Below, piece after piece: positions 1-64,000 of a stretch of 64,000 nucleotides of DNA; positions within the stretch are counted from its first letter, which is position 1; every line of letters begins with the position of its first letter. The DNA is from a virus. A program made the position numbers and the translations under genes. The stretch is taken from positions 1 through 64,000 of IMG/VR virus record IMGVR_UViG_3300028840_003224. One strand, 5' to 3'. The notes under the pieces were generated by a model. It had not been told where the DNA came from, did no database searches, and saw only the letters and a list, made by a program, of their open reading frames with translations.

Positions 1-37
1 CAAACCCTCATCGGCACAATCGGTATAATCGGCCTGC

Positions 38-52
38 TGAGACCGAATCTCA
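38..52. promoter_or_regulatory. TGAGA-N5-TCTCA operator-like palindrome, copy 1
   Basis: TGAGA (38-42) and TCTCA (48-52) form a perfect 5-bp inverted repeat with a 5-base spacer. The same half-sites and spacing recur at 631-647 and, with one mismatch, at 581-597. Repeated use of one spacing is typical of sites for a dimeric DNA-binding protein; the binding protein is unknown. Confidence 0.4.
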
Positions 53-317
53 ATAAAAAGGGGGGTCTATCGATAGTCGCCAAGCCGCCAAAGCCGCGCA
101 CAAGCTAATCTGGCGGCTTACAGAACCATACCCCCCCACGGCTACTAATTCCTGTCTGTAGGGGTTGGATGGGGGGTATAAATCGCTCCGATTGTATGAT
201 GCTTATCCGCACCTTATCCGCAGAATCTGCGCGCTTTTCAGTTGTCAAATGATGCAAAAACGCAACACTGCCATTTTGGCAGTCCGATTCTGCGGATAAG
301 ATCGATGCTTATCCGCA

Positions 318-373
318 GCCATCCGCAACGTAAGTCTATATAGAATATAGACTTACGTCGATTTGCGGATGGC
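318..373. repeat. Long inverted repeat with 13-bp perfect core stem
   Basis: Bases 329-341 and 345-357 are perfectly complementary (13 bp) around the 3-base loop AGA. Outside them GCCATCCGCAA (318-328) pairs with 363-373 after a 5-base bulge (358-362). The right arm contains the 30-bp block (350-379) shared with 41985-42014. The structure could be a cruciform in DNA or a stable hairpin in RNA. There is no U-tract, so a terminator is unlikely. Confidence 0.6.
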
Positions 374-379
374 GGATGG
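350..379 (+). repeat. 30-bp block shared with the second control region
   Basis: This 30-bp stretch is identical to 41985-42014 and in the same orientation. Weaker similarity continues for about 40 bases downstream in both places (CGAAA, CAAAC, then an AT-rich stretch and AGAAAC). It includes the right arm of the inverted repeat at 318-373 and one ATCCGCA motif. Identity across a 41-kb distance in non-coding DNA suggests a functional site, or a recombination-maintained repeat. Confidence 0.7.
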
Positions 380-514
380 CGAAAACAAACACCTATGGTA
401 TTCATCAATATCGGGAGAAACGGCATAATATGAAAAGGGATAGTTTTTCCCATCCGCAACCGCACATACCCCCCATTCCCTCGGATCGGCACGCGCCGCA
501 TCATAGGAGGGACC

Positions 515-1210
515 TGCATAATCGGACCCTGCCAGAGCCAGCCAGCCAGAGCCAGAGCCAAGCCGCCAGCCGCCAGCTTATTGAGACAGAGTATCAATAA
601 GCTTGAATCTCGGTGGCTGGCGGGTTCCAATTGAGAATGAGTCTCAACTAGACGGCGTCCCGTCATAATCGGCACAGCCCCTACAGCCCCACCCACACAT
701 CCCCCAACCCGCACAGCCCCTACAGTCCATGTGACCGACCCCCGCAGAATCCTCGCAGGTCCTACAATCGGAACCCGCCGCTGGGGGGCAACACCCCGTT
801 AGGGGGAGGCGCTCGCAGCGAATTTTCCACCCACAACAGCCCCATCAGGCGGTATCCGATTATCCAGCCCAACCCCCTACCCTGCCACAGAGGGGTGCCT
901 AGCCTGCATAATCGGTGTCATAACCGGTGCGACCGGAACCTCACCCCCCAGTCGGGTCGGAATAACCCCACACTCTTCTGGGGGGTTGGGGATGTGAGGC
1001 CTCATAATCGGTACGACCGACACCCCTTCTGAGGGTAGAAATATAGTCTCCAGGGGGGTTGGGTTGTGCCGGTTGTAGTGTTCGGGTCGTGCCGGTTGTA
1101 ACGGTTATTCATAGTCAATGTGGGTGGTAGGTGGTGGGGTTGTAACGATTGGGTGGGTGGGTCTAATTGTAGGAATGTTGGTTGTGAGTCCGATTATGAG
1201 GCCCTACGGC
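515..1210. repeat. Degenerate CATAATCGG-type word array
   Basis: Variants of CATAATCGG, often followed by TGCGACCGG or preceded by CCTG/CCTA, recur near 515, 663, 755, 905, 1001 and, on the other strand, 853 and 1187. Related GTGCCGGTTGTA words lie near 1073-1110. Two further copies (ACAATCGG, ATAATCGG) are at 15-32, and imperfect ones at 1702-1738. Spacing is irregular. I can see the repetition but not a function. Confidence 0.4.
581..647. promoter_or_regulatory. Pair of TTGAGA-N5-TCTCAA operator-like palindromes
   Basis: TTGAGA (631-636), five bases, then TCTCAA (642-647) is a perfect 6-bp inverted repeat. Fifty bases upstream TTGAGA (581-586), five bases, TATCAA (592-597) is the same site with one mismatch. 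Together with the copy at 38-52 they look like an operator family. Confidence 0.4.
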
Positions 1211-1340
1211 CCTATTGACTAGGTTTTCTGTGGGATTCCAGCCGTTGACGCGTCCAACTGAATCCGGGCCACTGCGTTGTGGGTCACGAACGGCGATCCA
1301 TGACACACAACCTGCCCAGCCGCTCACCTGCGAGCCACAA

Positions 1341-1402
1341 CGCGATAGCCTACGATCTGCGCGATAGCCTACGATCTGCGCGATAGCCTACGATCTGCGC
1401 GA
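1341..1402 (+). repeat. Three tandem 19-bp repeats (iteron-like)
   Basis: CGCGATAGCCTACGATCTG is present three times without gap or mismatch (1341-1359, 1360-1378, 1379-1397), followed by a 5-base partial copy. Perfect 18-22 bp direct repeats are typical of plasmid and phage origins that bind a Rep-type initiator. The same length is also compatible with simple slippage duplication. No Rep protein of the iteron-binding families was recognised. Confidence 0.6.
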
Positions 1403-1594
1403 ATCCGAGGGCACCGGGCAGGTCCCCGCCGTGAATCGGGGCCACCGGGCAGGTGAGAATAGTGTGGGGAATCTCCCCACTAATCCGACGCCATTTCCAG
1501 TCACATAAGCCGCCCCGAATCGTCCCGAACGGGATCATATGACTGGGAAGTCCATATTCCCGGATTGCGCATAACCCCTTTTCAGGCATGTCCA

Positions 1595-1645
1595 TTTACA
1601 AATCGTCCCCTGAATTTGTAAAACTCTGCGGAAAATTATAATTTT
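1595..1645. promoter_or_regulatory. Two AT-rich palindromes upstream of the first gene
   Basis: TTTACAAAT (1595-1603) and ATTTGTAAA (1614-1622) are a perfect 9-bp inverted repeat with a 10-base spacer. Immediately after, AAAATTATAATTTT (1632-1645) is a perfect 14-bp palindrome. Both stand out as AT-rich in a GC-rich setting, as expected for an operator or a DNA-unwinding element. Function is inferred only. Confidence 0.4.
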
Positions 1646-1738
1646 GCCAATTTTCCTGTCACTTGGACGCGTCAAACACCGTCGCCGGAGGGGACACATC
1701 CGTTATTATCGGAATAATCCCTACAATCGTCATAATCT

Positions 1739-1772
1739 GCGGACTATATTCCGCAAATGATACACAATAATG
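1739..1772 (+). promoter_or_regulatory. 34-bp conserved promoter-like element (forward copy)
   Basis: The block from GCGGACT to TACACAATAATG matches the reverse-strand block at 41744-41777 at 29 of 34 positions with no gap. In both cases it lies just upstream of a gene start (1789 here, 41710 there). It contains TGCGGA-N6-TCCGCA (1738-1755). The conserved TACACAATAATG end could hold a -10 element, so the block may be a phage promoter or operator. Confidence 0.55.
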
Positions 1773-1788
1773 ATAGGAGAAACAACCA

Positions 1789-2283
1789 ATGCAATGTGAA
1801 TACCAAGTGGCCAGTGGCCAGTGCTCGCAGACGGCCCTCGACGGGTCTCGCTTCTGCGTGACCCACACGCCCAACGGTCAAGCCAAGCTGATTGATCAAT
1901 ACCTGATTTCTCAGAAGGTGCTCGGCGACGCACCCTCGCGACACGCCGGGGCCGACGAGATCAAATCCCTGCGGATCGAGATCGCCCTCCTGCGGGCCCT
2001 GATCGAGAAGCGAATCAACATCTGTGACTCGGACGCCGAGATGGTTGCCGCGATGCCTCTGATCAAAGAGACCATCGTCGCAGTCGAGAAGCTCGTGTCC
2101 TCTTGCCACGCGATGGAAACCAAGCTCGGGCAGCTGCTCAACAAGTCAGCCCTGATGTCCCTGGCCCAGAAGATGGTCCACACCATCGACGACAACCTGC
2201 AAGGCATCGAGAACCGAGAACTGATAGTCGAGAAGATCGGCAACGAGATCGTGCGAGTAATCGCGGAACAACAGAACGAGTAA
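1789..2283 (+). CDS. Zinc-knuckle protein, possible small terminase subunit or DNA-binding protein
   Basis: The 164-residue product starts at an ATG preceded by AGGAGA. Residues 3-26 hold a Cys-Cys-Cys-His pattern (CEYQ...GQC...RFCVTH) like the short zinc knuckles at the N-terminus of several phage DNA-binding proteins and some small terminase subunits. The rest is predicted to be helical and coiled-coil-like, with many Leu, Ile and Glu residues. It is the first gene after the control region and is preceded by the conserved promoter-like element. The small terminase idea rests on the motif only, and the terminase large subunit is 8.4 kb away. A regulator is equally possible. Confidence 0.6.
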   Translation: MQCEYQVASGQCSQTALDGSRFCVTHTPNGQAKLIDQYLISQKVLGDAPSRHAGADEIKSLRIEIALLRALIEKRINICDSDAEMVAAMPLIKETIVAVEKLVSSCHAMETKLGQLLNKSALMSLAQKMVHTIDDNLQGIENRELIVEKIGNEIVRVIAEQQNE

Positions 2284-2349
2284 CGCCGCCCGGCTGATGG
2301 AAAACGCAGCACGCGGATATTTTTCACACAAGCACAGGAGAAACAACTG

Positions 2350-2541
2350 ATGGAAAGCAAGTCAATTTGGAAATCGCGCACGTTCTGGTTGAATGCCATC
2401 GTCCTGGCCACCGGTATCGCAGGATACGTCGGCGGGCACGAAGTCGTGGCCGAGTACCCACAGGTCGTCGCCGGTTTCGGAGCCATCACGGGCCTCCTGA
2501 ACATCGTCCTTCGCCTTGTGACGTCCGTACCCGTCAAGTGA
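2350..2541 (+). CDS. Small membrane protein, holin-like
   Basis: A 63-residue protein with a charged N-terminus (MESKSIWKSRTFW) and two hydrophobic segments at about residues 13-29 and 36-57, separated by a short turn. Small phage proteins with a KSxTFWLN start and two spans are common and are usually annotated as holin or membrane proteins. An AGGAG site lies 10 bases upstream of the ATG. It could form membrane pores at lysis, but no endolysin sits beside it, so the role is not proven. Confidence 0.6.
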   Translation: MESKSIWKSRTFWLNAIVLATGIAGYVGGHEVVAEYPQVVAGFGAITGLLNIVLRLVTSVPVK

Positions 2542-2572
2542 CCCAGCAGCCAACCGCTGGGCCGAAACGCAT

Positions 2573-2646
2573 CTAGGCGTAGCTCAGCTAGGTAGAGCAC
2601 GTGGTTTGGGACCACGGGGTCATCCGTTCGATTCGGATCGTCTAGA
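2573..2646 (+). tRNA. tRNA-Pro (anticodon TGG)
   Basis: The full cloverleaf can be drawn. Acceptor CTAGGCG pairs with CGTCTAG (one G-T), D arm GCTC with GAGC, anticodon arm CGTGG/CCACG with loop TTTGGGA (anticodon at 2607-2609), and T arm ATCCG/CGGAT with loop TTCGATT. The discriminator is A2646 and CCA is not encoded. It stands alone between two small membrane-protein genes, away from the tRNA cluster at 60.6-62.5 kb. Confidence 0.93.
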
Positions 2647-2661
2647 CTTTCGGAGAATCAC

Positions 2662-2769
2662 ATGGACGCTGACGTATGGGAACTGGCCTTACGGACCATA
2701 CTGTTTGGCCTCATCGCCGTCGGAATCGGCGTATTAGTAATCGGCGTGGCCATCGGCCTCGCTCTATGA
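2662..2769 (+). CDS. 35-residue single-span membrane peptide
   Basis: This short frame begins MDADVWELALRTILFG and then is almost wholly Gly, Ile, Val, Leu and Ala to its end, forming one transmembrane segment. A CGGAG ribosome binding site sits 7 bases before the ATG, directly after the tRNA. Such peptides are frequent in phage lysis regions, and it may act with the holin-like gene upstream. It is too short for family recognition. Confidence 0.6.
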   Translation: MDADVWELALRTILFGLIAVGIGVLVIGVAIGLAL

Positions 2770-2955
2770 AATAGACGTAATGCGGTGAAAGCCGCAGCGT
2801 GGAGAGCTGCCCCGAAGCACCCTATTATCCCACGGGTATCCCCAGCAGCGGGGAGGGCAGACGTAGACAAATGGATGAAGGTGTGTATGGATACACACAC
2901 CACACACGGCTCGTCGTGAGCCGTATTTTGTGGTTTTTTCGGAGGTGTTTGCTTA
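2770..2955 (+). other. Structured leader upstream of the tandem gene pair
   Basis: No gene is supported in these 186 bases. CTGCCC near 2808 can pair with GGGCAG near 2855. GTGTGTATGGATACACAC near 2880-2898 is a hairpin. ACGGCTC (2906-2912) pairs with GAGCCGT (2918-2924) and is followed by ATTTTGTGGTTTTTT. The last hairpin and its flank are repeated before the next gene. It may be a terminator-like or 5'-leader structure controlling the genes that follow. Confidence 0.45.
2904..2935 (+). repeat. Duplicated leader hairpin, copy 1
   Basis: A 32-bp segment containing the ACGGCTC-GTCGT-GAGCCGT hairpin and a T-rich tail is almost identical to 3392-3423. Each copy lies just upstream of one member of the paralogous pair 2956-3357 and 3444-3821, so gene and leader were duplicated together. 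Confidence 0.7.
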
Positions 2956-3357
2956 ATGGCAACAAAGACAGCTTTTTGTAAGTTCAGAGCCCCAAAGTAC
3001 GAGGCCTATTTCCAGCCCAACGCGGCTATAGGGCCCTCGGGACAACAAGGGGTTTACAACGTGACTTTTGAGGAAGAGTTAACAGGCGGCTGCGTCGCCG
3101 ACATTCAGTTCGACGGAGACTTTGACTCCGACGACGACAGCAACGGCCACGGCTACACTGCTGTATGTCAGATGCAGGACCTGAACGGTAACGTTTTCAA
3201 TCATGACAGCCAGGAAGGCGACACCACTCAATGGGGTGGTCAGATCAAATGGAAGGGAAGACGACACTGTTACATCTGGATGCCAACCAAGGCAGAATGC
3301 CTAGCTGGCGACTACCTCTTCACTTTCTACGCGTTTGGACAGGAAGAGCCTGAATAA
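2956..3357 (+). CDS. Conserved-pair protein A (small acidic, beta-rich; unknown function)
   Basis: A 133-residue protein with no recognisable family. It is a paralogue of the next gene. Shared features are the start (MATKTAFCKF versus MAMQTVFCTF), a DFDS acidic stretch (DFDSDDDSNG versus DFDSTNNGDG), a GY-x4-QMQ segment, a GGQ(I/M)K segment and an IW(M/L)P segment. Composition suggests a compact beta-sandwich, and the DFDSDDDSNG run could bind calcium. A GGAGGT ribosome binding site precedes the ATG. It may be a small virion or surface protein. Confidence 0.7.
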   Translation: MATKTAFCKFRAPKYEAYFQPNAAIGPSGQQGVYNVTFEEELTGGCVADIQFDGDFDSDDDSNGHGYTAVCQMQDLNGNVFNHDSQEGDTTQWGGQIKWKGRRHCYIWMPTKAECLAGDYLFTFYAFGQEEPE

Positions 3358-3363
3358 CCACTT

Positions 3364-3386
3364 GCGGAGTGCTTCACGCGCTCCGC
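3364..3386 (+). terminator. Hairpin after paralogue A
   Basis: GCGGAGTGC (3364-3372) pairs with GCGCTCCGC (3378-3386) around TTCAC. Only a weak T-rich stretch follows before the second hairpin at 3394-3412, so it may attenuate transcription rather than end it. Confidence 0.45.
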
Positions 3387-3391
3387 ATCTT

Positions 3392-3423
3392 ACACGGCTC
3401 GTCGTGAGCCGTATTTTGTGGTT
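3392..3423 (+). repeat. Duplicated leader hairpin, copy 2
   Basis: This second copy of the 32-bp leader seen at 2904-2935 has stem 3394-3400/3406-3412 followed by ATTTTGTGG. It lies directly upstream of the GGAGG site of the next gene. Confidence 0.7.
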
Positions 3424-3443
3424 CTTTTGGAGGATATTGCTTA

Positions 3444-3821
3444 ATGGCAATGCAGACAGTTTTTTGTACTTTTGAGACCCCTAGCAGTTACACCGCTAAC
3501 GAGTCGTTGACGCCCCTTTACAGTGCAGGCATCGACAGCGTCGAAGTGACGGCCAACTTGACCGACGGTCTTGTTGCAACCGTTACCTTCAACTCGGACT
3601 TTGATAGCACCAACAATGGCGACGGCTACTTTGCCAGCGGTCAAATGCAAGGTGAGCCCGGTGGTGTGTGGAATCATAAAGCTTATGAGACCTACTACAC
3701 GAACATCGGCGGTCAGATGAAGAAGAAACTGGCAGGATCATGCGACATTTGGCTGCCCAAGTATAACGACTTGGCGACCACTCGCATCATCAGCTTGTTC
3801 GCGCACGGCGAAGAAGCCTAG
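3444..3821 (+). CDS. Conserved-pair protein B (paralogue of 2956-3357; unknown function)
   Basis: A 125-residue paralogue of the preceding protein, shown by the common N-terminus, the acidic DFDS loop, and the QMQ, GGQ and IWLPK segments. It keeps the overall size but has diverged elsewhere, as expected for an old tandem duplication. TTGGAGG precedes the ATG. A strong hairpin terminator follows, so the pair appears to be its own transcription unit. Confidence 0.7.
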   Translation: MAMQTVFCTFETPSSYTANESLTPLYSAGIDSVEVTANLTDGLVATVTFNSDFDSTNNGDGYFASGQMQGEPGGVWNHKAYETYYTNIGGQMKKKLAGSCDIWLPKYNDLATTRIISLFAHGEEA

Positions 3822-3835
3822 GTAACCACACCACC

Positions 3836-3868
3836 GTGGGCGGCGACAGCCGCCGCCCACGACTTTTA
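3836..3868 (+). terminator. Intrinsic terminator after the tandem pair
   Basis: GTGGGCGGCG (3836-3845) pairs perfectly with CGCCGCCCAC (3851-3860) around a 5-base loop and is followed by GACTTTTATA. The 10-bp GC stem is strong, but the T-tract is only four bases. Confidence 0.75.
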
Positions 3869-3954
3869 TATATCAGCACGTTTATGCAACGTTGACGATG
3901 ATTGAATTTCAAGGGCGAACCAAGCCGCCTGAACGCCTTGGGCGAGGAGAAGCA

Positions 3955-4332
3955 ATGCGAATTGAACTGCACACTGTAACGTTGAACATGAAGCACCGAA
4001 GCAAAGAATTCACGAAGACTTTTTTCGGAAGACCGACAATCGACGACATTGTGGAAGAGTTCAAGCCCGACTGGAGTTACGACTCGGATGTGCGGGAGTC
4101 GCTTGAAGAGTGCGGCGAATTCGAGTTTGCCACATGGAAACCATCGAAGAACCCACACAGACGGCCCAGACGGAACGACCTCCTCGTCCCCACCTGGACG
4201 TCCACGTTCATGAAGCACGGCCACTGCCTCGCCACCTTGACGATGACATTGACCGACATCCCTTGCACCAAAGAAGGCCAAGCCAAACTGCTTGTGGCCC
4301 TCGCAGAAGAAGCTGAGGAAGCATTAGCATGA
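3955..4332 (+). CDS. Hypothetical protein (125 aa)
   Basis: I do not recognise this protein. An upstream in-frame ATG at 3892 exists, but the ATG at 3955 follows GGCGAGGAG and is the better start. The product begins MRIELHTVTLNMKHRSKEFT and ends in a run of Glu and Ala residues. Its last bases overlap the next gene by ATGA, so translation is probably coupled. Confidence 0.65.
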   Translation: MRIELHTVTLNMKHRSKEFTKTFFGRPTIDDIVEEFKPDWSYDSDVRESLEECGEFEFATWKPSKNPHRRPRRNDLLVPTWTSTFMKHGHCLATLTMTLTDIPCTKEGQAKLLVALAEEAEEALA

Positions 4333-4484
4333 AAGAAGACATCGCCGTACTTCGGGCCCTGGCTCACAAGTACATCGACGCCGAAGAGTTCTGCATCGCC
4401 ACGCGACTGCTAAACCTGATCGAAGAGATCAGCTACATGGCTGACAAGGAAGAAGGAACCGACCGACCGGTCGAAGCGTACTAA
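4329..4484 (+). CDS. Small acidic hypothetical protein (51 aa)
   Basis: The short frame starts inside the ATGA stop-start overlap with the upstream gene and ends in a TAATG overlap with the downstream gene. It reads MKEDIAVLRALAHKYID and continues as a helical, Glu-rich protein ending in VEAY. The precise overlaps at both ends support it despite its size. Confidence 0.6.
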   Translation: MKEDIAVLRALAHKYIDAEEFCIATRLLNLIEEISYMADKEEGTDRPVEAY

Positions 4485-4690
4485 TGAGAATCTTCTGCGA
4501 CTGTGCCCGAGACCACGTGGGGATCACTGACCATGATCCTCCGTACGTCCTCATCTGCGAGTGCGGGCGAGTCCTGGAGAAACAGACGCTCTCCGAATAC
4601 AAAACAAAGCGCAACGCCCAAAGGGCGACCTTCGAGAGGCTGGCAAACCTCTTGGCACAAGACAACCACGTAATAAGGCTTTACGAATGA
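4484..4690 (+). CDS. Small Cys-rich protein, possible zinc ribbon (68 aa)
   Basis: Two CxC pairs (CDC near residue 5 and CEC near residue 25) could bind a metal ion. The remainder is basic and helical. It starts in the TAATG overlap with the previous gene and its stop overlaps the next start (ATGA). The family is unknown. Confidence 0.65.
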   Translation: MRIFCDCARDHVGITDHDPPYVLICECGRVLEKQTLSEYKTKRNAQRATFERLANLLAQDNHVIRLYE

Positions 4691-5343
4691 AACTCTTCGC
4701 CTCTATCGTCCTCACTCTCTGCATGACCATGCCCACGCTGGCCCAAGAGGCGACTGTCCCCGCTAACGACAGTTGCGCGAAGATAGTCCTTGACGCCCCA
4801 TCTAAAGCAAGAGTCGGTGAGCTGGTCCGCTTAGATGTTTCCGAGTCCACCGCTGAATCCTTTCAGTGGATATTGGTCCCGGACTCTGTTGACTTCGAGG
4901 TGATTGACTCCGGGCGCAGGGCAATGTTTTCGGCGAGAGCACCAGGGCAGTACCGATTCATCGTCGGCTGTGCCTTGGACGGAACGCTGGACATCGTCAC
5001 CCACGTGATACGCATCGTAGGGCCTCCCACGCAGCCTGAGACCGAGTCTCTCGCAGAGTGGATTCCGTACTGGATGGACTCAATGAAGCTCGACAGCGGC
5101 CAAGTGGAGGCCCTTGCACGCAGCTTCGAGAAGATCGCCGCCGACATGGCGAACCTCCCCGAACCAAAAGACTGGATAACCGCCACCGCCGAGGCGAACC
5201 GCGCCATCGTCGGCGACGACATGGATAATTGGAAGCCGCTCCTGGAAAAGATCGGCAAGGCTTGTGCCACTAGGCAACTGACCACCCCGGAGCAACACGC
5301 TGTGGTGTGGCTAGAAATCGCAGAGGGGCTAAGGAAAGGGTAA
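4687..5343 (+). CDS. Secreted protein with an Ig/PKD-like domain (218 aa)
   Basis: The start at 4687 gives a clear Sec-type signal peptide (MKLFASIVLTLCMTMPTLAQ) with cleavage near residue 19. Residues about 30-115 read as a beta-sandwich like PKD or Ig-like domains (APSKARVGELVRLDVSES, then APGQYRF). The C-terminal 100 residues are helical. The longer frame from 4561 would hide the signal peptide and is rejected. It is translationally coupled to the gene upstream and lies 4 bases before the exported peptidase gene. A paired secreted module is therefore likely. Confidence 0.7.
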   Translation: MKLFASIVLTLCMTMPTLAQEATVPANDSCAKIVLDAPSKARVGELVRLDVSESTAESFQWILVPDSVDFEVIDSGRRAMFSARAPGQYRFIVGCALDGTLDIVTHVIRIVGPPTQPETESLAEWIPYWMDSMKLDSGQVEALARSFEKIAADMANLPEPKDWITATAEANRAIVGDDMDNWKPLLEKIGKACATRQLTTPEQHAVVWLEIAEGLRKG

Positions 5344-5347
5344 CGAC

Positions 5348-6349
5348 ATGGACCGACGAGACGCACTGAAAGGCATGGCAGCCACCGCGAGTGGTTTGCT
5401 ACTTCCCAAGGCAGCTTCGGCTGGCTTGTTCACGCCCTCCAACAGTCAGTTCGGGTGGACACCGAACGAAACGTCTCTCAAAGATTTCATACGTCGTCAT
5501 AAGAACCCCTACGTCACCAACCTGAACGAATCGATCAAGGGCAGCGGCAAAGGCAAGACTGTCCTGCTCTGGAAGGCCTTGGAACGCGTGATGGGCCAGA
5601 AGCTCGTCCCGCACAACCAGAAGGCCCCTGACTGTGTCTCGCAAGGATTCGCACTCGGAGTCGACTTCGTGTCGGCCATCCAGATCGTTCTGGAGCGAAA
5701 GCCCGAGATGTGGAAGGGCAAAGCCGCCACAGAGCCCATCTACGGCGGTTCCCGCGTTGAAATCGGTGGTTACACCGGACGCGGCGGCGGAAGCACCGGT
5801 CACTGGGGTGCAGAGTGGATTTCACGCTACGGTATACTTTTGAGGCAAGAGTACCCAGGCGGGTACGACTTCACGACTTACGACGCGCAGAAATCGGTCG
5901 AGTATGGCCGAACGGGTTGCCCAGACGCTTTAGAGCCTCTGACGAAGCTTCACCCGGTTAAGAAGGTCGCCATTTGCCGATCTTACTCCGACCTCCGCGA
6001 CTGCATCGCCAACGGGCACCCTGTTGTGGTTTGCTCGAACGTTGGCTTCGGAAACGGTAAAGTCTGCCGCAGAGACTCTGAGGGCTTTTTGACGCGAAAG
6101 CGGAAGCCTTGGATGCACTGCATGATGTTTGGTGGTTACGACGACAAATACCGCCGCCCAGGTGCGTTATGCATCAACTCCTGGGGTTATGGATGGATCG
6201 AAGGCCCTACGCGACTAGAACAGCCCGCTGGGTCGTTCTGGATCGATGCCAAGACCGTCGACTACATGTTGCGGCAAGGCGACTCGTTCGCGTTGTCCGC
6301 GTATGTCGGATACCCGAAATTGAACATCCCTCCGTACATCCTATTTTGA
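5348..6349 (+). CDS. Tat-exported papain-like (C1-type) cysteine peptidase
   Basis: The N-terminus MDRRDALKGMAATASGLLL is a twin-arginine signal with an AxA cleavage site near residue 25. The mature part has the order of a papain-fold enzyme: catalytic Cys96 in PDCVSQGFA, His257 in PWMHCMMFGGYDD, and Asn277 in CINSWGYGW. The 333-residue length fits a C1-like domain without a long propeptide. Phages rarely export such an enzyme. It could be a protein-cleaving lysin, or could process surface proteins. It follows a secreted Ig-like protein and precedes an anchored thioredoxin that might help its disulfides; that link is inference. Confidence 0.8.
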   Translation: MDRRDALKGMAATASGLLLPKAASAGLFTPSNSQFGWTPNETSLKDFIRRHKNPYVTNLNESIKGSGKGKTVLLWKALERVMGQKLVPHNQKAPDCVSQGFALGVDFVSAIQIVLERKPEMWKGKAATEPIYGGSRVEIGGYTGRGGGSTGHWGAEWISRYGILLRQEYPGGYDFTTYDAQKSVEYGRTGCPDALEPLTKLHPVKKVAICRSYSDLRDCIANGHPVVVCSNVGFGNGKVCRRDSEGFLTRKRKPWMHCMMFGGYDDKYRRPGALCINSWGYGWIEGPTRLEQPAGSFWIDAKTVDYMLRQGDSFALSAYVGYPKLNIPPYILF

Positions 6350-6356
6350 GGTCACC

Positions 6357-6812
6357 ATGAAGAGGTTACTCAATGGCTTTGCCGCGATTTACATCTGTCT
6401 CGCGCTATTTGTCGCTCACTCAGCTCTGGTTACGACTGAAGCGTCTGCTACGCGCCACCTTGATACAGGGAGTGTCGTGGTCGAAGCTGGACCAGCTGTA
6501 CGCGATCATCAACGACTGGCTGGACCTGAGCAGACGCCCCGAACCGACCGATCCTGCTACATCGTCGAAGTCTGGACCGCAAGCTGGTGCGGACCCTGTC
6601 GAAGATACAAAGCCACCGAGCTACCGGCTCTGGTGAAAGCGGGCTTCACAGTCACTGTCAAGGACTATGACACTGACAAGCCGCCCAAGGACGTGAAGAA
6701 GGTACCGACCATCCGGATCTACTACAAGGGCACTTACCTCCAACAGAAGACCTACTGGCGTGCGGAAGACATCGTCAAGTACGTTGACAACAGAATGGCA
6801 CTGAAAGGCTGA
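6357..6812 (+). CDS. Membrane-anchored or exported thioredoxin-like protein
   Basis: A hydrophobic N-terminus (residues 1-24) is followed by an ATEASA-type cleavage site, so the protein is exported or anchored. The thioredoxin fold begins near residue 68 and contains WCGPC (Cys78, Cys81) and the KVPT cis-proline loop. It probably reduces or isomerises disulfides outside the cytoplasm. The linker at about residues 32-66 is poor in sequence quality, and the same DNA is better coding in another frame (see 6373-6636). It follows the exported cysteine peptidase by 7 bases. Confidence 0.85.
   Translation: MKRLLNGFAAIYICLALFVAHSALVTTEASATRHLDTGSVVVEAGPAVRDHQRLAGPEQTPRTDRSCYIVEVWTASWCGPCRRYKATELPALVKAGFTVTVKDYDTDKPPKDVKKVPTIRIYYKGTYLQQKTYWRAEDIVKYVDNRMALKG
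6373..6636 (+). CDS. Possible overlapping gene inside the thioredoxin gene (87 aa)
   Basis: This +1 frame lies wholly inside 6357-6812. From about 6440 to 6535 its codons (AAG CTG GAC CAG CTG TAC GCG ATC ATC AAC GAC) match the phage's usual C/G-ending codon choice, whereas the thioredoxin frame there gives an unusual, low-complexity linker. The protein would be an amphipathic helical peptide with a Pro-rich tail. GAAGAGG precedes its ATG. It could be a real overprinted gene or a relic of an older frame. Confidence 0.35.
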   Translation: MALPRFTSVSRYLSLTQLWLRLKRLLRATLIQGVSWSKLDQLYAIINDWLDLSRRPEPTDPATSSKSGPQAGADPVEDTKPPSYRLW

Positions 6813-6814
6813 AC

Positions 6815-7123
6815 ATGCACATTGAGAAAGACGTGTCCGACGTACTGGTCCACGGCACCACCAACCTAACAACCGCCAACGTCCCCGCTCAAGTGTGTGG
6901 GTCGACCGTCAAGCCGCTGAAGGGCATCCAGCTCCGAGCTGGCATCGACAACGGTGGCACTATCTACGTCGGCAACATTGGTGCTGGCAACGTGATCACA
7001 GCGGCTGGCTGCGGCTTCCCGATGGAAGCTGGCGACCAACTGTTCCTGCCCGTTGAAAACCCTTGCGCTGTTTACGCTAACAACGCAACCGCCAACGACG
7101 TCATACACTGGATCATGCTATGA
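6815..7123 (+). CDS. Small beta-sandwich phage protein (102 aa), possible decoration protein
   Basis: The order of motifs (IQLRAGIDNGGTIYVGN, GFPMEAGDQLFLPVEN, CAVYANNATANDVIHWIML) matches a widespread class of small beta-rich phage virion proteins with a G-TIYVG strand, an AGD-x-LFL strand and a final hydrophobic strand. The same general layout is seen in the protein at 17681-17968 next to the coat gene. It overlaps the next gene by ATGA. Role as a capsid or tail decoration is inferred. Confidence 0.6.
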   Translation: MHIEKDVSDVLVHGTTNLTTANVPAQVCGSTVKPLKGIQLRAGIDNGGTIYVGNIGAGNVITAAGCGFPMEAGDQLFLPVENPCAVYANNATANDVIHWIML

Positions 7124-7407
7124 GCGCGGACATTAAGAAGGTCAAGGTCTCCGACAAGCCCAACAGTAAATACTGTGCCTTGTTCAAACGGAGTGACAAC
7201 ACTCTGCACCTGATCCTCGACGGCGACGACGAAGATAACGCCACCGCCGATATGACGTACAACAATGACATGTACGAGCTGGTACGGTCGAAGACCTTCG
7301 AGGGGTTGTTCACCGATGGCAAGACCAAAGGCGACTCTGAGAATGTGAAGCGAGTCAAAGACATGATGCTTCCAGAGACATGGCAGCCCGAGTGGGACGA
7401 CGAATGA
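7120..7407 (+). CDS. Hypothetical protein (95 aa), acidic
   Basis: I do not recognise a family. The product is charged, with a GDDEDNA acidic run near the middle and two Trp residues near its C-terminus (PETWQPEWDDE). It is coupled by ATGA to the gene upstream, and its stop overlaps the next start. Confidence 0.65.
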   Translation: MSADIKKVKVSDKPNSKYCALFKRSDNTLHLILDGDDEDNATADMTYNNDMYELVRSKTFEGLFTDGKTKGDSENVKRVKDMMLPETWQPEWDDE

Positions 7408-8459
7408 TGCGACGTGCAGACATGGTCGACAGAGGCAGACGCCTCGCACCAGCCGGTGGTAAGTTCGGCAAGTTCGCTTTATACACTTCTGGTAGCGACA
7501 TAGTATCTTCAACCGTCACTGACCCGCCTGGAGCGATAACCTGGAAGTTCAGCGATGGCGATACCTATGTCGGGACAGGTATAAACCACACCTTCAGTCC
7601 TGACAATGCGCCAGACAACTATGTAAAAGTCAAGCTGGATAAGATCCTGGTTAACCTCGAAGCGTCCGGCGAGAAACTGACAAACATCGTGTGGCAAGGA
7701 AAGTATACTAACCTTGCAGACCTGCGAATATCCTCGAATGAACTCACCGAGATAGACACATTCGACACATGGGTGAACCTGGACCTGATCTGGGTGCACG
7801 TCAATTACTTGACTGATTTTGTTGGGCATAGTTCCTGGGTGAATTTACGTGAGGTGTATTTATTCAGTCAACTGGGTGGCGGTTTGCAGACGGTTACAAC
7901 GCACAATACTTGGTCAAGCCTCGTCACGCTGCGTGCCAACAACAATAAGCTGATTTCGTTCGAGACTCACCCAGGATGGACAAGCCTTGAACGACTCGAC
8001 CTGTATGTCAACTCAACCCTGACAGCAGTTGACACATACAACACATGGACGAACCTGAAGCGACTGTATGTCAACAGCACTGGCATAACCAGCTTGGAGA
8101 CACATCCAGAGTGGACTGAGATTTATGACTTGGCTATCAACAATAACCTTGGCATGACTAGCCTTGAGACTCACGACACCTGGACGAAGTTGTACATACT
8201 CTATGTTCATGCGTGCAATCTGACTTCGTTTAACCTGCACGACACAATGGTTGCGTTGAACACTTGCTACTGCCACGATAATAACTTGGATGCAACTACG
8301 ATTGACGCTTTGCTGATCGCTCTCGACGACGCCGGTAAAGCCACGGGCACCTTCTGGTATCAGGACAACCCCGGCAGCGCAGACGTGGACCGCAGTGCCG
8401 CCGCAGCAACCGCCAAGACCAATCTCGTCACTAGGGGCTGGGTCATAGTAAGCACGTAG
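7404..8459 (+). CDS. Leucine-rich-repeat protein with N-terminal PKD-like domain (LRR protein 1)
   Basis: The start at ATGATG (7404) gives MMRRADMVDRGRR, the same opening as the next gene, so the longer frame from 7380 is rejected. Residues about 25-85 resemble a PKD-type fold (ITWKFSDGDTYVGTGINHTF). Residues about 95-300 are irregular leucine-rich repeats of 22-24 residues with a recurring L-x2-L-x-(V/A)-x2-(N/C)-x-(L/I) core and a conserved Trp (ETHPGWTSL, DTYNTWTNL, ETHPEWTEI). The C-terminus resembles the LRR cap found in marine phage proteins (DRSAAAATAKTNLVTRGWVI). It is a candidate for host-surface binding. Confidence 0.8.
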   Translation: MMRRADMVDRGRRLAPAGGKFGKFALYTSGSDIVSSTVTDPPGAITWKFSDGDTYVGTGINHTFSPDNAPDNYVKVKLDKILVNLEASGEKLTNIVWQGKYTNLADLRISSNELTEIDTFDTWVNLDLIWVHVNYLTDFVGHSSWVNLREVYLFSQLGGGLQTVTTHNTWSSLVTLRANNNKLISFETHPGWTSLERLDLYVNSTLTAVDTYNTWTNLKRLYVNSTGITSLETHPEWTEIYDLAINNNLGMTSLETHDTWTKLYILYVHACNLTSFNLHDTMVALNTCYCHDNNLDATTIDALLIALDDAGKATGTFWYQDNPGSADVDRSAAAATAKTNLVTRGWVIVST

Positions 8460-8477
8460 CTTGGAGCAGGATTGGAT

Positions 8478-9650
8478 ATGAGACGAGCCGACATGATAGA
8501 CCGAGGGCGACGCTTTTCCAAAGCCGGAAGTAAGCCTAACACAATCACGATTACAAACACACAGTCCAATGTGGCTATAACACTGCGGGATGATAGTAAC
8601 CAACAGGCGTTGGAGTGGAAATGCACAGATGCCGCAACTGGTGTAACAGACGTCAGAACCTCGTCCACATCAGGAAGCATCACTATAACTTGGTCTTCAG
8701 CCCTAGGTGGCACGGCCACTTGTAAAGTACCGGTTGGTAACCAGACCCTTCTGTATTGTGTTTCTGACAGTGTGACGTCCGTCACCATGAAGAATTCTTC
8801 AAAGTGGTCAAACTTTGAGGATATTCGTCTGTTCAGCAACTACCCTTTTACAGAGTTTACTGGTTTGCAAGACTGGCCTAATCTGTGGCGGCTCGATGTT
8901 TCTGGTTCTGACGTGAACATACCGTCCTTTGACTGGCCGAGTATGGAATACCTATCAATCGCTGGTTCACTTTCAACAATAGCGGGTGGTTTCGTCCTCA
9001 GAGATTGGCCAAACCTAACCGATTTCATATGTTCGTACTCCAGAATGGAGCACATCACAATCCCAGCGACTTGGACGAAGTTACAGAATATAGATGTATC
9101 TTACAACAGGGAAATAAGTGGCCAAACTCTCACACTTTGTGATCTGCCTGAGTTGCTTGAACTAAAGGCTGGGTATAGCCAGTGGGAACATATAGACATT
9201 GGTTACGAATTGCCCAAGGTGGAAAATATAGACTTACAAGCTGGTGGTAACCCGACTGTACCAGAGTACGAATTAACAACAAGCCCAACGTGGGTCAATT
9301 TGAAAGCATTTTCAATTGGCGCGTATAGAATCCACACAATTCCCACGTACCCAGAGTGGGTAAGCATGGAACGGCTCACGCCTGTATCTAGTTGGTATTG
9401 CACAGATATAGTGGTACACCCAGAGTGGGTCAACTTTGATTACTTTGCTGGAAGACAGATGTCCTCACTCAAAGATGCCACTGTCATAGACCAGATATAT
9501 ATCAACATAGATGCGTCTGGTTCACAGAGTGGACCAACCAAAGCAATAGATTTGAGGTTGGCGGCTTATGCTGATGATGTAAACAGAAGCGCTGCCGCAA
9601 TAACAGCCAAGAACAATCTGATCGCTAAGGGTTGGACATTCTTGACATGA
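8478..9650 (+). CDS. Leucine-rich-repeat protein, paralogue of the preceding gene (LRR protein 2)
   Basis: The 390-residue product shares the start (MRRADMIDRGRR), the Trp-containing repeat rhythm (LQDWPNLWRLDVSGS, LRDWPNLTDFICSYS, YPEWVSMERL) and the C-terminal cap (DVNRSAAAITAKNNLIAKGW) with the gene before it. The frame can begin at TTG 8472, but ATG 8478 fits the paralogue and the GGAG site. Codons are more A/T-ending than in neighbouring genes. Two adjacent diverged LRR proteins suggest diversification of a binding surface. Confidence 0.8.
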   Translation: MRRADMIDRGRRFSKAGSKPNTITITNTQSNVAITLRDDSNQQALEWKCTDAATGVTDVRTSSTSGSITITWSSALGGTATCKVPVGNQTLLYCVSDSVTSVTMKNSSKWSNFEDIRLFSNYPFTEFTGLQDWPNLWRLDVSGSDVNIPSFDWPSMEYLSIAGSLSTIAGGFVLRDWPNLTDFICSYSRMEHITIPATWTKLQNIDVSYNREISGQTLTLCDLPELLELKAGYSQWEHIDIGYELPKVENIDLQAGGNPTVPEYELTTSPTWVNLKAFSIGAYRIHTIPTYPEWVSMERLTPVSSWYCTDIVVHPEWVNFDYFAGRQMSSLKDATVIDQIYINIDASGSQSGPTKAIDLRLAAYADDVNRSAAAITAKNNLIAKGWTFLT

Positions 9651-9922
9651 TAGACATCCTAGGCGTATACATGATGTGGGGTATGGGCGTAGCCGTCCTG
9701 TCTTGTTTGTTCAGCGAGAGTAAGCTGTTCCACCCTGTCCGAGAGTTCCTGAACTTCGACCTACTTTACTGTCCAATCTGCCTGGGCTTCTGGCTGGCCG
9801 CTCCAGTGCTGTACCACGGAATGACCGCCTACTTGGCTACAATCGCCTGCTCAAACCTGTGGATGCTCATCATCCTGAAGGTATACCGAGAACTTGACGA
9901 ATCCACCGGAGAAGAAGAATGA
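9647..9922 (+). CDS. Membrane protein of DUF1360-like type (91 aa)
   Basis: The ATG at 9647 overlaps the previous stop (ATGA) and is preferred over the TTG at 9632. The protein has two hydrophobic segments (about residues 5-25 and 50-80) flanking LLYCPICLGFWLAAPV, the CPxCLGFW signature of DUF1360-type membrane proteins. These occur in many phages with unknown function. It is coupled to the next gene by an ATGA overlap. Confidence 0.7.
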   Translation: MIDILGVYMMWGMGVAVLSCLFSESKLFHPVREFLNFDLLYCPICLGFWLAAPVLYHGMTAYLATIACSNLWMLIILKVYRELDESTGEEE

Positions 9923-10254
9923 AACGACTGCCGAGACGACTCAGAAAGCTTCAACGCCGAACGATGCGGAGGGCTCGCAAAGAGCTGGACTCTGGTAACC
10001 TGCACTACCGCGACTACGCGAAGGTGTTGGACGTTGTCGGCACCGAAGAGGGTGTTCGCCAGTTAGAGGCCAAGATCAAAGAAGCTCGTCTCAACCCGTA
10101 CGAAGGCCCTGATCGGCTGATGAGTTTGGGCTTCCGAGACATCTTCGCCAACCTTTGGGATTGGTTCAAGGCCAACTGGCCAGCCATCCTTGAGTTCATC
10201 ATCACAATCGCCCCGCTACTCTTACTGGAGCCCAACAAATATGAAGATTCCTAA
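9919..10254 (+). CDS. Basic protein with C-terminal membrane segment (111 aa)
   Basis: The N-terminal 25 residues are extremely basic (MKRLPRRLRKLQRRTMRRAR) and the C-terminus has a hydrophobic stretch near residues 88-103 (WPAILEFIITIAPLLLL). The basic end could bind nucleic acid or phospholipid while the other end sits in the membrane. No family is recognised. Confidence 0.65.
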   Translation: MKRLPRRLRKLQRRTMRRARKELDSGNLHYRDYAKVLDVVGTEEGVRQLEAKIKEARLNPYEGPDRLMSLGFRDIFANLWDWFKANWPAILEFIITIAPLLLLEPNKYEDS

Positions 10255-10687
10255 TCCATGGCCTCGCGTCACACTGCGACTCACGACCCGACCGGGCGAC
10301 AACGTAGTTGTCCTCTGCACCCGTGGCGAGCTGGAAGTCGACGACGACGTCTGTGAAGCCATCATCGAGCCGATCAAAGACCGTGGCCGGGGCAACTACG
10401 AAGTGTTGTGCCAGGGCAAGATCTGGTCGAAGCAGTGGGGCCTCCTGGAAGTCGAAGACCACATGAAGAAGGTCGACCTGGAGAAGCAGGAAGCGGAGCT
10501 GAAGGAACGGCAGAAGAAGGACGCCGAGCGACGAGTGCGTGACGCTAAGGAGCGTGGAGAAGCCAAGGCGAAGGCAGACAAGGCGAAGAAGGCTAAAGCA
10601 GCGAAGCCAGCGAAGCCAGCCAAGGTGGAAGACAAGCCCGCCGATATGGGCAAGCCCGCCGACATGGGCAAGGAACTCGAACTGTAG
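10241..10687 (+). CDS. Charged Ala/Lys-rich protein upstream of the terminase (148 aa)
   Basis: The ATG at 10241 follows CTGGAG and is preferred over 10190. Residues 1-70 look globular. From about residue 75 the protein is a long charged helix rich in Lys, Glu, Arg and Ala, then Ala/Lys/Pro repeats and a duplicated KPADMG unit. It sits directly before the large terminase. A packaging or DNA-binding role, including small terminase, is possible but unproven. Confidence 0.6.
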   Translation: MKIPNPWPRVTLRLTTRPGDNVVVLCTRGELEVDDDVCEAIIEPIKDRGRGNYEVLCQGKIWSKQWGLLEVEDHMKKVDLEKQEAELKERQKKDAERRVRDAKERGEAKAKADKAKKAKAAKPAKPAKVEDKPADMGKPADMGKELEL

Positions 10688-10695
10688 AGGATGTT

Positions 10696-12357
10696 ATGGG
10701 AGGTTTACTCGATGCTTTTGGTGAAGCACTCAACTCAGGACTGGTGTCTCGCACACTGACGTCTTGCAGCCGCTGGGTGGAGCACCGCAGAATCATGGGT
10801 GAACCTTTCCCCGGTCCTTACAGCTTCAAGTACCACCCTTGGTGCCGAGACATCCACGACTCGCAAGCGAGTTACAACAGCACGATGAAGGCAGCCCAGT
10901 TGGGGCTCACAGAGGTAGCAATCAACCTCGCCTTCTTCACAGTCGATGTGCTCAAGCGGGACGTACTTTACGTCCTGCCCACCGCATTGAACGCTAGTGA
11001 CTTCAGCAAGTCGCGGTTCAGCACCGCACTGATGAACAGCCCTTACCTGAAGGACTTATTTACAGACACAAACACGGTCGGCCTCAAGCAAGCTGGCGGC
11101 GTGAACCTCTATATCAGAGGCTCGCGCGGCGACAGCAACCTGAAGTCGATTCCGGTATCCGTGCTGGTGCTGGACGAAGCGGACGAAATGGATCAGAGAG
11201 CCATCTGGCTCGCCCTGGAGCGGCTGTCCGGTCAGCTCCACAAGACCGTCCACTCGCTGAGCACCCCGACGATCCCGCAGTTCGGCATCCACAAGCTGTT
11301 CCTGCAAGGCACCCAAGAGCACTTCTACTTCAAGTGCCCTCGGTGTGGAAGGCGAACCGAGTTCATCTTCCCTGAGTGCTTGGAGATCTGCGGCGAGACG
11401 ATCACCGACCCCGACGTGAAGCGATCCCACCTGAAGTGCAAGGAGTGCAAAGGGCGAATCGACCACGAAGAGAAGCCTGACTTCCTGAAGAAGGCCTTCT
11501 GGGAGAACACTGTACAAGTAGAAGAGGACCACCGCAGCTTCTACGTCAACCAGATGTACTCGTACACTGTGACGCCCGCCGAACTGGCACTGGCGCACTT
11601 TCGAGGCATCGGCGACGAAGCGGCCATGGTCGAGTTCTGGAACTCGAAGCTGGGGCTGCCGTACATCCCGGATGGCGGGCAGATCACCGAAGACGAGATC
11701 CAGACGGCAGTGCGCAACTATTTTAAGGCTAACCAGCGACCTCAGATCGGCACCGACAAGTGCATCGTGATGGGTGTCGACCAAGGTAAGCAGAATCACG
11801 TGGTTGTGGTCGAATACGAGCTGCACGGCTATTACGACGTCAACGCCACCGCCGAGGCCAAGATCCTGTGGGAAGGCAAGCTGCCGGGCGACGACTTCAA
11901 GCACCTCGACCCGCTGATGCGGGAGTGGCAAGTCAAGGCGTGCGTGATCGACGCGGACCCGCAGATCAACGACGCGCGGCGGTTCGCCCGACGGTTCCCA
12001 GGCTACGTCTACCTATGCCGATACCGGCGAGGTGTGACCGGCAAAGAGCTTCAGATAGCTGAAGAAGACAGCGGAGCCGCTCTCGTGACCGTGGATCGCA
12101 CGAACTGGCTGGACGCCTCGATGGGGCGGTTCCACTCAGACAGAGTAACCATCCCTGCCGACACCTCGTTGGAGTTCAAGGATCATCTGAAGGCCCTCGT
12201 GCGAACGTACGAGAAGGACGAGTTAGGAAACAGCAAGGCGGTCTATTTGAACAACGGGCCCGATCACTTTGCTCATGCATTCAATTATGCGGAGATAGCC
12301 CTGCCACTGGCGGCCAATATCGTTTCTGGCGGCGACATTGACGAGAAGGTATTATAA
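10696..12357 (+). CDS. terL: Terminase large subunit, GpA family
   Basis: The 553-residue enzyme would drive DNA packaging and cut the genome at the portal. The ATPase half has a deviant Walker A typical of the lambda GpA family (MKAAQLGLTE, residues 64-73) and a Walker B (VLVLDEAD, residues 156-163). A zinc-binding insert follows (CPRCGRR then CKECKG, about residues 216-255). The nuclease half begins near residue 355 with the acidic VMGVDQGK strand and contains the ACVIDAD strand. An AGAGG site lies 5 bases before the ATG. It is followed immediately by an HNH endonuclease and the portal gene. Confidence 0.95.
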   Translation: MGGLLDAFGEALNSGLVSRTLTSCSRWVEHRRIMGEPFPGPYSFKYHPWCRDIHDSQASYNSTMKAAQLGLTEVAINLAFFTVDVLKRDVLYVLPTALNASDFSKSRFSTALMNSPYLKDLFTDTNTVGLKQAGGVNLYIRGSRGDSNLKSIPVSVLVLDEADEMDQRAIWLALERLSGQLHKTVHSLSTPTIPQFGIHKLFLQGTQEHFYFKCPRCGRRTEFIFPECLEICGETITDPDVKRSHLKCKECKGRIDHEEKPDFLKKAFWENTVQVEEDHRSFYVNQMYSYTVTPAELALAHFRGIGDEAAMVEFWNSKLGLPYIPDGGQITEDEIQTAVRNYFKANQRPQIGTDKCIVMGVDQGKQNHVVVVEYELHGYYDVNATAEAKILWEGKLPGDDFKHLDPLMREWQVKACVIDADPQINDARRFARRFPGYVYLCRYRRGVTGKELQIAEEDSGAALVTVDRTNWLDASMGRFHSDRVTIPADTSLEFKDHLKALVRTYEKDELGNSKAVYLNNGPDHFAHAFNYAEIALPLAANIVSGGDIDEKVL

Positions 12358-12819
12358 ATGGCGGCAACTAAGGCACGAAGAGAACAACTCAACAAGCTGA
12401 AGTTGCTGGAAACAGCAGGCACAAAAGTCTGCTCCGGGTGCGACGAGATAAAACCCACCACTGAGTTTCACAAAGCGAAGGACGGTCGCAAGGGGCTGTG
12501 CAGCAGATGTAAAGTTTGCAACTGTAAAAGAGCACAGGAACACAGCAGCTCACAGGCTGGAAGGAATTGCAGACTGCAAAGGGCTTACGGGATGTCCTTA
12601 GAAGACTACTCCCTTCTTCTCGCCTCTCAAGGCGGAAAGTGCAAGATATGCGGCTCGGAAAAGCCAAAAGGAAGGTGGGCTCAGTTTCACGTAGATCACT
12701 GTCATAAGGATGGACATGTGCGTGGTATTTTGTGCAACCGTTGCAACACAATGTTAGGCATGGTAGACGATGACCCTGCTGCTCTGCGAGCCGCTCTCAA
12801 ATACTTAGAGGAAAACTGA
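12358..12819 (+). CDS. Endonuclease VII-type HNH nuclease
   Basis: The C-terminal part matches the recombination endonuclease VII (T4 gp49-like) pattern: CKICG, then HVDHCHKDGHVRGILCNRCN, then LG. The N-terminal half has two further CxxC pairs (CSGC, CSRCKVC). The gene sits exactly between terminase and portal, touching one and overlapping the other by ATGA. Its codons are more A/T-ending than its neighbours, which suggests it arrived separately. HNH nucleases beside terminases can serve packaging, while free-standing ones can be homing genes. Both readings fit. Confidence 0.9.
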   Translation: MAATKARREQLNKLKLLETAGTKVCSGCDEIKPTTEFHKAKDGRKGLCSRCKVCNCKRAQEHSSSQAGRNCRLQRAYGMSLEDYSLLLASQGGKCKICGSEKPKGRWAQFHVDHCHKDGHVRGILCNRCNTMLGMVDDDPAALRAALKYLEEN

Positions 12820-14651
12820 TGACACGCGACAGCAAATTTCTCACCTCCATCCGCCATCCCGAATACTTGGAAGACGAGCTGTACTGGTTTGATTGGCGTG
12901 ACACTTACAATGGTGGCCCTCGGTTTGTTCGTAAGAACCTGAAGCAGCACGACAGCGAGTCGAAGAAGGACTTCTACAACCGTCGCGACATCACTCCTAT
13001 CCCGTCGTACGCCAAAGCGGCTGTCAATGACGTCCGAAACAGTATTTTCCAGCGGCTCCGTGACGTGACCCGTCGCGGTGGCAGCGACAACTACATGCGA
13101 GCCACCGCTGGCGAGATTGGCGGCGTGGACAACAAAGGCAGCTCGATGCAGAGCTTCCTCGGCATCGACGTCTTGACCGAACTGTTGGTCATGGGTCGCT
13201 CCGGTGTCTACACTGACATGCCTCAACTGTCCGGACTCCGCACGATGGCGGACGAGGGAAACGCACGACCTTACTGCTACATGTACCGAGTGGAAGACAT
13301 TCTGTCCTGGGCAGTGGCCAAACCGGAAGAGCCCGGCGATTTCACCGCCGTTCTGCTGCGAGACCGTGGCGTAGACTACAACCAAGGCTTCGCCCACGGT
13401 GCTTACCTGCCCAGCGGCGGATACACGCGGTACCGCTTCATCTGGATCGACCCTGTCGACCGACAAGTCAAGATGAAGCTGATGGACGAAGAAGACAATC
13501 TGCTCGACCTGCAAGGCAACGAAATCAAGGGCGGCGATGGCATCATCCCGCTGGAACTGACTCGTATCCCGTTCACCATGCTCAACATCAGAGGGAGCCT
13601 GCTGAAGGACGTCTACAAGCATCAATCAGCACTCTTGAACCTCGGTTCTAGCGATGTCTCCTACGCACTCAAAGCAAACTTCCCGTTCTACATCGAGCAG
13701 ATCGACGCGCGGGCGGTTGGCGGTCACTTGAAGCGACACGTCAACGACGACGGGTCCACCGAAACATCCGACAACAGTGAGGCCGGTACGCAGGAACGCT
13801 CAGGCGTGACTCACGGTCGTACTTATGACTTAAAGGCAGAAGCACCCAGCTTCATTCACCCTAGTTCAGAACCGCTTTTGGCGTCCATAAAGCTTCAGGA
13901 GAAGATTGAGGACGATATTCGGAAGTTGGTAAACCTCGCTGTGCAGAACAAGATGGGCCAGCGGGCAATATCAGCAGAAGCCATGAAGCTGTCGGACCAG
14001 GGCCTAGAAGCTGGTCTTTCTTACATCGGCTTGGTCATGGAAAGTGCCGAGAGGCAGATCGCCGAGCATTGGGCAGCGTACGAGAGCAAGGACTACGACA
14101 AGCGGCAGATCGCCACCATCAAGTACCCTGACCGTTACAGCCTGAAGAACGACGAAGACCGGGTCAAGGAAGCCACAGCTCTGTCGGAACTCATGTACGC
14201 CGTTCCTGGAACGACCGTGAAGAAAGAACTGTCGAAGACCATCGTGACCGCTCTGCTGGCTGGCAGGGTGCCCACCGACACCATCGACACGATCTTCAAA
14301 GAGATCGACGAAGCGGGCTACACTACATCCGATCCAGAGACCATCATCCGGTTGGTGGAAGCTGGCCTATGCGGCGAAGAGACCGGCTCCGAGGCCACAG
14401 GCTTCGACGACGACGAATATAAGAAGGCTCGCGAGGATCACATTGATCGCGCGACCCGCATCATGGAAGCCCAGGAGAAGATCAGGGCTGACTCGGTGGA
14501 CAACGCGGCTGCACGCGGACTACCCGACGTCGACCCTGATAAGACTTCTGGCAAGACCGAACGAGACGAGGCAAACGACACCACCACCGAGGCCAAGAAG
14601 ACTGACAAGACTCGTGGTGATGGCAAAGACCTGAACAAAGAGGACCGATAA
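12819..14651 (+). CDS. Portal protein
   Basis: A 610-residue protein directly after the terminase, with features of portal proteins of the DUF4055/SPP1 gp6-like group. It has an N-terminal region with YAKAAVNDVRNSIFQRL, a central beta-rich part, a long helix (SIKLQEKIEDDIRKLVNLAVQ, about residues 355-375) and a charged disordered C-terminus. Portals form the dodecameric ring through which DNA is packed. Position and length support the call. The start is in an ATGA overlap with the HNH gene. Confidence 0.85.
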   Translation: MTRDSKFLTSIRHPEYLEDELYWFDWRDTYNGGPRFVRKNLKQHDSESKKDFYNRRDITPIPSYAKAAVNDVRNSIFQRLRDVTRRGGSDNYMRATAGEIGGVDNKGSSMQSFLGIDVLTELLVMGRSGVYTDMPQLSGLRTMADEGNARPYCYMYRVEDILSWAVAKPEEPGDFTAVLLRDRGVDYNQGFAHGAYLPSGGYTRYRFIWIDPVDRQVKMKLMDEEDNLLDLQGNEIKGGDGIIPLELTRIPFTMLNIRGSLLKDVYKHQSALLNLGSSDVSYALKANFPFYIEQIDARAVGGHLKRHVNDDGSTETSDNSEAGTQERSGVTHGRTYDLKAEAPSFIHPSSEPLLASIKLQEKIEDDIRKLVNLAVQNKMGQRAISAEAMKLSDQGLEAGLSYIGLVMESAERQIAEHWAAYESKDYDKRQIATIKYPDRYSLKNDEDRVKEATALSELMYAVPGTTVKKELSKTIVTALLAGRVPTDTIDTIFKEIDEAGYTTSDPETIIRLVEAGLCGEETGSEATGFDDDEYKKAREDHIDRATRIMEAQEKIRADSVDNAAARGLPDVDPDKTSGKTERDEANDTTTEAKKTDKTRGDGKDLNKEDR

Positions 14652-14654
14652 CCG

Positions 14655-15191
14655 ATGGCATACTACGGAACGCTAACAGGCGCGAACGAATACTTCGACA
14701 ACATGCTCCACTCGGAGTCATGGGCCGACTCTAACCCAGTCGACCGCCCGAAGGCGTTGACGCAGGCCACTCAGCTAATCGACTCGCTGAACTACCGGGG
14801 AGTAAAGCACTCCGTGTGGTTGATCATGTACGACCAGACTGACCCGTTCTGCAAGCTCCTTGTCGACCCTCCAACGAGGGCGGCGAAGAACACCGCGAAC
14901 GTGGCTCAGCCACTGGAATTTCCCCGAGGTGCCGACACTTCGGTGCCACAAGAAATCGAATGGGCTTGCTACGAAATCGCATTTGCCCTTATCGAAGGTT
15001 TCGACCCTGAAGACGCCATGGAGCGCCTGAACATTATCAGACAGGGTTACTCTTCCGTGCGGACTACCTACGCCGACGGAAGCCAAAGCGTAGAATACCT
15101 TGGCTATGGTATTCCTACTGCACGCGTATGGCGATGGTTGAAGCCCCGCCTCGTGGACAGCAAGCTCATCAAACTCAGTAGGGCCGACTAA
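14655..15191 (+). CDS. Putative head-tail connector (adaptor) protein
   Basis: The 178-residue protein has helical segments (WADSNPVDRPKALTQATQLIDSLNYRG and EIEWACYEIAFALIEGF) seen in gp6-like adaptor and DnaT-like phage neck proteins. It starts 4 bases after the portal stop. The position between portal and scaffold is early for an adaptor, which more often follows the coat gene, so the name is tentative. Confidence 0.6.
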   Translation: MAYYGTLTGANEYFDNMLHSESWADSNPVDRPKALTQATQLIDSLNYRGVKHSVWLIMYDQTDPFCKLLVDPPTRAAKNTANVAQPLEFPRGADTSVPQEIEWACYEIAFALIEGFDPEDAMERLNIIRQGYSSVRTTYADGSQSVEYLGYGIPTARVWRWLKPRLVDSKLIKLSRAD

Positions 15192-15208
15192 CGAAAGGTT
15201 AGGAATTT

Positions 15209-16018
15209 ATGAAGACTCTTTTCAATCACGTGAACATCTTGTGTTTTGACGGCGAAGGTGACGTGACTCCAGCGGACCCAGTAACTCCCGCAGCTCCTGA
15301 AGCTCCTGTGGTGACCGGCACGAATCCCGTGACGCCCGCTGGCGACGAGAAGAAATTCTCACAGGCCGACATAAACAAGATCCTTGCGGAAGACAAGCGC
15401 AAGCATCAAGAACGTTATGTCGCTCTCGAAGGCAGCTACAAAGACCTGCTGACGAACCAGAACCTCACCAAAGACGAACGCGACAGTCTGCAACAGCGAC
15501 TGGAAGACGTTCAGAAAGCCAACCGCACGAAAGACCAGCAAGCTGAGTTCGAGCGAAAGGCCGCCGAAGAGAAATACCAGAACGAGCTGAAGACCGCCAC
15601 AGCGCGAGCCGACCACTGGGAAAACCTGTTTAAGAAAGAGACCGTCTCGCGATCTCTGACTGACGCAGCCTCCAGTGCCGATGCGTACAACCCGCTGCAA
15701 GTTGTGACGATCCTCCAGCCGATGACCCAGTTGAAGGACATCGACGGGACATTGACCCCGATGGTCGACTTCCAAGACATCGACGAGAAGACGGGCGAGC
15801 CTGTCATCACTCTTCGCACCCCCGCCGACGCTGTGAAGCGTATGCAGGAGCTGCCGAAGATCCATGGCAACTTGTTCCGAAGCAATGTAGTCAGTGGCGT
15901 AGGCTCAGGCCAAGCCAGTGTCAGCAATGCTGGCGAAGTCGACTTCACCAATATGAGTGCCGCCGAGTACCGAAAGAATCGCCAAGCGATCAAGGACCGA
16001 ATGGCACAACAGAACTGA
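15209..16018 (+). CDS. Capsid scaffolding protein
   Basis: The 269-residue protein has a Pro/Ala-rich N-terminus, then a long Lys/Glu/Gln coiled coil at about residues 50-150 (KFSQADINKILAEDKRKHQER onward), then a smaller C-terminal domain. Length, composition and position directly upstream of the coat gene are those of a scaffold, which guides coat assembly and leaves the procapsid. There is no sign of a fused protease. An AAAGGTTAGG-type site precedes the ATG. Confidence 0.85.
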   Translation: MKTLFNHVNILCFDGEGDVTPADPVTPAAPEAPVVTGTNPVTPAGDEKKFSQADINKILAEDKRKHQERYVALEGSYKDLLTNQNLTKDERDSLQQRLEDVQKANRTKDQQAEFERKAAEEKYQNELKTATARADHWENLFKKETVSRSLTDAASSADAYNPLQVVTILQPMTQLKDIDGTLTPMVDFQDIDEKTGEPVITLRTPADAVKRMQELPKIHGNLFRSNVVSGVGSGQASVSNAGEVDFTNMSAAEYRKNRQAIKDRMAQQN

Positions 16019-16173
16019 TTAGCGTTTAGCTGTCTGGCTTGATTGTCCGCGCCTTCAAGTAGCAGACCTACCGGGAAGACCGGGTTCGCTTCACGAGTAC
16101 CAGGGACGTGAGGCTTGATTTACCTGGGAGTAATTCCAACAAACTTACTCATTTTCCATAAGGGAGTTCACTA
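16019..16173 (+). other. Coat-gene leader
   Basis: The 155 bases hold no gene. GGCTTGATT occurs twice (near 16037 and 16114). CCGG repeats around 16070-16090 and CCAGG/CCTGG around 16103-16128 can pair. AAGGGAG precedes the coat ATG. A folded leader that controls coat-protein synthesis is plausible; no clear promoter was seen. Confidence 0.35.
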
Positions 16174-17559
16174 ATGAACTTGTACCTCTGTTTCGCTAAC
16201 GACAACGACGCCTTGATCCCCGAACTGTGGGCCCAAGAATCCCTGGCAATCCTCGAAGAGAACATGGTGATGGCCAACTTGGTCCACCGTGATTTCAGCC
16301 CGTTGGTCGCCAGCTATGGTGACGTGGTCAACACCCGTCGACCCAGCGAGTTCTCGACCAAGCGTAAGGCTCAGTCGGACAGCGTTGTCAACCAGGACGC
16401 GATCAGCACCAACGTGCAGGTCCCGCTCAACCAACACGTCTACGTGACCTTCACGATCAAGGACGAAGAGGCTTCCTTGTCCTTCAAGGAATTGATCTCT
16501 TACTACATGGAACCCGCCGCGATGCAAATGGCTCGCACGGTAGACCGCATCCTGTGTGGTCAGGTCCATCGCTTCAACGCCAACGCCACTGGCCGTCTGG
16601 ATGAAATGTCCAGCTCGAACGCCAAGGATTGGATCTTGGAAACCCGTGAAGTCATGAACGTCAACAATGCGTATCCGACGGGTCGTAATTTGGTCGTGAG
16701 CCCTCAGGCTGAGACCGAAATGTTGAAGACCGAACTGTTCATCCAAGCCAACACGCGTGGCGACAATGGTACGGCTCTTGAGGAAGCACGACTCGGTCGC
16801 GTCCTCGGCTTCGACACTTACATGGACCAGAATGTCAACCATCGTCCTCTGTTGGACGGCGACACTCTGACCCTGAACCATGCTGCTGGCGCTAGCGCTG
16901 GCGACACGGGCAACAAAGCGGTCACCGCCTCCTCGGCAGTGACAGTCGGTTCGTTCGTATGGTTCACCGGCGAAGGTCAGCCTCACGAAGTGAAGGCTCT
17001 GACTGGTACCACGACTGGTATCACGCTGAACGATGCTTACAAGTATGCCGTCTCCGCGAATGCGGTTGGCTATGCTTGGGAACCCGCAGTGGTTGGCGCG
17101 ACGTACGCCGCTGGCTACGACAAGGGCATTACGCTCAACACCATCGCAGCTAACAAGCTGCCGCTCGTTGGCCAGATGATGGCTTTCGGTACGACCAATG
17201 GTGGCGACCGTCACGAGTACACGATCATCGAAGTTGACGCTGTGTCGACTACGAGTGTCATCGTTTGGCTCGACAAGCCCCTCACCGCCGCCGTCACCGC
17301 TGCGGACTTGGCCTTCCCAGGCCCGAGTGGCTCGATGTGCTTCGCGTTCCACCGTGACGCTTTGGCTCTGGTTAGCCGTCCTCTGGCGTTGCCTAGCAAC
17401 AGCCTGGGCGTGCAAGCTGCCGTTGGTAGCTTCAACAACCTCGCCATGCGAGTTGCGATGCAGTACGACATCTCCAGCCAGGGTACCATCGTGACCCTCG
17501 ACATGCTGTGTGGCGTGGCGACGCTGGATACCAACCTCGGTTGTGTTCTGTATGCGTGA
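16174..17559 (+). CDS. Major capsid protein, P22 gp5-like family
   Basis: The 461-residue product fits the P22 coat family. It has a short N-arm with LIPELWAQESLAILEENMVM and LVHRDFS, then a GDVVNTRRPSEF strand, then a central insertion of beta structure (about residues 225-370) where P22-like coats carry their I-domain. The C-terminal part includes FHRDALALVSRPLALP. It self-assembles into the icosahedral head with the scaffold encoded upstream. The N-arm is copied in the small protein at 52794-53075. Confidence 0.9.
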   Translation: MNLYLCFANDNDALIPELWAQESLAILEENMVMANLVHRDFSPLVASYGDVVNTRRPSEFSTKRKAQSDSVVNQDAISTNVQVPLNQHVYVTFTIKDEEASLSFKELISYYMEPAAMQMARTVDRILCGQVHRFNANATGRLDEMSSSNAKDWILETREVMNVNNAYPTGRNLVVSPQAETEMLKTELFIQANTRGDNGTALEEARLGRVLGFDTYMDQNVNHRPLLDGDTLTLNHAAGASAGDTGNKAVTASSAVTVGSFVWFTGEGQPHEVKALTGTTTGITLNDAYKYAVSANAVGYAWEPAVVGATYAAGYDKGITLNTIAANKLPLVGQMMAFGTTNGGDRHEYTIIEVDAVSTTSVIVWLDKPLTAAVTAADLAFPGPSGSMCFAFHRDALALVSRPLALPSNSLGVQAAVGSFNNLAMRVAMQYDISSQGTIVTLDMLCGVATLDTNLGCVLYA

Positions 17560-17564
17560 GCAAC

Positions 17565-17585
17565 CTCTGGGATAGTATCCCAGAG
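17565..17585 (+). terminator. Hairpin after the coat gene
   Basis: CTCTGGGAT (17565-17573) pairs perfectly with ATCCCAGAG (17577-17585) around AGT. A second short stem (CGCTGAG/CTCGGCG) follows. With no T-tract it may protect the 3' end of the abundant coat mRNA. Confidence 0.5.
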
Positions 17586-17617
17586 CCTACGCTGAGGTGA
17601 CTCGGCGTTTCTATAAC

Positions 17618-17662
17618 ACCTGGGAGGGTGTGTCTTGTAAACCGCCCTCCCAGGTTTTCTTT
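17618..17662 (+). terminator. Intrinsic terminator downstream of the coat gene
   Basis: ACCTGGGAGGG (17618-17628) pairs perfectly with CCCTCCCAGGT (17645-17655) and is followed by TTTCTTTT. The loop is 16 bases. A partial terminator after the coat gene would set high coat expression relative to the genes that follow. Confidence 0.75.
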
Positions 17663-17680
17663 TCCACTCTGGAGACACTC

Positions 17681-17968
17681 ATGGCATACGCTGACCGCTT
17701 CTTTGCCGACGGCACAATCGAGCCCGCTGGATACGTTCAGTTGACCCCGGCTACAGCCCAGGGGATCAGCATCGGCGGCGGCAGAGTTGCCGTAATCCAA
17801 GCCCTAGACCAAAACATCAGAATTCGCGACGACGGTACCGACCCAACGACGACTACCGGACGCCGAATCCACGCTGGCGAGACCATTTTCTACACAGGAA
17901 ACCTCTCGTCCCTACGAATCATCGAAGAAGCCGCTTCCGCCGAAGTCAATATCCTGGTGTACAAATGA
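17681..17968 (+). CDS. Small beta-rich virion protein, possible decoration protein (95 aa)
   Basis: The ATG at 17681, preceded by CTGGAG, is preferred over 17597, whose leader runs through the terminator. The protein reads as alternating beta strands (GGGRVAVIQALDQNIRIRDDG, HAGETIFYTG, LRIIEEAASAEVNILVYK), the pattern of small phage decoration proteins. Location directly after the coat gene supports that role. It overlaps the next gene by ATGA. Confidence 0.6.
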   Translation: MAYADRFFADGTIEPAGYVQLTPATAQGISIGGGRVAVIQALDQNIRIRDDGTDPTTTTGRRIHAGETIFYTGNLSSLRIIEEAASAEVNILVYK

Positions 17969-18675
17969 ACAAGATGTCCGCACGCAACCCAGTTATGGTC
18001 CCGCTGAACGCCAGCGGTGTAGGCCTGCTGGAGAAGCGTCTGGACGCCAATTCATGGCTCGGGATCGGCGACAGCGTCGACCTTAACCGAGACTTCGGCC
18101 AGGAGGCCTCAGATTCGCTCCTCCTGGACTCTGTGGCTACACCCCACACGAATCACGCCTCAGACCCAGGGTCCGTTACAATGGCTCTGGTGGACTCTGT
18201 GGCGATCAATATGACGCGTCAAAGAGGCGTCGAAGACGTCGTCACCTTCTCAGACACAGCCCACGCCTGCTTATGCGGATACCGAGCGCCCACTGGCGTA
18301 GAGACGACCAAGGCGTCCGAGACGATCAACATCGGCCAGCCTGTCTTTCCTGACACCTCCACCACAGTGGCTCTGGCCACCGCCAACATCAACGGCGTCC
18401 CGGTATTCGGACTGCCTATTGGCCTCGCGATGACCGACGCCGACGTCAACCAGTCCATCTTAGTCGCCACCGAAGGCAGCGTCAATCAAGCCGACTGGAC
18501 CTTAGTGACAGGTAACACCTTATTGACCCCTGGCGCGATTTACGTGCTCGGAGGCACCGACGGGACATTGACCACCACAGCAGTCACCACAGAAGGTCAT
18601 ATGGCGATCAGAGTCGGGCGAGCAATCACACAGACCAAAATGGACATCGAGATCAGTGACGGGGTTATTATCTGA
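17965..18675 (+). CDS. Virion surface or fibre-like protein (236 aa)
   Basis: The first 130 residues are repetitive and SV/DSV-rich (LLLDSVA, ALVDSVA). The C-terminal 85 residues (GLAMTDADVNQSILVATEGSV, GAIYVLGGTDGTLTTTA, MAIRVGRAITQTKMDIEI) resemble the compact beta domain that ends many phage fibres and head spikes. It overlaps the long fibre gene by one base. Attachment to head or tail cannot be decided. Confidence 0.6.
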   Translation: MNKMSARNPVMVPLNASGVGLLEKRLDANSWLGIGDSVDLNRDFGQEASDSLLLDSVATPHTNHASDPGSVTMALVDSVAINMTRQRGVEDVVTFSDTAHACLCGYRAPTGVETTKASETINIGQPVFPDTSTTVALATANINGVPVFGLPIGLAMTDADVNQSILVATEGSVNQADWTLVTGNTLLTPGAIYVLGGTDGTLTTTAVTTEGHMAIRVGRAITQTKMDIEISDGVII

Positions 18676-21311
18676 TGGCAACATACAAACCTCTCTGGCA
18701 GTACAGCACCCTCGTCCAGCAGTTGGACGACCCTGATGGGTTGGCCGTCGCGCACGTAGACGGTGTCGACTGGATTCAGTTCGACACAACCTTCGTCGAT
18801 GGTTCGGCTGAAGGCCGCTTGCAATGGAACAGTGACGATGGCACGCTGGAAGTCGGCATGCCGGGCGGGAACGTCAACCTGCAAATCGGTCAAGAGCAAC
18901 TGGTCCGCTGCCGCAACATCACTGGCAACACGATCAACAACGGCGACCCGGTAAGAATCTCTGGCGCGTCGGGCGGCAAACCGCTTATCTCGCTCGCCTC
19001 TGCCAACAGCATTGCTACAATGGCAGTCATGGGTTTCGCCACCGAGAACATCGACCACAACAGCAACGGTTACGTGAATGTTGGTGGTCTGGTGCGTGGT
19101 GTCGATCTGTCCACATACAACGACGGCGATCAGCTTTACCTTGGTGCAACCGGAGGCGTTACACGCCCCGCTCCAAGCTGGCCCAACTTCAAGGTGTATG
19201 TCGCCAAAGTCATCGACGCCAAAGTTGACGGCACGATGCTCATAGACATCACGATCAACCCGTGGCTTGCCGCCCTGTCCGACGTTGACACGACCAACGT
19301 CGTAGAAGGGTCTATCGCCACATACAACGCGACGAACAACAACTGGGTTGCGGGCGATGGCACTGATCCTGTTCCTCAATACTCCCACCTCAAGACGGGC
19401 TGGGATGAGAGCGCATGGGACAACCTCAACCTCAGTATCAACACGGCGAACTACACAGCCACACTCACCGCTTCGGCTGACACTGATTACTGGATCGAAG
19501 GTGTTAGACACACCTTCTCTGCGAACACCAGCAAGTCAGCCACGCTCAACAACACCGAGGGTCCGAAGTATCTCATACTGGACTCTTCTGACACCCTGGT
19601 GTTCAGCGACACTGCGTGGGACATTCATCCGAACTACCCCGCCACCCGCAACGAAGTCACAGTGGCGGCTGGCTACTGGAGCGTCGCGCAGGCGGACATG
19701 ATTACCCGCGCGATCGAGTTCCACGGGCATCACTTCTCCCCGAAGCTGCACGAGTATCTCCACGAGAACTTCGGCACGCGATGGGCAGCAGGTCTTGGCG
19801 TCAGCACTCCTGACAACCTTGTGCTGAATGTTGCTGAAGGCGAGATCTACGACGAAGACATCGAGGTTTTGATTTACGATGGCGCGGGACCAGTGAACCC
19901 GCCGCCGCCGTGGTGGCAGCAGGAACTGACCCCACTCGACACATGGACTCTGTATCGCACCGGTTCGAGCGGAAACTGGCTGTCAACGAACACAGCCACC
20001 ACTCCGACGATCATCGCCGCGAACATCCCGCAGGTCAACACCTGGAACGGGACCGATTGGAATCTGACAGATGTAGGCGTGAACAAATACTTCGCCTACT
20101 GGGTATTCGCTTCCTCTGACCGTCGTCACCCTGTCTACCTGATCCCTGGTCAGGCTGACGGTGGAACGCTTCAAGAAGCCGAAGACAACAACACTCTCGG
20201 CGACCTTGATCTTGCCAACCTGCCAACGGCAGAGCATAAGTGCATCGCCAAGGTCATTATGAAGCGAAATGCCGCTTCCCCTTACTATTCGATTGAGCAG
20301 ATCGACGATTACCGCTTCGATATTGATTCAGGGTCAGGCGCTTCATCTGCGAGCGATCACGGTGCCCTGTCCGGACTGAGCGACGACGACCACACCCAAT
20401 ACTCGCTGGCCGATGGCACGCGAGACTTCACTGGCAACGTAACCATGCCTGGGTTGACGGTCAACACGATCAACAGCTCCACTGGGAACATCAATCTTTC
20501 GACGATGAACCTGATTGGTTATAGTTCAACTTGGTACTGCGATGTGCTGGACGCCAGCACCATCAACGCTGATTATGTCTCAGCGCTCATCACGATGCAG
20601 ACCACCAACATTAACAGCTTGACGGGCACCGTCAACTTTGACGACGATCACATACTCACCACTGGCAACATCACAGGTGATGCCATACTGGCGAACGAGG
20701 GCCTGACTGGTTACGCAACCAACGATTACTCTGGCAACTTCACCTCCACCATCACCAACAACAGCCAAGGGGCCATGCTGCTCGCGAGCCAGCACTCCTC
20801 CACTGTGAACGGTGGTTACTACACTTATGGCATGTCGGTGTTCGCGTACGACACCCCGGCATCTGGCATCACCAACACCGGCACCTTAGGTGCCGCAAGG
20901 TTCTACGCCTACCTGGGCGACACCTCTACAGGCAACACGAACTACATAACGGCGTTCACAGTAGAGGCCGGAATTCCAACCGCCAACGCCGCGTCTACCA
21001 TCCTCCAGGTTGAAGGGCTGAACCTGTCAGTCACGAACTTGTCGGCCAACTCCGCCATCACCTCCGGCATAGCTCTCAGGTTGCAGTCCCCGGCTGGTGC
21101 CGGGACCATAGCCAATCGCATCGGAATCTACAGTTCTGGCGAGGACAGGAACTACTTTGAGGGCAGCATCGCTCCGGGTAACTTCTCGGACTCAACACGC
21201 CCCTCCGCCGCCTCGCTTCCTGTCGGATCAATGATCTTTAACACTGACGACAACGCTCCCAACTTCGCGACAGCGGGTGGGTGGCGTGACGCCACGGGGA
21301 CCTTAACATAA
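18675..21311 (+). CDS. Large fibre or spike protein with DHGALSGL motif (878 aa)
   Basis: The same C-terminal-type beta domain seen in the gene before forms its N-terminal quarter (LVRCRNITGNTINNGDPVRI through GTMLIDITINP). Around residues 560-590 is SDHGALSGLSDDDHTQYSLA, the DHGAL...DDDHxQY signature common in phage tail fibre and spike proteins. The last 300 residues are Thr/Asn/Ser-rich beta repeats. It is probably a trimeric fibre that binds the host or decorates the head, encoded unusually early, between coat and neck genes. Confidence 0.75.
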   Translation: MATYKPLWQYSTLVQQLDDPDGLAVAHVDGVDWIQFDTTFVDGSAEGRLQWNSDDGTLEVGMPGGNVNLQIGQEQLVRCRNITGNTINNGDPVRISGASGGKPLISLASANSIATMAVMGFATENIDHNSNGYVNVGGLVRGVDLSTYNDGDQLYLGATGGVTRPAPSWPNFKVYVAKVIDAKVDGTMLIDITINPWLAALSDVDTTNVVEGSIATYNATNNNWVAGDGTDPVPQYSHLKTGWDESAWDNLNLSINTANYTATLTASADTDYWIEGVRHTFSANTSKSATLNNTEGPKYLILDSSDTLVFSDTAWDIHPNYPATRNEVTVAAGYWSVAQADMITRAIEFHGHHFSPKLHEYLHENFGTRWAAGLGVSTPDNLVLNVAEGEIYDEDIEVLIYDGAGPVNPPPPWWQQELTPLDTWTLYRTGSSGNWLSTNTATTPTIIAANIPQVNTWNGTDWNLTDVGVNKYFAYWVFASSDRRHPVYLIPGQADGGTLQEAEDNNTLGDLDLANLPTAEHKCIAKVIMKRNAASPYYSIEQIDDYRFDIDSGSGASSASDHGALSGLSDDDHTQYSLADGTRDFTGNVTMPGLTVNTINSSTGNINLSTMNLIGYSSTWYCDVLDASTINADYVSALITMQTTNINSLTGTVNFDDDHILTTGNITGDAILANEGLTGYATNDYSGNFTSTITNNSQGAMLLASQHSSTVNGGYYTYGMSVFAYDTPASGITNTGTLGAARFYAYLGDTSTGNTNYITAFTVEAGIPTANAASTILQVEGLNLSVTNLSANSAITSGIALRLQSPAGAGTIANRIGIYSSGEDRNYFEGSIAPGNFSDSTRPSAASLPVGSMIFNTDDNAPNFATAGGWRDATGTLT

Positions 21312-21595
21312 TGTCGAATACCACGAGAGCACAGGCCGTAATTGACAACCTCGCTGGCAGGGTAATTGCGCCAGCCACTGCCTTGACCTTCATCAACGCG
21401 GTCGTCGATGAGAAGAACCTCGAACCTGACCCTGACAATCCGCAGAGCACAGAGATACGTTGCGGTTTGTTCATCCAATGGGCGGTGAGAGTGTTGAAAA
21501 CGATCAAGGCGGACGCCGTGGCGAAAGCCAAATACCTGGAGGCGGAACAAGTTCGCCTCGACGCACTAATCTCGGCAGGGGCCGACTTGGAATAA
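21311..21595 (+). CDS. Hypothetical protein (94 aa)
   Basis: A small, mainly helical protein (RAQAVIDNLAGRVIAPATAL...LFIQWAVRVLKTIKADAVAK) with no family I recognise. Its start overlaps the fibre stop. Position suggests a virion or chaperone role. Confidence 0.6.
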   Translation: MSNTTRAQAVIDNLAGRVIAPATALTFINAVVDEKNLEPDPDNPQSTEIRCGLFIQWAVRVLKTIKADAVAKAKYLEAEQVRLDALISAGADLE

Positions 21596-21602
21596 GGATG
21601 TG

Positions 21603-21857
21603 ATGATGGACACCCATGCCGTATTCGACATGTTCAAGGATTTCGGGCCGTTGATCGGCATCGTTCTCTTCTTCATCTGGCGAGACTGGAAACGCGAAGA
21701 CTCACTAGTCAGCCGAGTGAAACATCTGGAAGACTTCAACACGGATGTGTTGACCGGGCTGGTGAAAGAGTCATCCTCGGTCATCGCCACCAACACTGAA
21801 CAACTTCGCATCATGAACAACCTTATGATAAACTGCAAGGGCCGACAAGATGGTTAG
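21603..21857 (+). CDS. Single-span membrane protein with coiled coil (84 aa)
   Basis: The frame can start at GTG 21600, ATG 21603 or ATG 21606; AAGGA at 21594-21598 favours the ATGs. A transmembrane segment at about residues 15-26 (LIGIVLFFIWRDW) is followed by a charged helix (SLVSRVKHLEDF and LTGLVKESSSVIATNTEQL). This layout matches small phage membrane proteins such as XhlA-type or inner spanin-like proteins. It overlaps the next gene. Confidence 0.6.
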   Translation: MMDTHAVFDMFKDFGPLIGIVLFFIWRDWKREDSLVSRVKHLEDFNTDVLTGLVKESSSVIATNTEQLRIMNNLMINCKGRQDG

Positions 21858-22359
21858 ACCAAACTACAACTTGATCACCTTCATCCGGCGAACGATTCGC
21901 CAGATGAAGAAAGAGTATGGTGGTCCAATCACCGTCTACAAGTTGGGAACGGCCTCGACGGACTACGACTCAGGGGTGAAGACTTACACTCACGAATCGA
22001 CGTTCATCAACCGGGCTGTGGTCCTGCCATCGCGAGTCGCCCGCGAGATCACACAGACGATCTCCATGATCTCTTCCAATAAGAAGGTGGTCCAGGGAGG
22101 AACGTACGACACGAGCAAACGGGCGTTCATCATCGACCGGACGGACGTCCCTGCGACATTCAACTTCGATAACGACGACTGGATCGTGTACGACGGCAAG
22201 CGGTTCGACATCATCACCGTCGACGAGTTTGAATACAAAACAGGATGGATCGTAGTTGGCAAGGTCATCGAGGGGACTACCCCGAGGCAGGACCTGTACG
22301 CCAAAGGGAACGGATACTTACTTTCACTAACACAATCGGCTTCGGCCACGATTGCTTAA
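21850..22359 (+). CDS. Putative head-closure (neck) protein
   Basis: A 169-residue protein with a beta-barrel-like C-terminal half (KRAFIIDRTDVPATFNFDNDDWIVYDGKRFDIITVDEFEY). This pattern of a variable loop followed by D-W-I-xYxGKxYxI is common in phage head-closure or stopper proteins. It lies between the head block and the tail terminator, as expected. Family assignment is by pattern and order only. Confidence 0.6.
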   Translation: MVRPNYNLITFIRRTIRQMKKEYGGPITVYKLGTASTDYDSGVKTYTHESTFINRAVVLPSRVAREITQTISMISSNKKVVQGGTYDTSKRAFIIDRTDVPATFNFDNDDWIVYDGKRFDIITVDEFEYKTGWIVVGKVIEGTTPRQDLYAKGNGYLLSLTQSASATIA

Positions 22360-22374
22360 CCGGAGGCACAGCAA

Positions 22375-22857
22375 ATGGATGAAAACCTCGCGCGGTGGAT
22401 CTTTCAATCTATTGCTTCTCACTTTGTGAGCACAGCCAATGGGATTTCATTACCGTATTTTGTCGAGGGGATTGACGAACGATCCGTCGAGGACATGCGG
22501 GCGGACCACGTCGAACTTCGAGTAACAGGCCCCACCATCAAAGAGGTGAGCAACGGATACTACAACATCGACGTTATCATAAACTTTCTCTTCACGAAGC
22601 AAATGGACATTGGCGGTGCGGACGCCTTCGACCTGATTCAGTGGAGCGGGGTGTTTGCTAACGAGATGCTGGGTCAAGTGCCCATCTATAAGAAAGGGAG
22701 CAACCCTCAAGATGACGGTAGCCTAGTTGGCTGCTTGATCATCAAGAAGGATCGAAACGAAGCGGTTCGAGTGTATCACTTCGGACAAGTCAACAAGGAC
22801 ATCCGAGTACGTCAGTCTGAAGTGGACGCCGTCTACGGAATGACTCTGTCAAACTAA
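22375..22857 (+). CDS. Putative tail terminator protein
   Basis: The 160-residue protein has an N-terminal helix (LARWIFQSIASHFV), a strand with DHVELRVTGPTIKEVSNGYYNIDVIINFLF, and a second helix. Tail terminators cap the growing tail tube and are typically this size, encoded just before the tube gene, as here. Identification rests on gene order and fold-like pattern. Confidence 0.6.
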   Translation: MDENLARWIFQSIASHFVSTANGISLPYFVEGIDERSVEDMRADHVELRVTGPTIKEVSNGYYNIDVIINFLFTKQMDIGGADAFDLIQWSGVFANEMLGQVPIYKKGSNPQDDGSLVGCLIIKKDRNEAVRVYHFGQVNKDIRVRQSEVDAVYGMTLSN

Positions 22858-22876
22858 CCTCTTAGGAGATAACCAA

Positions 22877-23632
22877 ATGGCACGTATCGAAATGCGTGAC
22901 GTAACCATTTACGTCCAAGACGGTCTCGCTGGGACCGCCAATCTGTCCGCCAACTCGGCGAACGCTGCCACCACCATCAACATCGAAACCGTTGTGCTGA
23001 ACACGGACACGACTAACCTCGTTCCCGTTGGCGCGCGACTGTATGTCGGTGGCGAAACCGCTAATACGGTTCATACCGTCACGGCTCGTGAGCCCGCTGC
23101 TGCTGGCCCGACGACCTGTGTTACAATCAGCCCCGCGATGGGTCCGGGCACGTACAACAGCGGCAACGCTGAAGGTGCTGTCACGTTCATCTACCAACGT
23201 CTTGAAATCAAGATCGGTGAAGGCAACTTGACTTGGTCGGAAACCAAGGAATACGAGTACCTTCGAGACCGTGGTAACCTCGACACCGTCAAGGAAGGCG
23301 ACGAGCAACCAGTCGAGATGAGTCTTGAGTTTGTGTACGACTACATCAAGTCTTCGAGCGGCGTCGACATCACGCCGGTAGACGCTCTGAAGCGTGAAGG
23401 TTATGCCAGCGAGTGGGTTTCCACATCGGCTGACCTCTGCGAGCCGTACTGCATCGACATCCTCGCCAAGCACTGTGTCCCCTGTGGCACGGACGAAGAC
23501 GAAGACGTTCTGTTCACCGACTTCCGTTATGAGTCGCTGGACTACGACATGGGCGAAGCCACCATTGCCGTCTCCGGGCGTTGCAATGTGAGCCAGCCGA
23601 CCGTAACCCGCTCGACCGACACCGAGTGTTGA
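22877..23632 (+). CDS. Major tail (tube) protein
   Basis: The 251-residue protein is beta-rich and starts MARIEMRDVTIYVQDGLAGTANL. It contains an LEIKIGEGNLTWSETKEYEYL strand pair and a QPVEMSLEFVYDYI segment typical of tube proteins. A Cys-rich loop (CEPYCIDILAKHCVPC) is unusual and may bind metal or form disulfides. Order (terminator protein, tube, chaperone, tape measure) and the strong downstream hairpin support the call. Confidence 0.8.
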   Translation: MARIEMRDVTIYVQDGLAGTANLSANSANAATTINIETVVLNTDTTNLVPVGARLYVGGETANTVHTVTAREPAAAGPTTCVTISPAMGPGTYNSGNAEGAVTFIYQRLEIKIGEGNLTWSETKEYEYLRDRGNLDTVKEGDEQPVEMSLEFVYDYIKSSSGVDITPVDALKREGYASEWVSTSADLCEPYCIDILAKHCVPCGTDEDEDVLFTDFRYESLDYDMGEATIAVSGRCNVSQPTVTRSTDTEC

Positions 23633-23640
23633 GCAACTAG

Positions 23641-23681
23641 CTAACCTGCTCCGGGTGGGGTCGCTCCCACCCGGAGGTTAG
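23641..23681 (+). terminator. Strong hairpin after the tail tube gene
   Basis: CTCCGGGTGGG (23649-23659) pairs with CCCACCCGGAG (23666-23676), extended by CTAACC (23641-23646) with GGTTAG. Only a short CTCTTTCC tract follows. It probably limits transcription into the tail-assembly genes or stabilises tube mRNA. Confidence 0.65.
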
Positions 23682-23718
23682 CACCTCTTTCCTCGCCTTA
23701 CACATCTGGAGACAAAAC

Positions 23719-24171
23719 ATGAAGATTGGTGGACGTGAAATCACACGTAACATGGAAATCCTAGTTCTGCCGAGACTCGACGGTGACTTGGTCATCCGCG
23801 CGCAGGCAGTGTGCATCAACAAAGACTTCGAGAAGATCTGTCCCGAGCCGACCGCCCCTGGCGTCCGCACGAAGGATGGCTTCAAGCCCAACTACAAGGA
23901 TGAGGACTACCGAGCACAAGTCGCAAGTCGCGGCGAGAAGAACTTCGCCTATATGGTCCTCCGCTCCATCGAGCCGAGTGACATCGAATGGGAAACGGTC
24001 GACCTGAATGACCACAACACGTGGACCAACTGGGTCGACGAGTTGCAGGACGCAGGCCTGTCGGAAGTCGAGACCAACCGCATCGTCAACGCCGCCCTGG
24101 TAGCCAACTCGCTGGACGAGGACAAGCTGCGTGAGGCACGAGAGCGTTTTCTACGTGGTCAGGGGGAGTAG
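23719..24171 (+). CDS. Tail assembly chaperone, short form (G-type)
   Basis: The 150-residue protein starts MKIGGREITRNMEILVLPR and ends with a helical segment (DEDKLREARERFLRGQGE). Size and place between the tube and tape measure genes are those of the short tail chaperone, which binds the tape measure during assembly. Near its end the coding frame meets a run of five G's (24162-24166) just before the stop. The -1 frame stays open from there to 24368, so ribosomes probably shift to make a longer form. Confidence 0.8.
   Translation: MKIGGREITRNMEILVLPRLDGDLVIRAQAVCINKDFEKICPEPTAPGVRTKDGFKPNYKDEDYRAQVASRGEKNFAYMVLRSIEPSDIEWETVDLNDHNTWTNWVDELQDAGLSEVETNRIVNAALVANSLDEDKLREARERFLRGQGE
24162..24168 (+). 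other. Probable -1 ribosomal frameshift site (GGGGGAG)
   Basis: In the chaperone frame the bases read CAG GGG GAG TAG. After a one-base backward slip the Gly codon GGG still pairs perfectly, and reading continues GGA GTA GCT for 66 more codons to a stop at 24368. The next gene starts at the very next base (24369), which supports the extension as real. The heptamer is not a textbook XXXYYYZ site, because the Glu codon would re-pair poorly. Confidence 0.65.
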
Positions 24172-24368
24172 CTCGCAAGATACTCTGGCCGTCACATAGA
24201 ACGTCTGAGTACACAATATGGGGAGCGTGCGAGAGGTTCGGAGTCCTGCCCCCAGGGTTCGATCATCCCACCCTCCCCTGCTGGGACACTTTGGGTGTCA
24301 TCCAGCAGGCAGACCTTGTTGGGTATCATCAGACCGCCGAGCACGAACGTTTTAAGTATGGTGTCTAA
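24168..24368 (+). CDS. Frameshifted extension of the tail chaperone (T-type part of GT)
   Basis: This -1 frame has no start codon of its own, yet is clearly protein-like: VARKILWPSHRTSEYTIWGA, then FGVLPPGFDHPTLPCWDTLG, then IQQADLVGYHQTAEHERFK. The end resembles the T domain of siphophage GT chaperones, which carries helices with YxQ and E-x2-E/R patterns. It fills exactly the gap between the chaperone stop and the next start. The fused product would be about 216 residues. Confidence 0.7.
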   Translation, partial: VARKILWPSHRTSEYTIWGACERFGVLPPGFDHPTLPCWDTLGVIQQADLVGYHQTAEHERFKYGV

Positions 24369-24890
24369 ATGGCAAAGCTGAAATGGAGACCTGAGCTATA
24401 CCACATGCAATTCGATGTGGATAGAATGCGTAATCTCATCTGGGTGCAGATACGCAGAGCCAATATGAAGCTCGGCCAGAAGTGGATAAACTTTGTCATC
24501 TACTCTGTCGGAATCCCGACCTGGAGTGGTGCTTCTCGCGCCACGTTCTCCAAGCTGGCATCAGAACTCGGAACCACGGTCCCTATGGGGCCTCGCGGTG
24601 GAAACAAAAGCAGAGTGTCCGAAGGACTGGCCTCTGCCGTCGGTAGTGGTGTCATCGAGGATAAGAACACCTACTACGCCGGGTTCAAGCACACGACCTC
24701 TCTTGGTCATCTGGTCTACAACGAGTTTAATGCTCCTTCTCCTGGACCTTACCCACAACCATACAGCACGAAAGTGACGAACACCCCGTACTTCTTCGGG
24801 GCCCGAGGTGCCGCATACTGGAGCGCGTTGGCCAGTAAGATACGGTTGCCAAACCCCTACAAGTACATGACAATAAAGAGGATGAAGTAA
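24369..24890 (+). CDS. HK97 gp10-like or minor tail protein (173 aa)
   Basis: Residues 45-130 (VGIPTWSGASRATFSKLASELG, RVSEGLASAVGSG, YYAGFKHTTSLGHLVYNEFN) follow the outline of HK97 gp10-like tail-completion proteins: helix, a P-x-xSGxxRxS turn and a Y-x-NE end. Such genes normally lie in the neck block. Here it sits between chaperone and tape measure. It overlaps the tape measure start by one base (TAATG). Confidence 0.5.
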   Translation: MAKLKWRPELYHMQFDVDRMRNLIWVQIRRANMKLGQKWINFVIYSVGIPTWSGASRATFSKLASELGTTVPMGPRGGNKSRVSEGLASAVGSGVIEDKNTYYAGFKHTTSLGHLVYNEFNAPSPGPYPQPYSTKVTNTPYFFGARGAAYWSALASKIRLPNPYKYMTIKRMK

Positions 24891-27800
24891 TGCCGACAAT
24901 CACCCAGAAACTTGGCTTCGAGGCCTCTGGCGCTATCGCCACCCTGAACAAGCTGGCTGCCGCCACCAACAACGCCAACACAGCCATGCAAGGCTTCAAC
25001 AACACTGCGAAGCAGAACACTAACGCGTTCTCCAAGCAGATGGCCAACGCTAAGAAGAACGCCGACGGTCTCGGCAGCTCGCTGAAGCTGATCGGCAGCT
25101 TTGTCGCTGGGCAGCTGCTCGTCCGTTCTTTCATGGCCGTCACCAGTGCTATCAAGCAGGCCACAAAAGAATCAATCGAGTTCCGACTGTCCATCGCCGA
25201 AATCCAGACCATCGGCGGCGACCTTCACATGACCAACGACGAGATCTCCGCTTCGGTGCTTCGTCTGTCGGATGCCCTGGGTAAGAGTGCCCAGGACGTG
25301 GCTGAAGGTCTGTACCAAGTGTTGTCGAACCAAGTCGTCGACGCCGCTGACGCCATTAGCTTCCTGGAGACCGCCGAGAAGCTGGCCATCGTCACGCACT
25401 CTGCCACCTCAGACGCTGTGGACGCTTTGTCATCCGTCATGAACAGTTATGGCTTGGCCGCATCTGAGGCTGACCGTGTATCTGCCAGCTTGTTCAAGAC
25501 CGTTGAATTGGGTCGTTTGCGAATGGCCGACATCGCCAACATCCTCGGTCGCGTAACCCCGTTGACCGCCGAGATGGGCGTGAAGTGGGAAGAAGCCGCA
25601 GCCGCAATCGCAACGATGACTCGACAAGGTGTGCGGGCAGACACCGCAGTCACGCAGTTGCGTGCCATCATGCAGAAGATCATCAAGCCGACCGACGACA
25701 TGACCGCGTTGTTCCGTAAGTGGGGCGTCGCTGACGGTCCCGCCGCCATCAAGGCGTTCGGCGGTCTGCACGGGCTGTTGCAGAAGATGTCCAAAGAGAC
25801 TGGCGGCAACTCCACCGAAATGGCGAAGTATTTCCGTCGCGTCCGCGCCATCGTTGGTGTCATGGGTACTATGACCAACGAAGGCAAAGATCTCATCTCT
25901 ACTTTGGAAGAGATCACCGAAGAGACAGATGCCATGACTAAGGCATGGGAAGCCTTCGTCAAGACCGACGCCCAGCAGCTGACCATCAAGTTCACAGAGA
26001 TCTGGAACGCCCTCCTGAGAATCGGAGAAGTGATCCAGCCAGTCTTGTTGGACGGTGCCACCGCTTTCGAGCATTGGATTGGCGTCATCTCTGACGGTGC
26101 GAGAGAAATAAGAGACTCGTGGAACGAAGGCTCTGCCGTCATCGCCTCCAACGCAGAAAAGCAGGAGGAAGCTTATAAGAAGATCGCAGAGGCGCAGGAC
26201 AAGGTCTTAACAAAAGACAAAGAAGGTAACGCCGAGCGCGAGACCGAAGTCCGCAGCTTCTTGGCTGGGATACAGCAGAAACTCAACAAGTATGATGATC
26301 TCGCCCAGATCGAAACTGACGCGGTAGGGGCCGTATTCGAGTCGTTCACTGGTGGGGTTTTATCTTCGTTCGACGACGCCAACAAGGGCTTGGAAAAGTT
26401 CGTGAAGGGCTCGCAAGGGCTTGCAGGCAGAGCATCGAAGGAACTCGCCAGCCTGGAAGAGAACGCCTCTGCGAAGCGATACAAGAGGGACATTGAAAAC
26501 GCTCGTGGTGCAAATCAGATCAAGCAGGTAATGAATGCTCGGGCGACGAAGATTCATGCCAAGTTGACGCAGCTGCTACAAAAGGGCATAAGGACCGATG
26601 AGGATAAAGCCCAAGCCATGCGACTGGCTGATCAGGAGGAAACCCTCCGTAACGATCAGTTGTCGTTCGCGAAGAAGCAAGGGCATTACCAGGACGAACT
26701 GAGCGCCTTGGGCAAGTTGCGTTCCATCGAGAATATCCGCGTACAAGCAGTGAAGCAGCAGGTCGGTTTCTCCAAGCAGAACGTCGAGAAGGCGACCGAA
26801 CTGAACGCGAAGCTGGATGCCCGCAAAGCGAGGCTGAAGACCAATCTTGAGTATCTGGATGACATCGCCGAGCGGTTCGCCGCCACTGACGACGCGGAGA
26901 TCAAGACTGGACTGCTGGAAGAGATCGAAAAGGTCGAAGCCAACATCCAGGGCATGAAGTTCACGGACATGGAGAAGAGTATAGCAGAGGGAATCGTCAA
27001 GGGCTCTTCCGAGGGTATGGACGCCTTCAACAAGCTGATCTCTGAAGACTTGAAGCCTAAGATCGCCGACGTTATCATTGACCACACCGCCATTCAGCAG
27101 GAGCTGCTGCGAGACACATACGACATCCGAGTCAATGTGTTGGGCACCCCTCAATTTGAGGAACTGGGAGCTGACTTCGGAGCCACGAAGCAGCCTGGGG
27201 AAAGTAGCGTAGAGTTCCTTCAACGCGCACTAGAACTGGCCCAGCAGGTCGAGAAGACGCAAACAGATACCGCTACGAAAGTAAATAAAGGTCTCAAGCA
27301 AGCAGGCGTCCAGAACGAGTTGGCAGCCAATGGGTTGCGGACCTATCTTGGCCTTCGCCTTCAAGCCGCAGATGTGAGCGAGAAGGAAGTGGGAATCATC
27401 AAGTCTTTGGGCACCGCATTAGGGGCGGCTATAAACAAGGCTTCTGATCCGGCATCTCAAGTCGTTACGCTTCGACAAATAGGAAAGCAACTGGCCGAGG
27501 AAGAGTTCGCCAACATCCGGAAGACCGCACCTGAGTATTACAAAATCGCTGATACTCTGGTCGAAATGAACGCCAGACGAAAGGCTAACCTTGAGATCAC
27601 CAAGGCAGAGCGAGACGAGGCAGCCAAGACGCTGTCCGACGCTCTCAAGAGTGGTGCGATCTCACAGGCCGAGTTCAACGCTGGAGGCGAAGCGTTAAGG
27701 AGATTGTTTATTGGACAGGAGAAAACAAACGAAGCAAAGAAGGAAGCAGAGGGGCTGGATTCAAAGGCCCGAAAAGCCTCCATCGAGTTCCAGCAGAGGT

Positions 27801-28363
27801 TCCTTGGAAACCAAGACCAGATAAACTCGAAGACAGGAGAAACCGCAACTAAAGTAGAGACGGTCAAAGAGAAGACAGGCGAAGTTGCAGCGGCAGGCGG
27901 TGCCGCAAACACTCAGCTAGGCTCCCTCGGCAGCACGGCTGCTGCACAAGTCGGAGGTGTCATCACTTTGACGAACGCCGTCGCCAAGCTGGCAGACGAA
28001 GCGGAACGAGCCGCAGTGGCCCGAGCCGCAGCTGGTAGTGGCGACACAGCCCAGGTCTTTACCGGGGCTCCTATGCGATACTTCAAGGACGGCGGCCCGG
28101 CACGTGGCCAGGACACCATCCCTACTATGCTGTCGAAGAAAGAGACAGTGATAAACGCACGCAACTCAAGTCGTTTCTTCTCTGAGTTGAATGCAATGAA
28201 CCAAGGGTCCAAGCCTGTTTACCGAGAACAGGGAGGCCCAGTCACCAACGTAGGTGATGTTAATGTCTCGGTAAATGGTGGCGATTCTTCGCAACAAACG
28301 GTTCGCGAGATCGGCAACGCGCTTCGTCGAGAGATCAAGCGTGGGACACTAAAACTTTCTTAA
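24890..28363 (+). CDS. Tail tape measure protein, TP901 type
   Basis: The 1157-residue protein shows the TP901-type region at about residues 95-290: IAEIQTIGGDLHMTNDEISA, LRLSDALGKSAQDVAEGLYQ, ATSDAVDALSSVMNSYGLAA, and WEEAAAAIATMTRQGVRADT. A hydrophobic segment lies at about residues 64-85. The middle is a long helical, Lys/Glu/Ala-rich rod that sets tail length. The C-terminus contains GGPARGQDTIPTMLSKKETV, the G-RGxDTVPAML-like end common in tape measures. No lysozyme or peptidase domain was seen in it. Confidence 0.93.
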   Translation: MPTITQKLGFEASGAIATLNKLAAATNNANTAMQGFNNTAKQNTNAFSKQMANAKKNADGLGSSLKLIGSFVAGQLLVRSFMAVTSAIKQATKESIEFRLSIAEIQTIGGDLHMTNDEISASVLRLSDALGKSAQDVAEGLYQVLSNQVVDAADAISFLETAEKLAIVTHSATSDAVDALSSVMNSYGLAASEADRVSASLFKTVELGRLRMADIANILGRVTPLTAEMGVKWEEAAAAIATMTRQGVRADTAVTQLRAIMQKIIKPTDDMTALFRKWGVADGPAAIKAFGGLHGLLQKMSKETGGNSTEMAKYFRRVRAIVGVMGTMTNEGKDLISTLEEITEETDAMTKAWEAFVKTDAQQLTIKFTEIWNALLRIGEVIQPVLLDGATAFEHWIGVISDGAREIRDSWNEGSAVIASNAEKQEEAYKKIAEAQDKVLTKDKEGNAERETEVRSFLAGIQQKLNKYDDLAQIETDAVGAVFESFTGGVLSSFDDANKGLEKFVKGSQGLAGRASKELASLEENASAKRYKRDIENARGANQIKQVMNARATKIHAKLTQLLQKGIRTDEDKAQAMRLADQEETLRNDQLSFAKKQGHYQDELSALGKLRSIENIRVQAVKQQVGFSKQNVEKATELNAKLDARKARLKTNLEYLDDIAERFAATDDAEIKTGLLEEIEKVEANIQGMKFTDMEKSIAEGIVKGSSEGMDAFNKLISEDLKPKIADVIIDHTAIQQELLRDTYDIRVNVLGTPQFEELGADFGATKQPGESSVEFLQRALELAQQVEKTQTDTATKVNKGLKQAGVQNELAANGLRTYLGLRLQAADVSEKEVGIIKSLGTALGAAINKASDPASQVVTLRQIGKQLAEEEFANIRKTAPEYYKIADTLVEMNARRKANLEITKAERDEAAKTLSDALKSGAISQAEFNAGGEALRRLFIGQEKTNEAKKEAEGLDSKARKASIEFQQRFLGNQDQINSKTGETATKVETVKEKTGEVAAAGGAANTQLGSLGSTAAAQVGGVITLTNAVAKLADEAERAAVARAAAGSGDTAQVFTGAPMRYFKDGGPARGQDTIPTMLSKKETVINARNSSRFFSELNAMNQGSKPVYREQGGPVTNVGDVNVSVNGGDSSQQTVREIGNALRREIKRGTLKLS

Positions 28364-28381
28364 CCCCCTTTGGAGATTACA

Positions 28382-28882
28382 ATGAAGCAATCACAGATCG
28401 CAAAACTCAAGGGCCGTTTCGTGGTCGAGCACAGGGACGTCGAAGACAACCTTATCGACACGTACGAGTTCCCGAACGGTATCGTGGACGAAGGTCTCAA
28501 TCACATCCTGGACACGCAGTTCCACGGCACCACGCAGGTCGGTACTTGGTACATCGGTCTTGTCGACAACAGTGGCTGGACCGCATTCGCGGACGCCGAC
28601 ACTCTGTCGAGTCACGCTGGCTGGGCCGAATCCACCAGCTACACCGAGTCCAACCGAGTCGAGTGGGACGAAGACGCTGCCGCAACACGCGCTATCAGCA
28701 ACTCCACGACCGCCGACTTCAGCATCAATGCCACGGGCAACCTGAAGGGCATCTTCATCTCCAGCAACAACGTGAAGTCGACTGGCAACACGGGCACGCT
28801 GTGGAGCACGGCTGCTTTCTCGGCTGTCGTTGCGACGTCGAATGGCGACACGCTGAAGGTCACCTACACGGTGAGTGGCTGA
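28382..28882 (+). CDS. Minor tail-associated protein (166 aa)
   Basis: The ATG at 28382 (TGGAGATTACA upstream) is chosen over the TTG at 28370. The sequence (GTWYIGLVDNSGWTAF, SYTESNRVEWDEDAAATRAI, STTADFSINATGNLKGIFIS) belongs to a common phage family of beta-rich proteins found near tail genes, whose role is unknown. A tight UUCG hairpin terminator follows. Confidence 0.65.
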   Translation: MKQSQIAKLKGRFVVEHRDVEDNLIDTYEFPNGIVDEGLNHILDTQFHGTTQVGTWYIGLVDNSGWTAFADADTLSSHAGWAESTSYTESNRVEWDEDAAATRAISNSTTADFSINATGNLKGIFISSNNVKSTGNTGTLWSTAAFSAVVATSNGDTLKVTYTVSG

Positions 28883-28901
28883 GCAAGTTATTAAAGGGGG
28901 A

Positions 28902-28932
28902 ATGGGGAGCACTTCGGTGCTCCCCATCTTTT
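28902..28932 (+). terminator. UUCG-loop intrinsic terminator
   Basis: ATGGGGAGCAC (28902-28912) pairs perfectly with GTGCTCCCCAT (28917-28927) around a TTCG tetraloop and is followed by CTTTT. This is a textbook stable hairpin. Confidence 0.85.
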
Positions 28933-28948
28933 ACCTTCGGAGATTATC

Positions 28949-29845
28949 ATGGTAAGACGAGAACAATTTGTCAACGACGCAGAGACCACGATCAACGGGA
29001 CCGTGAACGCGACAACCACCAGTATCGTCGTGACAGACGGCTCGGTCTTCCCGGCTGAGGGCGACTACCGACTGCTGATCGACAGCGAGGTTGTCCTGGT
29101 GTCCGACAACACCACCAACACACTAACAGTCGAACGAGGCGTGGACGGAACCACTGGTGCCTCCCACACCGACCTCACAACCATCCAGGCCGTCCTGACC
29201 GGTGGAGCTATCGACCAGTACATGGACGACTCCTCCGCTGGCTACAGCGACCGCTACCCATACCGCATCCTCGACGAGGACGGCAACACACTCACATCAT
29301 CCAACTTCACCTGGGTCAACCAGGGCACCGCCACGGTCATCGACGACTCATGGGGTGGTATCACCATGACAACGAACACGTTGTCCGGCGACAACATGCG
29401 GATTCTCAAACGAAGCGCACCATCTGGCGCGTGGACGATGACCGCCCACTTCCTGTTCGGCCCTGGCTACAACAATGGCGGCGGGGCGAGCAGCAGTTAC
29501 ATGTCCCTGCTGGTGCGCGAGTCAGATACGGGTAAGCTCTGTGTCATCGAGGCTCGCATCGGCGGATCGTTCCTGACACGTCGCTACAACAGCCCCACCA
29601 GCTATAACTCGCAGCAGGCCATCCAGGACTTCTCCAGTGACCGGACCTGGATGCAGATCGAGGACGACACTACTAACCTGTACTTCCGCTGTTCCGCTGA
29701 CGGCATCAACTGGTTCGAGACGGCCAATTATGCTCGCGGAACCTTCATGACGAGTGCGGGACCAGACGAGATCGGCTTCCTGTGTAACAGCGATGGCGGC
29801 GGACTCTTGCAGCCTTATCACATTCAATCCTGGATAGTCGAATGA
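28949..29845 (+). CDS. Receptor-binding candidate with lectin-like domain, paralogue 1
   Basis: The 298-residue protein has an N-terminal module (NATTTSIVVTDGSVFPAEGDYRLLIDSEVVLVS, VERGVDGTTGASH) found in many phage tail proteins. The C-terminal region of about 190 residues has the strand rhythm of a concanavalin-like jelly roll (FTWVNQGTATVIDDSWGGIT, WTMTAHFLFGPG, GINWFETANYARG, GPDEIGFLCNS). The next gene is a full-length paralogue. It is probably a tail-tip or side-fibre binding protein. Confidence 0.65.
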   Translation: MVRREQFVNDAETTINGTVNATTTSIVVTDGSVFPAEGDYRLLIDSEVVLVSDNTTNTLTVERGVDGTTGASHTDLTTIQAVLTGGAIDQYMDDSSAGYSDRYPYRILDEDGNTLTSSNFTWVNQGTATVIDDSWGGITMTTNTLSGDNMRILKRSAPSGAWTMTAHFLFGPGYNNGGGASSSYMSLLVRESDTGKLCVIEARIGGSFLTRRYNSPTSYNSQQAIQDFSSDRTWMQIEDDTTNLYFRCSADGINWFETANYARGTFMTSAGPDEIGFLCNSDGGGLLQPYHIQSWIVE

Positions 29846-30717
29846 GACGAACACGATTTCTAAACGCCATCTCTGGCCTGACGGTCGGCACCAGCATCAA
29901 CGCAACCAACACCACTCTCGACGTTCTTGGGGCTTCTGCCCTTCCAGCCGAGGGAGACTTCAATCTTTTCTGTGACGCCGAGATCATGTTGGCCACTCAC
30001 CGCACAGGTAACAGCGTGACTGTGGTGCGAGGGGTGGACGGCAGCACAGGCGCTTCGCACGACAGCGCAGTGGCCGTCACAACCGGTGCCACCAAGACTG
30101 CTATGGACAAGATCAAGTGTGATGCAGGGTTCAACTGCGGGGCCAACCCGAACAGCCTCACGGTTAACACCGCGAACTTCTCATGGGCCAACCAAGGCAC
30201 CTCCTCGCTGATACAGAACACCTGGGGCGGCATCACGTTGCAAACCCAGAACGCAGCATCGCACTCTATGCGAATCGCTTACATCTCGGCCCCATCTGAG
30301 CCGTGGACTCTCACTGCCAAGGTCAAACTGCCTCCGACTTCTGAGAACGGAGTATCTGGGTCGCACGGCGGTCTGATCCTCGGTGACTCAGGCAGCACCC
30401 GGTGGGAGACTCTGTCCGCTCGACTCTGGTCGGGCTTCAGCTGGTGGCGGTGGAACAGCGAGACCAACTGGGCAAACTCTGCCGCAGACCACGACCTTGA
30501 GATCCTTCCTACTGGCGCGTGGATGAGGTGGGTGAACAATGGTGTCACCATCCAGCCTTTCGTCAGCATCGACGGCGAGAACTGGCTTCAGATGGCGTCG
30601 TCCCTTAGCAAAGGGGCTTGGCTCAACGTGAACGGGCCGGATCAAATCGGCTTCTATTACTCCAACCATCAAACTGACGGCGAGCTGTTTAATCTCGATG
30701 CGTGGTTGGTGACATAA
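29842..30717 (+). CDS. Receptor-binding candidate with lectin-like domain, paralogue 2
   Basis: The product shares with the preceding gene the N-terminal module (NATNTTLDVLGASALPAEGDF, VVRGVDGSTGASH) and the jelly-roll landmarks (FSWANQGTSSLIQNTWGGIT, WTLTAKVKLPP, GENWLQMASSLSKGAW, GPDQIGFYYSN). Loop regions are strongly diverged, as expected where binding specificity varies. It starts in an ATGA overlap with paralogue 1. Confidence 0.65.
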   Translation: MRRTRFLNAISGLTVGTSINATNTTLDVLGASALPAEGDFNLFCDAEIMLATHRTGNSVTVVRGVDGSTGASHDSAVAVTTGATKTAMDKIKCDAGFNCGANPNSLTVNTANFSWANQGTSSLIQNTWGGITLQTQNAASHSMRIAYISAPSEPWTLTAKVKLPPTSENGVSGSHGGLILGDSGSTRWETLSARLWSGFSWWRWNSETNWANSAADHDLEILPTGAWMRWVNNGVTIQPFVSIDGENWLQMASSLSKGAWLNVNGPDQIGFYYSNHQTDGELFNLDAWLVT

Positions 30718-30727
30718 CGAGGACACT

Positions 30728-32119
30728 ATGGCAAAGCAATCACAACTAGGAACCGCCAACTCCACCCTGGCCAACGACATGGTCTTGGGTGTGCAGGGTA
30801 GTAGCACGCCCGTACTGGATCAGTCTGTCAACAACACGCTGTCCTTCGTCCAGGTGGCTGAGTATGAGCCTTTGCTTGTCCGTACGCCCTCGAACACTCT
30901 GTCGTTCGTGCAGGAGGCGTCTGCCGCCAGAGATATACCGGTTGGCATCTCGCAAGCCATCAACTTCGTGTCCCTCGGCGGTCGTACGCGGGAAGGTACT
31001 GTCACCAGTACGCTGAGCCTGAATGATGTTCTAATCTACTTCAACTACATCGGCGACCGCAACGTTGCTGGCAACACCCTGAACCTGACGCAGTCCGTAA
31101 CCACGCTGTCGGCCTTGGCCGTCAGCCACACCTTGGGACTGTCCGACTCAGTCGAGTATTCTGGCCCGCTACCAGTTCAACGTGTGTATCACTTCCTGGG
31201 GCTGTCGTCCAAGACCAGCACGCCTTACCGCATGTGGGTTGACGACGTTATCGGGTTTGTTGACGACGCCCGCATCCCGCTTCCGACCCAACATGTGACC
31301 CATACAATCAACTTCGTGCACGACTCGCCCATCGGCAAGGTGTGGGACACTTTGAACCTCACACAGACCGTTGAGTGGGGTTACCACATCGAGGTCAGCA
31401 ACACCCTGAACATAGTCGACGATTTCGAGTTGCAAGGGCTGTACATCCGAGCAGTTGCCCACGATCTGGGCATCGGGCACGCCTTGACGTGGTTCGAGGA
31501 CACTCCCTGCGGCAGGAAGCAGTACACGCCGTTCCAGGGCGAGAATACGATCCCTACCGACGTGGTCGCCCCTCCGAACGAGCTGCAAGAGCCACAAGGC
31601 TCGATCTCAGACCGGTTCGCCCTGTACCAGCCTCCACTCGGTGTGAAGACCGACGAAGTCGTGCTCCGAGCCCCTGAGCTGGACAACCGCGACAGGAACG
31701 CCTACAGCCGCGTACAACGCGAGACGCGGGGCGGGCACCTCTCAGTCTACGCCGACCCCGACTGGCCTCAGCAACGCACTCTGGCCCTCACACTGGTAGG
31801 TCTGACCGAGACCCAGGTGGACGAGCTGCACACGTTCCTACAGAGCACCCTCGGACAGGCCGTGGGACTAACGGACTGGGAAGGCAGGCTCTGGGAAGGT
31901 GTGGTCACCAACCCGCAGGAAGTCGCCACTCAGGACGGCAGAGACAAGTGGACCATCAGCCTGGAGTTCGAGGGCGAGATGCTCGACGTCGAGCAGCCCG
32001 GCAACGACGATGGTAACGGAATGGCGATGGACCTCACCGACGAGGTTGCCATAGAAGTCACGAAGTGGTTCCGCGACGAGATGGTACTTGAAGACGAGGC
32101 GGTAGGAGTTATAGTATGA
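30728..32119 (+). CDS. Minor tail protein with NTLSFVQ repeats (463 aa)
   Basis: The first 270 residues are made of irregular repeats of about 25-45 residues around the motif (N/H)TL(S/N)(F/L)(V/T)Q (VNNTLSFVQ, SNTLSFVQ, NTLNLTQSV, DTLNLTQTV), each followed by a V/E/Y-rich strand. The C-terminal 130 residues (HLSVYADPDWPQQRTLALTL, LGQAVGLTDWEGRLWEGVV) form a separate domain seen in phage tail-tip proteins. It lies in the tail-tip block and overlaps the next gene by ATGA. Confidence 0.6.
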   Translation: MAKQSQLGTANSTLANDMVLGVQGSSTPVLDQSVNNTLSFVQVAEYEPLLVRTPSNTLSFVQEASAARDIPVGISQAINFVSLGGRTREGTVTSTLSLNDVLIYFNYIGDRNVAGNTLNLTQSVTTLSALAVSHTLGLSDSVEYSGPLPVQRVYHFLGLSSKTSTPYRMWVDDVIGFVDDARIPLPTQHVTHTINFVHDSPIGKVWDTLNLTQTVEWGYHIEVSNTLNIVDDFELQGLYIRAVAHDLGIGHALTWFEDTPCGRKQYTPFQGENTIPTDVVAPPNELQEPQGSISDRFALYQPPLGVKTDEVVLRAPELDNRDRNAYSRVQRETRGGHLSVYADPDWPQQRTLALTLVGLTETQVDELHTFLQSTLGQAVGLTDWEGRLWEGVVTNPQEVATQDGRDKWTISLEFEGEMLDVEQPGNDDGNGMAMDLTDEVAIEVTKWFRDEMVLEDEAVGVIV

Positions 32120-32505
32120 GTTTCATCCTGAAGGCACCGTACCCGGCAGTGCGGACGACCACCCTGCTGCCCAGCCCCGAGTGGGGAGATTCAAAGGCAC
32201 TGACAGGAACAGTGTCCACAATGCGAACCATGGACGGCACGCTTTACACATACGTCCAGTCGCGCGACGGGCGCAGGAAGTTCAACTGGCAATTCAACAT
32301 CGCTCGCAATAAGGCTCTAGAGCTGCGGGCGTTCATCACGTCATACATCGGCAAGACCATTCAGGTCATAGACCATGATGGCGACGAATGGATCGGGTAC
32401 TTTATGAGTAACCCGTTTGAGTTCGCAGGTTCCGGCAGGGCAGGTGACGGCTGGCCCGGTGGCGAGACCATGACAATCATTATAGAGTTTGAGGAAAAAT
32501 CATGA
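32116..32505 (+). CDS. Minor tail protein (129 aa)
   Basis: A small beta-rich protein (TTTLLPSPEWGDSKAL, RRKFNWQFNIARNKALELRAF, HDGDEWIGYFMSNPFEF) whose C-terminal half has the same outline as the last domain of the gene before it (short helix, then GxxIQVIDHDG strand). It is probably part of the tail-tip complex. ATGA overlaps join it to both neighbours. Confidence 0.6.
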   Translation: MSFILKAPYPAVRTTTLLPSPEWGDSKALTGTVSTMRTMDGTLYTYVQSRDGRRKFNWQFNIARNKALELRAFITSYIGKTIQVIDHDGDEWIGYFMSNPFEFAGSGRAGDGWPGGETMTIIIEFEEKS

Positions 32506-35500
32506 GAAGTGTAACGGCAAATGCACAAGCAGTTTTAGACCAACGCCTTGGTAGCGAGTGGATGGTCATCTTAGAGGTGGAGTGGGTGGAAGGAACCGTC
32601 CTGCGATACACTGACCAAAGAGGCGTCCTGGAAAACGTCAGCCCAGTCATCGTCGAGATGGGTGGGTTCGACGGTTCCATGATGTTGTCCGGTTCCGGAG
32701 ACTCGCAAGATCTCTCCGTCACCCTCGACGACATCGACGGCCACTTGCGATCCCTGTACAACAGCTATGACATTCACAAACGTCCCGCCAGTGTGTACAT
32801 GCTGCCGAAGGGCCTGCCTCTTGACGACAAGATCCTGGTGTTCCAGGGCGAGATCGTCACGCCGATGCAGTGGGCCGAGTCGCAGCGGACCATGAGCTTC
32901 AACATCCTTTCCAAGTTGGAGGAAGTGGAAGTTGGGTTCAGCATGGAAGAGGGCGACTTCCCGAACATCCCAGACGAGGCGCTGGGAAAGGCGTGGCCGC
33001 TCGTATTTGGTCAGGTTTGCCACCTGCCCGCCGTCAAGGTACGCGCGCCACGCCGAGGTATTCTTCAGAGCGGTGAGGGCATCATCGACTTCACACTCGA
33101 CGAGCGAATCTGTCAAGCGTTGCAGATTCAGTGCCCTTCAGTTTCCACCGGCACCCAGCAAACAATCTTGCGATCCGGAAACAACGTTTACACGACCACC
33201 GAGGAAGAGACCTTTGGTCCTGACCTTGAGTGCGTGAACCGACGCTTCGGCGAGCTGTGCCAGCTCCGAGACATGTTGAATCAGCAGTTGGCCTACCAGC
33301 ACACCACGATGAACATCTACAACGGTATCAGCTTCCCGCAAAACCAGAGTGTAGAGATTTATGTGAACGGAGCCATCTTCACTGGTGTCTTCAGCGCCAA
33401 CTCGTTCGCAATATCAAACAGGCTCCACCCAGACTACAACACTTGGGCTCATCAGCCTTGCGTGCGAGTCCCGGTGGAAGTCACCTACGGTATGTTGCTC
33501 GGCTACGCCCAGATAGGCGACGAGACGGCCAACACTGGCGGTTACTGGCTGGTGTCGCACGGTGGCGCGCCCGGTAGTGGTCTGCAACAGGCCACGTGGG
33601 TTCCTGCGAACCAAGGTGCCAGCTTCTGGGCAAACCAAAACCAACAACAGGCATTTGATTCGTGCGAAGCCGCATTCGTGGCCGTCCCAGGGATGGTTGG
33701 CGGGCCTAAGGACTCGTGGGCATATTACGACGCCTTGCGAGCAAACGACTTCTTCTGGGCTCCTTCAGGCAGCGAAGTCTACATGGAGTCGGAGTCAGAG
33801 ATCCTGTACATCGTCAGCCTGCTCCCAGGCACGGTGGACGGCGTCGCGGCGTACCGAACTGCCAGCAATGGCATCAAGTACCTGACTGAGGTGCCCTCTG
33901 ATTACTACACCGTCTATGAAACTGACTACCAAGGCTATCAGGTCGTTGAGATTGGCCTGAACAAAGCCCTCGGACTGTACGATGATGGCTGGGACGAGCA
34001 GCTCTATGTTTCGTTCACTTCCAGCGTAGGTCCGAACCCTTGCGACATCATCGAGTGGTTGATCGGCAAGTACACCAACATGACCATCGACTCGGCCAGC
34101 TTCGCGTCGGTTAAAGCCGCCCTGGCGAAGTACCCCGCGAATCGAGCCGTATTGGAACGTCCAGACGTATTCGACATCATTAACGACCTCGCGTATCAGT
34201 CCCGGTGCGCAGTGTACTATCGCAACAACGTTGTGTACATCAAGTACCTGTCCACTGAGCCTGCGAGTGAGCGGACACTGACCGAGTCGGACATCTTACA
34301 CGAAACGTTCGTGGAATCGCTCAGTGACACAAACGACATCTACACCACACACGACTGCGTATGGCAGAAGGCTGGTGCTACGCTCACCGACCAGGACAGG
34401 GTGGAAGAGAAAATCATCCTGAAGTACAACGTCAGCAAATACGGGACAAACATCCTGAGCACAGACTACCACTGGTACAACATCTACGACAACGTTCTGA
34501 AGTCGGCCACCTTCTGGTTGATCCGCAAGGCGTGCTCGTGGAAGATGGTGGAGTTCGAGCTGCCGATTAAGCACATGGACCTGGACGTGGGCGACTGTGT
34601 CACGTTGGATGTGGCTCAGTTCGGTCCCGCCGTGAAGGTGGTCATCGAGAAGCTCACAATCGACCCTGACGACAACAAGGTCAAGCTCTCGTGCTGGACG
34701 CCAGTACGAGTGGGTGAGACCGAAGAGTATCAGTGGGCGTGGCCCGCTCTGAAGTCACAGACCGCCGTGTGGCCCCTCCCAGGGGACACCAATGGTGGTG
34801 GCGGTTACAACTTCACAGTTGAGCCTCCGGAAGGTCACATCCTGCTTGGTGGGTCGCACCGGGACGATCAGCTGATCATCTCGTCCGGCGACTTGCACCC
34901 GAGCGACCTGGACGATTACCTCCAGGTGCCTTTCTGCGAAGTGTCTGACTACGTGAACTTCAACGAGCCAGATCCTATCCTCGCCGTTCGCGACATCGCC
35001 ACTTCGGCGGCACGTCAGAACATCGAGAGTGCTGTCTCTGGTGGCTCGCCTGTCGGCAACGCAAACACCAGCAGCAAGGCAGAGACTGGCGAAAAAGAAT
35101 GCGGGTCTGGCGACGGTTGCAATTACAAGGTAACCATCACTTGGCACACAAGTGCGGCTCAGGGTCAAGCTACCGCTCTCGGTGGTGCTACCAAGGACGG
35201 AACCTGCGGAGGCCCATGTGTCTGCAAAGGTGGTTGCCCCTCGTGCTTCGGCCCGATCTGGAATGTGTGCCACTCGTTCGGCAGTGCTGGTGGTGCTCAC
35301 GCGTTTCAGGCGAGAACTCACCAGGACTACGGTGCGAGATCTAACGGCTGGTGGGAGTGCAACGAGACTCGCGCACTTCAAATCGTGGCCTCCAATGGTG
35401 AGCAGGATAGCGACGACTGCGAAGACATCGGGGATGCCGAGCCTGCTAACGACGGGACCACTCCAATCGCGGAATACAAGCGACCAAGTGGAACGACCGG

Positions 35501-35534
35501 GGCAGAGCCTAACGATCCCATCTACGAGGTATAG
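32502..35534 (+). CDS. Large tail-tip / baseplate hub protein (1010 aa)
   Basis: The N-terminal 200 residues (MRSVTANAQAVLDQRLGSEW, LRYTDQRGVLENVSPVIVEM, DLSVTLDDIDGHLRSLYNSY, VFQGEIVTPMQWAESQRTMSF) resemble the beginning of phage hub proteins, with a short beta barrel. Around residues 540-760 is a region like the hub core (PCDIIEWLIGKYTNMTIDSA, LDVGDCVTLDVAQFGPAVKV). The C-terminal 120 residues are Cys/Gly-rich (CNYKVTITWHTSA, CKGGCPSCFGPIWNVC), suggesting a metal- or disulfide-stabilised tip. It likely forms the central tail tip that contacts the cell. Confidence 0.75.
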   Translation: MRSVTANAQAVLDQRLGSEWMVILEVEWVEGTVLRYTDQRGVLENVSPVIVEMGGFDGSMMLSGSGDSQDLSVTLDDIDGHLRSLYNSYDIHKRPASVYMLPKGLPLDDKILVFQGEIVTPMQWAESQRTMSFNILSKLEEVEVGFSMEEGDFPNIPDEALGKAWPLVFGQVCHLPAVKVRAPRRGILQSGEGIIDFTLDERICQALQIQCPSVSTGTQQTILRSGNNVYTTTEEETFGPDLECVNRRFGELCQLRDMLNQQLAYQHTTMNIYNGISFPQNQSVEIYVNGAIFTGVFSANSFAISNRLHPDYNTWAHQPCVRVPVEVTYGMLLGYAQIGDETANTGGYWLVSHGGAPGSGLQQATWVPANQGASFWANQNQQQAFDSCEAAFVAVPGMVGGPKDSWAYYDALRANDFFWAPSGSEVYMESESEILYIVSLLPGTVDGVAAYRTASNGIKYLTEVPSDYYTVYETDYQGYQVVEIGLNKALGLYDDGWDEQLYVSFTSSVGPNPCDIIEWLIGKYTNMTIDSASFASVKAALAKYPANRAVLERPDVFDIINDLAYQSRCAVYYRNNVVYIKYLSTEPASERTLTESDILHETFVESLSDTNDIYTTHDCVWQKAGATLTDQDRVEEKIILKYNVSKYGTNILSTDYHWYNIYDNVLKSATFWLIRKACSWKMVEFELPIKHMDLDVGDCVTLDVAQFGPAVKVVIEKLTIDPDDNKVKLSCWTPVRVGETEEYQWAWPALKSQTAVWPLPGDTNGGGGYNFTVEPPEGHILLGGSHRDDQLIISSGDLHPSDLDDYLQVPFCEVSDYVNFNEPDPILAVRDIATSAARQNIESAVSGGSPVGNANTSSKAETGEKECGSGDGCNYKVTITWHTSAAQGQATALGGATKDGTCGGPCVCKGGCPSCFGPIWNVCHSFGSAGGAHAFQARTHQDYGARSNGWWECNETRALQIVASNGEQDSDDCEDIGDAEPANDGTTPIAEYKRPSGTTGAEPNDPIYEV

Positions 35535-35545
35535 GAGACGGAAAG

Positions 35546-36106
35546 ATGTTAGAGTGTTCAAAACGACAGAAGGTAGTTAAGCGGAGCGAAGGACTCACCA
35601 TACTCCGCTGCATCAACAAGCAATGTTCAGTTCACGGAAGTGAAGTGAACGAAGAGACATGTGCCCTATGCCCTGTGCGGTCGGTTCTCAATAAGACACC
35701 GCCTTGCCGGGGAGTGAAAGCCATGCCGCTTGAAGAGCTGCCTTCTGTCGACCGGGCAGCGGCGATAGACGTCTCCCACCTGTCAGCTGAAGTGCGTAAC
35801 CTGCAAGAGGGCACGGTGCTGGAAGGTGCTGAGGTGCCCGACACCGTTGAGGCCGAGTATCCTGCGTTGTCGCTACAATTGTGGCAGTACAAGGAAGCAC
35901 TGGTCAAGTGGAACAAGGCAGGACGCCCGACGCGCACCGACGAAGAGGTACAGGAAATCCACGACAAGCTCTGCACGCCGTGTGGCTGGTATGACCCCGC
36001 TAAGAAGCGTTGCCGAGGCTGTGGCTGTAAGGTCACGACCGGAGCCGTTGCGGTTTTCAATAAGCTGAGGATGGCGACAGAGAGTTGCCCGAAAGGACTT
36101 TGGTAA
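35546..36106 (+). CDS. Cys-rich tail-tip-associated protein (186 aa)
   Basis: Two Cys clusters lie at the ends: residues 20-55 (CINKQCSVHG, CALCPV, PPCRG) and residues 143-182 (CTPCGWYDPAKKRCRGCGCK, then ESCPKGLW). The C-terminal pattern recurs in small zinc-binding phage proteins encoded next to tail-tip genes. It probably binds zinc; function is unknown. An AGGAGACGG site precedes the ATG. Confidence 0.7.
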   Translation: MLECSKRQKVVKRSEGLTILRCINKQCSVHGSEVNEETCALCPVRSVLNKTPPCRGVKAMPLEELPSVDRAAAIDVSHLSAEVRNLQEGTVLEGAEVPDTVEAEYPALSLQLWQYKEALVKWNKAGRPTRTDEEVQEIHDKLCTPCGWYDPAKKRCRGCGCKVTTGAVAVFNKLRMATESCPKGLW

Positions 36107-36654
36107 TGGAATCTGCATTTGGTTGGTTGGGCCGTTTGTTTGAGGCGATGCTGGAATTAGTCCCACGGAGGGTCATCGTGAGAGCCACGGAGGGCGGCGT
36201 CCGGTGGAGCATCTGGCGAAAGCCTAGAGAGATCAAGCCCGGCTTCCGTATGTATTGGCCACTCATCACCGCCATCGAAATCATCGTCGTCGCCCGGCAG
36301 ACCATCAACACGCCCACCCAGTCACTGATGACGCGGGACGGCGAGACTGTGGTCGCGGGCGGCGTCACAATATATCACATCTCGGATGTTGTGAAAGCCA
36401 TAGGCGAGCGAAACTGGAGCCCTGAAGAAACCGCTGCGGACATCTCGCAAGCGGCGTTGGTAGAAGTGATCTCCAGCCACGACCTAGATTGGCTGCTGGA
36501 GAATATCTCTGGCAAGGTGGAGAAGGAACTCACGGAGAAGACTCGCGAGCAACTAAGAAAATATGGAGTGCATGTGGGGCGGGCGGCACTGGCCGACTTC
36601 TCGACCGTGCGTCAGTTAAACCATTCTGGTATCGTGATCAACATACAACAGTAG
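36106..36654 (+). CDS. SPFH/Band 7-type (stomatin/prohibitin-like) protein
   Basis: The ATG at 36106 overlaps the previous stop. After a short N-terminus the sequence follows the SPFH order: VIVRATEGGVRWS, PGFRMYWPLITAIEIIVVAR, TINTPTQSLMTRDGETVVAG, ITIYHISDV-like strand, helix ETAADISQAALVEVISSHDL, and EKTREQLRKYGVHVGRAALAD. SPFH proteins form membrane-associated rings, and in phage T4-type systems relatives act as chaperones or protease modulators. No transmembrane span is obvious, so it may be cytoplasmic. Finding one at the end of a tail operon is unusual. Confidence 0.75.
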   Translation: MESAFGWLGRLFEAMLELVPRRVIVRATEGGVRWSIWRKPREIKPGFRMYWPLITAIEIIVVARQTINTPTQSLMTRDGETVVAGGVTIYHISDVVKAIGERNWSPEETAADISQAALVEVISSHDLDWLLENISGKVEKELTEKTREQLRKYGVHVGRAALADFSTVRQLNHSGIVINIQQ

Positions 36655-36681
36655 GATCGTAGTAAGGAAGGAAGAGGGCAG

Positions 36682-36969
36682 ATGCAGTTAGGATATACAA
36701 GGATCGTCGAGTCGGAACTTACAGAAGATATGGTAGGGCAGAGCCTCACGCTGGTGGGGTCACAATTAGTGTCGGCAGTGACACTGTTGGAGTGGTCGGG
36801 CAACCCGTTGGTGTCGATCTCTCCAATGCCGAGTCACTGTCTGCTGATCGTGTCGTCCAACACGGCCAACGGCTGGGAGACATATGTCTGCCCGTCTCAG
36901 GAGGCTGTCAGACTTAGTCTCGGCGAGGACAACTCGCTGGACGCTTTGATAGTTGGACTGGTCCCATAA
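36682..36969 (+). CDS. Hypothetical protein (95 aa)
   Basis: A small beta-rich protein (LTLVGSQLVSAVTLLEWSG, PSHCLLIVSSNTANGWETYV) of unknown family. It is the last gene of the forward virion block, before the strong terminator at 37016-37048. Confidence 0.6.
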   Translation: MQLGYTRIVESELTEDMVGQSLTLVGSQLVSAVTLLEWSGNPLVSISPMPSHCLLIVSSNTANGWETYVCPSQEAVRLSLGEDNSLDALIVGLVP

Positions 36970-37015
36970 CTCATTACACAGCAGTAGGTGCCTGGGGACC
37001 AATGGTACCTATTAC

Positions 37016-37048
37016 AAAACCCCAGTGGATTGCTCCACTGGGGTTTTT
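37016..37048. terminator. Strong bidirectional intrinsic terminator
   Basis: AAAACCCCAGTGGA (37016-37029) pairs perfectly with TCCACTGGGGTTTT (37034-37047) around TTGC. It has a T-tract downstream on the forward strand and an A-tract upstream, so it works as a T-tract for the reverse strand. It ends the forward virion operon and can also stop reverse-strand transcripts from 37189-41710 that run over the small gene at 37063. Confidence 0.92.
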
Positions 37049-37062
37049 GCTTGGAGGATAAT

Positions 37063-37209
37063 ATGGCTAAGAGATGTCGTAAGTGCAGAGAAGGCCGCAA
37101 GATCAGGGCCACGGTAAAGCGTCCAGCCCGCGTCACCTCGCACCGCAAAGCGAAGCGAGATGCGCAGAGGGAAGCAAAGAACAAACGTCTAGCCGAAGAG
37201 GCTGAGTAG
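37063..37209 (+). CDS. Small basic CxxC protein (48 aa)
   Basis: The ATG at 37063 follows TTGGAGG and reads MAKRCRKCREGRKIRATVK, then an Arg/Lys-rich helix ending EEAE. A CxxC pair and high basic charge suggest nucleic-acid binding. The longer frame from 36988 would run through the terminator and is rejected. Its last 21 bases overlap the end of the exonuclease gene on the other strand. Confidence 0.6.
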   Translation: MAKRCRKCREGRKIRATVKRPARVTSHRKAKRDAQREAKNKRLAEEAE

Positions 37210-37785
37210 GTTGCGATACACTTCTGCCGTCGCTAGGCAGTCAGCCAACGCATCGTGCGCATTCTCAAGCGGGATACCCAGCTTCGCGCATAGTCTCGAC
37301 AGACTCACCTGAGGGAACGGGACTGTCCGACCCTGCCACGCGGCCACATCGTTCAGGGACGTCGCGAAAGTGAACGTGTCCCTGGGGTGGATGTGGAACA
37401 TGGCGTCATACGTGTCCACGCCCAGCCAGTGCGTGAGCATCCCTCGCTCGAACGCAAAGTTGTGGGCCAGCGGGATGAGCCGCTTGCCAACCGGCAGGTT
37501 GAGACCGACGAACCACTTGTCCAGCATGTCTGCCGCCTGCTCCTGGGACAGACACTCTTCCGCCAGCTTGTAAGCGTCCAGCCCGTGCTTCATACGGGCC
37601 TGCTTAGACTGACGCTCCGGATACGTCGGAGCGACGTCCATGTAAAAGAACTTGTGCTCTTTCGATGGCTTCAGATGGTTGTCAAGGGGCACGCAGGCTA
37701 TCTGAATAATCTCGTTCCAGCCAAACACCACCCCTGTGGTTTCCACATCCACCACGCACAGCACGTTGCCGTACAGGTTCTTCAT
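37189..37785 (-). CDS. DnaQ-like 3'-5' exonuclease (DEDDh type)
   Basis: The 198-residue protein has the exonuclease motifs: DVETTG near residues 13-18 (Exo I), LAHNFAFERGML near 105-117 (Exo II, with Glu in the usual Asp position), and NAHDALADCLATAEVY near 176-191 (Exo III with His and Asp). It probably proofreads, processes ends or degrades DNA. It is the last gene of the reverse operon and overlaps the gene before it by ATGA. Confidence 0.88.
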   Translation of the reverse strand: MKNLYGNVLCVVDVETTGVVFGWNEIIQIACVPLDNHLKPSKEHKFFYMDVAPTYPERQSKQARMKHGLDAYKLAEECLSQEQAADMLDKWFVGLNLPVGKRLIPLAHNFAFERGMLTHWLGVDTYDAMFHIHPRDTFTFATSLNDVAAWQGRTVPFPQVSLSRLCAKLGIPLENAHDALADCLATAEVYRNLLSLFG

Positions 37786-38969
37786 CTCTTCCCCTCCAGC
37801 CCCTCTTCGGGTTTGAACAGCTCCTCCACCCGCTGCTGGCTCTGGTCCTTCAGATCTTGGTCGTAGTTCTTCGACCAGGGCTCGCCGAGCGCAGTGTTGT
37901 AGAAGTTCGCCATCTCTTTCAAGGCGTCCACGTACTTGGTCATCGACATGCCCGAGATCTTAGCGCCTTTGGCCAACACCCTCGTGTCTTCCGGGCCATA
38001 TTCCATGACGAAAGAAAGCATCGTTTCCAGCGGCACATACTCTGAGATCTCTTGTTTGATCGCCAAGGCCTCTGCTTCGGCATCATTATATATCGCATCA
38101 GCGTATTCGTCCCACTCCTCCTCGTCCCACTCCTCGTCGTCCCAACGGGATTCCAGCATCTGACGCGCTACACTGTTAGTGAACCCCATCTGGGCAGCCT
38201 TCTGTGTGACGACCGGCACCTCTCCGCCCCACGCGTCTGCATCGCAACCATCACACCCGCCCGGCTCTTCGCAGCCAGGGCAGTCGCTCATGTCCGCCGC
38301 CTCGTCCAGCTCGGCCTGCTCTTTGTCGGCCTGCGCCTTGGCGATGTCCTGCCGGGCTTTCAACAGATCCTCTTCTGACAAGATGGAACCATAGATGCTG
38401 TTGCCGGTGCACAGGCCAGCTGCCTGGGCCGCGTAGAACGCGTCGCCGGTCTCGTCCTTGCACGCTTCCTTCTTCCTGACGCCAGCCATGTGCTCCTCAA
38501 ACTGAGAAGCCGTCATAGTGAACGTCTCTTCCTTCCCCACTTCATCCAGCTCCACACCTTCCAACGGCAGATCCAGCTCAGGCAGTTCGAGCGGATTGTC
38601 CTCGATGCACAGCGGGTTGTACGGCAGATCGTTCAGCTCTTCCGGAAGCAGCCCTTGCTTGATCAGCTCCTGAGTCTCGATGAGGCAGAGGAAGTTCCAG
38701 CATGCCATATCCAGATGGGGCTCGTCTCGCATGCCCATCATCCACTTGGACATGTGCCGCATGCCTGAATCCGCATACCGCGACAGCGGAATGCCCCGCC
38801 GCCAGTTGTTCGCGCGATACTTCTTCGCCCCTTCCTCGAACACCTTCGACACCTTCATCAGTGCCTGGAAAGGCAGCAAATCCATACGCCCTTTGCCATC
38901 CTGGAGATCGCGGTGCGCGCCTGTCTCGAAGCTGCTACGTTTTCCACTGTCTTTGAAGCCGTCACTCAT
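37782..38969 (-). CDS. dATP/dGTP diphosphohydrolase-like protein (DUF5664) with long extension
   Basis: Residues 14-115 match the DUF5664 / dATP-dGTP diphosphohydrolase N-terminal family: FETGAHRDLQDGKGRMDLLP, VFEEGAKKYRANNWRRGIPL, DSGMRHMSKWMMGMRDEPHL, and WNFLCLIETQELIKQGLLP. These are MazG-related enzymes that hydrolyse purine dNTPs. The remaining 280 residues are unusual: an acidic linker, a Cys cluster (CPGCEEPGGCDGC, about residues 233-245), a run of Asp/Glu/Trp (WDDEEWDEEEWDEYAD) and a separate helical domain. The extension may couple nucleotide hydrolysis to the replisome, which is inference. Confidence 0.8.
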   Translation of the reverse strand: MSDGFKDSGKRSSFETGAHRDLQDGKGRMDLLPFQALMKVSKVFEEGAKKYRANNWRRGIPLSRYADSGMRHMSKWMMGMRDEPHLDMACWNFLCLIETQELIKQGLLPEELNDLPYNPLCIEDNPLELPELDLPLEGVELDEVGKEETFTMTASQFEEHMAGVRKKEACKDETGDAFYAAQAAGLCTGNSIYGSILSEEDLLKARQDIAKAQADKEQAELDEAADMSDCPGCEEPGGCDGCDADAWGGEVPVVTQKAAQMGFTNSVARQMLESRWDDEEWDEEEWDEYADAIYNDAEAEALAIKQEISEYVPLETMLSFVMEYGPEDTRVLAKGAKISGMSMTKYVDALKEMANFYNTALGEPWSKNYDQDLKDQSQQRVEELFKPEEGLEGKR

Positions 38970-41710
38970 TCTGCACTCTCCTGCACAAGTTTGTTGTTAT
39001 CTACGAACCACCTAGCGGTGGGCTCACACTTTGTGAAACTGAGGTTACCAATACGGACATTCTTTCTGGAGTCCAAGGCAATAGGGAAGGTCTCTGACAG
39101 CCTGTCCTTGATAGCCCTTGAAGACCACTCGTCTTTCTGGAACTGATCCAGATCTTTCCAGAACCGGTCCCTGAAATCCTTCAACAGCACGGTGCCGCCG
39201 TTGATCATGTGACACCTCTCTTGGATGAACAGCTCCAAGGGATTCATGTTGCCGATCACGGCCTCTTGCTTGCCACGAGTCTCTATGACCGGCAGCCTCA
39301 TACGCCCGAGGGCTTCCGGCATCGTCTGGTCGACCAGAGTCCGCATGAAGTCCGGAGCCTCTTTACGCAGCGAGGCGAGCAACACGTCCTTCGGAATGTC
39401 CTCCTCCAAGCTGGGCACATTGAACGCGGTCACCCGCGTGTCTCCTGGGAATACAGGCAGGCTGCTGCGGTTGTTGGCCATCTGCACAAAGTGCAACGTG
39501 CTCGCCACTTCCTGGACCTGCTTGTACTTGGCGTGGATGCTGACCGTCATGCCGGTCGTCCACTCTTTCAGCTTGTCGTACGCCTCCATGCCGCCCGACT
39601 TGCTGATGTTCACTTCGTCGACAACCGCAAGTACCGCATCCATCAGCTCGCCGTTGTAGCCCTGCTTCGAGGTGAGTGCCCGGTCAGCTTTCACCACGCC
39701 TTTGGTCATAAGCTCCGAGATCGCCTCGTGGAATATGGACTTGCCACTGTTCTGAGGTCCGTACATGAAAAGGTAGGGAAGCTTGCACTGAGGCTGGCGC
39801 AACATGCACGCGATCCAAGCAGTCAAGTAATCGCCACCTCTGCGGATTCCCCACGAAGCGGTCCAAGGCAGATCGAGTATGTACTCGTCCAGGTCGGTCC
39901 CACAGTGGTTCATAACCCGGTCCCAGTTTGGATGGTGGGGAGCTTCGTCCTCTCCCATCTCGCGAGGGGCATACTTCAGCTGGGCTGCGTTCCTGTTCCA
40001 CTTGCGGCCTCCGGGATACTCTGGGGCGAACGGGTCATTCGTCAATTGCCATGCTTTGAACACGGCGGCACCTATCACAGGGTCCACCTTCGCGATCCCT
40101 TGAGACATCAGGTACGCCTTGACGTTTTCACGCGGGTGGATGGTCCACTTCTCACTGTGGTCTCTCAGCACCCAGTCGTCGAACTTGTCGCCGATCTTCA
40201 ACGCCCTGAACTTGTCGTCCAGCTCTGTCCACAGCTCCGCGTCCTCTTGCTCTTTGTCGGAGGTGTCTATCGCGTCGTCAATGACCCGCTCCCACCCCTT
40301 CGTCGTCTTCGCGAACCGAGGCCAGTCCCCTGGCTCATCTTTCCCTTTCTTACTGATGACCAGCACGATCTTGCCGTCCGACTCGCGTGCACGCAACGCC
40401 ATTGTGCGAGACGTGTCCTTCACAGCGGCGACAGGGAGCGTTATCTTTGACCCCAGCATCACCAACGCAGCTTCCATCTCTGCGGCTGTGCTGAAGATGA
40501 ACCCTTGCTTCGGGTCCGGACCTTCAAAGCCTCCACACGCCATCGCGATCTGACGAAGCGTCGCCGGGAAGTTGTAGGTGGTGTGGGTCCACTTGCCTTG
40601 CTTACCCCACAGCTCACACTCCACAGCCTCACCGAAGCGGTACACATCCCAGCCGCCGTTCGCCTTGGGCCTCATGAAGCAGTTAGGCTTGCCTCGATCC
40701 TGCTCGTGCGAGTTGGTGTCGAACAGGCCCTTCATCGGAGTGTCGTTCGCAGCCCACTTGTCGTACACTTCTTTCAACCCGCCCGTGTGCCCCTGCCACA
40801 GATGGTGATCCGGAACCCACAGAGCTGTGTGCCCTGTCTCTTCCAGCTCTTCCAGTATACGGAGGTGGATCTCGTCGAGTTCAATCTTAGAGTGCGCCTG
40901 GGTCATCTCGTCCAGTTCGTCGCCCTCGGTCTCTGTTCCATCGGAGGTCCATCCTTGGACTCTCACTTTGGTCCTGCCGCCCGAGACAACTTCAAGATGA
41001 TCTCTCCAGTTCGGAGGGACGTGGGCGTCAGTCAGTATCTGTGTCGCTGGCTTCACCTGCGAGTAGCCGCGATTCTCTTTTGTTGCTTCCACGTGGTGGA
41101 ACCACATGTTCCCGCCGCAGACATCTACGTTCGCTTCGCAGTCGAAGCCTGTGTGTTTGGCGATCAGCGGAATGAACGAACGTGCGAGCGCAGCGTGCTC
41201 GTCATGATTCATTGTTACTGGGTATGGCTCCTGGAACCAGATGTACAAGTGCCTGCCGCCACCCCGCGTCGAGCGGATGACTTCCAGCCACGGCACATCG
41301 ATCTTGTCCAGCTTGGCCATCTCTTTGTCCGAGATCCCGATGCCGTCGGCGTGCCCGGCTATGGTATCAAAGTCAAAGCCAAGCCCCTCAGAGTGCCGTT
41401 CCTTCCAGTTCCACCATGTGCTCCCGATGCATTGCATACGGTCGCCTATAATATATTGGATTGGCGGGTTGCTGTAATTGGGCTCGGTCTTGGCGTTGTA
41501 AGGCCACCGAGCGGGTCCGAAGACCTCTCCCTTGTCCTCGAACATCTTGGAGTCCTCAATGGGACGTCCGTGGTTGAAGCACAGGATCTGGGTCTCTAAT
41601 CGCGCCGGGTCGTTGCCCCATCGAGCGATAAGCTCGGGATTGTTGTGGTTCTTTGACAGCACATTGTCATAGTACGTCTTGTACGCGACTGTCATTCTGG
41701 GATTTTGCAT
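38966..41710 (-). CDS. Primase-polymerase fused to SF3 (D5-like) helicase
   Basis: The ATG at 41710 follows GGAG and is preferred; the frame also has an ATG at 41746 without a ribosome site. The N-terminal third has archaeo-eukaryotic primase landmarks: GLGFDFDTI (about residues 109-117), RSTRGGGRHLYIWF, and VDVCGGNMWFHH. The C-terminal third holds an SF3-type ATPase with YGPQNSGKS (about residues 645-655) and a Walker B-like AVLAVVDEVN. This combination primes and unwinds DNA at the origin. It heads a three-gene reverse operon whose promoter region lies in the control region just upstream. Confidence 0.88.
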   Translation of the reverse strand: MQNPRMTVAYKTYYDNVLSKNHNNPELIARWGNDPARLETQILCFNHGRPIEDSKMFEDKGEVFGPARWPYNAKTEPNYSNPPIQYIIGDRMQCIGSTWWNWKERHSEGLGFDFDTIAGHADGIGISDKEMAKLDKIDVPWLEVIRSTRGGGRHLYIWFQEPYPVTMNHDEHAALARSFIPLIAKHTGFDCEANVDVCGGNMWFHHVEATKENRGYSQVKPATQILTDAHVPPNWRDHLEVVSGGRTKVRVQGWTSDGTETEGDELDEMTQAHSKIELDEIHLRILEELEETGHTALWVPDHHLWQGHTGGLKEVYDKWAANDTPMKGLFDTNSHEQDRGKPNCFMRPKANGGWDVYRFGEAVECELWGKQGKWTHTTYNFPATLRQIAMACGGFEGPDPKQGFIFSTAAEMEAALVMLGSKITLPVAAVKDTSRTMALRARESDGKIVLVISKKGKDEPGDWPRFAKTTKGWERVIDDAIDTSDKEQEDAELWTELDDKFRALKIGDKFDDWVLRDHSEKWTIHPRENVKAYLMSQGIAKVDPVIGAAVFKAWQLTNDPFAPEYPGGRKWNRNAAQLKYAPREMGEDEAPHHPNWDRVMNHCGTDLDEYILDLPWTASWGIRRGGDYLTAWIACMLRQPQCKLPYLFMYGPQNSGKSIFHEAISELMTKGVVKADRALTSKQGYNGELMDAVLAVVDEVNISKSGGMEAYDKLKEWTTGMTVSIHAKYKQVQEVASTLHFVQMANNRSSLPVFPGDTRVTAFNVPSLEEDIPKDVLLASLRKEAPDFMRTLVDQTMPEALGRMRLPVIETRGKQEAVIGNMNPLELFIQERCHMINGGTVLLKDFRDRFWKDLDQFQKDEWSSRAIKDRLSETFPIALDSRKNVRIGNLSFTKCEPTARWFVDNNKLVQESAE

Positions 41711-41743
41711 AGTATCTCCGTCCGATTCTTGAAAGTTGTCTAC

Positions 41744-41777
41744 CATTATTGTGTATCAATCCCGGCATAAAGTCCGC
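41744..41777 (-). promoter_or_regulatory. 34-bp conserved promoter-like element (reverse copy)
   Basis: On the reverse strand this block matches 1739-1772 at 29 of 34 positions, from GCGGACT to TACACAATAATG. It sits 34 bases upstream of the primase-helicase start. A third, partial copy (TACACAATAATGATAG) is at 42203-42218 before the ParB gene. The shared position before three genes argues for a common promoter or operator. Confidence 0.55.
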
Positions 41778-41842
41778 GAATTATGTGGGGAATTCCGTCT
41801 TGCGCCGCCAACTCATCCGCAAACGCCGGTTTTCATCCGCAG

Positions 41843-41935
41843 CTTATCTTCGTACTTTTGGGGGGTGTCGTCCCTCGCCTGCCGATTCACAAACCCCTGG
41901 TGGCGGGGTGTACCCCCCAAAAGTACGAAGATAAG
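41843..41935. repeat. Perfect 24-bp inverted repeat
   Basis: Bases 41843-41866 and 41912-41935 are exactly complementary over 24 bp, separated by 45 bases that themselves contain ACCCC/GGGGT. Each arm ends in a run of six G's or C's. This is the longest perfect inverted repeat I noticed in the window. It could extrude a cruciform or bind a dimeric initiator. A transposon end pair is unlikely because nothing lies between the arms. Confidence 0.75.
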
Positions 41936-41984
41936 ATTTCCCTTTATCCGCACCCATCCGCAAAGCAAGTGCCGCAGTATCAAG

Positions 41985-42014
41985 GACTTACGTCGATTTG
42001 CGGATGGCGGATGG
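41985..42014 (+). repeat. 30-bp block shared with the left control region
   Basis: This block is identical to 350-379 in the same orientation, with weaker similarity for about 40 bases further. Unlike the left copy, the upstream arm of the hairpin is not conserved here. Confidence 0.7.
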
Positions 42015-42222
42015 GCGAAACAAACGGCATAGCTTTTCATAGATATTGGCAGAAACCGACGATCCTAGGGGTAGTTGTTTTCTCCGTCCGCCATCCGCAA
42101 ATGTATTTCGAGACATCATATATGCCCTGCCGGAACGTGCCGAATCGTGCCGGAAAAAGACGAAAATAATCTCAGAAGGGCCGGAGCAGACTCGTCATTT
42201 GTTACACAATAATGATAGAGCC

Positions 42223-43161
42223 ATGAGCGATAAACAACTTTCCCACATCCCGATCAGTCAGATTTACCCGCCAACAATGTTGTTGCGGGCGGTCAAGCGT
42301 ACGACTTATCAGTGGGAAGAGTTCTGTGACTCGATCAAACGCGACGGAGTCCTGCAACCGATCCTCGTGCGGCCTCACCCGACACTGGTTGGGTATCAGG
42401 TCGTCGAAGGCAACCACAGGTACCACGCAGCGAAGCTGGCAGGCCACTCTACTATACCTTGTTACATCCGAGAGGTGACTGACAAGGAAATAGAGATCCT
42501 CCAGCTGAAGGCACAGGCCGTGAGGCCTATCAACGCAGACATGTGGGACTACGCCAAGCGTCTGCGTAAGTTAATGGATTCGGGGCACACGATCAACGAC
42601 CTGTGTTCCATTATTTGCAAGAGCCCACAGTGGGTCCGGAAGATCTTGAAGTTAAACCGGTTGTGCGACGCAGCACGTCTACCTCTAAGCAATGGGGAGA
42701 TTAAGCTGTGCGCCGCCGTAGCACTGAGTGATCTTCCGGAGCCACTGCAAGCTCGATTCGTTGAAGATGCCATGGTTATGCCCGCTGGCAAGTTTGTCGA
42801 CAGAGTTCGCGAGGCACGGCTTGATTATGAGCTGGCCATCCTGAACGGCACTGTTGAGGACAGGGACGAGGGCATCAAGCCTCGCCTACGCTCCCTGAAG
42901 CAACTGATGATTGAGTCAGACACCAAAGAGGCTGCCAACAGAGTATTGGAAGCGCGGAACGCAGAGACAGCCCTCGACGGCTGGATGGCATGCTTGGCCT
43001 GGATGATGCGTCTTGATCCGGTCACAATACAAAGCATCCGCGATGGCGTGAAGGAGGAAAAAGATGCCCGACTAACAGACCTTGAGTTCAGACGACAGAA
43101 ACGCAGAATGATTGAGAATCTTGTACCCAATATTTCACCAACTGGAGTTCCATACGAATGA
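42223..43161 (+). CDS. ParB/Spo0J-like DNA-binding protein
   Basis: The ATG at 42223 is preferred; the upstream frame from 42046 crosses the repeat region. Residues 8-75 form a ParB N-terminal domain (IPISQIYP, RDGVLQPILVRP, YQVVEGNHRYHAAKLAGH), with GNHRYHA in the place of the ParB GERR box. Residues about 115-145 form a helix-turn-helix (HTINDLCSIICKSPQWVRKIL). No ParA is present in the window, so it may be a partition protein, a regulator or a nuclease-type ParB. The motif cluster just upstream is a candidate binding site. Confidence 0.85.
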   Translation: MSDKQLSHIPISQIYPPTMLLRAVKRTTYQWEEFCDSIKRDGVLQPILVRPHPTLVGYQVVEGNHRYHAAKLAGHSTIPCYIREVTDKEIEILQLKAQAVRPINADMWDYAKRLRKLMDSGHTINDLCSIICKSPQWVRKILKLNRLCDAARLPLSNGEIKLCAAVALSDLPEPLQARFVEDAMVMPAGKFVDRVREARLDYELAILNGTVEDRDEGIKPRLRSLKQLMIESDTKEAANRVLEARNAETALDGWMACLAWMMRLDPVTIQSIRDGVKEEKDARLTDLEFRRQKRRMIENLVPNISPTGVPYE

Positions 43162-43850
43162 GTAATGAATTAGTGCCTTTCAAAGTCAACAACCTCCCCG
43201 CAGTCCAGGAAGACGTCCTGAACCAAGTCGCTGAAGTCAGCAAAGGTTCCGACTTTATCCCTCGCTTGCAGCTTGTCACCAAAGGCAAGTACGTTGACAC
43301 GGGCAAGATCGGCCCCGGTCGCTGGGGCGTGCCTCAGTCTGGTGGCGAAGAGATTATCGACCTGGGCGACCAGATCGACATCATCCCCTTCGCTGTCCGA
43401 GCCAAGGCCATCGACATGAGCGACCGTGACGCCATCGTCGCAGTCTACGATACAAAGGACCCTGAGTTCCAACGTATCAAGACCGCCCCGAAGAACACTG
43501 GCTGCATGTGGGGGCCTAGCTTCCTCGTGCTCGAACGTGCGACAGGCAAGTTGTACGAACTGTTCTTCGGCAACGCCTCGGGTCGTATGGAAGCTGGCAA
43601 GTTGCGACCCTTCCTTCCGACGGCTGACAACCAGGGTGTCCCCAGTGCTGCTAGCCTGGGCATCCGTTACAAGAGCACCAAAGAGTATGGCTGGCATGTG
43701 CCCGTCGTAACCAAGTGCTCCGAGCCGTTCGACCCGGACAATTGCCCGGCTGGCGACATCCTGAACGCGGAAGTTGAGAAGTTCAACAACCCGTCGAAGG
43801 GTGCTGAGAAGGTTGCCGAAGCGGACGCACCGAAAGGTCGCGCACGCTAA
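43158..43850 (+). CDS. Possible single-stranded DNA-binding-type phage protein (230 aa)
   Basis: The protein begins MSNELVPFKVNNLPAVQEDV and has a central region (DFIPRLQLVTKGKYVDTG, WGVPQSGGEEIIDLGDQIDI, YELFFGNASGRMEAGKLRPF) found in a family of phage proteins located beside replication genes. The charged C-terminal tail (KGAEKVAEADAPKGRAR) and abundance-type codon use recall SSB proteins, but I cannot confirm an OB fold. It overlaps ParB by ATGA and is followed by a hairpin. Confidence 0.6.
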   Translation: MSNELVPFKVNNLPAVQEDVLNQVAEVSKGSDFIPRLQLVTKGKYVDTGKIGPGRWGVPQSGGEEIIDLGDQIDIIPFAVRAKAIDMSDRDAIVAVYDTKDPEFQRIKTAPKNTGCMWGPSFLVLERATGKLYELFFGNASGRMEAGKLRPFLPTADNQGVPSAASLGIRYKSTKEYGWHVPVVTKCSEPFDPDNCPAGDILNAEVEKFNNPSKGAEKVAEADAPKGRAR

Positions 43851-43859
43851 CTAAGCATT

Positions 43860-43925
43860 CCCAGGCGGGGCGAGGCGAGCGGCATCTCGCACATTGGTGC
43901 CCACTCGCCCCGTTACTGGGTTCTT
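43860..43925 (+). terminator. Large hairpin after the SSB-like gene
   Basis: CGGGGCGAG (43866-43874) pairs with CTCGCCCCG (43904-43912), with CCCAG/CTGGG as an outer extension (43860-43864 with 43916-43920). A short TTCTTT follows. It may be a terminator or mRNA-stabilising structure. Confidence 0.5.
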
Positions 43926-43935
43926 TGGAGATACA

Positions 43936-44298
43936 ATGACAGACAGACTAAACGAAACACTTACATGGGCGGTAGACAACGATGTCAATTGTGAAGTGGT
44001 TATCAGAGACTCGTTTATTTCGATCCGCGCCACCCGAGACAACATCTTCGCACAGTTCCCCATTGCCGACGGAACAGCAGCGTCAATTGGTTCAGCTTTC
44101 TTCTCTGCTATCGACAGCCTTAAAGCTGGCACCGAATTTCATGCAACAAATGGCTTCCTGCCAGACCCTACGAAATTGTACTCAGGAGCTGGACCTGAGG
44201 CGGGCGGAAGTGGCCCTGGAGACAGCGGAGATTGCGAGGAATGTGGCCCTGGAGGCCAGCTGCCCTCACCGGACAATGAAGCCGGTTCTGGGGCATGA
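43936..44298 (+). CDS. Hypothetical protein (120 aa) with Gly/Pro-rich tail
   Basis: The ATG at 43936 follows TTTGGAG. Residues 1-85 (LNETLTWAVDNDVNCEVVIR, FISIRATRDNIFAQFPIADG) look like an alpha/beta domain. The last 35 residues are Gly/Pro-rich with a CEEC pair. The tail-coding DNA is also well coded in another frame used by the next gene. Family unknown. Confidence 0.6.
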   Translation: MTDRLNETLTWAVDNDVNCEVVIRDSFISIRATRDNIFAQFPIADGTAASIGSAFFSAIDSLKAGTEFHATNGFLPDPTKLYSGAGPEAGGSGPGDSGDCEECGPGGQLPSPDNEAGSGA

Positions 44299-44455
44299 CG
44301 GCCTGCAATGGACCGCAGGGTACGGCTGGGACGCCTCAGGCGAGCGACTGGTAGTCGGACGCGGTGAGACTCCGATGGAAGCCATGCACAGCTTCAACCG
44401 AAAGTGGTGGGGCTCAGAGATGGATGAGGTGGAAGGGAAAGGAAACAATGAATGA
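44210..44455 (+). CDS. Small hypothetical protein with dsRBD-like spacing (81 aa); start uncertain
   Basis: The reliable part is MKPVLGHDGLQWTAGYGWDA through KGNNE. A GTG at 44210 preceded by GAGG would add an Ala/Glu-rich helix (ALETAEIARNVALEASC) coded in phage-like codons; the ATG at 44276 is the alternative. The end (GETPMEAMHSFNRKWWG) is helical with aromatic residues. It overlaps its neighbours on both sides. No family is recognised. Confidence 0.5.
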   Translation: MALETAEIARNVALEASCPHRTMKPVLGHDGLQWTAGYGWDASGERLVVGRGETPMEAMHSFNRKWWGSEMDEVEGKGNNE

Positions 44456-44964
44456 GCGGAGTATCACTAGTTCAGTTCAGCAACCTGGACCTGAAGAAGT
44501 TCTTACCCGCTGCGCGTGCGGCTCTTGGGAGAAGTCTGAGCGAGCCAGCGGACTCGGTGAACGCCGACCCACCCCTGCATCACATGTTGTGTATCGCGGC
44601 TCTCAAAGAACCGAACCTGAAACCCACAGCTTCGTCCCTGGCCCCGTACGCGAATCTTTTCCATGCGGGCTTCCTTGTGGCTGCGGACGAGAGAGACTTC
44701 GCAGAACTTCTAGAAGTATGCGGAATGCCCGCATTGTTAGTCGACTCCGTGCAGCGGGGTACAATGGTTGCCTTTATTTCGGGTTCAATGTCTCAATGGC
44801 GGATGGCCGTCCTACGAGGTTGTGTGTCAACTGTGACAAGCGAAGTCAGGAAGATTTGTAATCAACTCTACGCCGAGTTCAACAAGTTGGGGTTGGCCCC
44901 GATGTTTGAAGCTCGCAAACGAGAGCATACATCAGACAACACATTCTTACTGGAACATAAATGA
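44452..44964 (+). CDS. Hypothetical protein (170 aa)
   Basis: The product is alpha/beta with a segment GTMVAFISGSMSQWRMAVLR followed by EVRKICNQLYAEFNKLG. The spacing recalls the C-terminal part of some phage ThyX-like proteins, but the FAD-binding RHRxxS motif is absent, so I do not name it. It overlaps both neighbours by ATGA. Confidence 0.6.
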   Translation: MSGVSLVQFSNLDLKKFLPAARAALGRSLSEPADSVNADPPLHHMLCIAALKEPNLKPTASSLAPYANLFHAGFLVAADERDFAELLEVCGMPALLVDSVQRGTMVAFISGSMSQWRMAVLRGCVSTVTSEVRKICNQLYAEFNKLGLAPMFEARKREHTSDNTFLLEHK

Positions 44965-46922
44965 TTGAAGAACTAAAACTTCTCAAGCAGACTAAGAGTG
45001 GCTCCTGGGTGCGTTCACCCGCCACCGTGTCTCGTGAGAATGGCCGGATCGAATTCCTCAAGTCTGACTATGCCTTGAAGGACGAGATCAAAGCAATGGC
45101 AGGGAGCAAGTGGCACGGCTTCATCGAGGGCGACAAGAGAAAGATCTGGTCGGTGTCCGACTGCACCCGCAACAACTTCCAACTCGACTACATGCAAGGC
45201 GGCAACCCATACGCTAACTGGGACAAGCCGCTACAGAACTTCATCTACGAACGGCCTTTGTTCGACCATCAGTGTTTGATGTCCGACCACTGCCTGACGT
45301 ACCACTACAAGATCCTGGCTGCCGAGATGGGCGTTGGTAAAACGCTGTCAGCCATCGAAGTGATGGAGCGGTCTGGTGTGAACGACTGGTGGTGGGTCGC
45401 CCCACGGTCTGGTCTCAACGCTGTGGACCTGGAGTTCGAGAAGTGGGGTCTGCGAACCAACCCCAACCTGATGACCTACCGTGGCTTCACTCTTGAGATC
45501 GAACGATGGGAGGCGGGCCGACCCGCACCGAAAGGTGTGATCTTCGACGAGTCTTCCCGACTCAAGTCCTGGAAGTCGAAGCGAACCAAGGCAGCTCAGC
45601 ACCTGTCTGACGCCATCCGCCGAGAGCACGGGTGGGACGGCTACGTGATCCTGATGTCTGGTACACCCGCTCCGAAGTCCCCGCTGGACTGGTGGAGTCA
45701 GTGCGAGATCTGCTACCCTGGCTTCCTGAAGGAAGGATCGGCCAAAGCGTTCGAGCAACGGCTCGGCATCTACCAAGAGAAGTACACCGACCAAGGAAAG
45801 TTCTGGACCCGCACCGCGTGGAAGGACGACGTGGAACGCTGCTCGGTTTGTGGCCAGTTCATGTGGATAGACGAGGAGCAGGAAGACGGCAGCGTCATCC
45901 GAGTGGACAACCCAATCCACATGACCGACGACATCTTCGCCTCCGACAACGCGCACACATTTGTGCCCTGTGTCAACGAAGTGGCTTACATGTACGAGCG
46001 GCTGGATGGTCTGGCTCTTCCGCTGTTGAAGAAGGACGTCCTGGACTTGCCGGACAAGGTTTACCGAGAGGTTCACCTGGAGCCGAGCAGCACCATCAAG
46101 CGTGTCGCCAAGGCCTTGGCCAAGTCGGCCCTGAGTGTCATCCAAGGCATGACGTGGCTGCGGGAGTTGTCTGACGGCTTCCAATACCGCGACGTGCAAG
46201 ACGGCGTGATCCCGTGTCCAGTGTGCAAAGGCGAAGGCGAGTGCCAGCAGTGGTTTGATGAGTCCGGTGAGACTCACGATTTCCCTGAAGGTTACGACCC
46301 AGCTGCTGCATTGGCTCGCGGCGAGATCAACTACGAGCTGCGTACTGAGCAGTGTGAGAAGTGCATGGGGTCCGGTGAGATCCCCAAAATGGTCCGCGAG
46401 ACCAAAGAAGTGAAGTGCCCGAAAGAGCAGGCCATCCGAGACCTGTTGGAAGAGAACGAAGACCAAGGCCGTCTTGTCGTCTTCGCAGGCTTCCGAGGAT
46501 CAATCGACCGGATAGTCAACGTGTGCCATGCCCAGCAATGGAACGTGGTGCGGGTCGACGGTCGCGGGTGGAAGGTCATGAGGTACGACGGTGAGCGAGT
46601 CAGCACCAAGCTGAAGCCGCTCAACTATTGGCGCAACCTTAACAACGAACGAGTCGTGTTTGTCGCGCACCCAGAGTCAGGCGGTATGGGTTTGACTCTG
46701 ACTGAGGCCAGGATGGAAGTGTTTTATAGTAACGACTTCAAACCGGAGTCGCGACGGCAGGCCGAAGACCGCATCCATCGTCCAGGCATGGACGAGAACA
46801 AGGGTGCCACCATCGTCGACCTGTTCCACCTTGGGACCGACCAGAAGGTGTTGGACGTGTTGCGAGACAATCGTCGTCTCGAAGAAATGACCTTGACAGA
46901 AATGAAGGAATCCCTAGTATGA
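44961..46922 (+). CDS. SF2 DNA helicase (SNF2/DEAD-like) with zinc inserts
   Basis: The 653-residue enzyme has AAEMGVGKTLSAIE (motif I, near residue 120), GVIFDESSRLK (motif II, near residue 193), ILMSGTPAPKSP (motif III, near residue 232) and AEDRIHRPGM (motif VI, near residue 600). Between the two motor domains are two Cys-rich inserts: CSVCGQFM near residue 294, and a DnaJ-like pair CPVCKGEGEC/CEKCMGSGE near residues 418-475. It probably remodels DNA during replication or recombination. It belongs to the forward replication block. Confidence 0.9.
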   Translation: MIEELKLLKQTKSGSWVRSPATVSRENGRIEFLKSDYALKDEIKAMAGSKWHGFIEGDKRKIWSVSDCTRNNFQLDYMQGGNPYANWDKPLQNFIYERPLFDHQCLMSDHCLTYHYKILAAEMGVGKTLSAIEVMERSGVNDWWWVAPRSGLNAVDLEFEKWGLRTNPNLMTYRGFTLEIERWEAGRPAPKGVIFDESSRLKSWKSKRTKAAQHLSDAIRREHGWDGYVILMSGTPAPKSPLDWWSQCEICYPGFLKEGSAKAFEQRLGIYQEKYTDQGKFWTRTAWKDDVERCSVCGQFMWIDEEQEDGSVIRVDNPIHMTDDIFASDNAHTFVPCVNEVAYMYERLDGLALPLLKKDVLDLPDKVYREVHLEPSSTIKRVAKALAKSALSVIQGMTWLRELSDGFQYRDVQDGVIPCPVCKGEGECQQWFDESGETHDFPEGYDPAAALARGEINYELRTEQCEKCMGSGEIPKMVRETKEVKCPKEQAIRDLLEENEDQGRLVVFAGFRGSIDRIVNVCHAQQWNVVRVDGRGWKVMRYDGERVSTKLKPLNYWRNLNNERVVFVAHPESGGMGLTLTEARMEVFYSNDFKPESRRQAEDRIHRPGMDENKGATIVDLFHLGTDQKVLDVLRDNRRLEEMTLTEMKESLV

Positions 46923-47278
46923 ACATTGCAGTCCTGCTGATGCCCAACGATATGTACTACTACCACAGCTGCATTCCCAACTCGAAGACACCTGCGAAGA
47001 TCACCGAGATATTGTACGGCCTTCGCGGCGAAGACGCCGACGTCTGCGTTGTCTGCGACTCGGAAGGTGCTGTGCTCGACATCAAGCTGAACGACACCTG
47101 CCCTGGCTACAACTACATCAAAGCAGTGTGTGCCGCCTTCGACGTGCCGATGGTGGAGTGCCTCTACGAAGGTCCTTACGTTGGCGCGACAGTGGCCAAC
47201 ATCAAGAAGGAACGCGGCGAGGTGTGTGTCAGCCCCATGTACCAGGAAGAACTGAAAGAAACGGAAGCACCATGCTAG
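46919..47278 (+). CDS. Hypothetical protein (119 aa)
   Basis: Starts in an ATGA overlap with the helicase. The sequence (MNIAVLLMPNDMYYYHSCIP, DVCVVCDSEGAVLDIKL, PYVGATVANIKKERGE) suggests a small alpha/beta fold. Two Cys pairs are visible. No family is recognised. Confidence 0.6.
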   Translation: MNIAVLLMPNDMYYYHSCIPNSKTPAKITEILYGLRGEDADVCVVCDSEGAVLDIKLNDTCPGYNYIKAVCAAFDVPMVECLYEGPYVGATVANIKKERGEVCVSPMYQEELKETEAPC

Positions 47279-47436
47279 TTCACGAACTGCTTGACAGCTT
47301 GGACACCTGCTTTCAAGACTCGCTAGTGCAAGTCGAGATCAACGGCGTCCGTCACGACATCCACCGAGCATTGGAGAACTCAGAGAGCCTCGTCCTAGTG
47401 GTCGACCTCGATGAGGAAGAAAGGGAAATGCGTTGA
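47272..47436 (+). CDS. Small acidic protein (54 aa)
   Basis: The short frame MLVHELLDSLDTCFQDSLVQ... ends with an acidic run (DLDEEEREMR). It overlaps the upstream stop by seven bases and the downstream TTG start by four, which supports it being translated. Function unknown. Confidence 0.55.
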   Translation: MLVHELLDSLDTCFQDSLVQVEINGVRHDIHRALENSESLVLVVDLDEEEREMR

Positions 47437-48599
47437 AAGTTCAAGATGCCTGCCCGGCTTGTGGCACAGTGGACGTGTACCCCTTGATCGATATGGGTCG
47501 GCAGCCGCTTTCATTAGTGGCTCTGACCAAGACCAAGGGCGACTCTGAGTGTCAGCTGCGGCTGCCAATCACGATCTCGATCTGCGAGCAGTGTGGGCAC
47601 TGCTTCAACACCAGCTTCACACACGAGGTGGAGTATTCCGGCGAAGGCTGTCGCATGTGGAACAATGGCCACAGGTGGCTGCGACATATGGAAGAGCTGG
47701 CCGGAAGCGTCAACTACCGATATGGAACCGTACCGACCGTGCTGGAGATTGGGGCTGGCAACTGCGAGTTCCTCGACATGCTGGACCCTGGGTTCATCAA
47801 GATCGCAGTGGACCCGGCAGCCAACAAGGGAGGCTGCGAGGATCAGAACATTCATGTCGAGAAGAACTACTTCGACCCGAGCCGCCATCTTCCTAATGGC
47901 GCTGGCGACTTGGTCGTGGTTATGCGACATCTCCTGGAACACATGGAGGACCCGAAGAGTTTCATGGAGGGCATCGCCCAAGCCCGTCGACACTTCGGCA
48001 AGAACGCCAATGTTGTTGTGGAAGTGCCCAGCATCGAGAACGCCCTGACCGACACACGACTGGCAGACTGGACGTACGAGCACCCGCAGCACTTCACACG
48101 GGCCAGCTTGGTCAGTCTGATGCAACGTGCCGGGTTCGAGACGGACGCTTGCTACAGGTCCTACGGCGGCGAGGTGCTGGTTTACATCGGCCATGTCCTA
48201 CCGTTCGAGGAGGACACCTTCTGCAAGTTGCGCGACAGCTTTAACAAGATGTCGTTCACCTGCTGCAAGATCGGAGCCGAACTCAAAGACATGGACAGCG
48301 TGGCCTACTGGGGCGGTGCTGGCAAGTCGGCGATGTTCCTGAACTACCTCGGCGTTCCTGAAGACGCTCTGGTGGTGGACAGCGACGAGAACAAGGTCGG
48401 CATGTACGTTCCTGGGACTGGCATCCAGATCACGTCCCCAGAGAAGCTGCTGATCGACCACGTAGACACAATTGTTATAACGACTGCTTGGCGTAAGGCA
48501 GACATCGCCGAAGAGATCAAGCGTCGCAACATCCCGTGCAACCGCATCCTGTCTTTCGAGCAGGGCAAATTAGTGGAGGTCGACCGTGGCCAGGAATAA
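47433..48599 (+). CDS. SAM-dependent C-methyltransferase of the sugar-modifying type
   Basis: The start is TTG at 47433, overlapping the previous stop, with AAGGGA upstream. Three domains are visible. An N-terminal zinc ribbon (CPACG near residue 7, CEQCG near 51) matches Methyltransf_13. A Rossmann methyltransferase core has VLEIGAGNCEFLDML near residues 103-118 and VVVMRHLLEHMEDPKSFM. The C-terminal domain (VAYWGGAGKSAMFLNYLGVP, YVPGTGIQITSPEKLL) matches Methyltransf_14. This is the layout of C-3 methyltransferases acting on nucleotide-linked sugars. Its neighbour is a glycosyltransferase, so a modified glycan is likely. Confidence 0.88.
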   Translation: MKVQDACPACGTVDVYPLIDMGRQPLSLVALTKTKGDSECQLRLPITISICEQCGHCFNTSFTHEVEYSGEGCRMWNNGHRWLRHMEELAGSVNYRYGTVPTVLEIGAGNCEFLDMLDPGFIKIAVDPAANKGGCEDQNIHVEKNYFDPSRHLPNGAGDLVVVMRHLLEHMEDPKSFMEGIAQARRHFGKNANVVVEVPSIENALTDTRLADWTYEHPQHFTRASLVSLMQRAGFETDACYRSYGGEVLVYIGHVLPFEEDTFCKLRDSFNKMSFTCCKIGAELKDMDSVAYWGGAGKSAMFLNYLGVPEDALVVDSDENKVGMYVPGTGIQITSPEKLLIDHVDTIVITTAWRKADIAEEIKRRNIPCNRILSFEQGKLVEVDRGQE

Positions 48600-50490
48600 G
48601 AAACGACAGAAGCAGCTGGACGCGAAGCGCAAGACCAAGTCGCTGCGACAGAAGGCGGTGTCCGAGCAGCTCATCATCGAGCCCACCAAAGAGACGGGCA
48701 TCCCCGCACTGAATTACAATGCGTGCTTGAAGGCGGTCACCGCTCGCGACCCCAAGGTCTGGGACTTGATCATCAAGTACCTGCTGTTCTTCGAGTCGCA
48801 TCACTTCACCAAGTTCTCCACTGCGGCCATCAAGGTGCTGAATGAATTCGTTCAGATCACCAACACGGCTTTGATGGACGAAGAGTTTGTGCCGAACGAC
48901 AATCACGCACAAGGCCTCGTCCAGGTGGGTCACTTGTACCAGCACATCGTGGCCCTTACCGGCTACGAAACAACGGACGGCCCGCTGCGGAATGTGCTCA
49001 TCACAAAGGACAACGCAGCCAAGGTTCTGATGTTGCAGAACCCTCGATGCGTGACCCAGATCTCTCAGGACAACTTGTTCGCAGTCAGCCCGATACTGGC
49101 TTCGATGTGGTACCAAACCTACTTGCTCGGTATTTCGTCGCCTACCAATGTCATTCAGGCGAACATGTACAATCACATCAAGAACATCGACTCCCGGTGG
49201 GAGCCGTACTCGAACCACGTGTCTGGCATGTACTTCTCCAGCACCTATCATTGCCCTGAGCATGTACGCAACCTGAAGGCCATCATGAACACGGCCATGA
49301 AGAAGGCCATCAAAGAGAAGCTGAACTGGACGTTCACCAACAACCCAGACCCGAAGTCAATCGCGATCATCACCAACCGGTGGCACCGCAACCACGCAGT
49401 GTACAAGTCCGCTGGCCCGCTGGTAGAGCAGTGGAAGGACAAGTACAAGCTGACCCTGATCTGGACCGGAGAGCACAACCCAGACACGATAGTGACCGAC
49501 TACTTCGACTCGGTGCACAAGTGCTACTTCCGACAGGACGGCGGAATTGAGATGCCTGAGGCGTTGGTCGACAACGACTTCCAGATGGTATACTTCCCTG
49601 ACATCGGCATGTCGGACGAGAGCATCTGGCTGAGCAACTGTCGCATGGCCCCGATCCAAGCGGTCGGCTACGGTCACCCTGACACGACCGGCGACAACAA
49701 CGAAATCGACTACCACTTCGGTGGCGACGTCGAGAAGGACTGCGACCCAGAGGCCTACTCTGAGACTCGCGTCATGATCCCTGGTCTCGCACAAGAGCCC
49801 GCGTGGCCGACGTACGAGAGGAAGCACAACTACAAGGCTGACGGCATCGTTCGCATCAACTGCGTGTGGGGCCCCGACAAATACAACAACACGTTGTTGC
49901 AGATAGTCGGTGCTATCAACCAGCGAGTCATCGCCCTGAAGAAGGAAGCCGAATCGGAGCCAGTGCTCGACCACGAGTTCCACTTCTTCGCCAGCCCTGG
50001 GGTCAACCGCTACGCTGCGTTGCCTAGCTTCGTCAACGAGGCCCGCAAGATCGTGCCGAACATGATCATGCACAACGCACAGGAGTATTACGACTACATG
50101 GAGAACGCGGAGCAGCACGACCTCTCCCTGAACTCCTTCCCGTTCGGATGCTACAACGTTCTGATAGAGAGCCTCTACATGGGGCTGCCTTTCATCACGA
50201 TGGTCGGCTCTCGGTTCTACAACCGGGCCGGTATGTGGCTGAACGATCAGGTTGGCATGAGCGAGAACAACGTGACCTCGCCTCGTGACTTTGTCGAGCG
50301 AGCAGCCGAGCTGATCGTCGACCCGGAGAAACTTGCCGCGCAGCGGGAGCACTTGGCAAGCCTGAACCTGAAGGAACGACTGTTCACACTCAAGGGAAAC
50401 TACTTCCTTGAAGCCTTAGAGTACACACTAAAGAATCACCCTTTTACTGAAACGAAACTCATCGGAGAACCAAATGACCAAGCTGAATGA
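48586..50490 (+). CDS. GT-B glycosyltransferase, GT41 (OGT/HMW1C)-like
   Basis: The GTG at 48586 follows GGAGGT. The basic N-terminus (MARNKKRQKQLDAKRKTKS) leads into a helical region, then a GT-B enzyme. Signature parts are QAVGYGHPDTTGDNNEIDYH near residues 359-378 and LNSFPFGCYNVLIESLYMGL near 516-535, followed by PFITMVGSRFYNRAG. These match the acceptor and UDP-sugar binding segments of O-GlcNAc transferases and HMW1C-type N-glycosyltransferases. It could glycosylate proteins, possibly virion proteins. It overlaps the methyltransferase gene by 14 bases. Confidence 0.85.
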   Translation: MARNKKRQKQLDAKRKTKSLRQKAVSEQLIIEPTKETGIPALNYNACLKAVTARDPKVWDLIIKYLLFFESHHFTKFSTAAIKVLNEFVQITNTALMDEEFVPNDNHAQGLVQVGHLYQHIVALTGYETTDGPLRNVLITKDNAAKVLMLQNPRCVTQISQDNLFAVSPILASMWYQTYLLGISSPTNVIQANMYNHIKNIDSRWEPYSNHVSGMYFSSTYHCPEHVRNLKAIMNTAMKKAIKEKLNWTFTNNPDPKSIAIITNRWHRNHAVYKSAGPLVEQWKDKYKLTLIWTGEHNPDTIVTDYFDSVHKCYFRQDGGIEMPEALVDNDFQMVYFPDIGMSDESIWLSNCRMAPIQAVGYGHPDTTGDNNEIDYHFGGDVEKDCDPEAYSETRVMIPGLAQEPAWPTYERKHNYKADGIVRINCVWGPDKYNNTLLQIVGAINQRVIALKKEAESEPVLDHEFHFFASPGVNRYAALPSFVNEARKIVPNMIMHNAQEYYDYMENAEQHDLSLNSFPFGCYNVLIESLYMGLPFITMVGSRFYNRAGMWLNDQVGMSENNVTSPRDFVERAAELIVDPEKLAAQREHLASLNLKERLFTLKGNYFLEALEYTLKNHPFTETKLIGEPNDQAE

Positions 50491-51748
50491 AAAGAGCGTG
50501 AAAGAGATCAAGGTGGATCTCTCAGAGAAGCTACTCACTCAGAAGGAAATCGGCACGAAGTACGGCGTCAGCCGGTCTGTCATCAGTGACATCGCCTGTG
50601 GCCGAGTACACAAAGACGTCAAAGCGGAGATAGTCATGACCGAGCAAGACGCCCAGATCTTCAAGCTGCAATCCGACAACGAGCATCTCCGAGACGAACG
50701 CAACAAGTACAAGCGGCAGCTCAAGTCCGCCGCCAAGACTCAGGGCTTGTTCCAAGCCGTGGTCGAGGAGATGGACGAACGAGTCAAGCCGATGCGTCCG
50801 CTGCCCTCGGCACGCCCCAAGTTCAAGAAGGACGGCAAGGGCACCATCCGCGAGCACCTCGTGATGCACATCAGTGATGGTCACCACGACCAGATCGTCA
50901 CGCCCGACGACACGGGCGGACTGGAGACCTATGACTTCCCCATTTCGATGTGTCGGGCCGAGAGGTATGTTGACACGATCCTCAAGTGGACCCAGCAGAC
51001 CTTGCAAGGCTTCGCCTTCCCCAGCCTCACCGTGCTGGCCTACGGCGACCACACGTCCGGCGAGATTCATGGACATACATCGCGATCCTATTTCCGCAAC
51101 GCTTTTAAGAATGCGTTTGCTATCGGTCAACTCCACTCGCTGATGTACCGCGACCTCGCCCCGTACTTTGATCAGGTCAACATCGTCTACGTGCCGGGCA
51201 ACCACGGTCGCCGGTCCAATAAGAAGGACTACCATGGCGCGCATGACAACTGGGACTACCTGATCGCCAAGACCGCCGAGATGTATCTCCGCGACTTGCC
51301 GAACGTTTCCTTCAACATTCCCAACTCGTTCTCGTGCAACCTGGACATTGGCGGCGTCGGCTTCCAAGTCTTCCATGGCGACGACATCCGCTCAAGCTTG
51401 GGCATTCCGTGGTACGGCCTGGAGAAGCGCCGTCACCGAATGATGGCCTTGAACGGTGTTCAGAACTGTACCCCGATTCGCTACTACTGTTGCGGTCACT
51501 TCCACCGCCCCGGTTCGACGACCGAGGTGAATGGCGAGATGCTCATCAACGGCGCGTGGCCTGCAAGTGACGCCTACGCGTTCAACGCCCTCGGCGGGTT
51601 CACTGAACCTTCCCAGTTGATCCACGGCGTCAACAAGGACTATGGTATCACGTGGCGGCTTCCTGTGAAGCTGCGTTGTCCCTACGAAGCGACTGGACCG
51701 CGTCGTTACAAGATCGACCAGATGGAAGAGATCGCAGCGGCACTGTAG
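50474..51748 (+). CDS. Calcineurin-like metallophosphoesterase with N-terminal HTH
   Basis: Residues 20-48 look like a helix-turn-helix (LTQKEIGTKYGVSRSVISDI). A coiled coil follows (residues 58-90). The phosphoesterase motifs are in order: HISDGHHD (near residue 131), AYGDHTSGEIHG (near 190), YVPGNHGR (near 240), FQVFHGDD (near 298) and CCGHFHR (near 339). Enzymes of this type in phages act as nucleases or phosphatases in DNA metabolism. It overlaps the glycosyltransferase gene by 17 bases. Confidence 0.88.
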   Translation: MTKLNEKSVKEIKVDLSEKLLTQKEIGTKYGVSRSVISDIACGRVHKDVKAEIVMTEQDAQIFKLQSDNEHLRDERNKYKRQLKSAAKTQGLFQAVVEEMDERVKPMRPLPSARPKFKKDGKGTIREHLVMHISDGHHDQIVTPDDTGGLETYDFPISMCRAERYVDTILKWTQQTLQGFAFPSLTVLAYGDHTSGEIHGHTSRSYFRNAFKNAFAIGQLHSLMYRDLAPYFDQVNIVYVPGNHGRRSNKKDYHGAHDNWDYLIAKTAEMYLRDLPNVSFNIPNSFSCNLDIGGVGFQVFHGDDIRSSLGIPWYGLEKRRHRMMALNGVQNCTPIRYYCCGHFHRPGSTTEVNGEMLINGAWPASDAYAFNALGGFTEPSQLIHGVNKDYGITWRLPVKLRCPYEATGPRRYKIDQMEEIAAAL

Positions 51749-51756
51749 GAGGCCAC

Positions 51757-52002
51757 ATGAAGCGTGACACACTAAGATCGTTGCGGGGAAGGCACCGCAG
51801 CGATCCAAGTCCAAACGACGTATTGAACGCGACGCCAATGATCATCCTGATCGCCCTCATCCGGCTACTCTGGATGGTTGTGAGCAGCGTCGCAATCGTG
51901 GTGGGCATTGGGCTCATCGGAGCATTGTTCCTACCTTTCACATGGTATCAAATTGCCCTTACAGTTTTCGTCGTGAGAATCCTGTTCGGGTTCGTTGACT
52001 AA
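51757..52002 (+). CDS. Membrane protein (81 aa)
   Basis: The ATG at 51757 follows AGGAGGCC. A basic N-terminus (MKRDTLRSLRGRHR) is followed by two hydrophobic segments (residues about 27-49 and 52-78) that would cross the membrane. Function unknown. Confidence 0.65.
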   Translation: MKRDTLRSLRGRHRSDPSPNDVLNATPMIILIALIRLLWMVVSSVAIVVGIGLIGALFLPFTWYQIALTVFVVRILFGFVD

Positions 52003-52066
52003 CTCGTCCTTGGCGGACGTTTCCAAACCGACATGGACGTAAACACTTTTAGGAGTTCCTATTCTT

Positions 52067-52792
52067 ATGGCTGGTACTATTGCCACTTTCCTGACCGCTG
52101 CATCGACCATCAACACCAACGAAGACTCTGACCAGAAAGGTCAGCAGCGCCACGCGTACAAAGAGCTGCTTGACCTTCAAGCGATCAACGACCCCACCTT
52201 GTCGCCGCCGTACTTCGCTGATGACGCTTCGGCGTCCATCGCTGCCAACGGAGGCACGACTGGCAACTTCACTATCACACTCAGCTTCCCGAAGGTGGGC
52301 GTCGAAGTCACCACAGGCAACATCGCCTACAACTCGGCGAACGCCGCCGTCCAGACCGCTCTCGACACCGCCCTGTCTGGAGAGGTTCTGAACGAGACGT
52401 ACACCGCTGACGACCTCAAGGTTGGTGTGACTGCTAACGCGTCGTCGGCAGCCATCAGCATGACGGCGAACGGAGACTCAGTCACCAACTTGAACATGCT
52501 CGTCACGACGGCCAACGTCGACATGGACGTAGCAGCACCGGCAGTCACCGCCACTGGCGTTGGCACTGGCAACCGCCAGGGTGAAGCCCTCCTGGCTTAC
52601 CTCAGCGTTGTGACGCCCTTGGGCACCATTACGCCTCAGGGTGACACGCCTGCCGAAGGCGACTACGTGTTGGGTGACAACCCATTCTCACTGAGCCCCG
52701 GCTTGCAGGAGATTATCATCTCCTCGATCCAGCGGGACGAAGACAAGACTATTGGCGACGCCATCCGCGAAGTAGTGGGGTGTGTCCGATAG
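52067..52792 (+). CDS. Virion-like structural protein outside the structural block (241 aa)
   Basis: The protein is Ala/Thr/Asn-rich and beta-strand-like. Its middle (NGGTTGNFTITLSF, VTTGNIAYNSANAAVQTALD) carries the NIxYNASAAxVQxAL pattern found in many phage and bacterial surface proteins, and the flanks resemble capsid or tail proteins. AGGAG precedes the ATG. It lies 15-30 kb from the structural genes, directly before the coat-arm mimic gene, so the two may form a late-acting accessory cassette. Confidence 0.6.
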   Translation: MAGTIATFLTAASTINTNEDSDQKGQQRHAYKELLDLQAINDPTLSPPYFADDASASIAANGGTTGNFTITLSFPKVGVEVTTGNIAYNSANAAVQTALDTALSGEVLNETYTADDLKVGVTANASSAAISMTANGDSVTNLNMLVTTANVDMDVAAPAVTATGVGTGNRQGEALLAYLSVVTPLGTITPQGDTPAEGDYVLGDNPFSLSPGLQEIIISSIQRDEDKTIGDAIREVVGCVR

Positions 52793-52793
52793 C

Positions 52794-53075
52794 ATGAAAC
52801 GAAGATCGTTTCTTAGGGTGATTGGAGCGGCAATACCAGCAATGGTGTTGCCGCTTCCTTTGTTGGGAGGCAGCACCCCCTCTGTAGCGGCGGTCCCCGC
52901 CCCCTGTGCGGTGGGAACCACTGGCATAGATTGTTTTGTACCTGAGTCCTGGGCATGCGATGGCCTAAAGGTACTCCAAGAGAACATGGCGATAGCTGAC
53001 ATTGTACACCGAGACTTTGAACCGCACGCCGCGAAGGCGATGGACAGAGTCAGAACAGAAAGAGGAGTGAAATGA
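52794..53075 (+). CDS. Tat-signal protein carrying a copy of the major coat protein N-arm (93 aa)
   Basis: The ATG at 52794 gives MKRRSFLRVIGAAIPAMVLP, a twin-arginine signal with an AxA site near residue 33; the GTG at 52782 is a less likely start. Residues 48-90 align without gaps to residues 14-56 of the coat protein (16174-17559). Twenty-one of 43 residues are identical, including P-E-x-W-A, LxxLxEN and VHRDF. The copy stops where the coat's main fold would begin. It may be an exported coat-arm mimic, or a truncated coat relic fused to a signal. It is coupled by ATGA to the next gene. Confidence 0.75.
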   Translation: MKRRSFLRVIGAAIPAMVLPLPLLGGSTPSVAAVPAPCAVGTTGIDCFVPESWACDGLKVLQENMAIADIVHRDFEPHAAKAMDRVRTERGVK

Positions 53076-53251
53076 CCGGACCCCGATTCAAAGTGGTAGA
53101 GAACAAGAGCGGCTGCCACTGCTGCGCCCTTTACGACATTATGGACCTTCAGGAAAACGAGGTGGTTTGCAGCAGCGACGACGAAGGTTGGATGGAAGTC
53201 ATCCTCGATTGCTTGAACAGCACATACACCTGGATTGGTCCGTGCCTGTAA
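53072..53251 (+). CDS. Small Cys-rich protein (59 aa)
   Basis: This frame starts in the ATGA overlap with the coat-arm mimic and reads MTGPRFKVVENKSGCHCCAL, then ends with WIGPCL. Five or six Cys residues suggest metal or disulfide binding. It ends 15 bases before the promoter at 53267. Confidence 0.55.
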   Translation: MTGPRFKVVENKSGCHCCALYDIMDLQENEVVCSSDDEGWMEVILDCLNSTYTWIGPCL

Positions 53252-53266
53252 TTCCGAAATAAATAT

Positions 53267-53295
53267 TTGACATGCCCACGTCTGTGCGGTATGCT
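53267..53295 (+). promoter_or_regulatory. Sigma70-type promoter P1 (TTGACA-17-TATGCT)
   Basis: TTGACA (53267-53272), a 17-base spacer and TATGCT (53290-53295) are followed by TTAAGTAGGAGAATCAC and the ATG at 53313. Sequence around the -10, including TTAAGTAG, is shared with three other promoters in this window (59773, 60427, 63849). Confidence 0.85.
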
Positions 53296-53312
53296 TTAAG
53301 TAGGAGAATCAC

Positions 53313-53645
53313 ATGAAGAGCAGATCACCCCAGCAGCTTGCCGAGGAAACGTATAACCTCAGCGTGGCGGCACTATACGCCGCAGCAGAGGCAGCGGGCT
53401 ACGAGCAAGACGAGATCGTCTCGTTCGCGTTCCGAGAGTCCTTCCTCACGGAAGAGCAGATCACCACCAACAACAAGATGATTGTGGAGGGATTCAAGCC
53501 TCCGTACAGTGCAGCCGTCTACCACAACGCTGTGCGCCTGAAGTCAGACTCAGGTGACATCCTGGGCCTCGTGGCGCAGATCCCTCTCACCCTCCGTCCT
53601 CAACCGCCTGAAGATGCATCAGTATCCATGGAGCGCAAATCATGA
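53313..53645 (+). CDS. Hypothetical protein (110 aa)
   Basis: First gene after promoter P1, with AGGAG 8 bases before the ATG. The N-terminal half is helical and Ala-rich (YNLSVAALYAAAEAAGYEQD), and the rest contains a Thr/Pro-rich end. No family is recognised. It overlaps the next gene by ATGA. Confidence 0.65.
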   Translation: MKSRSPQQLAEETYNLSVAALYAAAEAAGYEQDEIVSFAFRESFLTEEQITTNNKMIVEGFKPPYSAAVYHNAVRLKSDSGDILGLVAQIPLTLRPQPPEDASVSMERKS

Positions 53646-53839
53646 TCGTAGGCCAACCCACCCGAACCCGTTGGCCCCGCTCCATTGAGGCCATCCTGAA
53701 GAAGCAGAAGCACACCACCACCAAGAGTGGCAGTCGGTACTACCCGAACTGGCAGCCCGACCATCGAGGCTCCAACGCCCCGCAGCCGGTCGTCATCCAC
53801 AACGTGGCCAACATAGGGGACATCAATCTTGACCGATAA
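53642..53839 (+). CDS. Small basic protein (65 aa)
   Basis: Starts in an ATGA overlap. The sequence is basic and rich in Arg, Lys, Thr and Pro (MIVGQPTRTRWPRSIEAILK, KKQKHTTTKSGSRYYPNW). It may bind nucleic acid; function is unknown. Confidence 0.55.
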   Translation: MIVGQPTRTRWPRSIEAILKKQKHTTTKSGSRYYPNWQPDHRGSNAPQPVVIHNVANIGDINLDR

Positions 53840-54242
53840 ACTCACAGCTCCCATCGAACTACTCAAGTACATCGTCGAGGAGACCTTCCGCCGCTATGAG
53901 GGCGAGGAAGGCTTCCGTGTCACGCAGGTGGATATGTACACCATGGTTGACGCCGAGTCAATCGAACGAGTCTGGTTCGACTGCGAAGACTTCGGAGATG
54001 AAATCGCGAGCGAGATCCGGTACGGCGAAGTAGAGACTGGCCTCGAAGCCCCGTACAATCGTCACTATGAAGCCAGGGAGGTCGGCATCCAGATTACAGA
54101 TGGTCGGTGGATCGGCTGGACGCACTGGTACGGCGGTGGCAAGCACGGCGATCCCGAGTCAATCGACTGGCAGCCGTACGCCTACTTCCTGGAGTGCACC
54201 GAGAAGCTGGTCAAGGTAAAGACCTGGAAGGCGGTGGACTAA
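53829..54242 (+). CDS. Hypothetical protein (137 aa), TTG start
   Basis: The frame opens with TTG at 53829 (MTDKLTAPIELLKYIVEETF) after AGGGGACA and overlaps the previous gene by 11 bases. The next in-frame ATG is 35 codons later and would remove the first helix. The protein is acidic with many Trp and Tyr residues (WIGWTHWYGGGKHGDP). Family unknown. Confidence 0.6.
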   Translation: MTDKLTAPIELLKYIVEETFRRYEGEEGFRVTQVDMYTMVDAESIERVWFDCEDFGDEIASEIRYGEVETGLEAPYNRHYEAREVGIQITDGRWIGWTHWYGGGKHGDPESIDWQPYAYFLECTEKLVKVKTWKAVD

Positions 54243-54619
54243 TGTGGAGCCTCTGGCACCCCGAGAAGACTGAGCATGGCCTTCAGTTCCGGCTCAGCTA
54301 CAACATCAACTGGCAAGCCGCCGAGCTGCACGTCATAAAGAACGAGTTCGTCTACGGTTCGCCTGCTAAGCGGTTCCTCGCTCAGACCGAGTGGGTCGAC
54401 CTCGAAGACCTCAAAGGGAGCGACGCAGATCCCAGCTTCCGAGTAAAGGACCGGGAGGGCGGGAACAACCACTTCCAAGCTCTGTTCGACTGCTTGTGGG
54501 AGCAGGGCTACCGACCACCATCCGGCGAGGACCGGAACAAGGACGCCATCGTGCAGGCTAAGGACAGCCACCTGGACGACCTCCGAATGATCATCAAAGG
54601 ACACATGGACATACAATGA
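54242..54619 (+). CDS. Hypothetical protein (125 aa)
   Basis: The ATG at 54242 overlaps the previous stop by one base. The protein (MWSLWHPEKTEHGLQFRLSY, GNNHFQALFDCLWEQGYRPP) looks like a small alpha/beta fold and has no family I recognise. It is coupled by ATGA to the next gene. Confidence 0.6.
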   Translation: MWSLWHPEKTEHGLQFRLSYNINWQAAELHVIKNEFVYGSPAKRFLAQTEWVDLEDLKGSDADPSFRVKDREGGNNHFQALFDCLWEQGYRPPSGEDRNKDAIVQAKDSHLDDLRMIIKGHMDIQ

Positions 54620-54885
54620 ACAAGAACTCTCCGTTCTGGCCGGTCAACGACGCGGCCTCCCGCCAAGTCTACGCGTCGCCGCCAACGCTGGCGGTCGTCC
54701 GCATCTACTCATCCGTCAACTACTTTGAAGATCGCAGGTTGGAGTTGGAGTGGCGAGGCAGCAAAGCTCTCACCGTGGCCCAGCTGTACGACAACGCCTT
54801 GGGCGGTTACTGGATCGAGGACGCTTTCATGCCTCGCGAGCACTTGCGTTTCATCACTGTCGGCAAACCATTTACAAAGGACTAA
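54616..54885 (+). CDS. Hypothetical protein (89 aa)
   Basis: The product starts MNKNSPFWPVNDAASRQVYA and contains LELEWRGSKALTVAQLYDNA and WIEDAFMPREHLRFI. It is a small unknown protein in a chain of coupled genes. Confidence 0.6.
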   Translation: MNKNSPFWPVNDAASRQVYASPPTLAVVRIYSSVNYFEDRRLELEWRGSKALTVAQLYDNALGGYWIEDAFMPREHLRFITVGKPFTKD

Positions 54886-54887
54886 CC

Positions 54888-55697
54888 ATGTGGAAACGAA
54901 TTCGTATAGCTATCGTGGTCGCTCTTATTACGACCGCGCTATTGATCGGCAGCCAACTGAAGGCCCAGCCGTTCCAGACGTACCCGGAGCAGAGGTGTGT
55001 GAAGAACGAAGGCTACGGGATGATCATCAACGACTTGGAGTGTCACGCCAGGGCGGGACACCCGATGCGGAACGAGAAGGACCCAGGGAACTGGGTTCAT
55101 GAACTCTGCCACCAAGTCAGCAGCGACATCCGTTGCAAGACCAAGGCGAACGACAACGCCATCTACCTGCTGAACAATCACTACGTGATCTTCGTCGAGC
55201 CAGACGTCACCTTGAAGCAGGTGGCTGCGATGGTGCACAAGACGCGGCGGACTGAGACCTGGAAGTTGTACCTCGTCGAGCAACAGCGTTACTGGAACCG
55301 CGAGCCACTCTACATCCTGGACGAGGGCAACGCGTTTGCCATGAGCGTTCTGTATCACACGATGGCGGGCACCGAGGACCCTTACAGGTACACGAAGGCG
55401 AAGGAATTCATCTACTTCTCCGAGGTGCTCCTGAAAGCCGTCAAGTATTACGACCCAGACTACGCCCAGCTGGAAGACCTGGAAGCGTTCATCAAGTACC
55501 AGAACAACCGAGTGAACAACATCCTCAAGCTGTACGACTACGAGGGTGGCGGCCCTGTGCCTGATGAGATCATCCCGGATGAGCTACCGGTGCCTGATGA
55601 GATCAACCCTGACCTTCCAATCGACTACGTCTTCAGCGGAGCCAGCTATCACAACCGTGGCCGGACGAAGAAGTTCTTTAAGAAAGCGGGGAAATAA
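54888..55697 (+). CDS. Exported zincin-like metallopeptidase candidate (HExxH)
   Basis: The ATG at 54888 gives an N-terminal signal or anchor (residues 6-22, IRIAIVVALITTALLIG). Residues 70-76 read VHELCHQ, an HExxH zinc-binding motif. Glu146 in YILDEGNAF is well placed as a third ligand, as in gluzincins. The C-terminus is Pro/Asp/Glu-rich, then basic (RGRTKKFFKKAGK). It may cleave envelope proteins or peptides outside the cytoplasm. Only the motif supports this, so activity is unproven. Confidence 0.6.
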   Translation: MWKRIRIAIVVALITTALLIGSQLKAQPFQTYPEQRCVKNEGYGMIINDLECHARAGHPMRNEKDPGNWVHELCHQVSSDIRCKTKANDNAIYLLNNHYVIFVEPDVTLKQVAAMVHKTRRTETWKLYLVEQQRYWNREPLYILDEGNAFAMSVLYHTMAGTEDPYRYTKAKEFIYFSEVLLKAVKYYDPDYAQLEDLEAFIKYQNNRVNNILKLYDYEGGGPVPDEIIPDELPVPDEINPDLPIDYVFSGASYHNRGRTKKFFKKAGK

Positions 55698-55954
55698 TGG
55701 CAAGTGCACTAGCAAGTTTCATTTTGGTGGCCTGTTTATGTGGCATGCTCTTCTTCGCAATCATCGTGGTCTCCAACGAACGTGACGAGTATGCGAAGAA
55801 GTGGCGGGATCAACTGGCCGAAGTCACCCGCTTGCAGTTCCTCTGCAAGGACAACAGCAAGTCTTCGCAGAAGGCAATCGATGAGCTGAGGCTGCGCAAC
55901 TCGGCCATTATGGCTCGGCTCGTCGAGATCAAAGACATTGTGGAGGACGTATGA
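55697..55954 (+). CDS. Single-span membrane protein with coiled coil (85 aa)
   Basis: An N-terminal transmembrane segment (residues 5-25, LASFILVACLCGMLFFAIIVV) is followed by a charged coiled coil (residues 28-80). This is the layout of inner-membrane spanin-type proteins, but no partner lipoprotein was seen. It overlaps both neighbours. Confidence 0.6.
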   Translation: MASALASFILVACLCGMLFFAIIVVSNERDEYAKKWRDQLAEVTRLQFLCKDNSKSSQKAIDELRLRNSAIMARLVEIKDIVEDV

Positions 55955-56127
55955 AACCGAGCGCAATCAAACTCCTGGCTGCCGTCCGTGACGCCCACTC
56001 AGCCCTCGACAGGTTCATCGCCGCCGAGGGGTGGCGTCACGAGGACGAGATAAAGCCAGCGTACTGGGCAGCCGTGCAAGCCCTTGAAGACTTCAAAGCA
56101 GAAATGGAAGAGGACCCTGGCCTGTGA
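55951..56127 (+). CDS. Small helical protein (58 aa)
   Basis: Starts in an ATGA overlap and ends in a GTGA overlap with the HNH gene. It reads MKPSAIKLLAAVRDAHSALD and is helical and acidic at the end (EMEEDPGL). Unknown function; the exact overlaps support translation. Confidence 0.6.
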   Translation: MKPSAIKLLAAVRDAHSALDRFIAAEGWRHEDEIKPAYWAAVQALEDFKAEMEEDPGL

Positions 56128-56633
56128 GCGAGAAGTGGAAAGACATAGAAGGCTACGAAGGTGCATACCAAGTGTCTGACCTTGGGCGTGTCCGCTCGTT
56201 GCCTAGGGAAGCCAAGCATCCGACGCACGGAACCTGCCAGTTGAAGGGCCGGGTGCTGAAACACTTCTTCAACAATTTCGGGTATCACCAAGTTGGGCTA
56301 TCTGGAAGAACCTTCAACGTTCACAAGCTGGTGGCAGAGGCGTTCCTAGGCCGTCGCCCAGAAGGTCACGAGGTTCGGCACGGGCCAGCAGGTTTAGGCG
56401 ACAACTCTGTTGACAATCTCAGCTATGGCACCCGACAGCAGAACGCGTTAGATCAACGAAGAGATGGAACCCATGGAGGGTCACCAGTAATCAGGAGTGA
56501 CGGTGTTCGCTTCATAAACATCAGTGTTGCGGCTGAGGAGAGCGGTACATACCACAGTAACATTTGCAAAGCTTGCACCGGACAACGAAACACAGCAGGA
56601 GGGTATAGCTGGACTTATGAGATTCAGACCTAA
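56124..56633 (+). CDS. NUMOD4-HNH homing endonuclease
   Basis: GTG start at 56124. The N-terminus is a clear NUMOD4 motif (WKDIEGYEGAYQVSDLGRVR). The HNH region follows (NVHKLVAEAFLGRRPEGHEV, RHGPAGLGDNSVDNLSYGTR, QQNALDQRRDGTHGG), with a DNA-binding tail (AAEESGTYHSNICKACTGQR). Free-standing enzymes of this kind cut near conserved genes to spread themselves. This one overlaps the start of the DNA polymerase gene by 17 bases, so it probably inserted next to it. Confidence 0.88.
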   Translation: MSEKWKDIEGYEGAYQVSDLGRVRSLPREAKHPTHGTCQLKGRVLKHFFNNFGYHQVGLSGRTFNVHKLVAEAFLGRRPEGHEVRHGPAGLGDNSVDNLSYGTRQQNALDQRRDGTHGGSPVIRSDGVRFINISVAAEESGTYHSNICKACTGQRNTAGGYSWTYEIQT

Positions 56634-59187
56634 CACATACTATATAGATTCTGAGACGGTTGGCTTTCAAGGTCTCATCACCCTCATCCAGTGGGCTTAC
56701 GAGGATGGGGATGTTCACCTGCACAACCTCTGGGATGTGCCGGTGCGTGACACCATTGAGCTGCTGGAGAAGTTCGTAGAGAAGGGTAAGACCCTGTGCT
56801 TCTTCAACGCCAACTACGACACGTTCCACATGTGCAAGGTGTACACGATGTGGAAGCTGCTGGCTGAGCGTGTAGGTCCTGACGCTGTGCCGAAGAACAT
56901 CCACGTGGATGTCCTGGCGCAGGCAGAGAAGGACGCCCGAGACGGCGACTGCTACAAGCCTGACAACGTCATCTGCCTGATGCTGCACAGCCGCAAGGGC
57001 AAGTTCCAGACGCTCATGTCGCGGCACGACGTGCGTGTGACGAAGGTCCCGAGACAGCTCGGGTCGAAGCTGGCTCAGGAGCTGGAGAAGCGTATTGAGC
57101 TGGACGGCATCTTGTTCGCTAAGAGAGCCAACCCCAACGCTCCGAAGTGGGGCGTGTACGACAGGATTAAGAAGGGCAAGGAAGATGAGATCGATCCGGA
57201 CTTCGTCGATGTTACACTGAAGTTCAAACCTGCGAGAGGGCTGAAGTATCTGGCCGAGCACTGCCTCGGTCTGGACCCTGAGTTCCACTCGTTCAAGGAT
57301 GTCTACCCAATCCGCCCGCACAAGCTGGCAGAGATCGGGTACGCTCCGTTCGCCTTGGGAATCAGCAAGCCTGAGGTGGATTGGAAAGTATGGGATAAGC
57401 AGCGTAAACTGAAGGGCTACGCATGGCCCGCGCTCATTCATATTGACATTAAACACTGGAGAGATAATGAAGAGGCTAGACGCTACGCACGAGACGACGT
57501 TGTCTACACACGGTTGCTCGACGAATACTTCGGCTTCCCAGAAGCAGGAGACAATGACTCAGTGCTTGCATGCATGGTCGCCTCTGTTCGTTGGCATGGT
57601 TTCACCATCGACGCCACAGAGATCGCCAGACTACTTGCAAAATCCCGCCAAGTGCTTGAGGCATCCCCGGTAAACATCAACAAGCCTTCCAAGGTCAAAG
57701 AGTACATCCGCGAAGTGATGGACGAGACCGAGGCAACCTTGATCGACAAGAGCACGAAGAAGGCGAACCTGGAGAAGATACGTGACGAATACATTGTTGA
57801 TCCTGATGATTGTGACCCTGAGCTGGGCGGTGAGCTGTGCATTAAATGTTTTGGCGACGGCTGCATTCGGTGTTCTGAAGCGGGCTTCCTCCCGGCTGGA
57901 CCAACCCCAGCGTCCAAGCGGGCCGACGAGATCCTGCACATTAAGGCCGCAGCGAAAGAAGTCGAACTGTACACAAAGCTGCTGCAAGCCGGACGGTTCC
58001 ACGCCGCGTTCAAAGTTATTGGAACCTTGTCATCCCGTATGGCGGGCGGGGAAGGTCTCAACGCGCAAGGCATTAAAGGGTCTGACGAAGTTCGGTCGAG
58101 CTTCCCGCTGAAGTGGGGAGGCATGGTTCTGTGCGGTGGTGACTTCGACGGCTTCGAGGTGACCTTGGCAGACGCTGTGTTCCAGGACGCCAAGCTACGG
58201 GCTGACCTGCTGGCTGGCAAGTCTATCCACACCATGATGGCGGTGGAGATCTATCCGAACAAGACTGAGGAAGAGATCAAGGCATCGAAAGGATATAAGG
58301 ACGGTGGCGATGTCGATATGTACACTCGTGGCAAGCAGGCTGTGTTTGCAACATTGTACGGCGGCGACGCAAACACCATCAATAAAAAGCTGTCGATTCC
58401 TAAGAAGGTCGCCGAGACCGCATTCGACAACTTCCAGAACAAGTACCCAGGCATCAAAGCAGCACGTGACAAAGTTGCCGAAGACTTCGCAGCTCTGGAG
58501 CAGCACGGCGAGGTTGGTACAGGCAAGATCACGTATAAGGTGCCTGCTGAGTATGTCGAAACGTTCCTCGGATTCCGACGCTACTTCCCTATCGAGAATA
58601 AGATTGCTAAGGCCATCTTCGACCTCGCCCACGACGTTCCCAAAGCCTGGAGACGACTTGACTTTAAGGTCGTCCGAAGAGACCGAGAACAAACGCCAGC
58701 GGGAGCAGTGTCATCGGCGTTATATGGAGCAGCTTTCCAGATACAGGCAGCGAATATCCGGGCGGCTAACAACCACCTCATCCAGTCACCTGGAGCTATG
58801 ATCACGAAGGACTTGCAGCGACAGATCTGGGACATCCAGCCCAGCGGTGTGAACCCCTGGCGGGTGGCTCCGATCAACATCCACGATGAGGTGCTCAGCG
58901 TGACCGACCCGGACTACGTCGACGAGGTGACCGATGTCACCTTGCGGGTGGTCGAGTCATACCGCGACCGGGTGCCGCTGATCGGCATGGACTGGGTCAA
59001 GAGCATGGAGAACTGGGCAGGGAAGAAGGGCGCGAAGGAAGCGGTCATCTCCATCGGCCCGCACGGCATCAAGGAAGTGTTCGACGACGAAGAGTACGTG
59101 GCCCCGATGGGGATCGAAGAACTGGAGGCGTTGGACGAAGTGCCTGACCCCTGCCTAGACCTTAGCAGCTTGGAGAACATGATATGA
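56617..59187 (+). CDS. Family A DNA polymerase with 3'-5' exonuclease
   Basis: The ATG at 56617 removes an unlikely leader and starts MRFRPNTYYIDSETVGF, whose D-x-E is the exonuclease Exo I motif. Polymerase motif A is VLCGGDFDGFEVTLAD (near residue 505) with the catalytic Asp and Glu kept but S and Q replaced. Motif B is YTRGKQAVFATLYGG (near residue 570). Motif C is INIHDEVLS (near residue 752). A Cys-rich insert (CDPELGGELCIKCFGDGC, near residues 400-417) is unusual. It is the replicative polymerase of this phage. Confidence 0.92.
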   Translation: MRFRPNTYYIDSETVGFQGLITLIQWAYEDGDVHLHNLWDVPVRDTIELLEKFVEKGKTLCFFNANYDTFHMCKVYTMWKLLAERVGPDAVPKNIHVDVLAQAEKDARDGDCYKPDNVICLMLHSRKGKFQTLMSRHDVRVTKVPRQLGSKLAQELEKRIELDGILFAKRANPNAPKWGVYDRIKKGKEDEIDPDFVDVTLKFKPARGLKYLAEHCLGLDPEFHSFKDVYPIRPHKLAEIGYAPFALGISKPEVDWKVWDKQRKLKGYAWPALIHIDIKHWRDNEEARRYARDDVVYTRLLDEYFGFPEAGDNDSVLACMVASVRWHGFTIDATEIARLLAKSRQVLEASPVNINKPSKVKEYIREVMDETEATLIDKSTKKANLEKIRDEYIVDPDDCDPELGGELCIKCFGDGCIRCSEAGFLPAGPTPASKRADEILHIKAAAKEVELYTKLLQAGRFHAAFKVIGTLSSRMAGGEGLNAQGIKGSDEVRSSFPLKWGGMVLCGGDFDGFEVTLADAVFQDAKLRADLLAGKSIHTMMAVEIYPNKTEEEIKASKGYKDGGDVDMYTRGKQAVFATLYGGDANTINKKLSIPKKVAETAFDNFQNKYPGIKAARDKVAEDFAALEQHGEVGTGKITYKVPAEYVETFLGFRRYFPIENKIAKAIFDLAHDVPKAWRRLDFKVVRRDREQTPAGAVSSALYGAAFQIQAANIRAANNHLIQSPGAMITKDLQRQIWDIQPSGVNPWRVAPINIHDEVLSVTDPDYVDEVTDVTLRVVESYRDRVPLIGMDWVKSMENWAGKKGAKEAVISIGPHGIKEVFDDEEYVAPMGIEELEALDEVPDPCLDLSSLENMI

Positions 59188-59477
59188 GCCAAAAGGACAT
59201 GCTGCCAAAGATGCTGCTTGTCAGAGTTCGCATCAACCCAGATGGCGATGGGTGCACTGGGTTGTACGGCCCTTTCGGAATCCTGATAGCTGGAGGCGAT
59301 GAATACCACGACAGCATCAGTGCGTACATCGACGGGTACGTGGACGCCCTGTCCAACTACCACGAGGTGAAGGTGGAGAACTGGACGCTGCCGAGCGACC
59401 ACCCGGAGACTTACAACATCAACTGGATGCCTCACGACATCCTTGATCTGCCTATTGAAGGGATGGAGAAGCCATGA
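59184..59477 (+). CDS. Hypothetical protein (97 aa), paralogue of the next gene
   Basis: It shares with the next gene the outline GLYGPFGILIAGGDEYHDSI versus GLYVNGGLEMDDFTCSQF, an ISAYIDGYVDAL versus IQARIEGFMDGV helix and a Y-x-W-x segment. Unknown function. ATGA overlaps join polymerase, this gene and the next. Confidence 0.6.
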   Translation: MSQKDMLPKMLLVRVRINPDGDGCTGLYGPFGILIAGGDEYHDSISAYIDGYVDALSNYHEVKVENWTLPSDHPETYNINWMPHDILDLPIEGMEKP

Positions 59478-59776
59478 AGTTCGACATCGTAGTAGTTGAA
59501 GGGGATCGCGGGCGGATGGGCCTGTACGTGAATGGCGGGCTGGAGATGGACGACTTCACCTGTTCTCAGTTTCGGGTGTCTACCTCAATCCAGGCCCGCA
59601 TCGAGGGGTTCATGGATGGCGTCGACATGGTCTGCGATTACCATCCGGACGGATACTCATACACACTCTCCCAATGGCGTTACGTGGGCCCTGAGAGCCT
59701 CTCAGAGGGTTACGTGCACAACGGGCTTCCCATGTACCTGACCGAAATCCAGGAAGTTTTCCTGGAATTGATTTGA
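59474..59776 (+). CDS. Hypothetical protein (100 aa), paralogue of the preceding gene
   Basis: A diverged copy of the gene before it, with the same order of strand, ARIEGFMDGVDMV helix and a C-terminal helix (MYLTEIQEVFLELI). It ends just before promoter P2 and closes the polymerase operon. Confidence 0.6.
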   Translation: MKFDIVVVEGDRGRMGLYVNGGLEMDDFTCSQFRVSTSIQARIEGFMDGVDMVCDYHPDGYSYTLSQWRYVGPESLSEGYVHNGLPMYLTEIQEVFLELI

Positions 59777-59800
59777 CACCGGTCTGGGGTGGTGTATGAT
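59773..59800 (+). promoter_or_regulatory. Sigma70-type promoter P2 (TTGACA-16-TATGAT)
   Basis: TTGACA (59773-59778), 16 bases and TATGAT (59795-59800) are followed by TTAGGTAGACAAAACA. The ATG of the next gene is at 59837. It overlaps the stop of the gene upstream. Confidence 0.85.
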
Positions 59801-59836
59801 TTAGGTAGACAAAACATCACAAACAAGGAAACAGAC

Positions 59837-60112
59837 ATGCCGAACGAATCAAACATGCGAAACCTAAAGGCCCTGATGGACCTGCTGTCGGACAACCACG
59901 CTGACATCACCGCACAAGCGGCTCACGTCAACGCACGAGTCATCTTGGCCGACGAGCGCAACTCGGAGCGGGCTGGTTCTGGCAGTGTAAGCCTCAAGTG
60001 GGCCGCTCGCCAGTTGGAGACCCTGGAAGAGCTGCTGGATAATCAACGGCGGCGAACGGCTCGCGTCCTGGCAGAAGTCAAAGCAATCAGAAAGAATCTG
60101 AAAACGGTTTGA
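59837..60112 (+). CDS. Hypothetical helical protein (91 aa)
   Basis: The ATG at 59837 follows AAGGAAAC and lies 37 bases after promoter P2; the frame from 59789 overlaps the promoter and is rejected. The protein is nearly all helix (MRNLKALMDLLSDNHADIT, AARQLETLEELLDNQRRRTA). Unknown function. Confidence 0.65.
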   Translation: MPNESNMRNLKALMDLLSDNHADITAQAAHVNARVILADERNSERAGSGSVSLKWAARQLETLEELLDNQRRRTARVLAEVKAIRKNLKTV

Positions 60113-60122
60113 AAGGTGAGCC

Positions 60123-60401
60123 ATGAAACTTGAACAATGGGCAGTGTCCAACCTCAGCGGCCCTTACACTCCTCCGGAGTGTCAGATCCGGTGCATCTCG
60201 GGAGTCGTCAGCGGGAGCCCGCTGTTCGAGGACGGGAAGTTCATCACGACGTCGCGCATCGTCTCTGTAGAGGGCCGAGTAGTGACGACCAACAGCGGCA
60301 GCGAATACACCCTGGGCGACCCAGACCCTGACTACGTCGCGTGGTGTGTAGAGAACGGCTTCGACCCGCCGTCCGAAGAAAACCCTATCCGAGTCCTTTG
60401 A
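60123..60401 (+). CDS. Hypothetical protein (92 aa), beta-barrel-like
   Basis: The product contains GGxF-type strands (ISGVVSGSPLFEDGKFITTS, RIVSVEGRVVTTNSGSEYTL) and an acidic end (DPDPDYVAW, PPSEENPIRVL). It resembles small SH3- or OB-like phage proteins but no family is certain. GAAAGGTGAG precedes the ATG. Confidence 0.6.
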   Translation: MKLEQWAVSNLSGPYTPPECQIRCISGVVSGSPLFEDGKFITTSRIVSVEGRVVTTNSGSEYTLGDPDPDYVAWCVENGFDPPSEENPIRVL

Positions 60402-60426
60402 GGAGGGAAGCTTATGAAGATTTAAT

Positions 60427-60455
60427 TTGACAAGGCAACATTTGTGTGATAAGAT
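60427..60455 (+). promoter_or_regulatory. Sigma70-type promoter P3 (TTGACA-17-TAAGAT)
   Basis: TTGACA (60427-60432), a 17-base spacer and TAAGAT (60450-60455). No gene follows directly; the RNA cluster (60540-61260) does, so this is probably the promoter of the stable RNAs. Confidence 0.88.
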
Positions 60456-60656
60456 TGAGTATACCTTTAACGTAAACAGAAGAACAAGGCCACCGACCGA
60501 ACGGCTGTGGCAGACAACCAACCAGGAGGACAGACCAATGTTTCAGGGGCTGTAATGGCCCCATCAGAGGACGACGAGCTAGGTGCTCAGTAGTGGTGAA
60601 ATTGAGATAAATGATTTACCTCATACGATAAACAACACAGCCTAGCAAGTCAACAC
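60456..60656 (+). other. RNA leader before the tRNA cluster
   Basis: No convincing gene is seen. GGGGC (60546-60550) pairs with GCCCC (60558-60562) around a 7-base loop. GAGGTAAATC-type sequence near 60606-60624 can fold on itself, and GCTAGGTGCT near 60579 could pair with AGCCTAGC near 60638. An AGGAGG near 60524 precedes an ATG with only five codons, so this may be a decoy start. Confidence 0.4.
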
Positions 60657-60730
60657 TGTGGACGCTTAGCTCAGTATGTTGAGAGCGCCCCGCTTGGGGA
60701 GGTCGCTGGTTCAAATCCGACAGGTCCACA
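60657..60730 (+). tRNA. Degenerate tRNA (Pro-like) with shortened anticodon arm
   Basis: Acceptor TGTGGAC/GTCCACA is a perfect 7-bp match, the D arm has GCTC/GAGC, and the T loop is TTCAAAT on a stem with one mismatch. Between D and T arms there are only 18 bases instead of the usual 22-23. They fold as CCCC-GCTT-GGGG, a 4-base loop in place of a 7-base anticodon loop. The remaining GCTTGGGG resembles a Pro (TGG) loop whose 3' stem strand was lost. It may be a decaying tRNA or a tRNA mimic. Confidence 0.5.
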
Positions 60731-60734
60731 GTAT

Positions 60735-60807
60735 TCCGGGATGGCGCAGTTGGTAGCGCGGCAGATTGTTAATCTGTAGGTCACTGGTTCGAGCCCAGTT
60801 CCCGGAG
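60735..60807 (+). tRNA. tRNA-Asn (anticodon GTT)
   Basis: All four arms are canonical: acceptor TCCGGGA/TCCCGGA, D arm GCGC/GCGC, anticodon arm GCAGA/TCTGT with loop TTGTTAA (anticodon 60768-60770), and T arm ACTGG/CCAGT with loop TTCGAGC. The discriminator is G60807 and CCA is not encoded. Confidence 0.93.
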
Positions 60808-60869
60808 CTTGGTGAATTCTAGACGCGAGCACCTCTCTACCGGGACGTGGTGCGAAGCACACCAATGAC

Positions 60870-60938
60870 ATGTTTGTAGCTCAGTTGGTAGAGTGCCGGT
60901 GCCACCGGTGGTCGGGGGTTCGAGTCCCTCCAGGCATG
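60870..60938 (+). tRNA. Degenerate tRNA (Gly-like) with 3-base loop in place of anticodon loop
   Basis: Acceptor ATGTTTG/CAGGCAT (two G-T pairs), D arm GCTC/GAGT with a normal AGTTGGTA loop, and T arm GGGGG/CCCTC with loop TTCGAGT are all present. Only 19 bases separate D and T arms. They fold as CCGGT-GCC-ACCGG, a perfect 5-bp stem with a 3-base GCC loop. GCC is a Gly anticodon, but a 3-base loop should not decode. This is the second tRNA here with a compact anticodon arm. Confidence 0.5.
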
Positions 60939-60960
60939 CTTGAAAGAGAGTGCGGAGAAA

Positions 60961-61048
60961 GAGGCGGGCAACAGTCCGGTTTTGACCTCACTAAGGCGAA
61001 GCAGTTTTGTGAGGAAGCTGTGGACCTCGACCCTCCGCTATTGAAACA
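60961..61048 (+). ncRNA. Structured RNA of unknown family, copy A
   Basis: An 88-base unit repeated at 61066-61156. CCTCAC pairs with GTGAGG around a 17-base loop, and ACAG near 60971 pairs with CTGT near 61018. In copy B these become CCCTCAC/GTGAGGG and CAGC/GCTG, so pairing is kept by paired changes. Both end in ATTGAAACA. I know no RNA family with this form. Confidence 0.55.
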
Positions 61049-61065
61049 GAAGGAAGCAAAGTGAG

Positions 61066-61156
61066 GAGGCGGGCAGCGGCCCGGTTTTGGCCCTCACCAG
61101 GGCGAATCAGTATTGTGAGGGTGCTGAGGACCTCCAAGATCTTTGCAATTGAAACA
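61066..61156 (+). ncRNA. Structured RNA of unknown family, copy B
   Basis: The second tandem unit shares the start GAGGCGGGCA, the CCGGTTTTG and GGGCGAA/GGCGAA words, TTGTGAGG, GAGGACCTC/GTGGACCTC and the end ATTGAAACA with copy A. Compensating changes in two stems indicate selection on structure rather than on protein. Confidence 0.55.
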
Positions 61157-61164
61157 CCACCCTG

Positions 61165-61254
61165 GCTGCGGGGACTCTGGGACGTCCAGGTGTGACGTCC
61201 TTGCTTGTAACTGAAGGGTTCGATCCCCATTGGGTAGGTTGCAAGCCCCGCAGC
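61165..61254 (+). ncRNA. tRNA-like RNA with 9-bp closing stem
   Basis: GCTGCGGGG (61165-61173) and CCCCGCAGC (61246-61254) close the structure. Inside are a hairpin GGACGTC/GACGTCC with the 7-base loop CAGGTGT (61180-61200), a CTTGC/GCAAG stem, and GGG-TTCGATC-CCC, which has a T-loop sequence. The T-like arm is not next to the closing stem, so it is not a normal tRNA. It may be a tRNA-derived RNA. Confidence 0.45.
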
Positions 61255-61278
61255 TGGGATTTCACAACGGAGAAGACG

Positions 61279-61353
61279 ATGAACTTACTTTTACCACTGT
61301 TGATAATCGCCGTGCTGCTGGTGGCGTGGCTAACTGGAGGTGACAACATCTGA
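61279..61353 (+). CDS. 24-residue hydrophobic peptide
   Basis: The frame MNLLLPLLIIAVLLVAWLTG plus GDNI starts 8 bases after ACGGAGA and its stop overlaps the next ATG (TGATG). It would be a single membrane span. Such a peptide could be a membrane toxin-like or lysis-regulating peptide, or merely a translated leader for the next gene. Confidence 0.45.
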   Translation: MNLLLPLLIIAVLLVAWLTGGDNI

Positions 61354-61595
61354 TGCTTGACGTACTGAGCGAAGAGAAGACGAAGAACGAAGGGAACGAC
61401 ATCGGCCCGTTGGTGTGGGACTGCCTCGCCAGCCATACTAGCCTGCCTCGGGCCGCGTGCAAGTCCCTGATCTACTGCCTGATCTACGGCGGACCTGTGC
61501 TCAAGATCTGCCGAGACAACAAGCTGGGTATCACCGAGATCATGTTGATCCGGACCACGTTCGACGACATTATGGAAGGCCATATCGCCCTTTAA
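61353..61595 (+). CDS. Hypothetical protein (80 aa)
   Basis: The product has a Cys-containing central helix (LVWDCLASHTSLPRAACKSL, IYCLIYGGPVLKICRDNKLG). The spacing GDI-x-P-x-V resembles small phage regulators, but no family is certain. Confidence 0.55.
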   Translation: MLDVLSEEKTKNEGNDIGPLVWDCLASHTSLPRAACKSLIYCLIYGGPVLKICRDNKLGITEIMLIRTTFDDIMEGHIAL

Positions 61596-61618
61596 CCCTT
61601 AACCACTTGGAGACTGTC

Positions 61619-61783
61619 ATGCGAAGTAAATGGCACGAGAGACAGGAAGAGAAGAAAGCCCTCATGGAAGAGAACGCAACGGAGCGTGCGAAACGCTCAA
61701 ACAAAGAGCAGCTTGAGGCTCTTGACTTCCGCCTTGGGAAAGGCGTCGGAGCGAAGAAAGAAAGGAAACGGCTGGCCGAATGA
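61619..61783 (+). CDS. Small highly charged protein (54 aa)
   Basis: The ATG at 61619 follows TTGGAG. The protein is a Lys/Glu/Arg-rich helix (MRSKWHERQEEKKALMEENA, KKERKRLAE). The longer frame from 61457 overlaps the previous gene entirely and is rejected. Confidence 0.55.
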   Translation: MRSKWHERQEEKKALMEENATERAKRSNKEQLEALDFRLGKGVGAKKERKRLAE

Positions 61784-62046
61784 TCGATCTGATACTGGGC
61801 TGGGCGTTGGCAGCCACCGTCATACTGCTGCTATTGTCATGGGCCCATAGTGACATGAACCGAGAGCTGGAGAGAGCCCTACAAGGGTGGCGCAAGGCAG
61901 CGGCCCTCAAGGACGAAGCTAAGAAGGAGCGCATGAGGTCCGACAAAGAGTGCGAACGACTCAAGTTAGAGCTGTCTGTGGCGAACGCTCGCCGCATCCA
62001 AGTCCTCGACGATATGCATGAGGCCCTCGAACAGCACGAATATTAA
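61780..62046 (+). CDS. Single-span membrane protein with coiled coil (88 aa), spanin-like
   Basis: A transmembrane segment (residues 3-21, DLILGWALAATVILLLLSW) is followed by a long charged coiled coil (residues 25-80). This resembles phage inner spanins, which help disrupt the outer membrane at lysis. No outer lipoprotein partner is visible nearby. ATGA overlap with the previous gene. Confidence 0.55.
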   Translation: MIDLILGWALAATVILLLLSWAHSDMNRELERALQGWRKAAALKDEAKKERMRSDKECERLKLELSVANARRIQVLDDMHEALEQHEY

Positions 62047-62051
62047 ACGCT

Positions 62052-62120
62052 TGCGGATGGGCTGGTGCTCAGCCGGGCCTCATAAGCCTGGACTCGAAGG
62101 TTCAATCCCTTCATCCGCAA
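62052..62120 (+). tRNA. tRNA-Met-type (anticodon CAT) with short D loop
   Basis: Acceptor TGCGGAT/ATCCGCA, anticodon arm CGGGC/GCCTG with loop CTCATAA (anticodon 62081-62083) and T arm GAAGG/CCTTC with loop TTCAATC are all good. The D arm GCTG/CAGC encloses only five bases, so the RNA is 69 long. CAT could mean Met or lysidine-modified Ile. Confidence 0.75.
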
Positions 62121-62122
62121 CT

Positions 62123-62239
62123 TGATCGGTTCTCCTCGCGGCTTGCAGTACACAAGCTGCCAACCCCTGCCAGGGGTAACTAGCGGGGAAGCGGGCTCGC
62201 GCGAGCCCACGGCATGGGGTGCAATTCCTTGGCCGATCA
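62123..62239 (+). ncRNA. Large multi-arm tRNA-like RNA
   Basis: TGATCGG (62123-62129) pairs with CCGATCA (62233-62239). Inside are GCGGCTTG/CAAGCTGC with a 7-base loop (62138-62160), CCCCT-GCC-AGGGG (62164-62176), the palindrome GGGCTCGC/GCGAGCCC (62193-62208) and GGGG-TGCAATT-CCTT, a T-arm-like end. It is too long and branched for a tRNA unless it is a strange type II tRNA. The 5-bp stem with GCC loop repeats the odd form seen at 60896-60908. Confidence 0.45.
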
Positions 62240-62249
62240 CTTACTGAAA

Positions 62250-62290
62250 TGCACCGAGGACTCTAGACCCGTGGTCCTCTGGTTGGTGCA
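62250..62290 (+). ncRNA. Hairpin RNA, possible tRNA remnant
   Basis: TGCACC (62250-62255) pairs with GGTGCA (62285-62290) and GAGGAC (62256-62261) with GTCCTC (62274-62279) around a 12-base loop. It lies in the tRNA cluster and may be a tRNA reduced to acceptor plus anticodon stems. Confidence 0.35.
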
Positions 62291-62292
62291 GT

Positions 62293-62350
62293 CTCGTCTG
62301 GGCTTGGGCGGCGAAGTGGTAGACCAATACCCTCACCCCGGCCCAGCGAG
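62293..62350 (+). ncRNA. Hairpin RNA with tRNA-Leu-like D-arm remnant
   Basis: CTCG and CTGGGC (62293-62303, one bulge) pair with GCCCAG and CGAG (62341-62350). Inside, GCGAAGTGGTAGACC resembles the D arm of Leu or Ser tRNAs, but no anticodon or T arm is complete. Confidence 0.35.
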
Positions 62351-62362
62351 GCGAACGGGTAT

Positions 62363-62435
62363 GCCCCGTTAGACTAATGGCCATGTCGCCACCCTTTCAA
62401 GGTGGAGGTTGCGAGTTCGAGTCTCGCACGGGGTA
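62363..62435 (+). tRNA. tRNA-Glu (anticodon TTC)
   Basis: Acceptor GCCCCGT/ACGGGGT (first pair G-T), anticodon arm CCACC/GGTGG with loop CTTTCAA (anticodon 62396-62398) and T arm GCGAG/CTCGC with loop TTCGAGT are canonical. The D arm has three pairs (GAC/GTC), as often in Glu/Gln tRNAs. Discriminator A62435. Confidence 0.9.
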
Positions 62436-62437
62436 CT

Positions 62438-62510
62438 GTGGTCGTAGCTCAATTAGTTAGAGCGTCGGATTGTGATTCCGAAGGTTGTGGATGCGAGTTC
62501 CACCGGCCAC
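62438..62510 (+). tRNA. tRNA-His (anticodon GTG)
   Basis: Acceptor GTGGTCG/CGGCCAC, D arm GCTC/GAGC, anticodon arm TCGGA/TCCGA with loop TTGTGAT (anticodon 62472-62474) and T arm GTGGA/TCCAC are complete. The discriminator is C62511, typical for His. The T loop is TGCGAGT, with G where the universal T55 should be, which is unusual. Confidence 0.85.
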
Positions 62511-62539
62511 CCCAAACACCCTTAACCCTGGAGAGAATC

Positions 62540-62917
62540 GTGGAAGAACAAGTATTTGAACTCATCGAGACCGTGAAGGCTGGCTTGCCAGTCGTGTCCG
62601 AACAAGCTGTGCGTGCCTTACTCATCGACAAGTGGGTGGGGTTACTCTTCGGTCTCTTAGGCTTGCTCGTGACCATCCCGGCCAGTGTCTGGGCCATTCG
62701 GTGCTGGTACAAAGACTGCAAGCATGACGACGACTACATGATGGACCGCGACATGGAAGGCTTCATGCTGGTCGCCGCCGTCGTCCCTTCCGCTCTCGCG
62801 ATCATATCCTTGATCATCGTCGGCATCAATCTGTCCAGCATCATCAGCATCTCCAGCTGCCCGGACTACTACGCCGTGCTGCAAGTCATCGAGATGGCGA
62901 AGGGCGCGGTCAAATGA
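62540..62917 (+). CDS. Membrane protein (125 aa), GTG start
   Basis: The start GTG at 62540 follows CTGGAGAG; the frame from 62402 runs through the tRNAs and is rejected. Two hydrophobic segments (about residues 33-53 and 75-100) flank an acidic, Asp-rich loop (CKHDDDYMMDRDMEG). It is probably an inner-membrane protein of unknown role. Confidence 0.65.
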   Translation: MEEQVFELIETVKAGLPVVSEQAVRALLIDKWVGLLFGLLGLLVTIPASVWAIRCWYKDCKHDDDYMMDRDMEGFMLVAAVVPSALAIISLIIVGINLSSIISISSCPDYYAVLQVIEMAKGAVK

Positions 62918-63213
62918 TCTACATGGAATACGACCCGGACTCGGCAGGTACTCGCATCTCGTTCGTCGTTAAGGACACGTGCGACAACTCGATCCCGCAA
63001 GGGGTTGCCCACGCCCTCTTCGAGGGACTGGACGGCCAGTTCTTCACAGAGGGCCCACACCGTGCCCGAGCACCGCAGACCACGTTGAACCTGTTCAAGG
63101 TCGACCTGCTTCTGCATGCTGCTAGGTGCGAGCAGAGGGACGCTGACATCCGCCAGCAGAAGCGGGACTTCGAGGCCAAGTATGGCAAAGAGCCGCCGAG
63201 GGATTACAAATGA
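62914..63213 (+). CDS. Hypothetical protein (99 aa)
   Basis: ATGA overlap with the previous gene. The product (MIYMEYDPDSAGTRISFVVK, QGVAHALFEGLDGQFFTEGP) ends in a charged helix (RDADIRQQKRDFEAKYGKEP). Unknown family. Confidence 0.6.
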   Translation: MIYMEYDPDSAGTRISFVVKDTCDNSIPQGVAHALFEGLDGQFFTEGPHRARAPQTTLNLFKVDLLLHAARCEQRDADIRQQKRDFEAKYGKEPPRDYK

Positions 63214-63638
63214 AGAAGTCATTTAAGAAGCTGACACTCGACGAGCGGGTATCCAAACTGCCGGTGTGGGCACAGGACCACATCAACGACTTGGAGCGTG
63301 ACGTACGGAACACCCGGCGACGGCTCGACCGCTTCCTCGACACCCAGACACCTACCAAGGTGTGGGTGGAGGACTATGTTGCTGGCGTGAAGAGCTACGT
63401 GCCTGACGACCGGGTTGTGATCTCCCACCAAGGGGTGACCTTGGAGGTGAACGCCCGTGGTGATGAAGGCATCAGGCTCCAGTGGCGTCCTCAGGGCACT
63501 CACGGCCTCGGAGAGCTGAGCTTCGTCCCGGTCAGCTACCAGCAGGCCAGGATCACCAACCTGCTCTATCAGCCAGCAGAGCTGGAACGTCTCGAACGAT
63601 TTAAGCAGCGAGCCGAGGAGAACCCCGATGCACGGTAG
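63210..63638 (+). CDS. Hypothetical protein (142 aa), DUF7239-like outline
   Basis: The start KKLTLDERVSKLPVWAQDHI, the helix DLERDVRNTRRRLDRFLDTQ and the beta region ISHQGVTLEVNARGDEGIRL are typical of a small-phage-protein family annotated as DUF7239 in actinophages; function is unknown. The match is from memory of the pattern, so it is tentative. Confidence 0.6.
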   Translation: MKKSFKKLTLDERVSKLPVWAQDHINDLERDVRNTRRRLDRFLDTQTPTKVWVEDYVAGVKSYVPDDRVVISHQGVTLEVNARGDEGIRLQWRPQGTHGLGELSFVPVSYQQARITNLLYQPAELERLERFKQRAEENPDAR

Positions 63639-63852
63639 ATTCTACCCAGAAGGCACCGACCCACCGAGGTTCATCCACCCCACGTTACCGCCATTTGAAA
63701 CGGAGACAAGAGAAATGTGCAGCCGCCAATCCAACAACGACCGAGCATTCAACACTCTGTGCCTCATTGTCGGCATCTGTGCTTCGGTGCTGTGCGTGGC
63801 TGCCGCCACCGTCGCAGTGTCCGCTCTGATTTATTTGGTCAATTCTATTTGA
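63628..63852 (+). CDS. Small membrane protein (74 aa)
   Basis: A Pro-rich N-terminus (HGRFYPEGTDPPRFIHPTLP) is followed by one transmembrane segment (residues 44-72, LCLIVGICASVLCVAAATVA onward). It overlaps the previous gene by 11 bases and its stop overlaps promoter P4. Confidence 0.6.
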   Translation: MHGRFYPEGTDPPRFIHPTLPPFETETREMCSRQSNNDRAFNTLCLIVGICASVLCVAAATVAVSALIYLVNSI

Positions 63853-63876
63853 CAACTGAGTTCCGCGCGGTAAGCT
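63849..63876 (+). promoter_or_regulatory. Sigma70-type promoter P4 (TTGACA-16-TAAGCT)
   Basis: TTGACA (63849-63854), 16 bases and TAAGCT (63871-63876), followed by TTAAGTAGACAAAACA. This tail is nearly the same as in P2 (TTAGGTAGACAAAACA) and similar to P1 (TTAAGTAGGAG). It drives the gene cut by the right edge. Confidence 0.85.
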
Positions 63877-63923
63877 TTAAGTAGACAAAACAACTGATTC
63901 ACTAACCCTTTCTGGAGACCGTC

Positions 63924-64000
63924 ATGTCGGACGCGAAGAAACTGAAGAAGACGCGGAAGCACCTGAGCACGCTTACTCGTGGTCAGCTCGTAGCTCTCGC
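63924..64000 (+). CDS. Basic hypothetical protein, cut by the window edge
   Basis: The ATG at 63924 follows CTGGAGACC, 48 bases after promoter P4. The 25 codons visible read MSDAKKLKKTRKHLSTLTRG, then QLVAL. The start is basic. Only the N-terminus is in view, so function cannot be judged. Confidence 0.6.
   Translation, partial: MSDAKKLKKTRKHLSTLTRGQLVAL

Follow-up and report, generated by a model that had tools for sequence, protein, structure and literature searches.

A short phage protein joining a twin-arginine motif to a segment derived from the P22-type coat N-arm

The stretch of DNA analyzed here (hereafter the window) comprises the first 64,000 nt of the IMG/VR virus record IMGVR_UViG_3300028840_003224. 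At positions 52794..53075 (plus strand, as are the other window features placed below by two dots) it carries an open reading frame for a protein of 93 amino acids, P0001 (MKRRSFLRVIGAAIPAMVLPLPLLGGSTPSVAAVPAPCAVGTTGIDCFVPESWACDGLKVLQENMAIADIVHRDFEPHAAKAMDRVRTERGVK), which starts 2 bases past the stop codon of the preceding gene and is built of two parts. The first is a twin-arginine (Tat) motif, MKRRSFLR (residues 1–8; 52794..52817), after which come a hydrophobic stretch and a linker. The second is a copy of the N-terminal arm of the phage's own coat protein (residues 46–90, DCFVPESWACDGLKVLQENMAIADIVHRDFEPHAAKAMDRVRTER; 52929..53063), within which residues 48–75 (FVPES...HRDF; 52935..53018) form the core arm common to several phages, as delimited by a five-member alignment, by pS/pN and by a predicted helix.

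The locus is marked by a phosphoesterase-like gene, read from sequence, that lies outside the mimic gene (50474..51748; 35 related loci). Directly 5' of the mimic is a gene of 241 amino acids (52067..52792), which is conserved directly 3' of the phosphoesterase gene in several phages at 45–50% identity. It had no library match over threshold, and its description as virion-like in the earlier note found no support, with neither a Pfam match over threshold nor a PHROG match. Homologs of this gene occur without a Tat-arm gene at loci L091, L095 and L097–L100, where other genes were found when a Tat-arm gene was sought at the same place. The protein encoded at 54882-55697, which opens with a signal-like sequence and contains the HExxH motif NWVHELCHQ (conserved in L091 as HELTHQ), is likely a secreted metallopeptidase, judging from these features.

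The source family of the arm is that of the major coat protein (16174..17559), which is of the P22 type (PF11651, E 4.4e-35; phrog_283) and whose structure model (pLDDT 84.9) had the coats of Sf6, CUS-3 and P22 as best Foldseek matches. The P0001 segment was the only second match to this coat in the 73.9-kb record. Residues 45–90 of P0001 matched coat residues 11–56 with an E-value of 1.4e-10, and the ungapped core, which covers the coat N-arm segment of residues 12–56 (16207..16341), had 22 identities in 45 positions and a score of 118, whereas the best of 1000 shuffles scored 45. The coat-arm match reported in the earlier note was thus borne out. PExWA, LxEN and HRD were all kept in this gapless alignment, and a profile built from coat N-arms alone scored P0001 at 50.5 bits. 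The near- or fully invariant coat residues (P16, W19, A20, E22, L27, N30, R39 and D40) were largely retained in the Tat arms described below. PF11651 did not match P0001, for which there was no Pfam match at E ≤ 1, and the Pfam, PHROGs, NCBIfam and PADLOC profile libraries gave no other assignment for the coat-arm segment; placement in an unrelated family, which had been named as a possible objection, was therefore given by none of them. P0001 is a fragment derived from the P22-type coat family and no coat protein itself, having neither the Pfam match nor the core fold.

The copy had also been claimed to end where the core fold of the coat begins. This is only roughly right, because the N-arm helix (residues 16–30) and the strands at 38–41 and 51–55 of the coat model lie within the copied part, which has no clean stop. 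The conserved piece in relatives is shorter than the P0001 copy, beginning with PExWA and ending at HRD(F). Overall, the predicted structure of P0001 was weak (pLDDT 62.6, pTM 0.32), the arm helix being its sole confident part (pLDDT about 90 over residues 51–70).

Four further IMG/VR contigs encode a short protein of the same build, in which the start MKRR[STN]FL[KR], kept in all five members, is followed by a loose linker and a coat N-arm; a P22-type coat gene is likewise present on all four contigs. The five members occupy at least four gene neighborhoods. The L090 member (74 aa; L090:8084-8308) lies at the window's locus, after the phosphoesterase gene and a homolog of the 52067 gene, and retains the initial portion of the arm only (VPEVWAQEALKVIED). 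The L126 member (88 aa; L126:5001-5267), whose arm is CDCFVPELWARESVLILKENMKIAEIIHRD, is found 3' of a DnaQ-like exonuclease gene read from sequence. The L183 member (81 aa; L183:2989-3234) belongs to contig G060, a 129-kb phage, and ends at CIAERWAEESLSILEENMIISELIHRDFI. Finally, the L179 member (98 aa; L179:892-1188) is located beside putative terminase subunit genes, again read from sequence, and has the arm NTLFSPTLIAKEALNVLKENL...GTIKIRKP, which is of a different P22-coat subtype. This arm scored 73 with 14 identities against its own coat subtype, at best 53 against coats of the window's subtype and 43 or less against the other Tat arms. Because the best fit of the L179 arm is to the coat subtype of its own phage, the comparison suggests that the pairing of signal and arm had more than one origin, or that the arm tracks the local coat type. 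The gene at 52794-53075 probably encodes a working protein of a previously undescribed kind, since four further phages retain the signal and the arm together.

It should be noted that the 101.6-kb contig IMGVR_UViG_3300017963_000216 is 100% identical to the window's 73.9-kb record over 12 kb; the two represent one virus, so the contig has no independent weight. For the same reason the window's record is likely incomplete.

When about 96 related contigs were searched with the arm profile, G043, G044, G045 and G060 were the only ones with an additional arm in a short frame; arm fragments in G007 and G053 turned out to be interrupted coat genes. Among the ∼30 contigs of at least 50 kb with this coat type, some of which may be incomplete, only G060 carried the gene. 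The gene is therefore rare among large related contigs and accessory, which argues against a core role in assembly. No homolog of the whole of P0001 was found in isolated phages (INPHARED, tblastn), where a match in Microcystis phage MaAM05 (E 0.1) lay in a protein of 277 aa that begins like a coat and the matches of the L179 protein, with weak E-values, were to coats, for example those of P26218 and BA3. A single scan of a bacterial genome collection, using the VPE[LSV]WA pattern only, revealed no member.

We then consider the signal half. The Tat motif that had been pointed out in P0001 (KRRSFLR) is real: an RRxFL[KR] motif near the N-terminus and a hydrophobic stretch were present in all five members. 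The top TIGR01409 score of P0001 was 14.7 bits, slightly below the cut-off of 16.7; this family matched four members (14.7, 11.6, 13.7 and 14.6 bits), all below that cut-off, and P0008 scored 14.2 bits against PF10518, below its cut-off of 22.7. Targeting by the Tat route would be consistent with these features. No other convincing Tat-like ORF was observed within the 64,000-nt window. In G060, a TatA-like protein (L183:4275-4445; PF02416, E 7e-10; TIGR01411, E 4e-11) is encoded ∼1 kb 3' of the Tat-arm gene. TatA-like matches occurred in 3 of 44 related contigs searched (L183, L190 and L191), one of which has a TGA within its frame; a TatA encoded by a bacteriophage seems unusual. Tat-like phage proteins without an arm were also seen (L120:9662-10156, L133:5963-6250, L182:4001-4375, L183:5048-5527, L190:852-1277 and L199:4001-4738), in several positions, among them beside a scaffold-like gene. 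Given these armless proteins, Tat use appears to be a wider habit of these phages, of which the arm would be one passenger.

The arm was conserved between phages. Between P0001 and the P0007 arm, pS was 0.87 and pN 0.23 (28 codons), and between the L183 and P0007 arms the values were 0.93 and 0.28; these figures are rough, with synonymous sites near saturation and short comparisons, and both point the same way. The conservation check proposed in the earlier note therefore came out in its favor, with homologs retaining both signal and arm and synonymous change exceeding nonsynonymous change. Some of this constraint would be owed to coat branches if the arms go back to separate captures from coats. 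The sequence 3' of HRD, which differed completely among the five members, provides a contrast to the arm within the same proteins. Residues identical between arms and their own coats frequently used different codons (13/20, 8/13, 9/14 and 10/14). In addition, the own coat ranked only 80th for P0001, 88th for P0007 and 75th for L183 (counted from zero) among 115 coat arms as a match to the Tat arm, and all three of these arms carry an acid (D or E) at the site equivalent to coat N35, whereas the residues listed there for 65 distinct coat arms included no acid. On the basis of these low ranks and of the acidic residue, the Tat arms appear to be no recent copies of the own coat. A tree of 28 arm columns neither showed nor rejected a single origin (p-AU 0.50).

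A candidate partner of the arm is the scaffolding protein (15209..16018; phrog_2303, head scaffolding, E 7e-4), which has a basic C-terminus (AEYRKNRQAIKDRMAQQN). In the P22 procapsid, the C-terminal helices of the scaffold (R293 and K296) bind the coat N-arm (D14, E15 and E18) (PMC9965877). Basic helices also form the C-termini of scaffolds in related phages, for example EQYRKLRRENPEALGLKRR. The acid of WAx[ED] (D or E) was present in all five members (IAKE in L179), and the second acid, in LxEN, was kept in the Tat arms (as D in L090). Because the P22 arm binds scaffold, these scaffolds end in basic residues and the Tat arms keep the acids, we infer that the arm may still dock on the scaffold.

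The core idea of the earlier note, a coat-arm mimic with an export signal, thus holds; its reading, with a dominant negative, an exclusion factor, a decoy and an assembly factor as candidate roles, is partly supported overall. Our tentative first choice is that a Tat-targeted arm mimic engages the arm's normal partner and interferes with head assembly of related phages. The protein would consist of a Tat-type signal for targeting, a flexible linker, and a helix and strand that represent an ancient copy of the N-arm of a P22-type coat. Retention of the arm would reflect its continued docking on whatever the coat arm binds, most probably the basic hook at the C-terminus of the scaffolding protein, and the signal would take this bait to the inner membrane, or export it, perhaps with the bound partner. 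Scaffold, or else coat, belonging to this head type would be tied up and head assembly of co-infecting related phages hindered; the main target might be a related phage's scaffold, because the arm fits the coats of other phages better than its own. This resemblance and the rare, accessory nature of the gene are why we favor interference over a role in the phage's own assembly. However, a free arm would bind the own scaffold too, a fully exported protein would meet neither coat nor scaffold, and interference in the cytoplasm needs no Tat signal. The closeness to other coats may equally reflect horizontal transfer, and the L090 member keeps only the arm's first part. A broader version is doubtful, namely that P22-type phages repeatedly made the coat N-arm a Tat-targeted bait that draws related phages' scaffold or coat to the membrane or expels it from the cell, which would amount to exclusion at head assembly via the export machinery, once with a phage TatA.

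The Tat motif in five of five members and the phage TatA in one could also fit an exapted arm helix with a periplasmic job, in which the amphipathic helix, after export, would affect the envelope or the timing of lysis, with the coat as no more than its origin. That these phages encode other Tat-signalled proteins without the arm agrees with such a role, as does T4 RI, an example of how small secreted phage proteins regulate lysis (PMC8385771). We consider this explanation rather unlikely, however, since the residues conserved in the arm, HRD among them, are the same ones that are retained in coats, and one member goes with another coat subtype; this suggests a continued importance of the partner bound by the coat itself.

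If the arm recruits that partner for the phage's own benefit, the protein might be a membrane tether for its own proheads, with the signal at the membrane or the Tat complex, the arm bringing in scaffold or coat, and assembly starting at the inner membrane. T4, with its membrane-bound portal gp20 and chaperone gp40, offers a precedent (PMC9958956), the P22 arm is the scaffold-docking part (PMC9965877), and the Tat-arm genes overlap or adjoin their neighbors in an operon-like manner. Yet most large related contigs with the same coat type have no such gene, the genes lie mostly in replication-type regions away from head genes, and Tat topology would place the arm outside, which together make a tether unlikely.

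Improbable in our estimation is an anti-defence decoy, whose arm would occupy a host sensor that recognizes coat protein and thereby remove or relocate it. Host systems that sense capsids are known, including a capsid-activated system (PMC9712102) and Thoeris (PMC12578639), and such a target would suit an arm strongly conserved in these coats and an accessory gene; on the other hand, no host sensor is known for these phages, an epitope peptide might trigger rather than block a sensor, and the mimic had no PADLOC match at E ≤ 1. A relic of coat duplication joined to a signal by chance, as the truncated L090 copy and the absence of the gene from most relatives could suggest, is very improbable, because the pairing is present in five phages with open frames, homologs retain signal and arm alike and differ more at synonymous than at nonsynonymous sites, the arm is kept while synonymous sites are near saturation, and G045 used a different coat subtype.

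Comparison with known systems helps to place the favored interference reading. With P22-type coats (PF11651; P22 gp5, Sf6 and CUS-3) the protein shares the arm and its PExWA, LxEN and HRD motifs, whereas it comprises only ∼30–45 arm residues, lacks the E-loop, spine helix and A-domain, and has a Tat signal. Twin-arginine proteins (TIGR01409, PF10518) share the MKRR[STN]FL[KR] start and the hydrophobic region, but the mimic scores below their cut-offs and its passenger is a coat fragment rather than an enzyme. The likeness to T4 prohead initiation, relevant to the tether, is that head assembly would be linked to the inner membrane; gp20 is a portal and gp40 a chaperone, and neither is a coat fragment or Tat-targeted. 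Closest to interference are the capsid piracy factors SaPI CpmB and P4 Sid, small proteins that act on the coat-scaffold interplay of another phage. They act as scaffolds towards the coat, whereas the mimic resembles the coat side and carries a targeting signal. PADLOC defence models gave no match to P0001 at E ≤ 1, and no Tat-signalled coat fragment was described in the open-access literature searched. Since the protein is no coat, has no match in a defence library and resembles nothing in those papers, the evidence supports a new two-part architecture that no described family fits.

If the interference reading is true, the assembly-interface part of a shell protein serves phages as a separate, membrane-directed tool. 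Virion assembly would be tied to protein export, giving a new route of competition among phages with a common head type, and arm peptides would be natural probes for the coat-scaffold contact.

As a separate observation, the coat genes of several related phages were interrupted within the N-arm codons, just 3' of PELWA. In G005 (L024:1058-1950), G044 (L128:1-479) and G053 (L185:1057-1373) these coats had Rfam group I intron matches (E 1.2e-20, 8.4e-10 and 4e-16, the match at 8.4e-10 being cut and marginally below the gathering score). The G007 coat has a similar gap with no Rfam match, and HNH-like ORFs adjoin the coat in G044 and G060.
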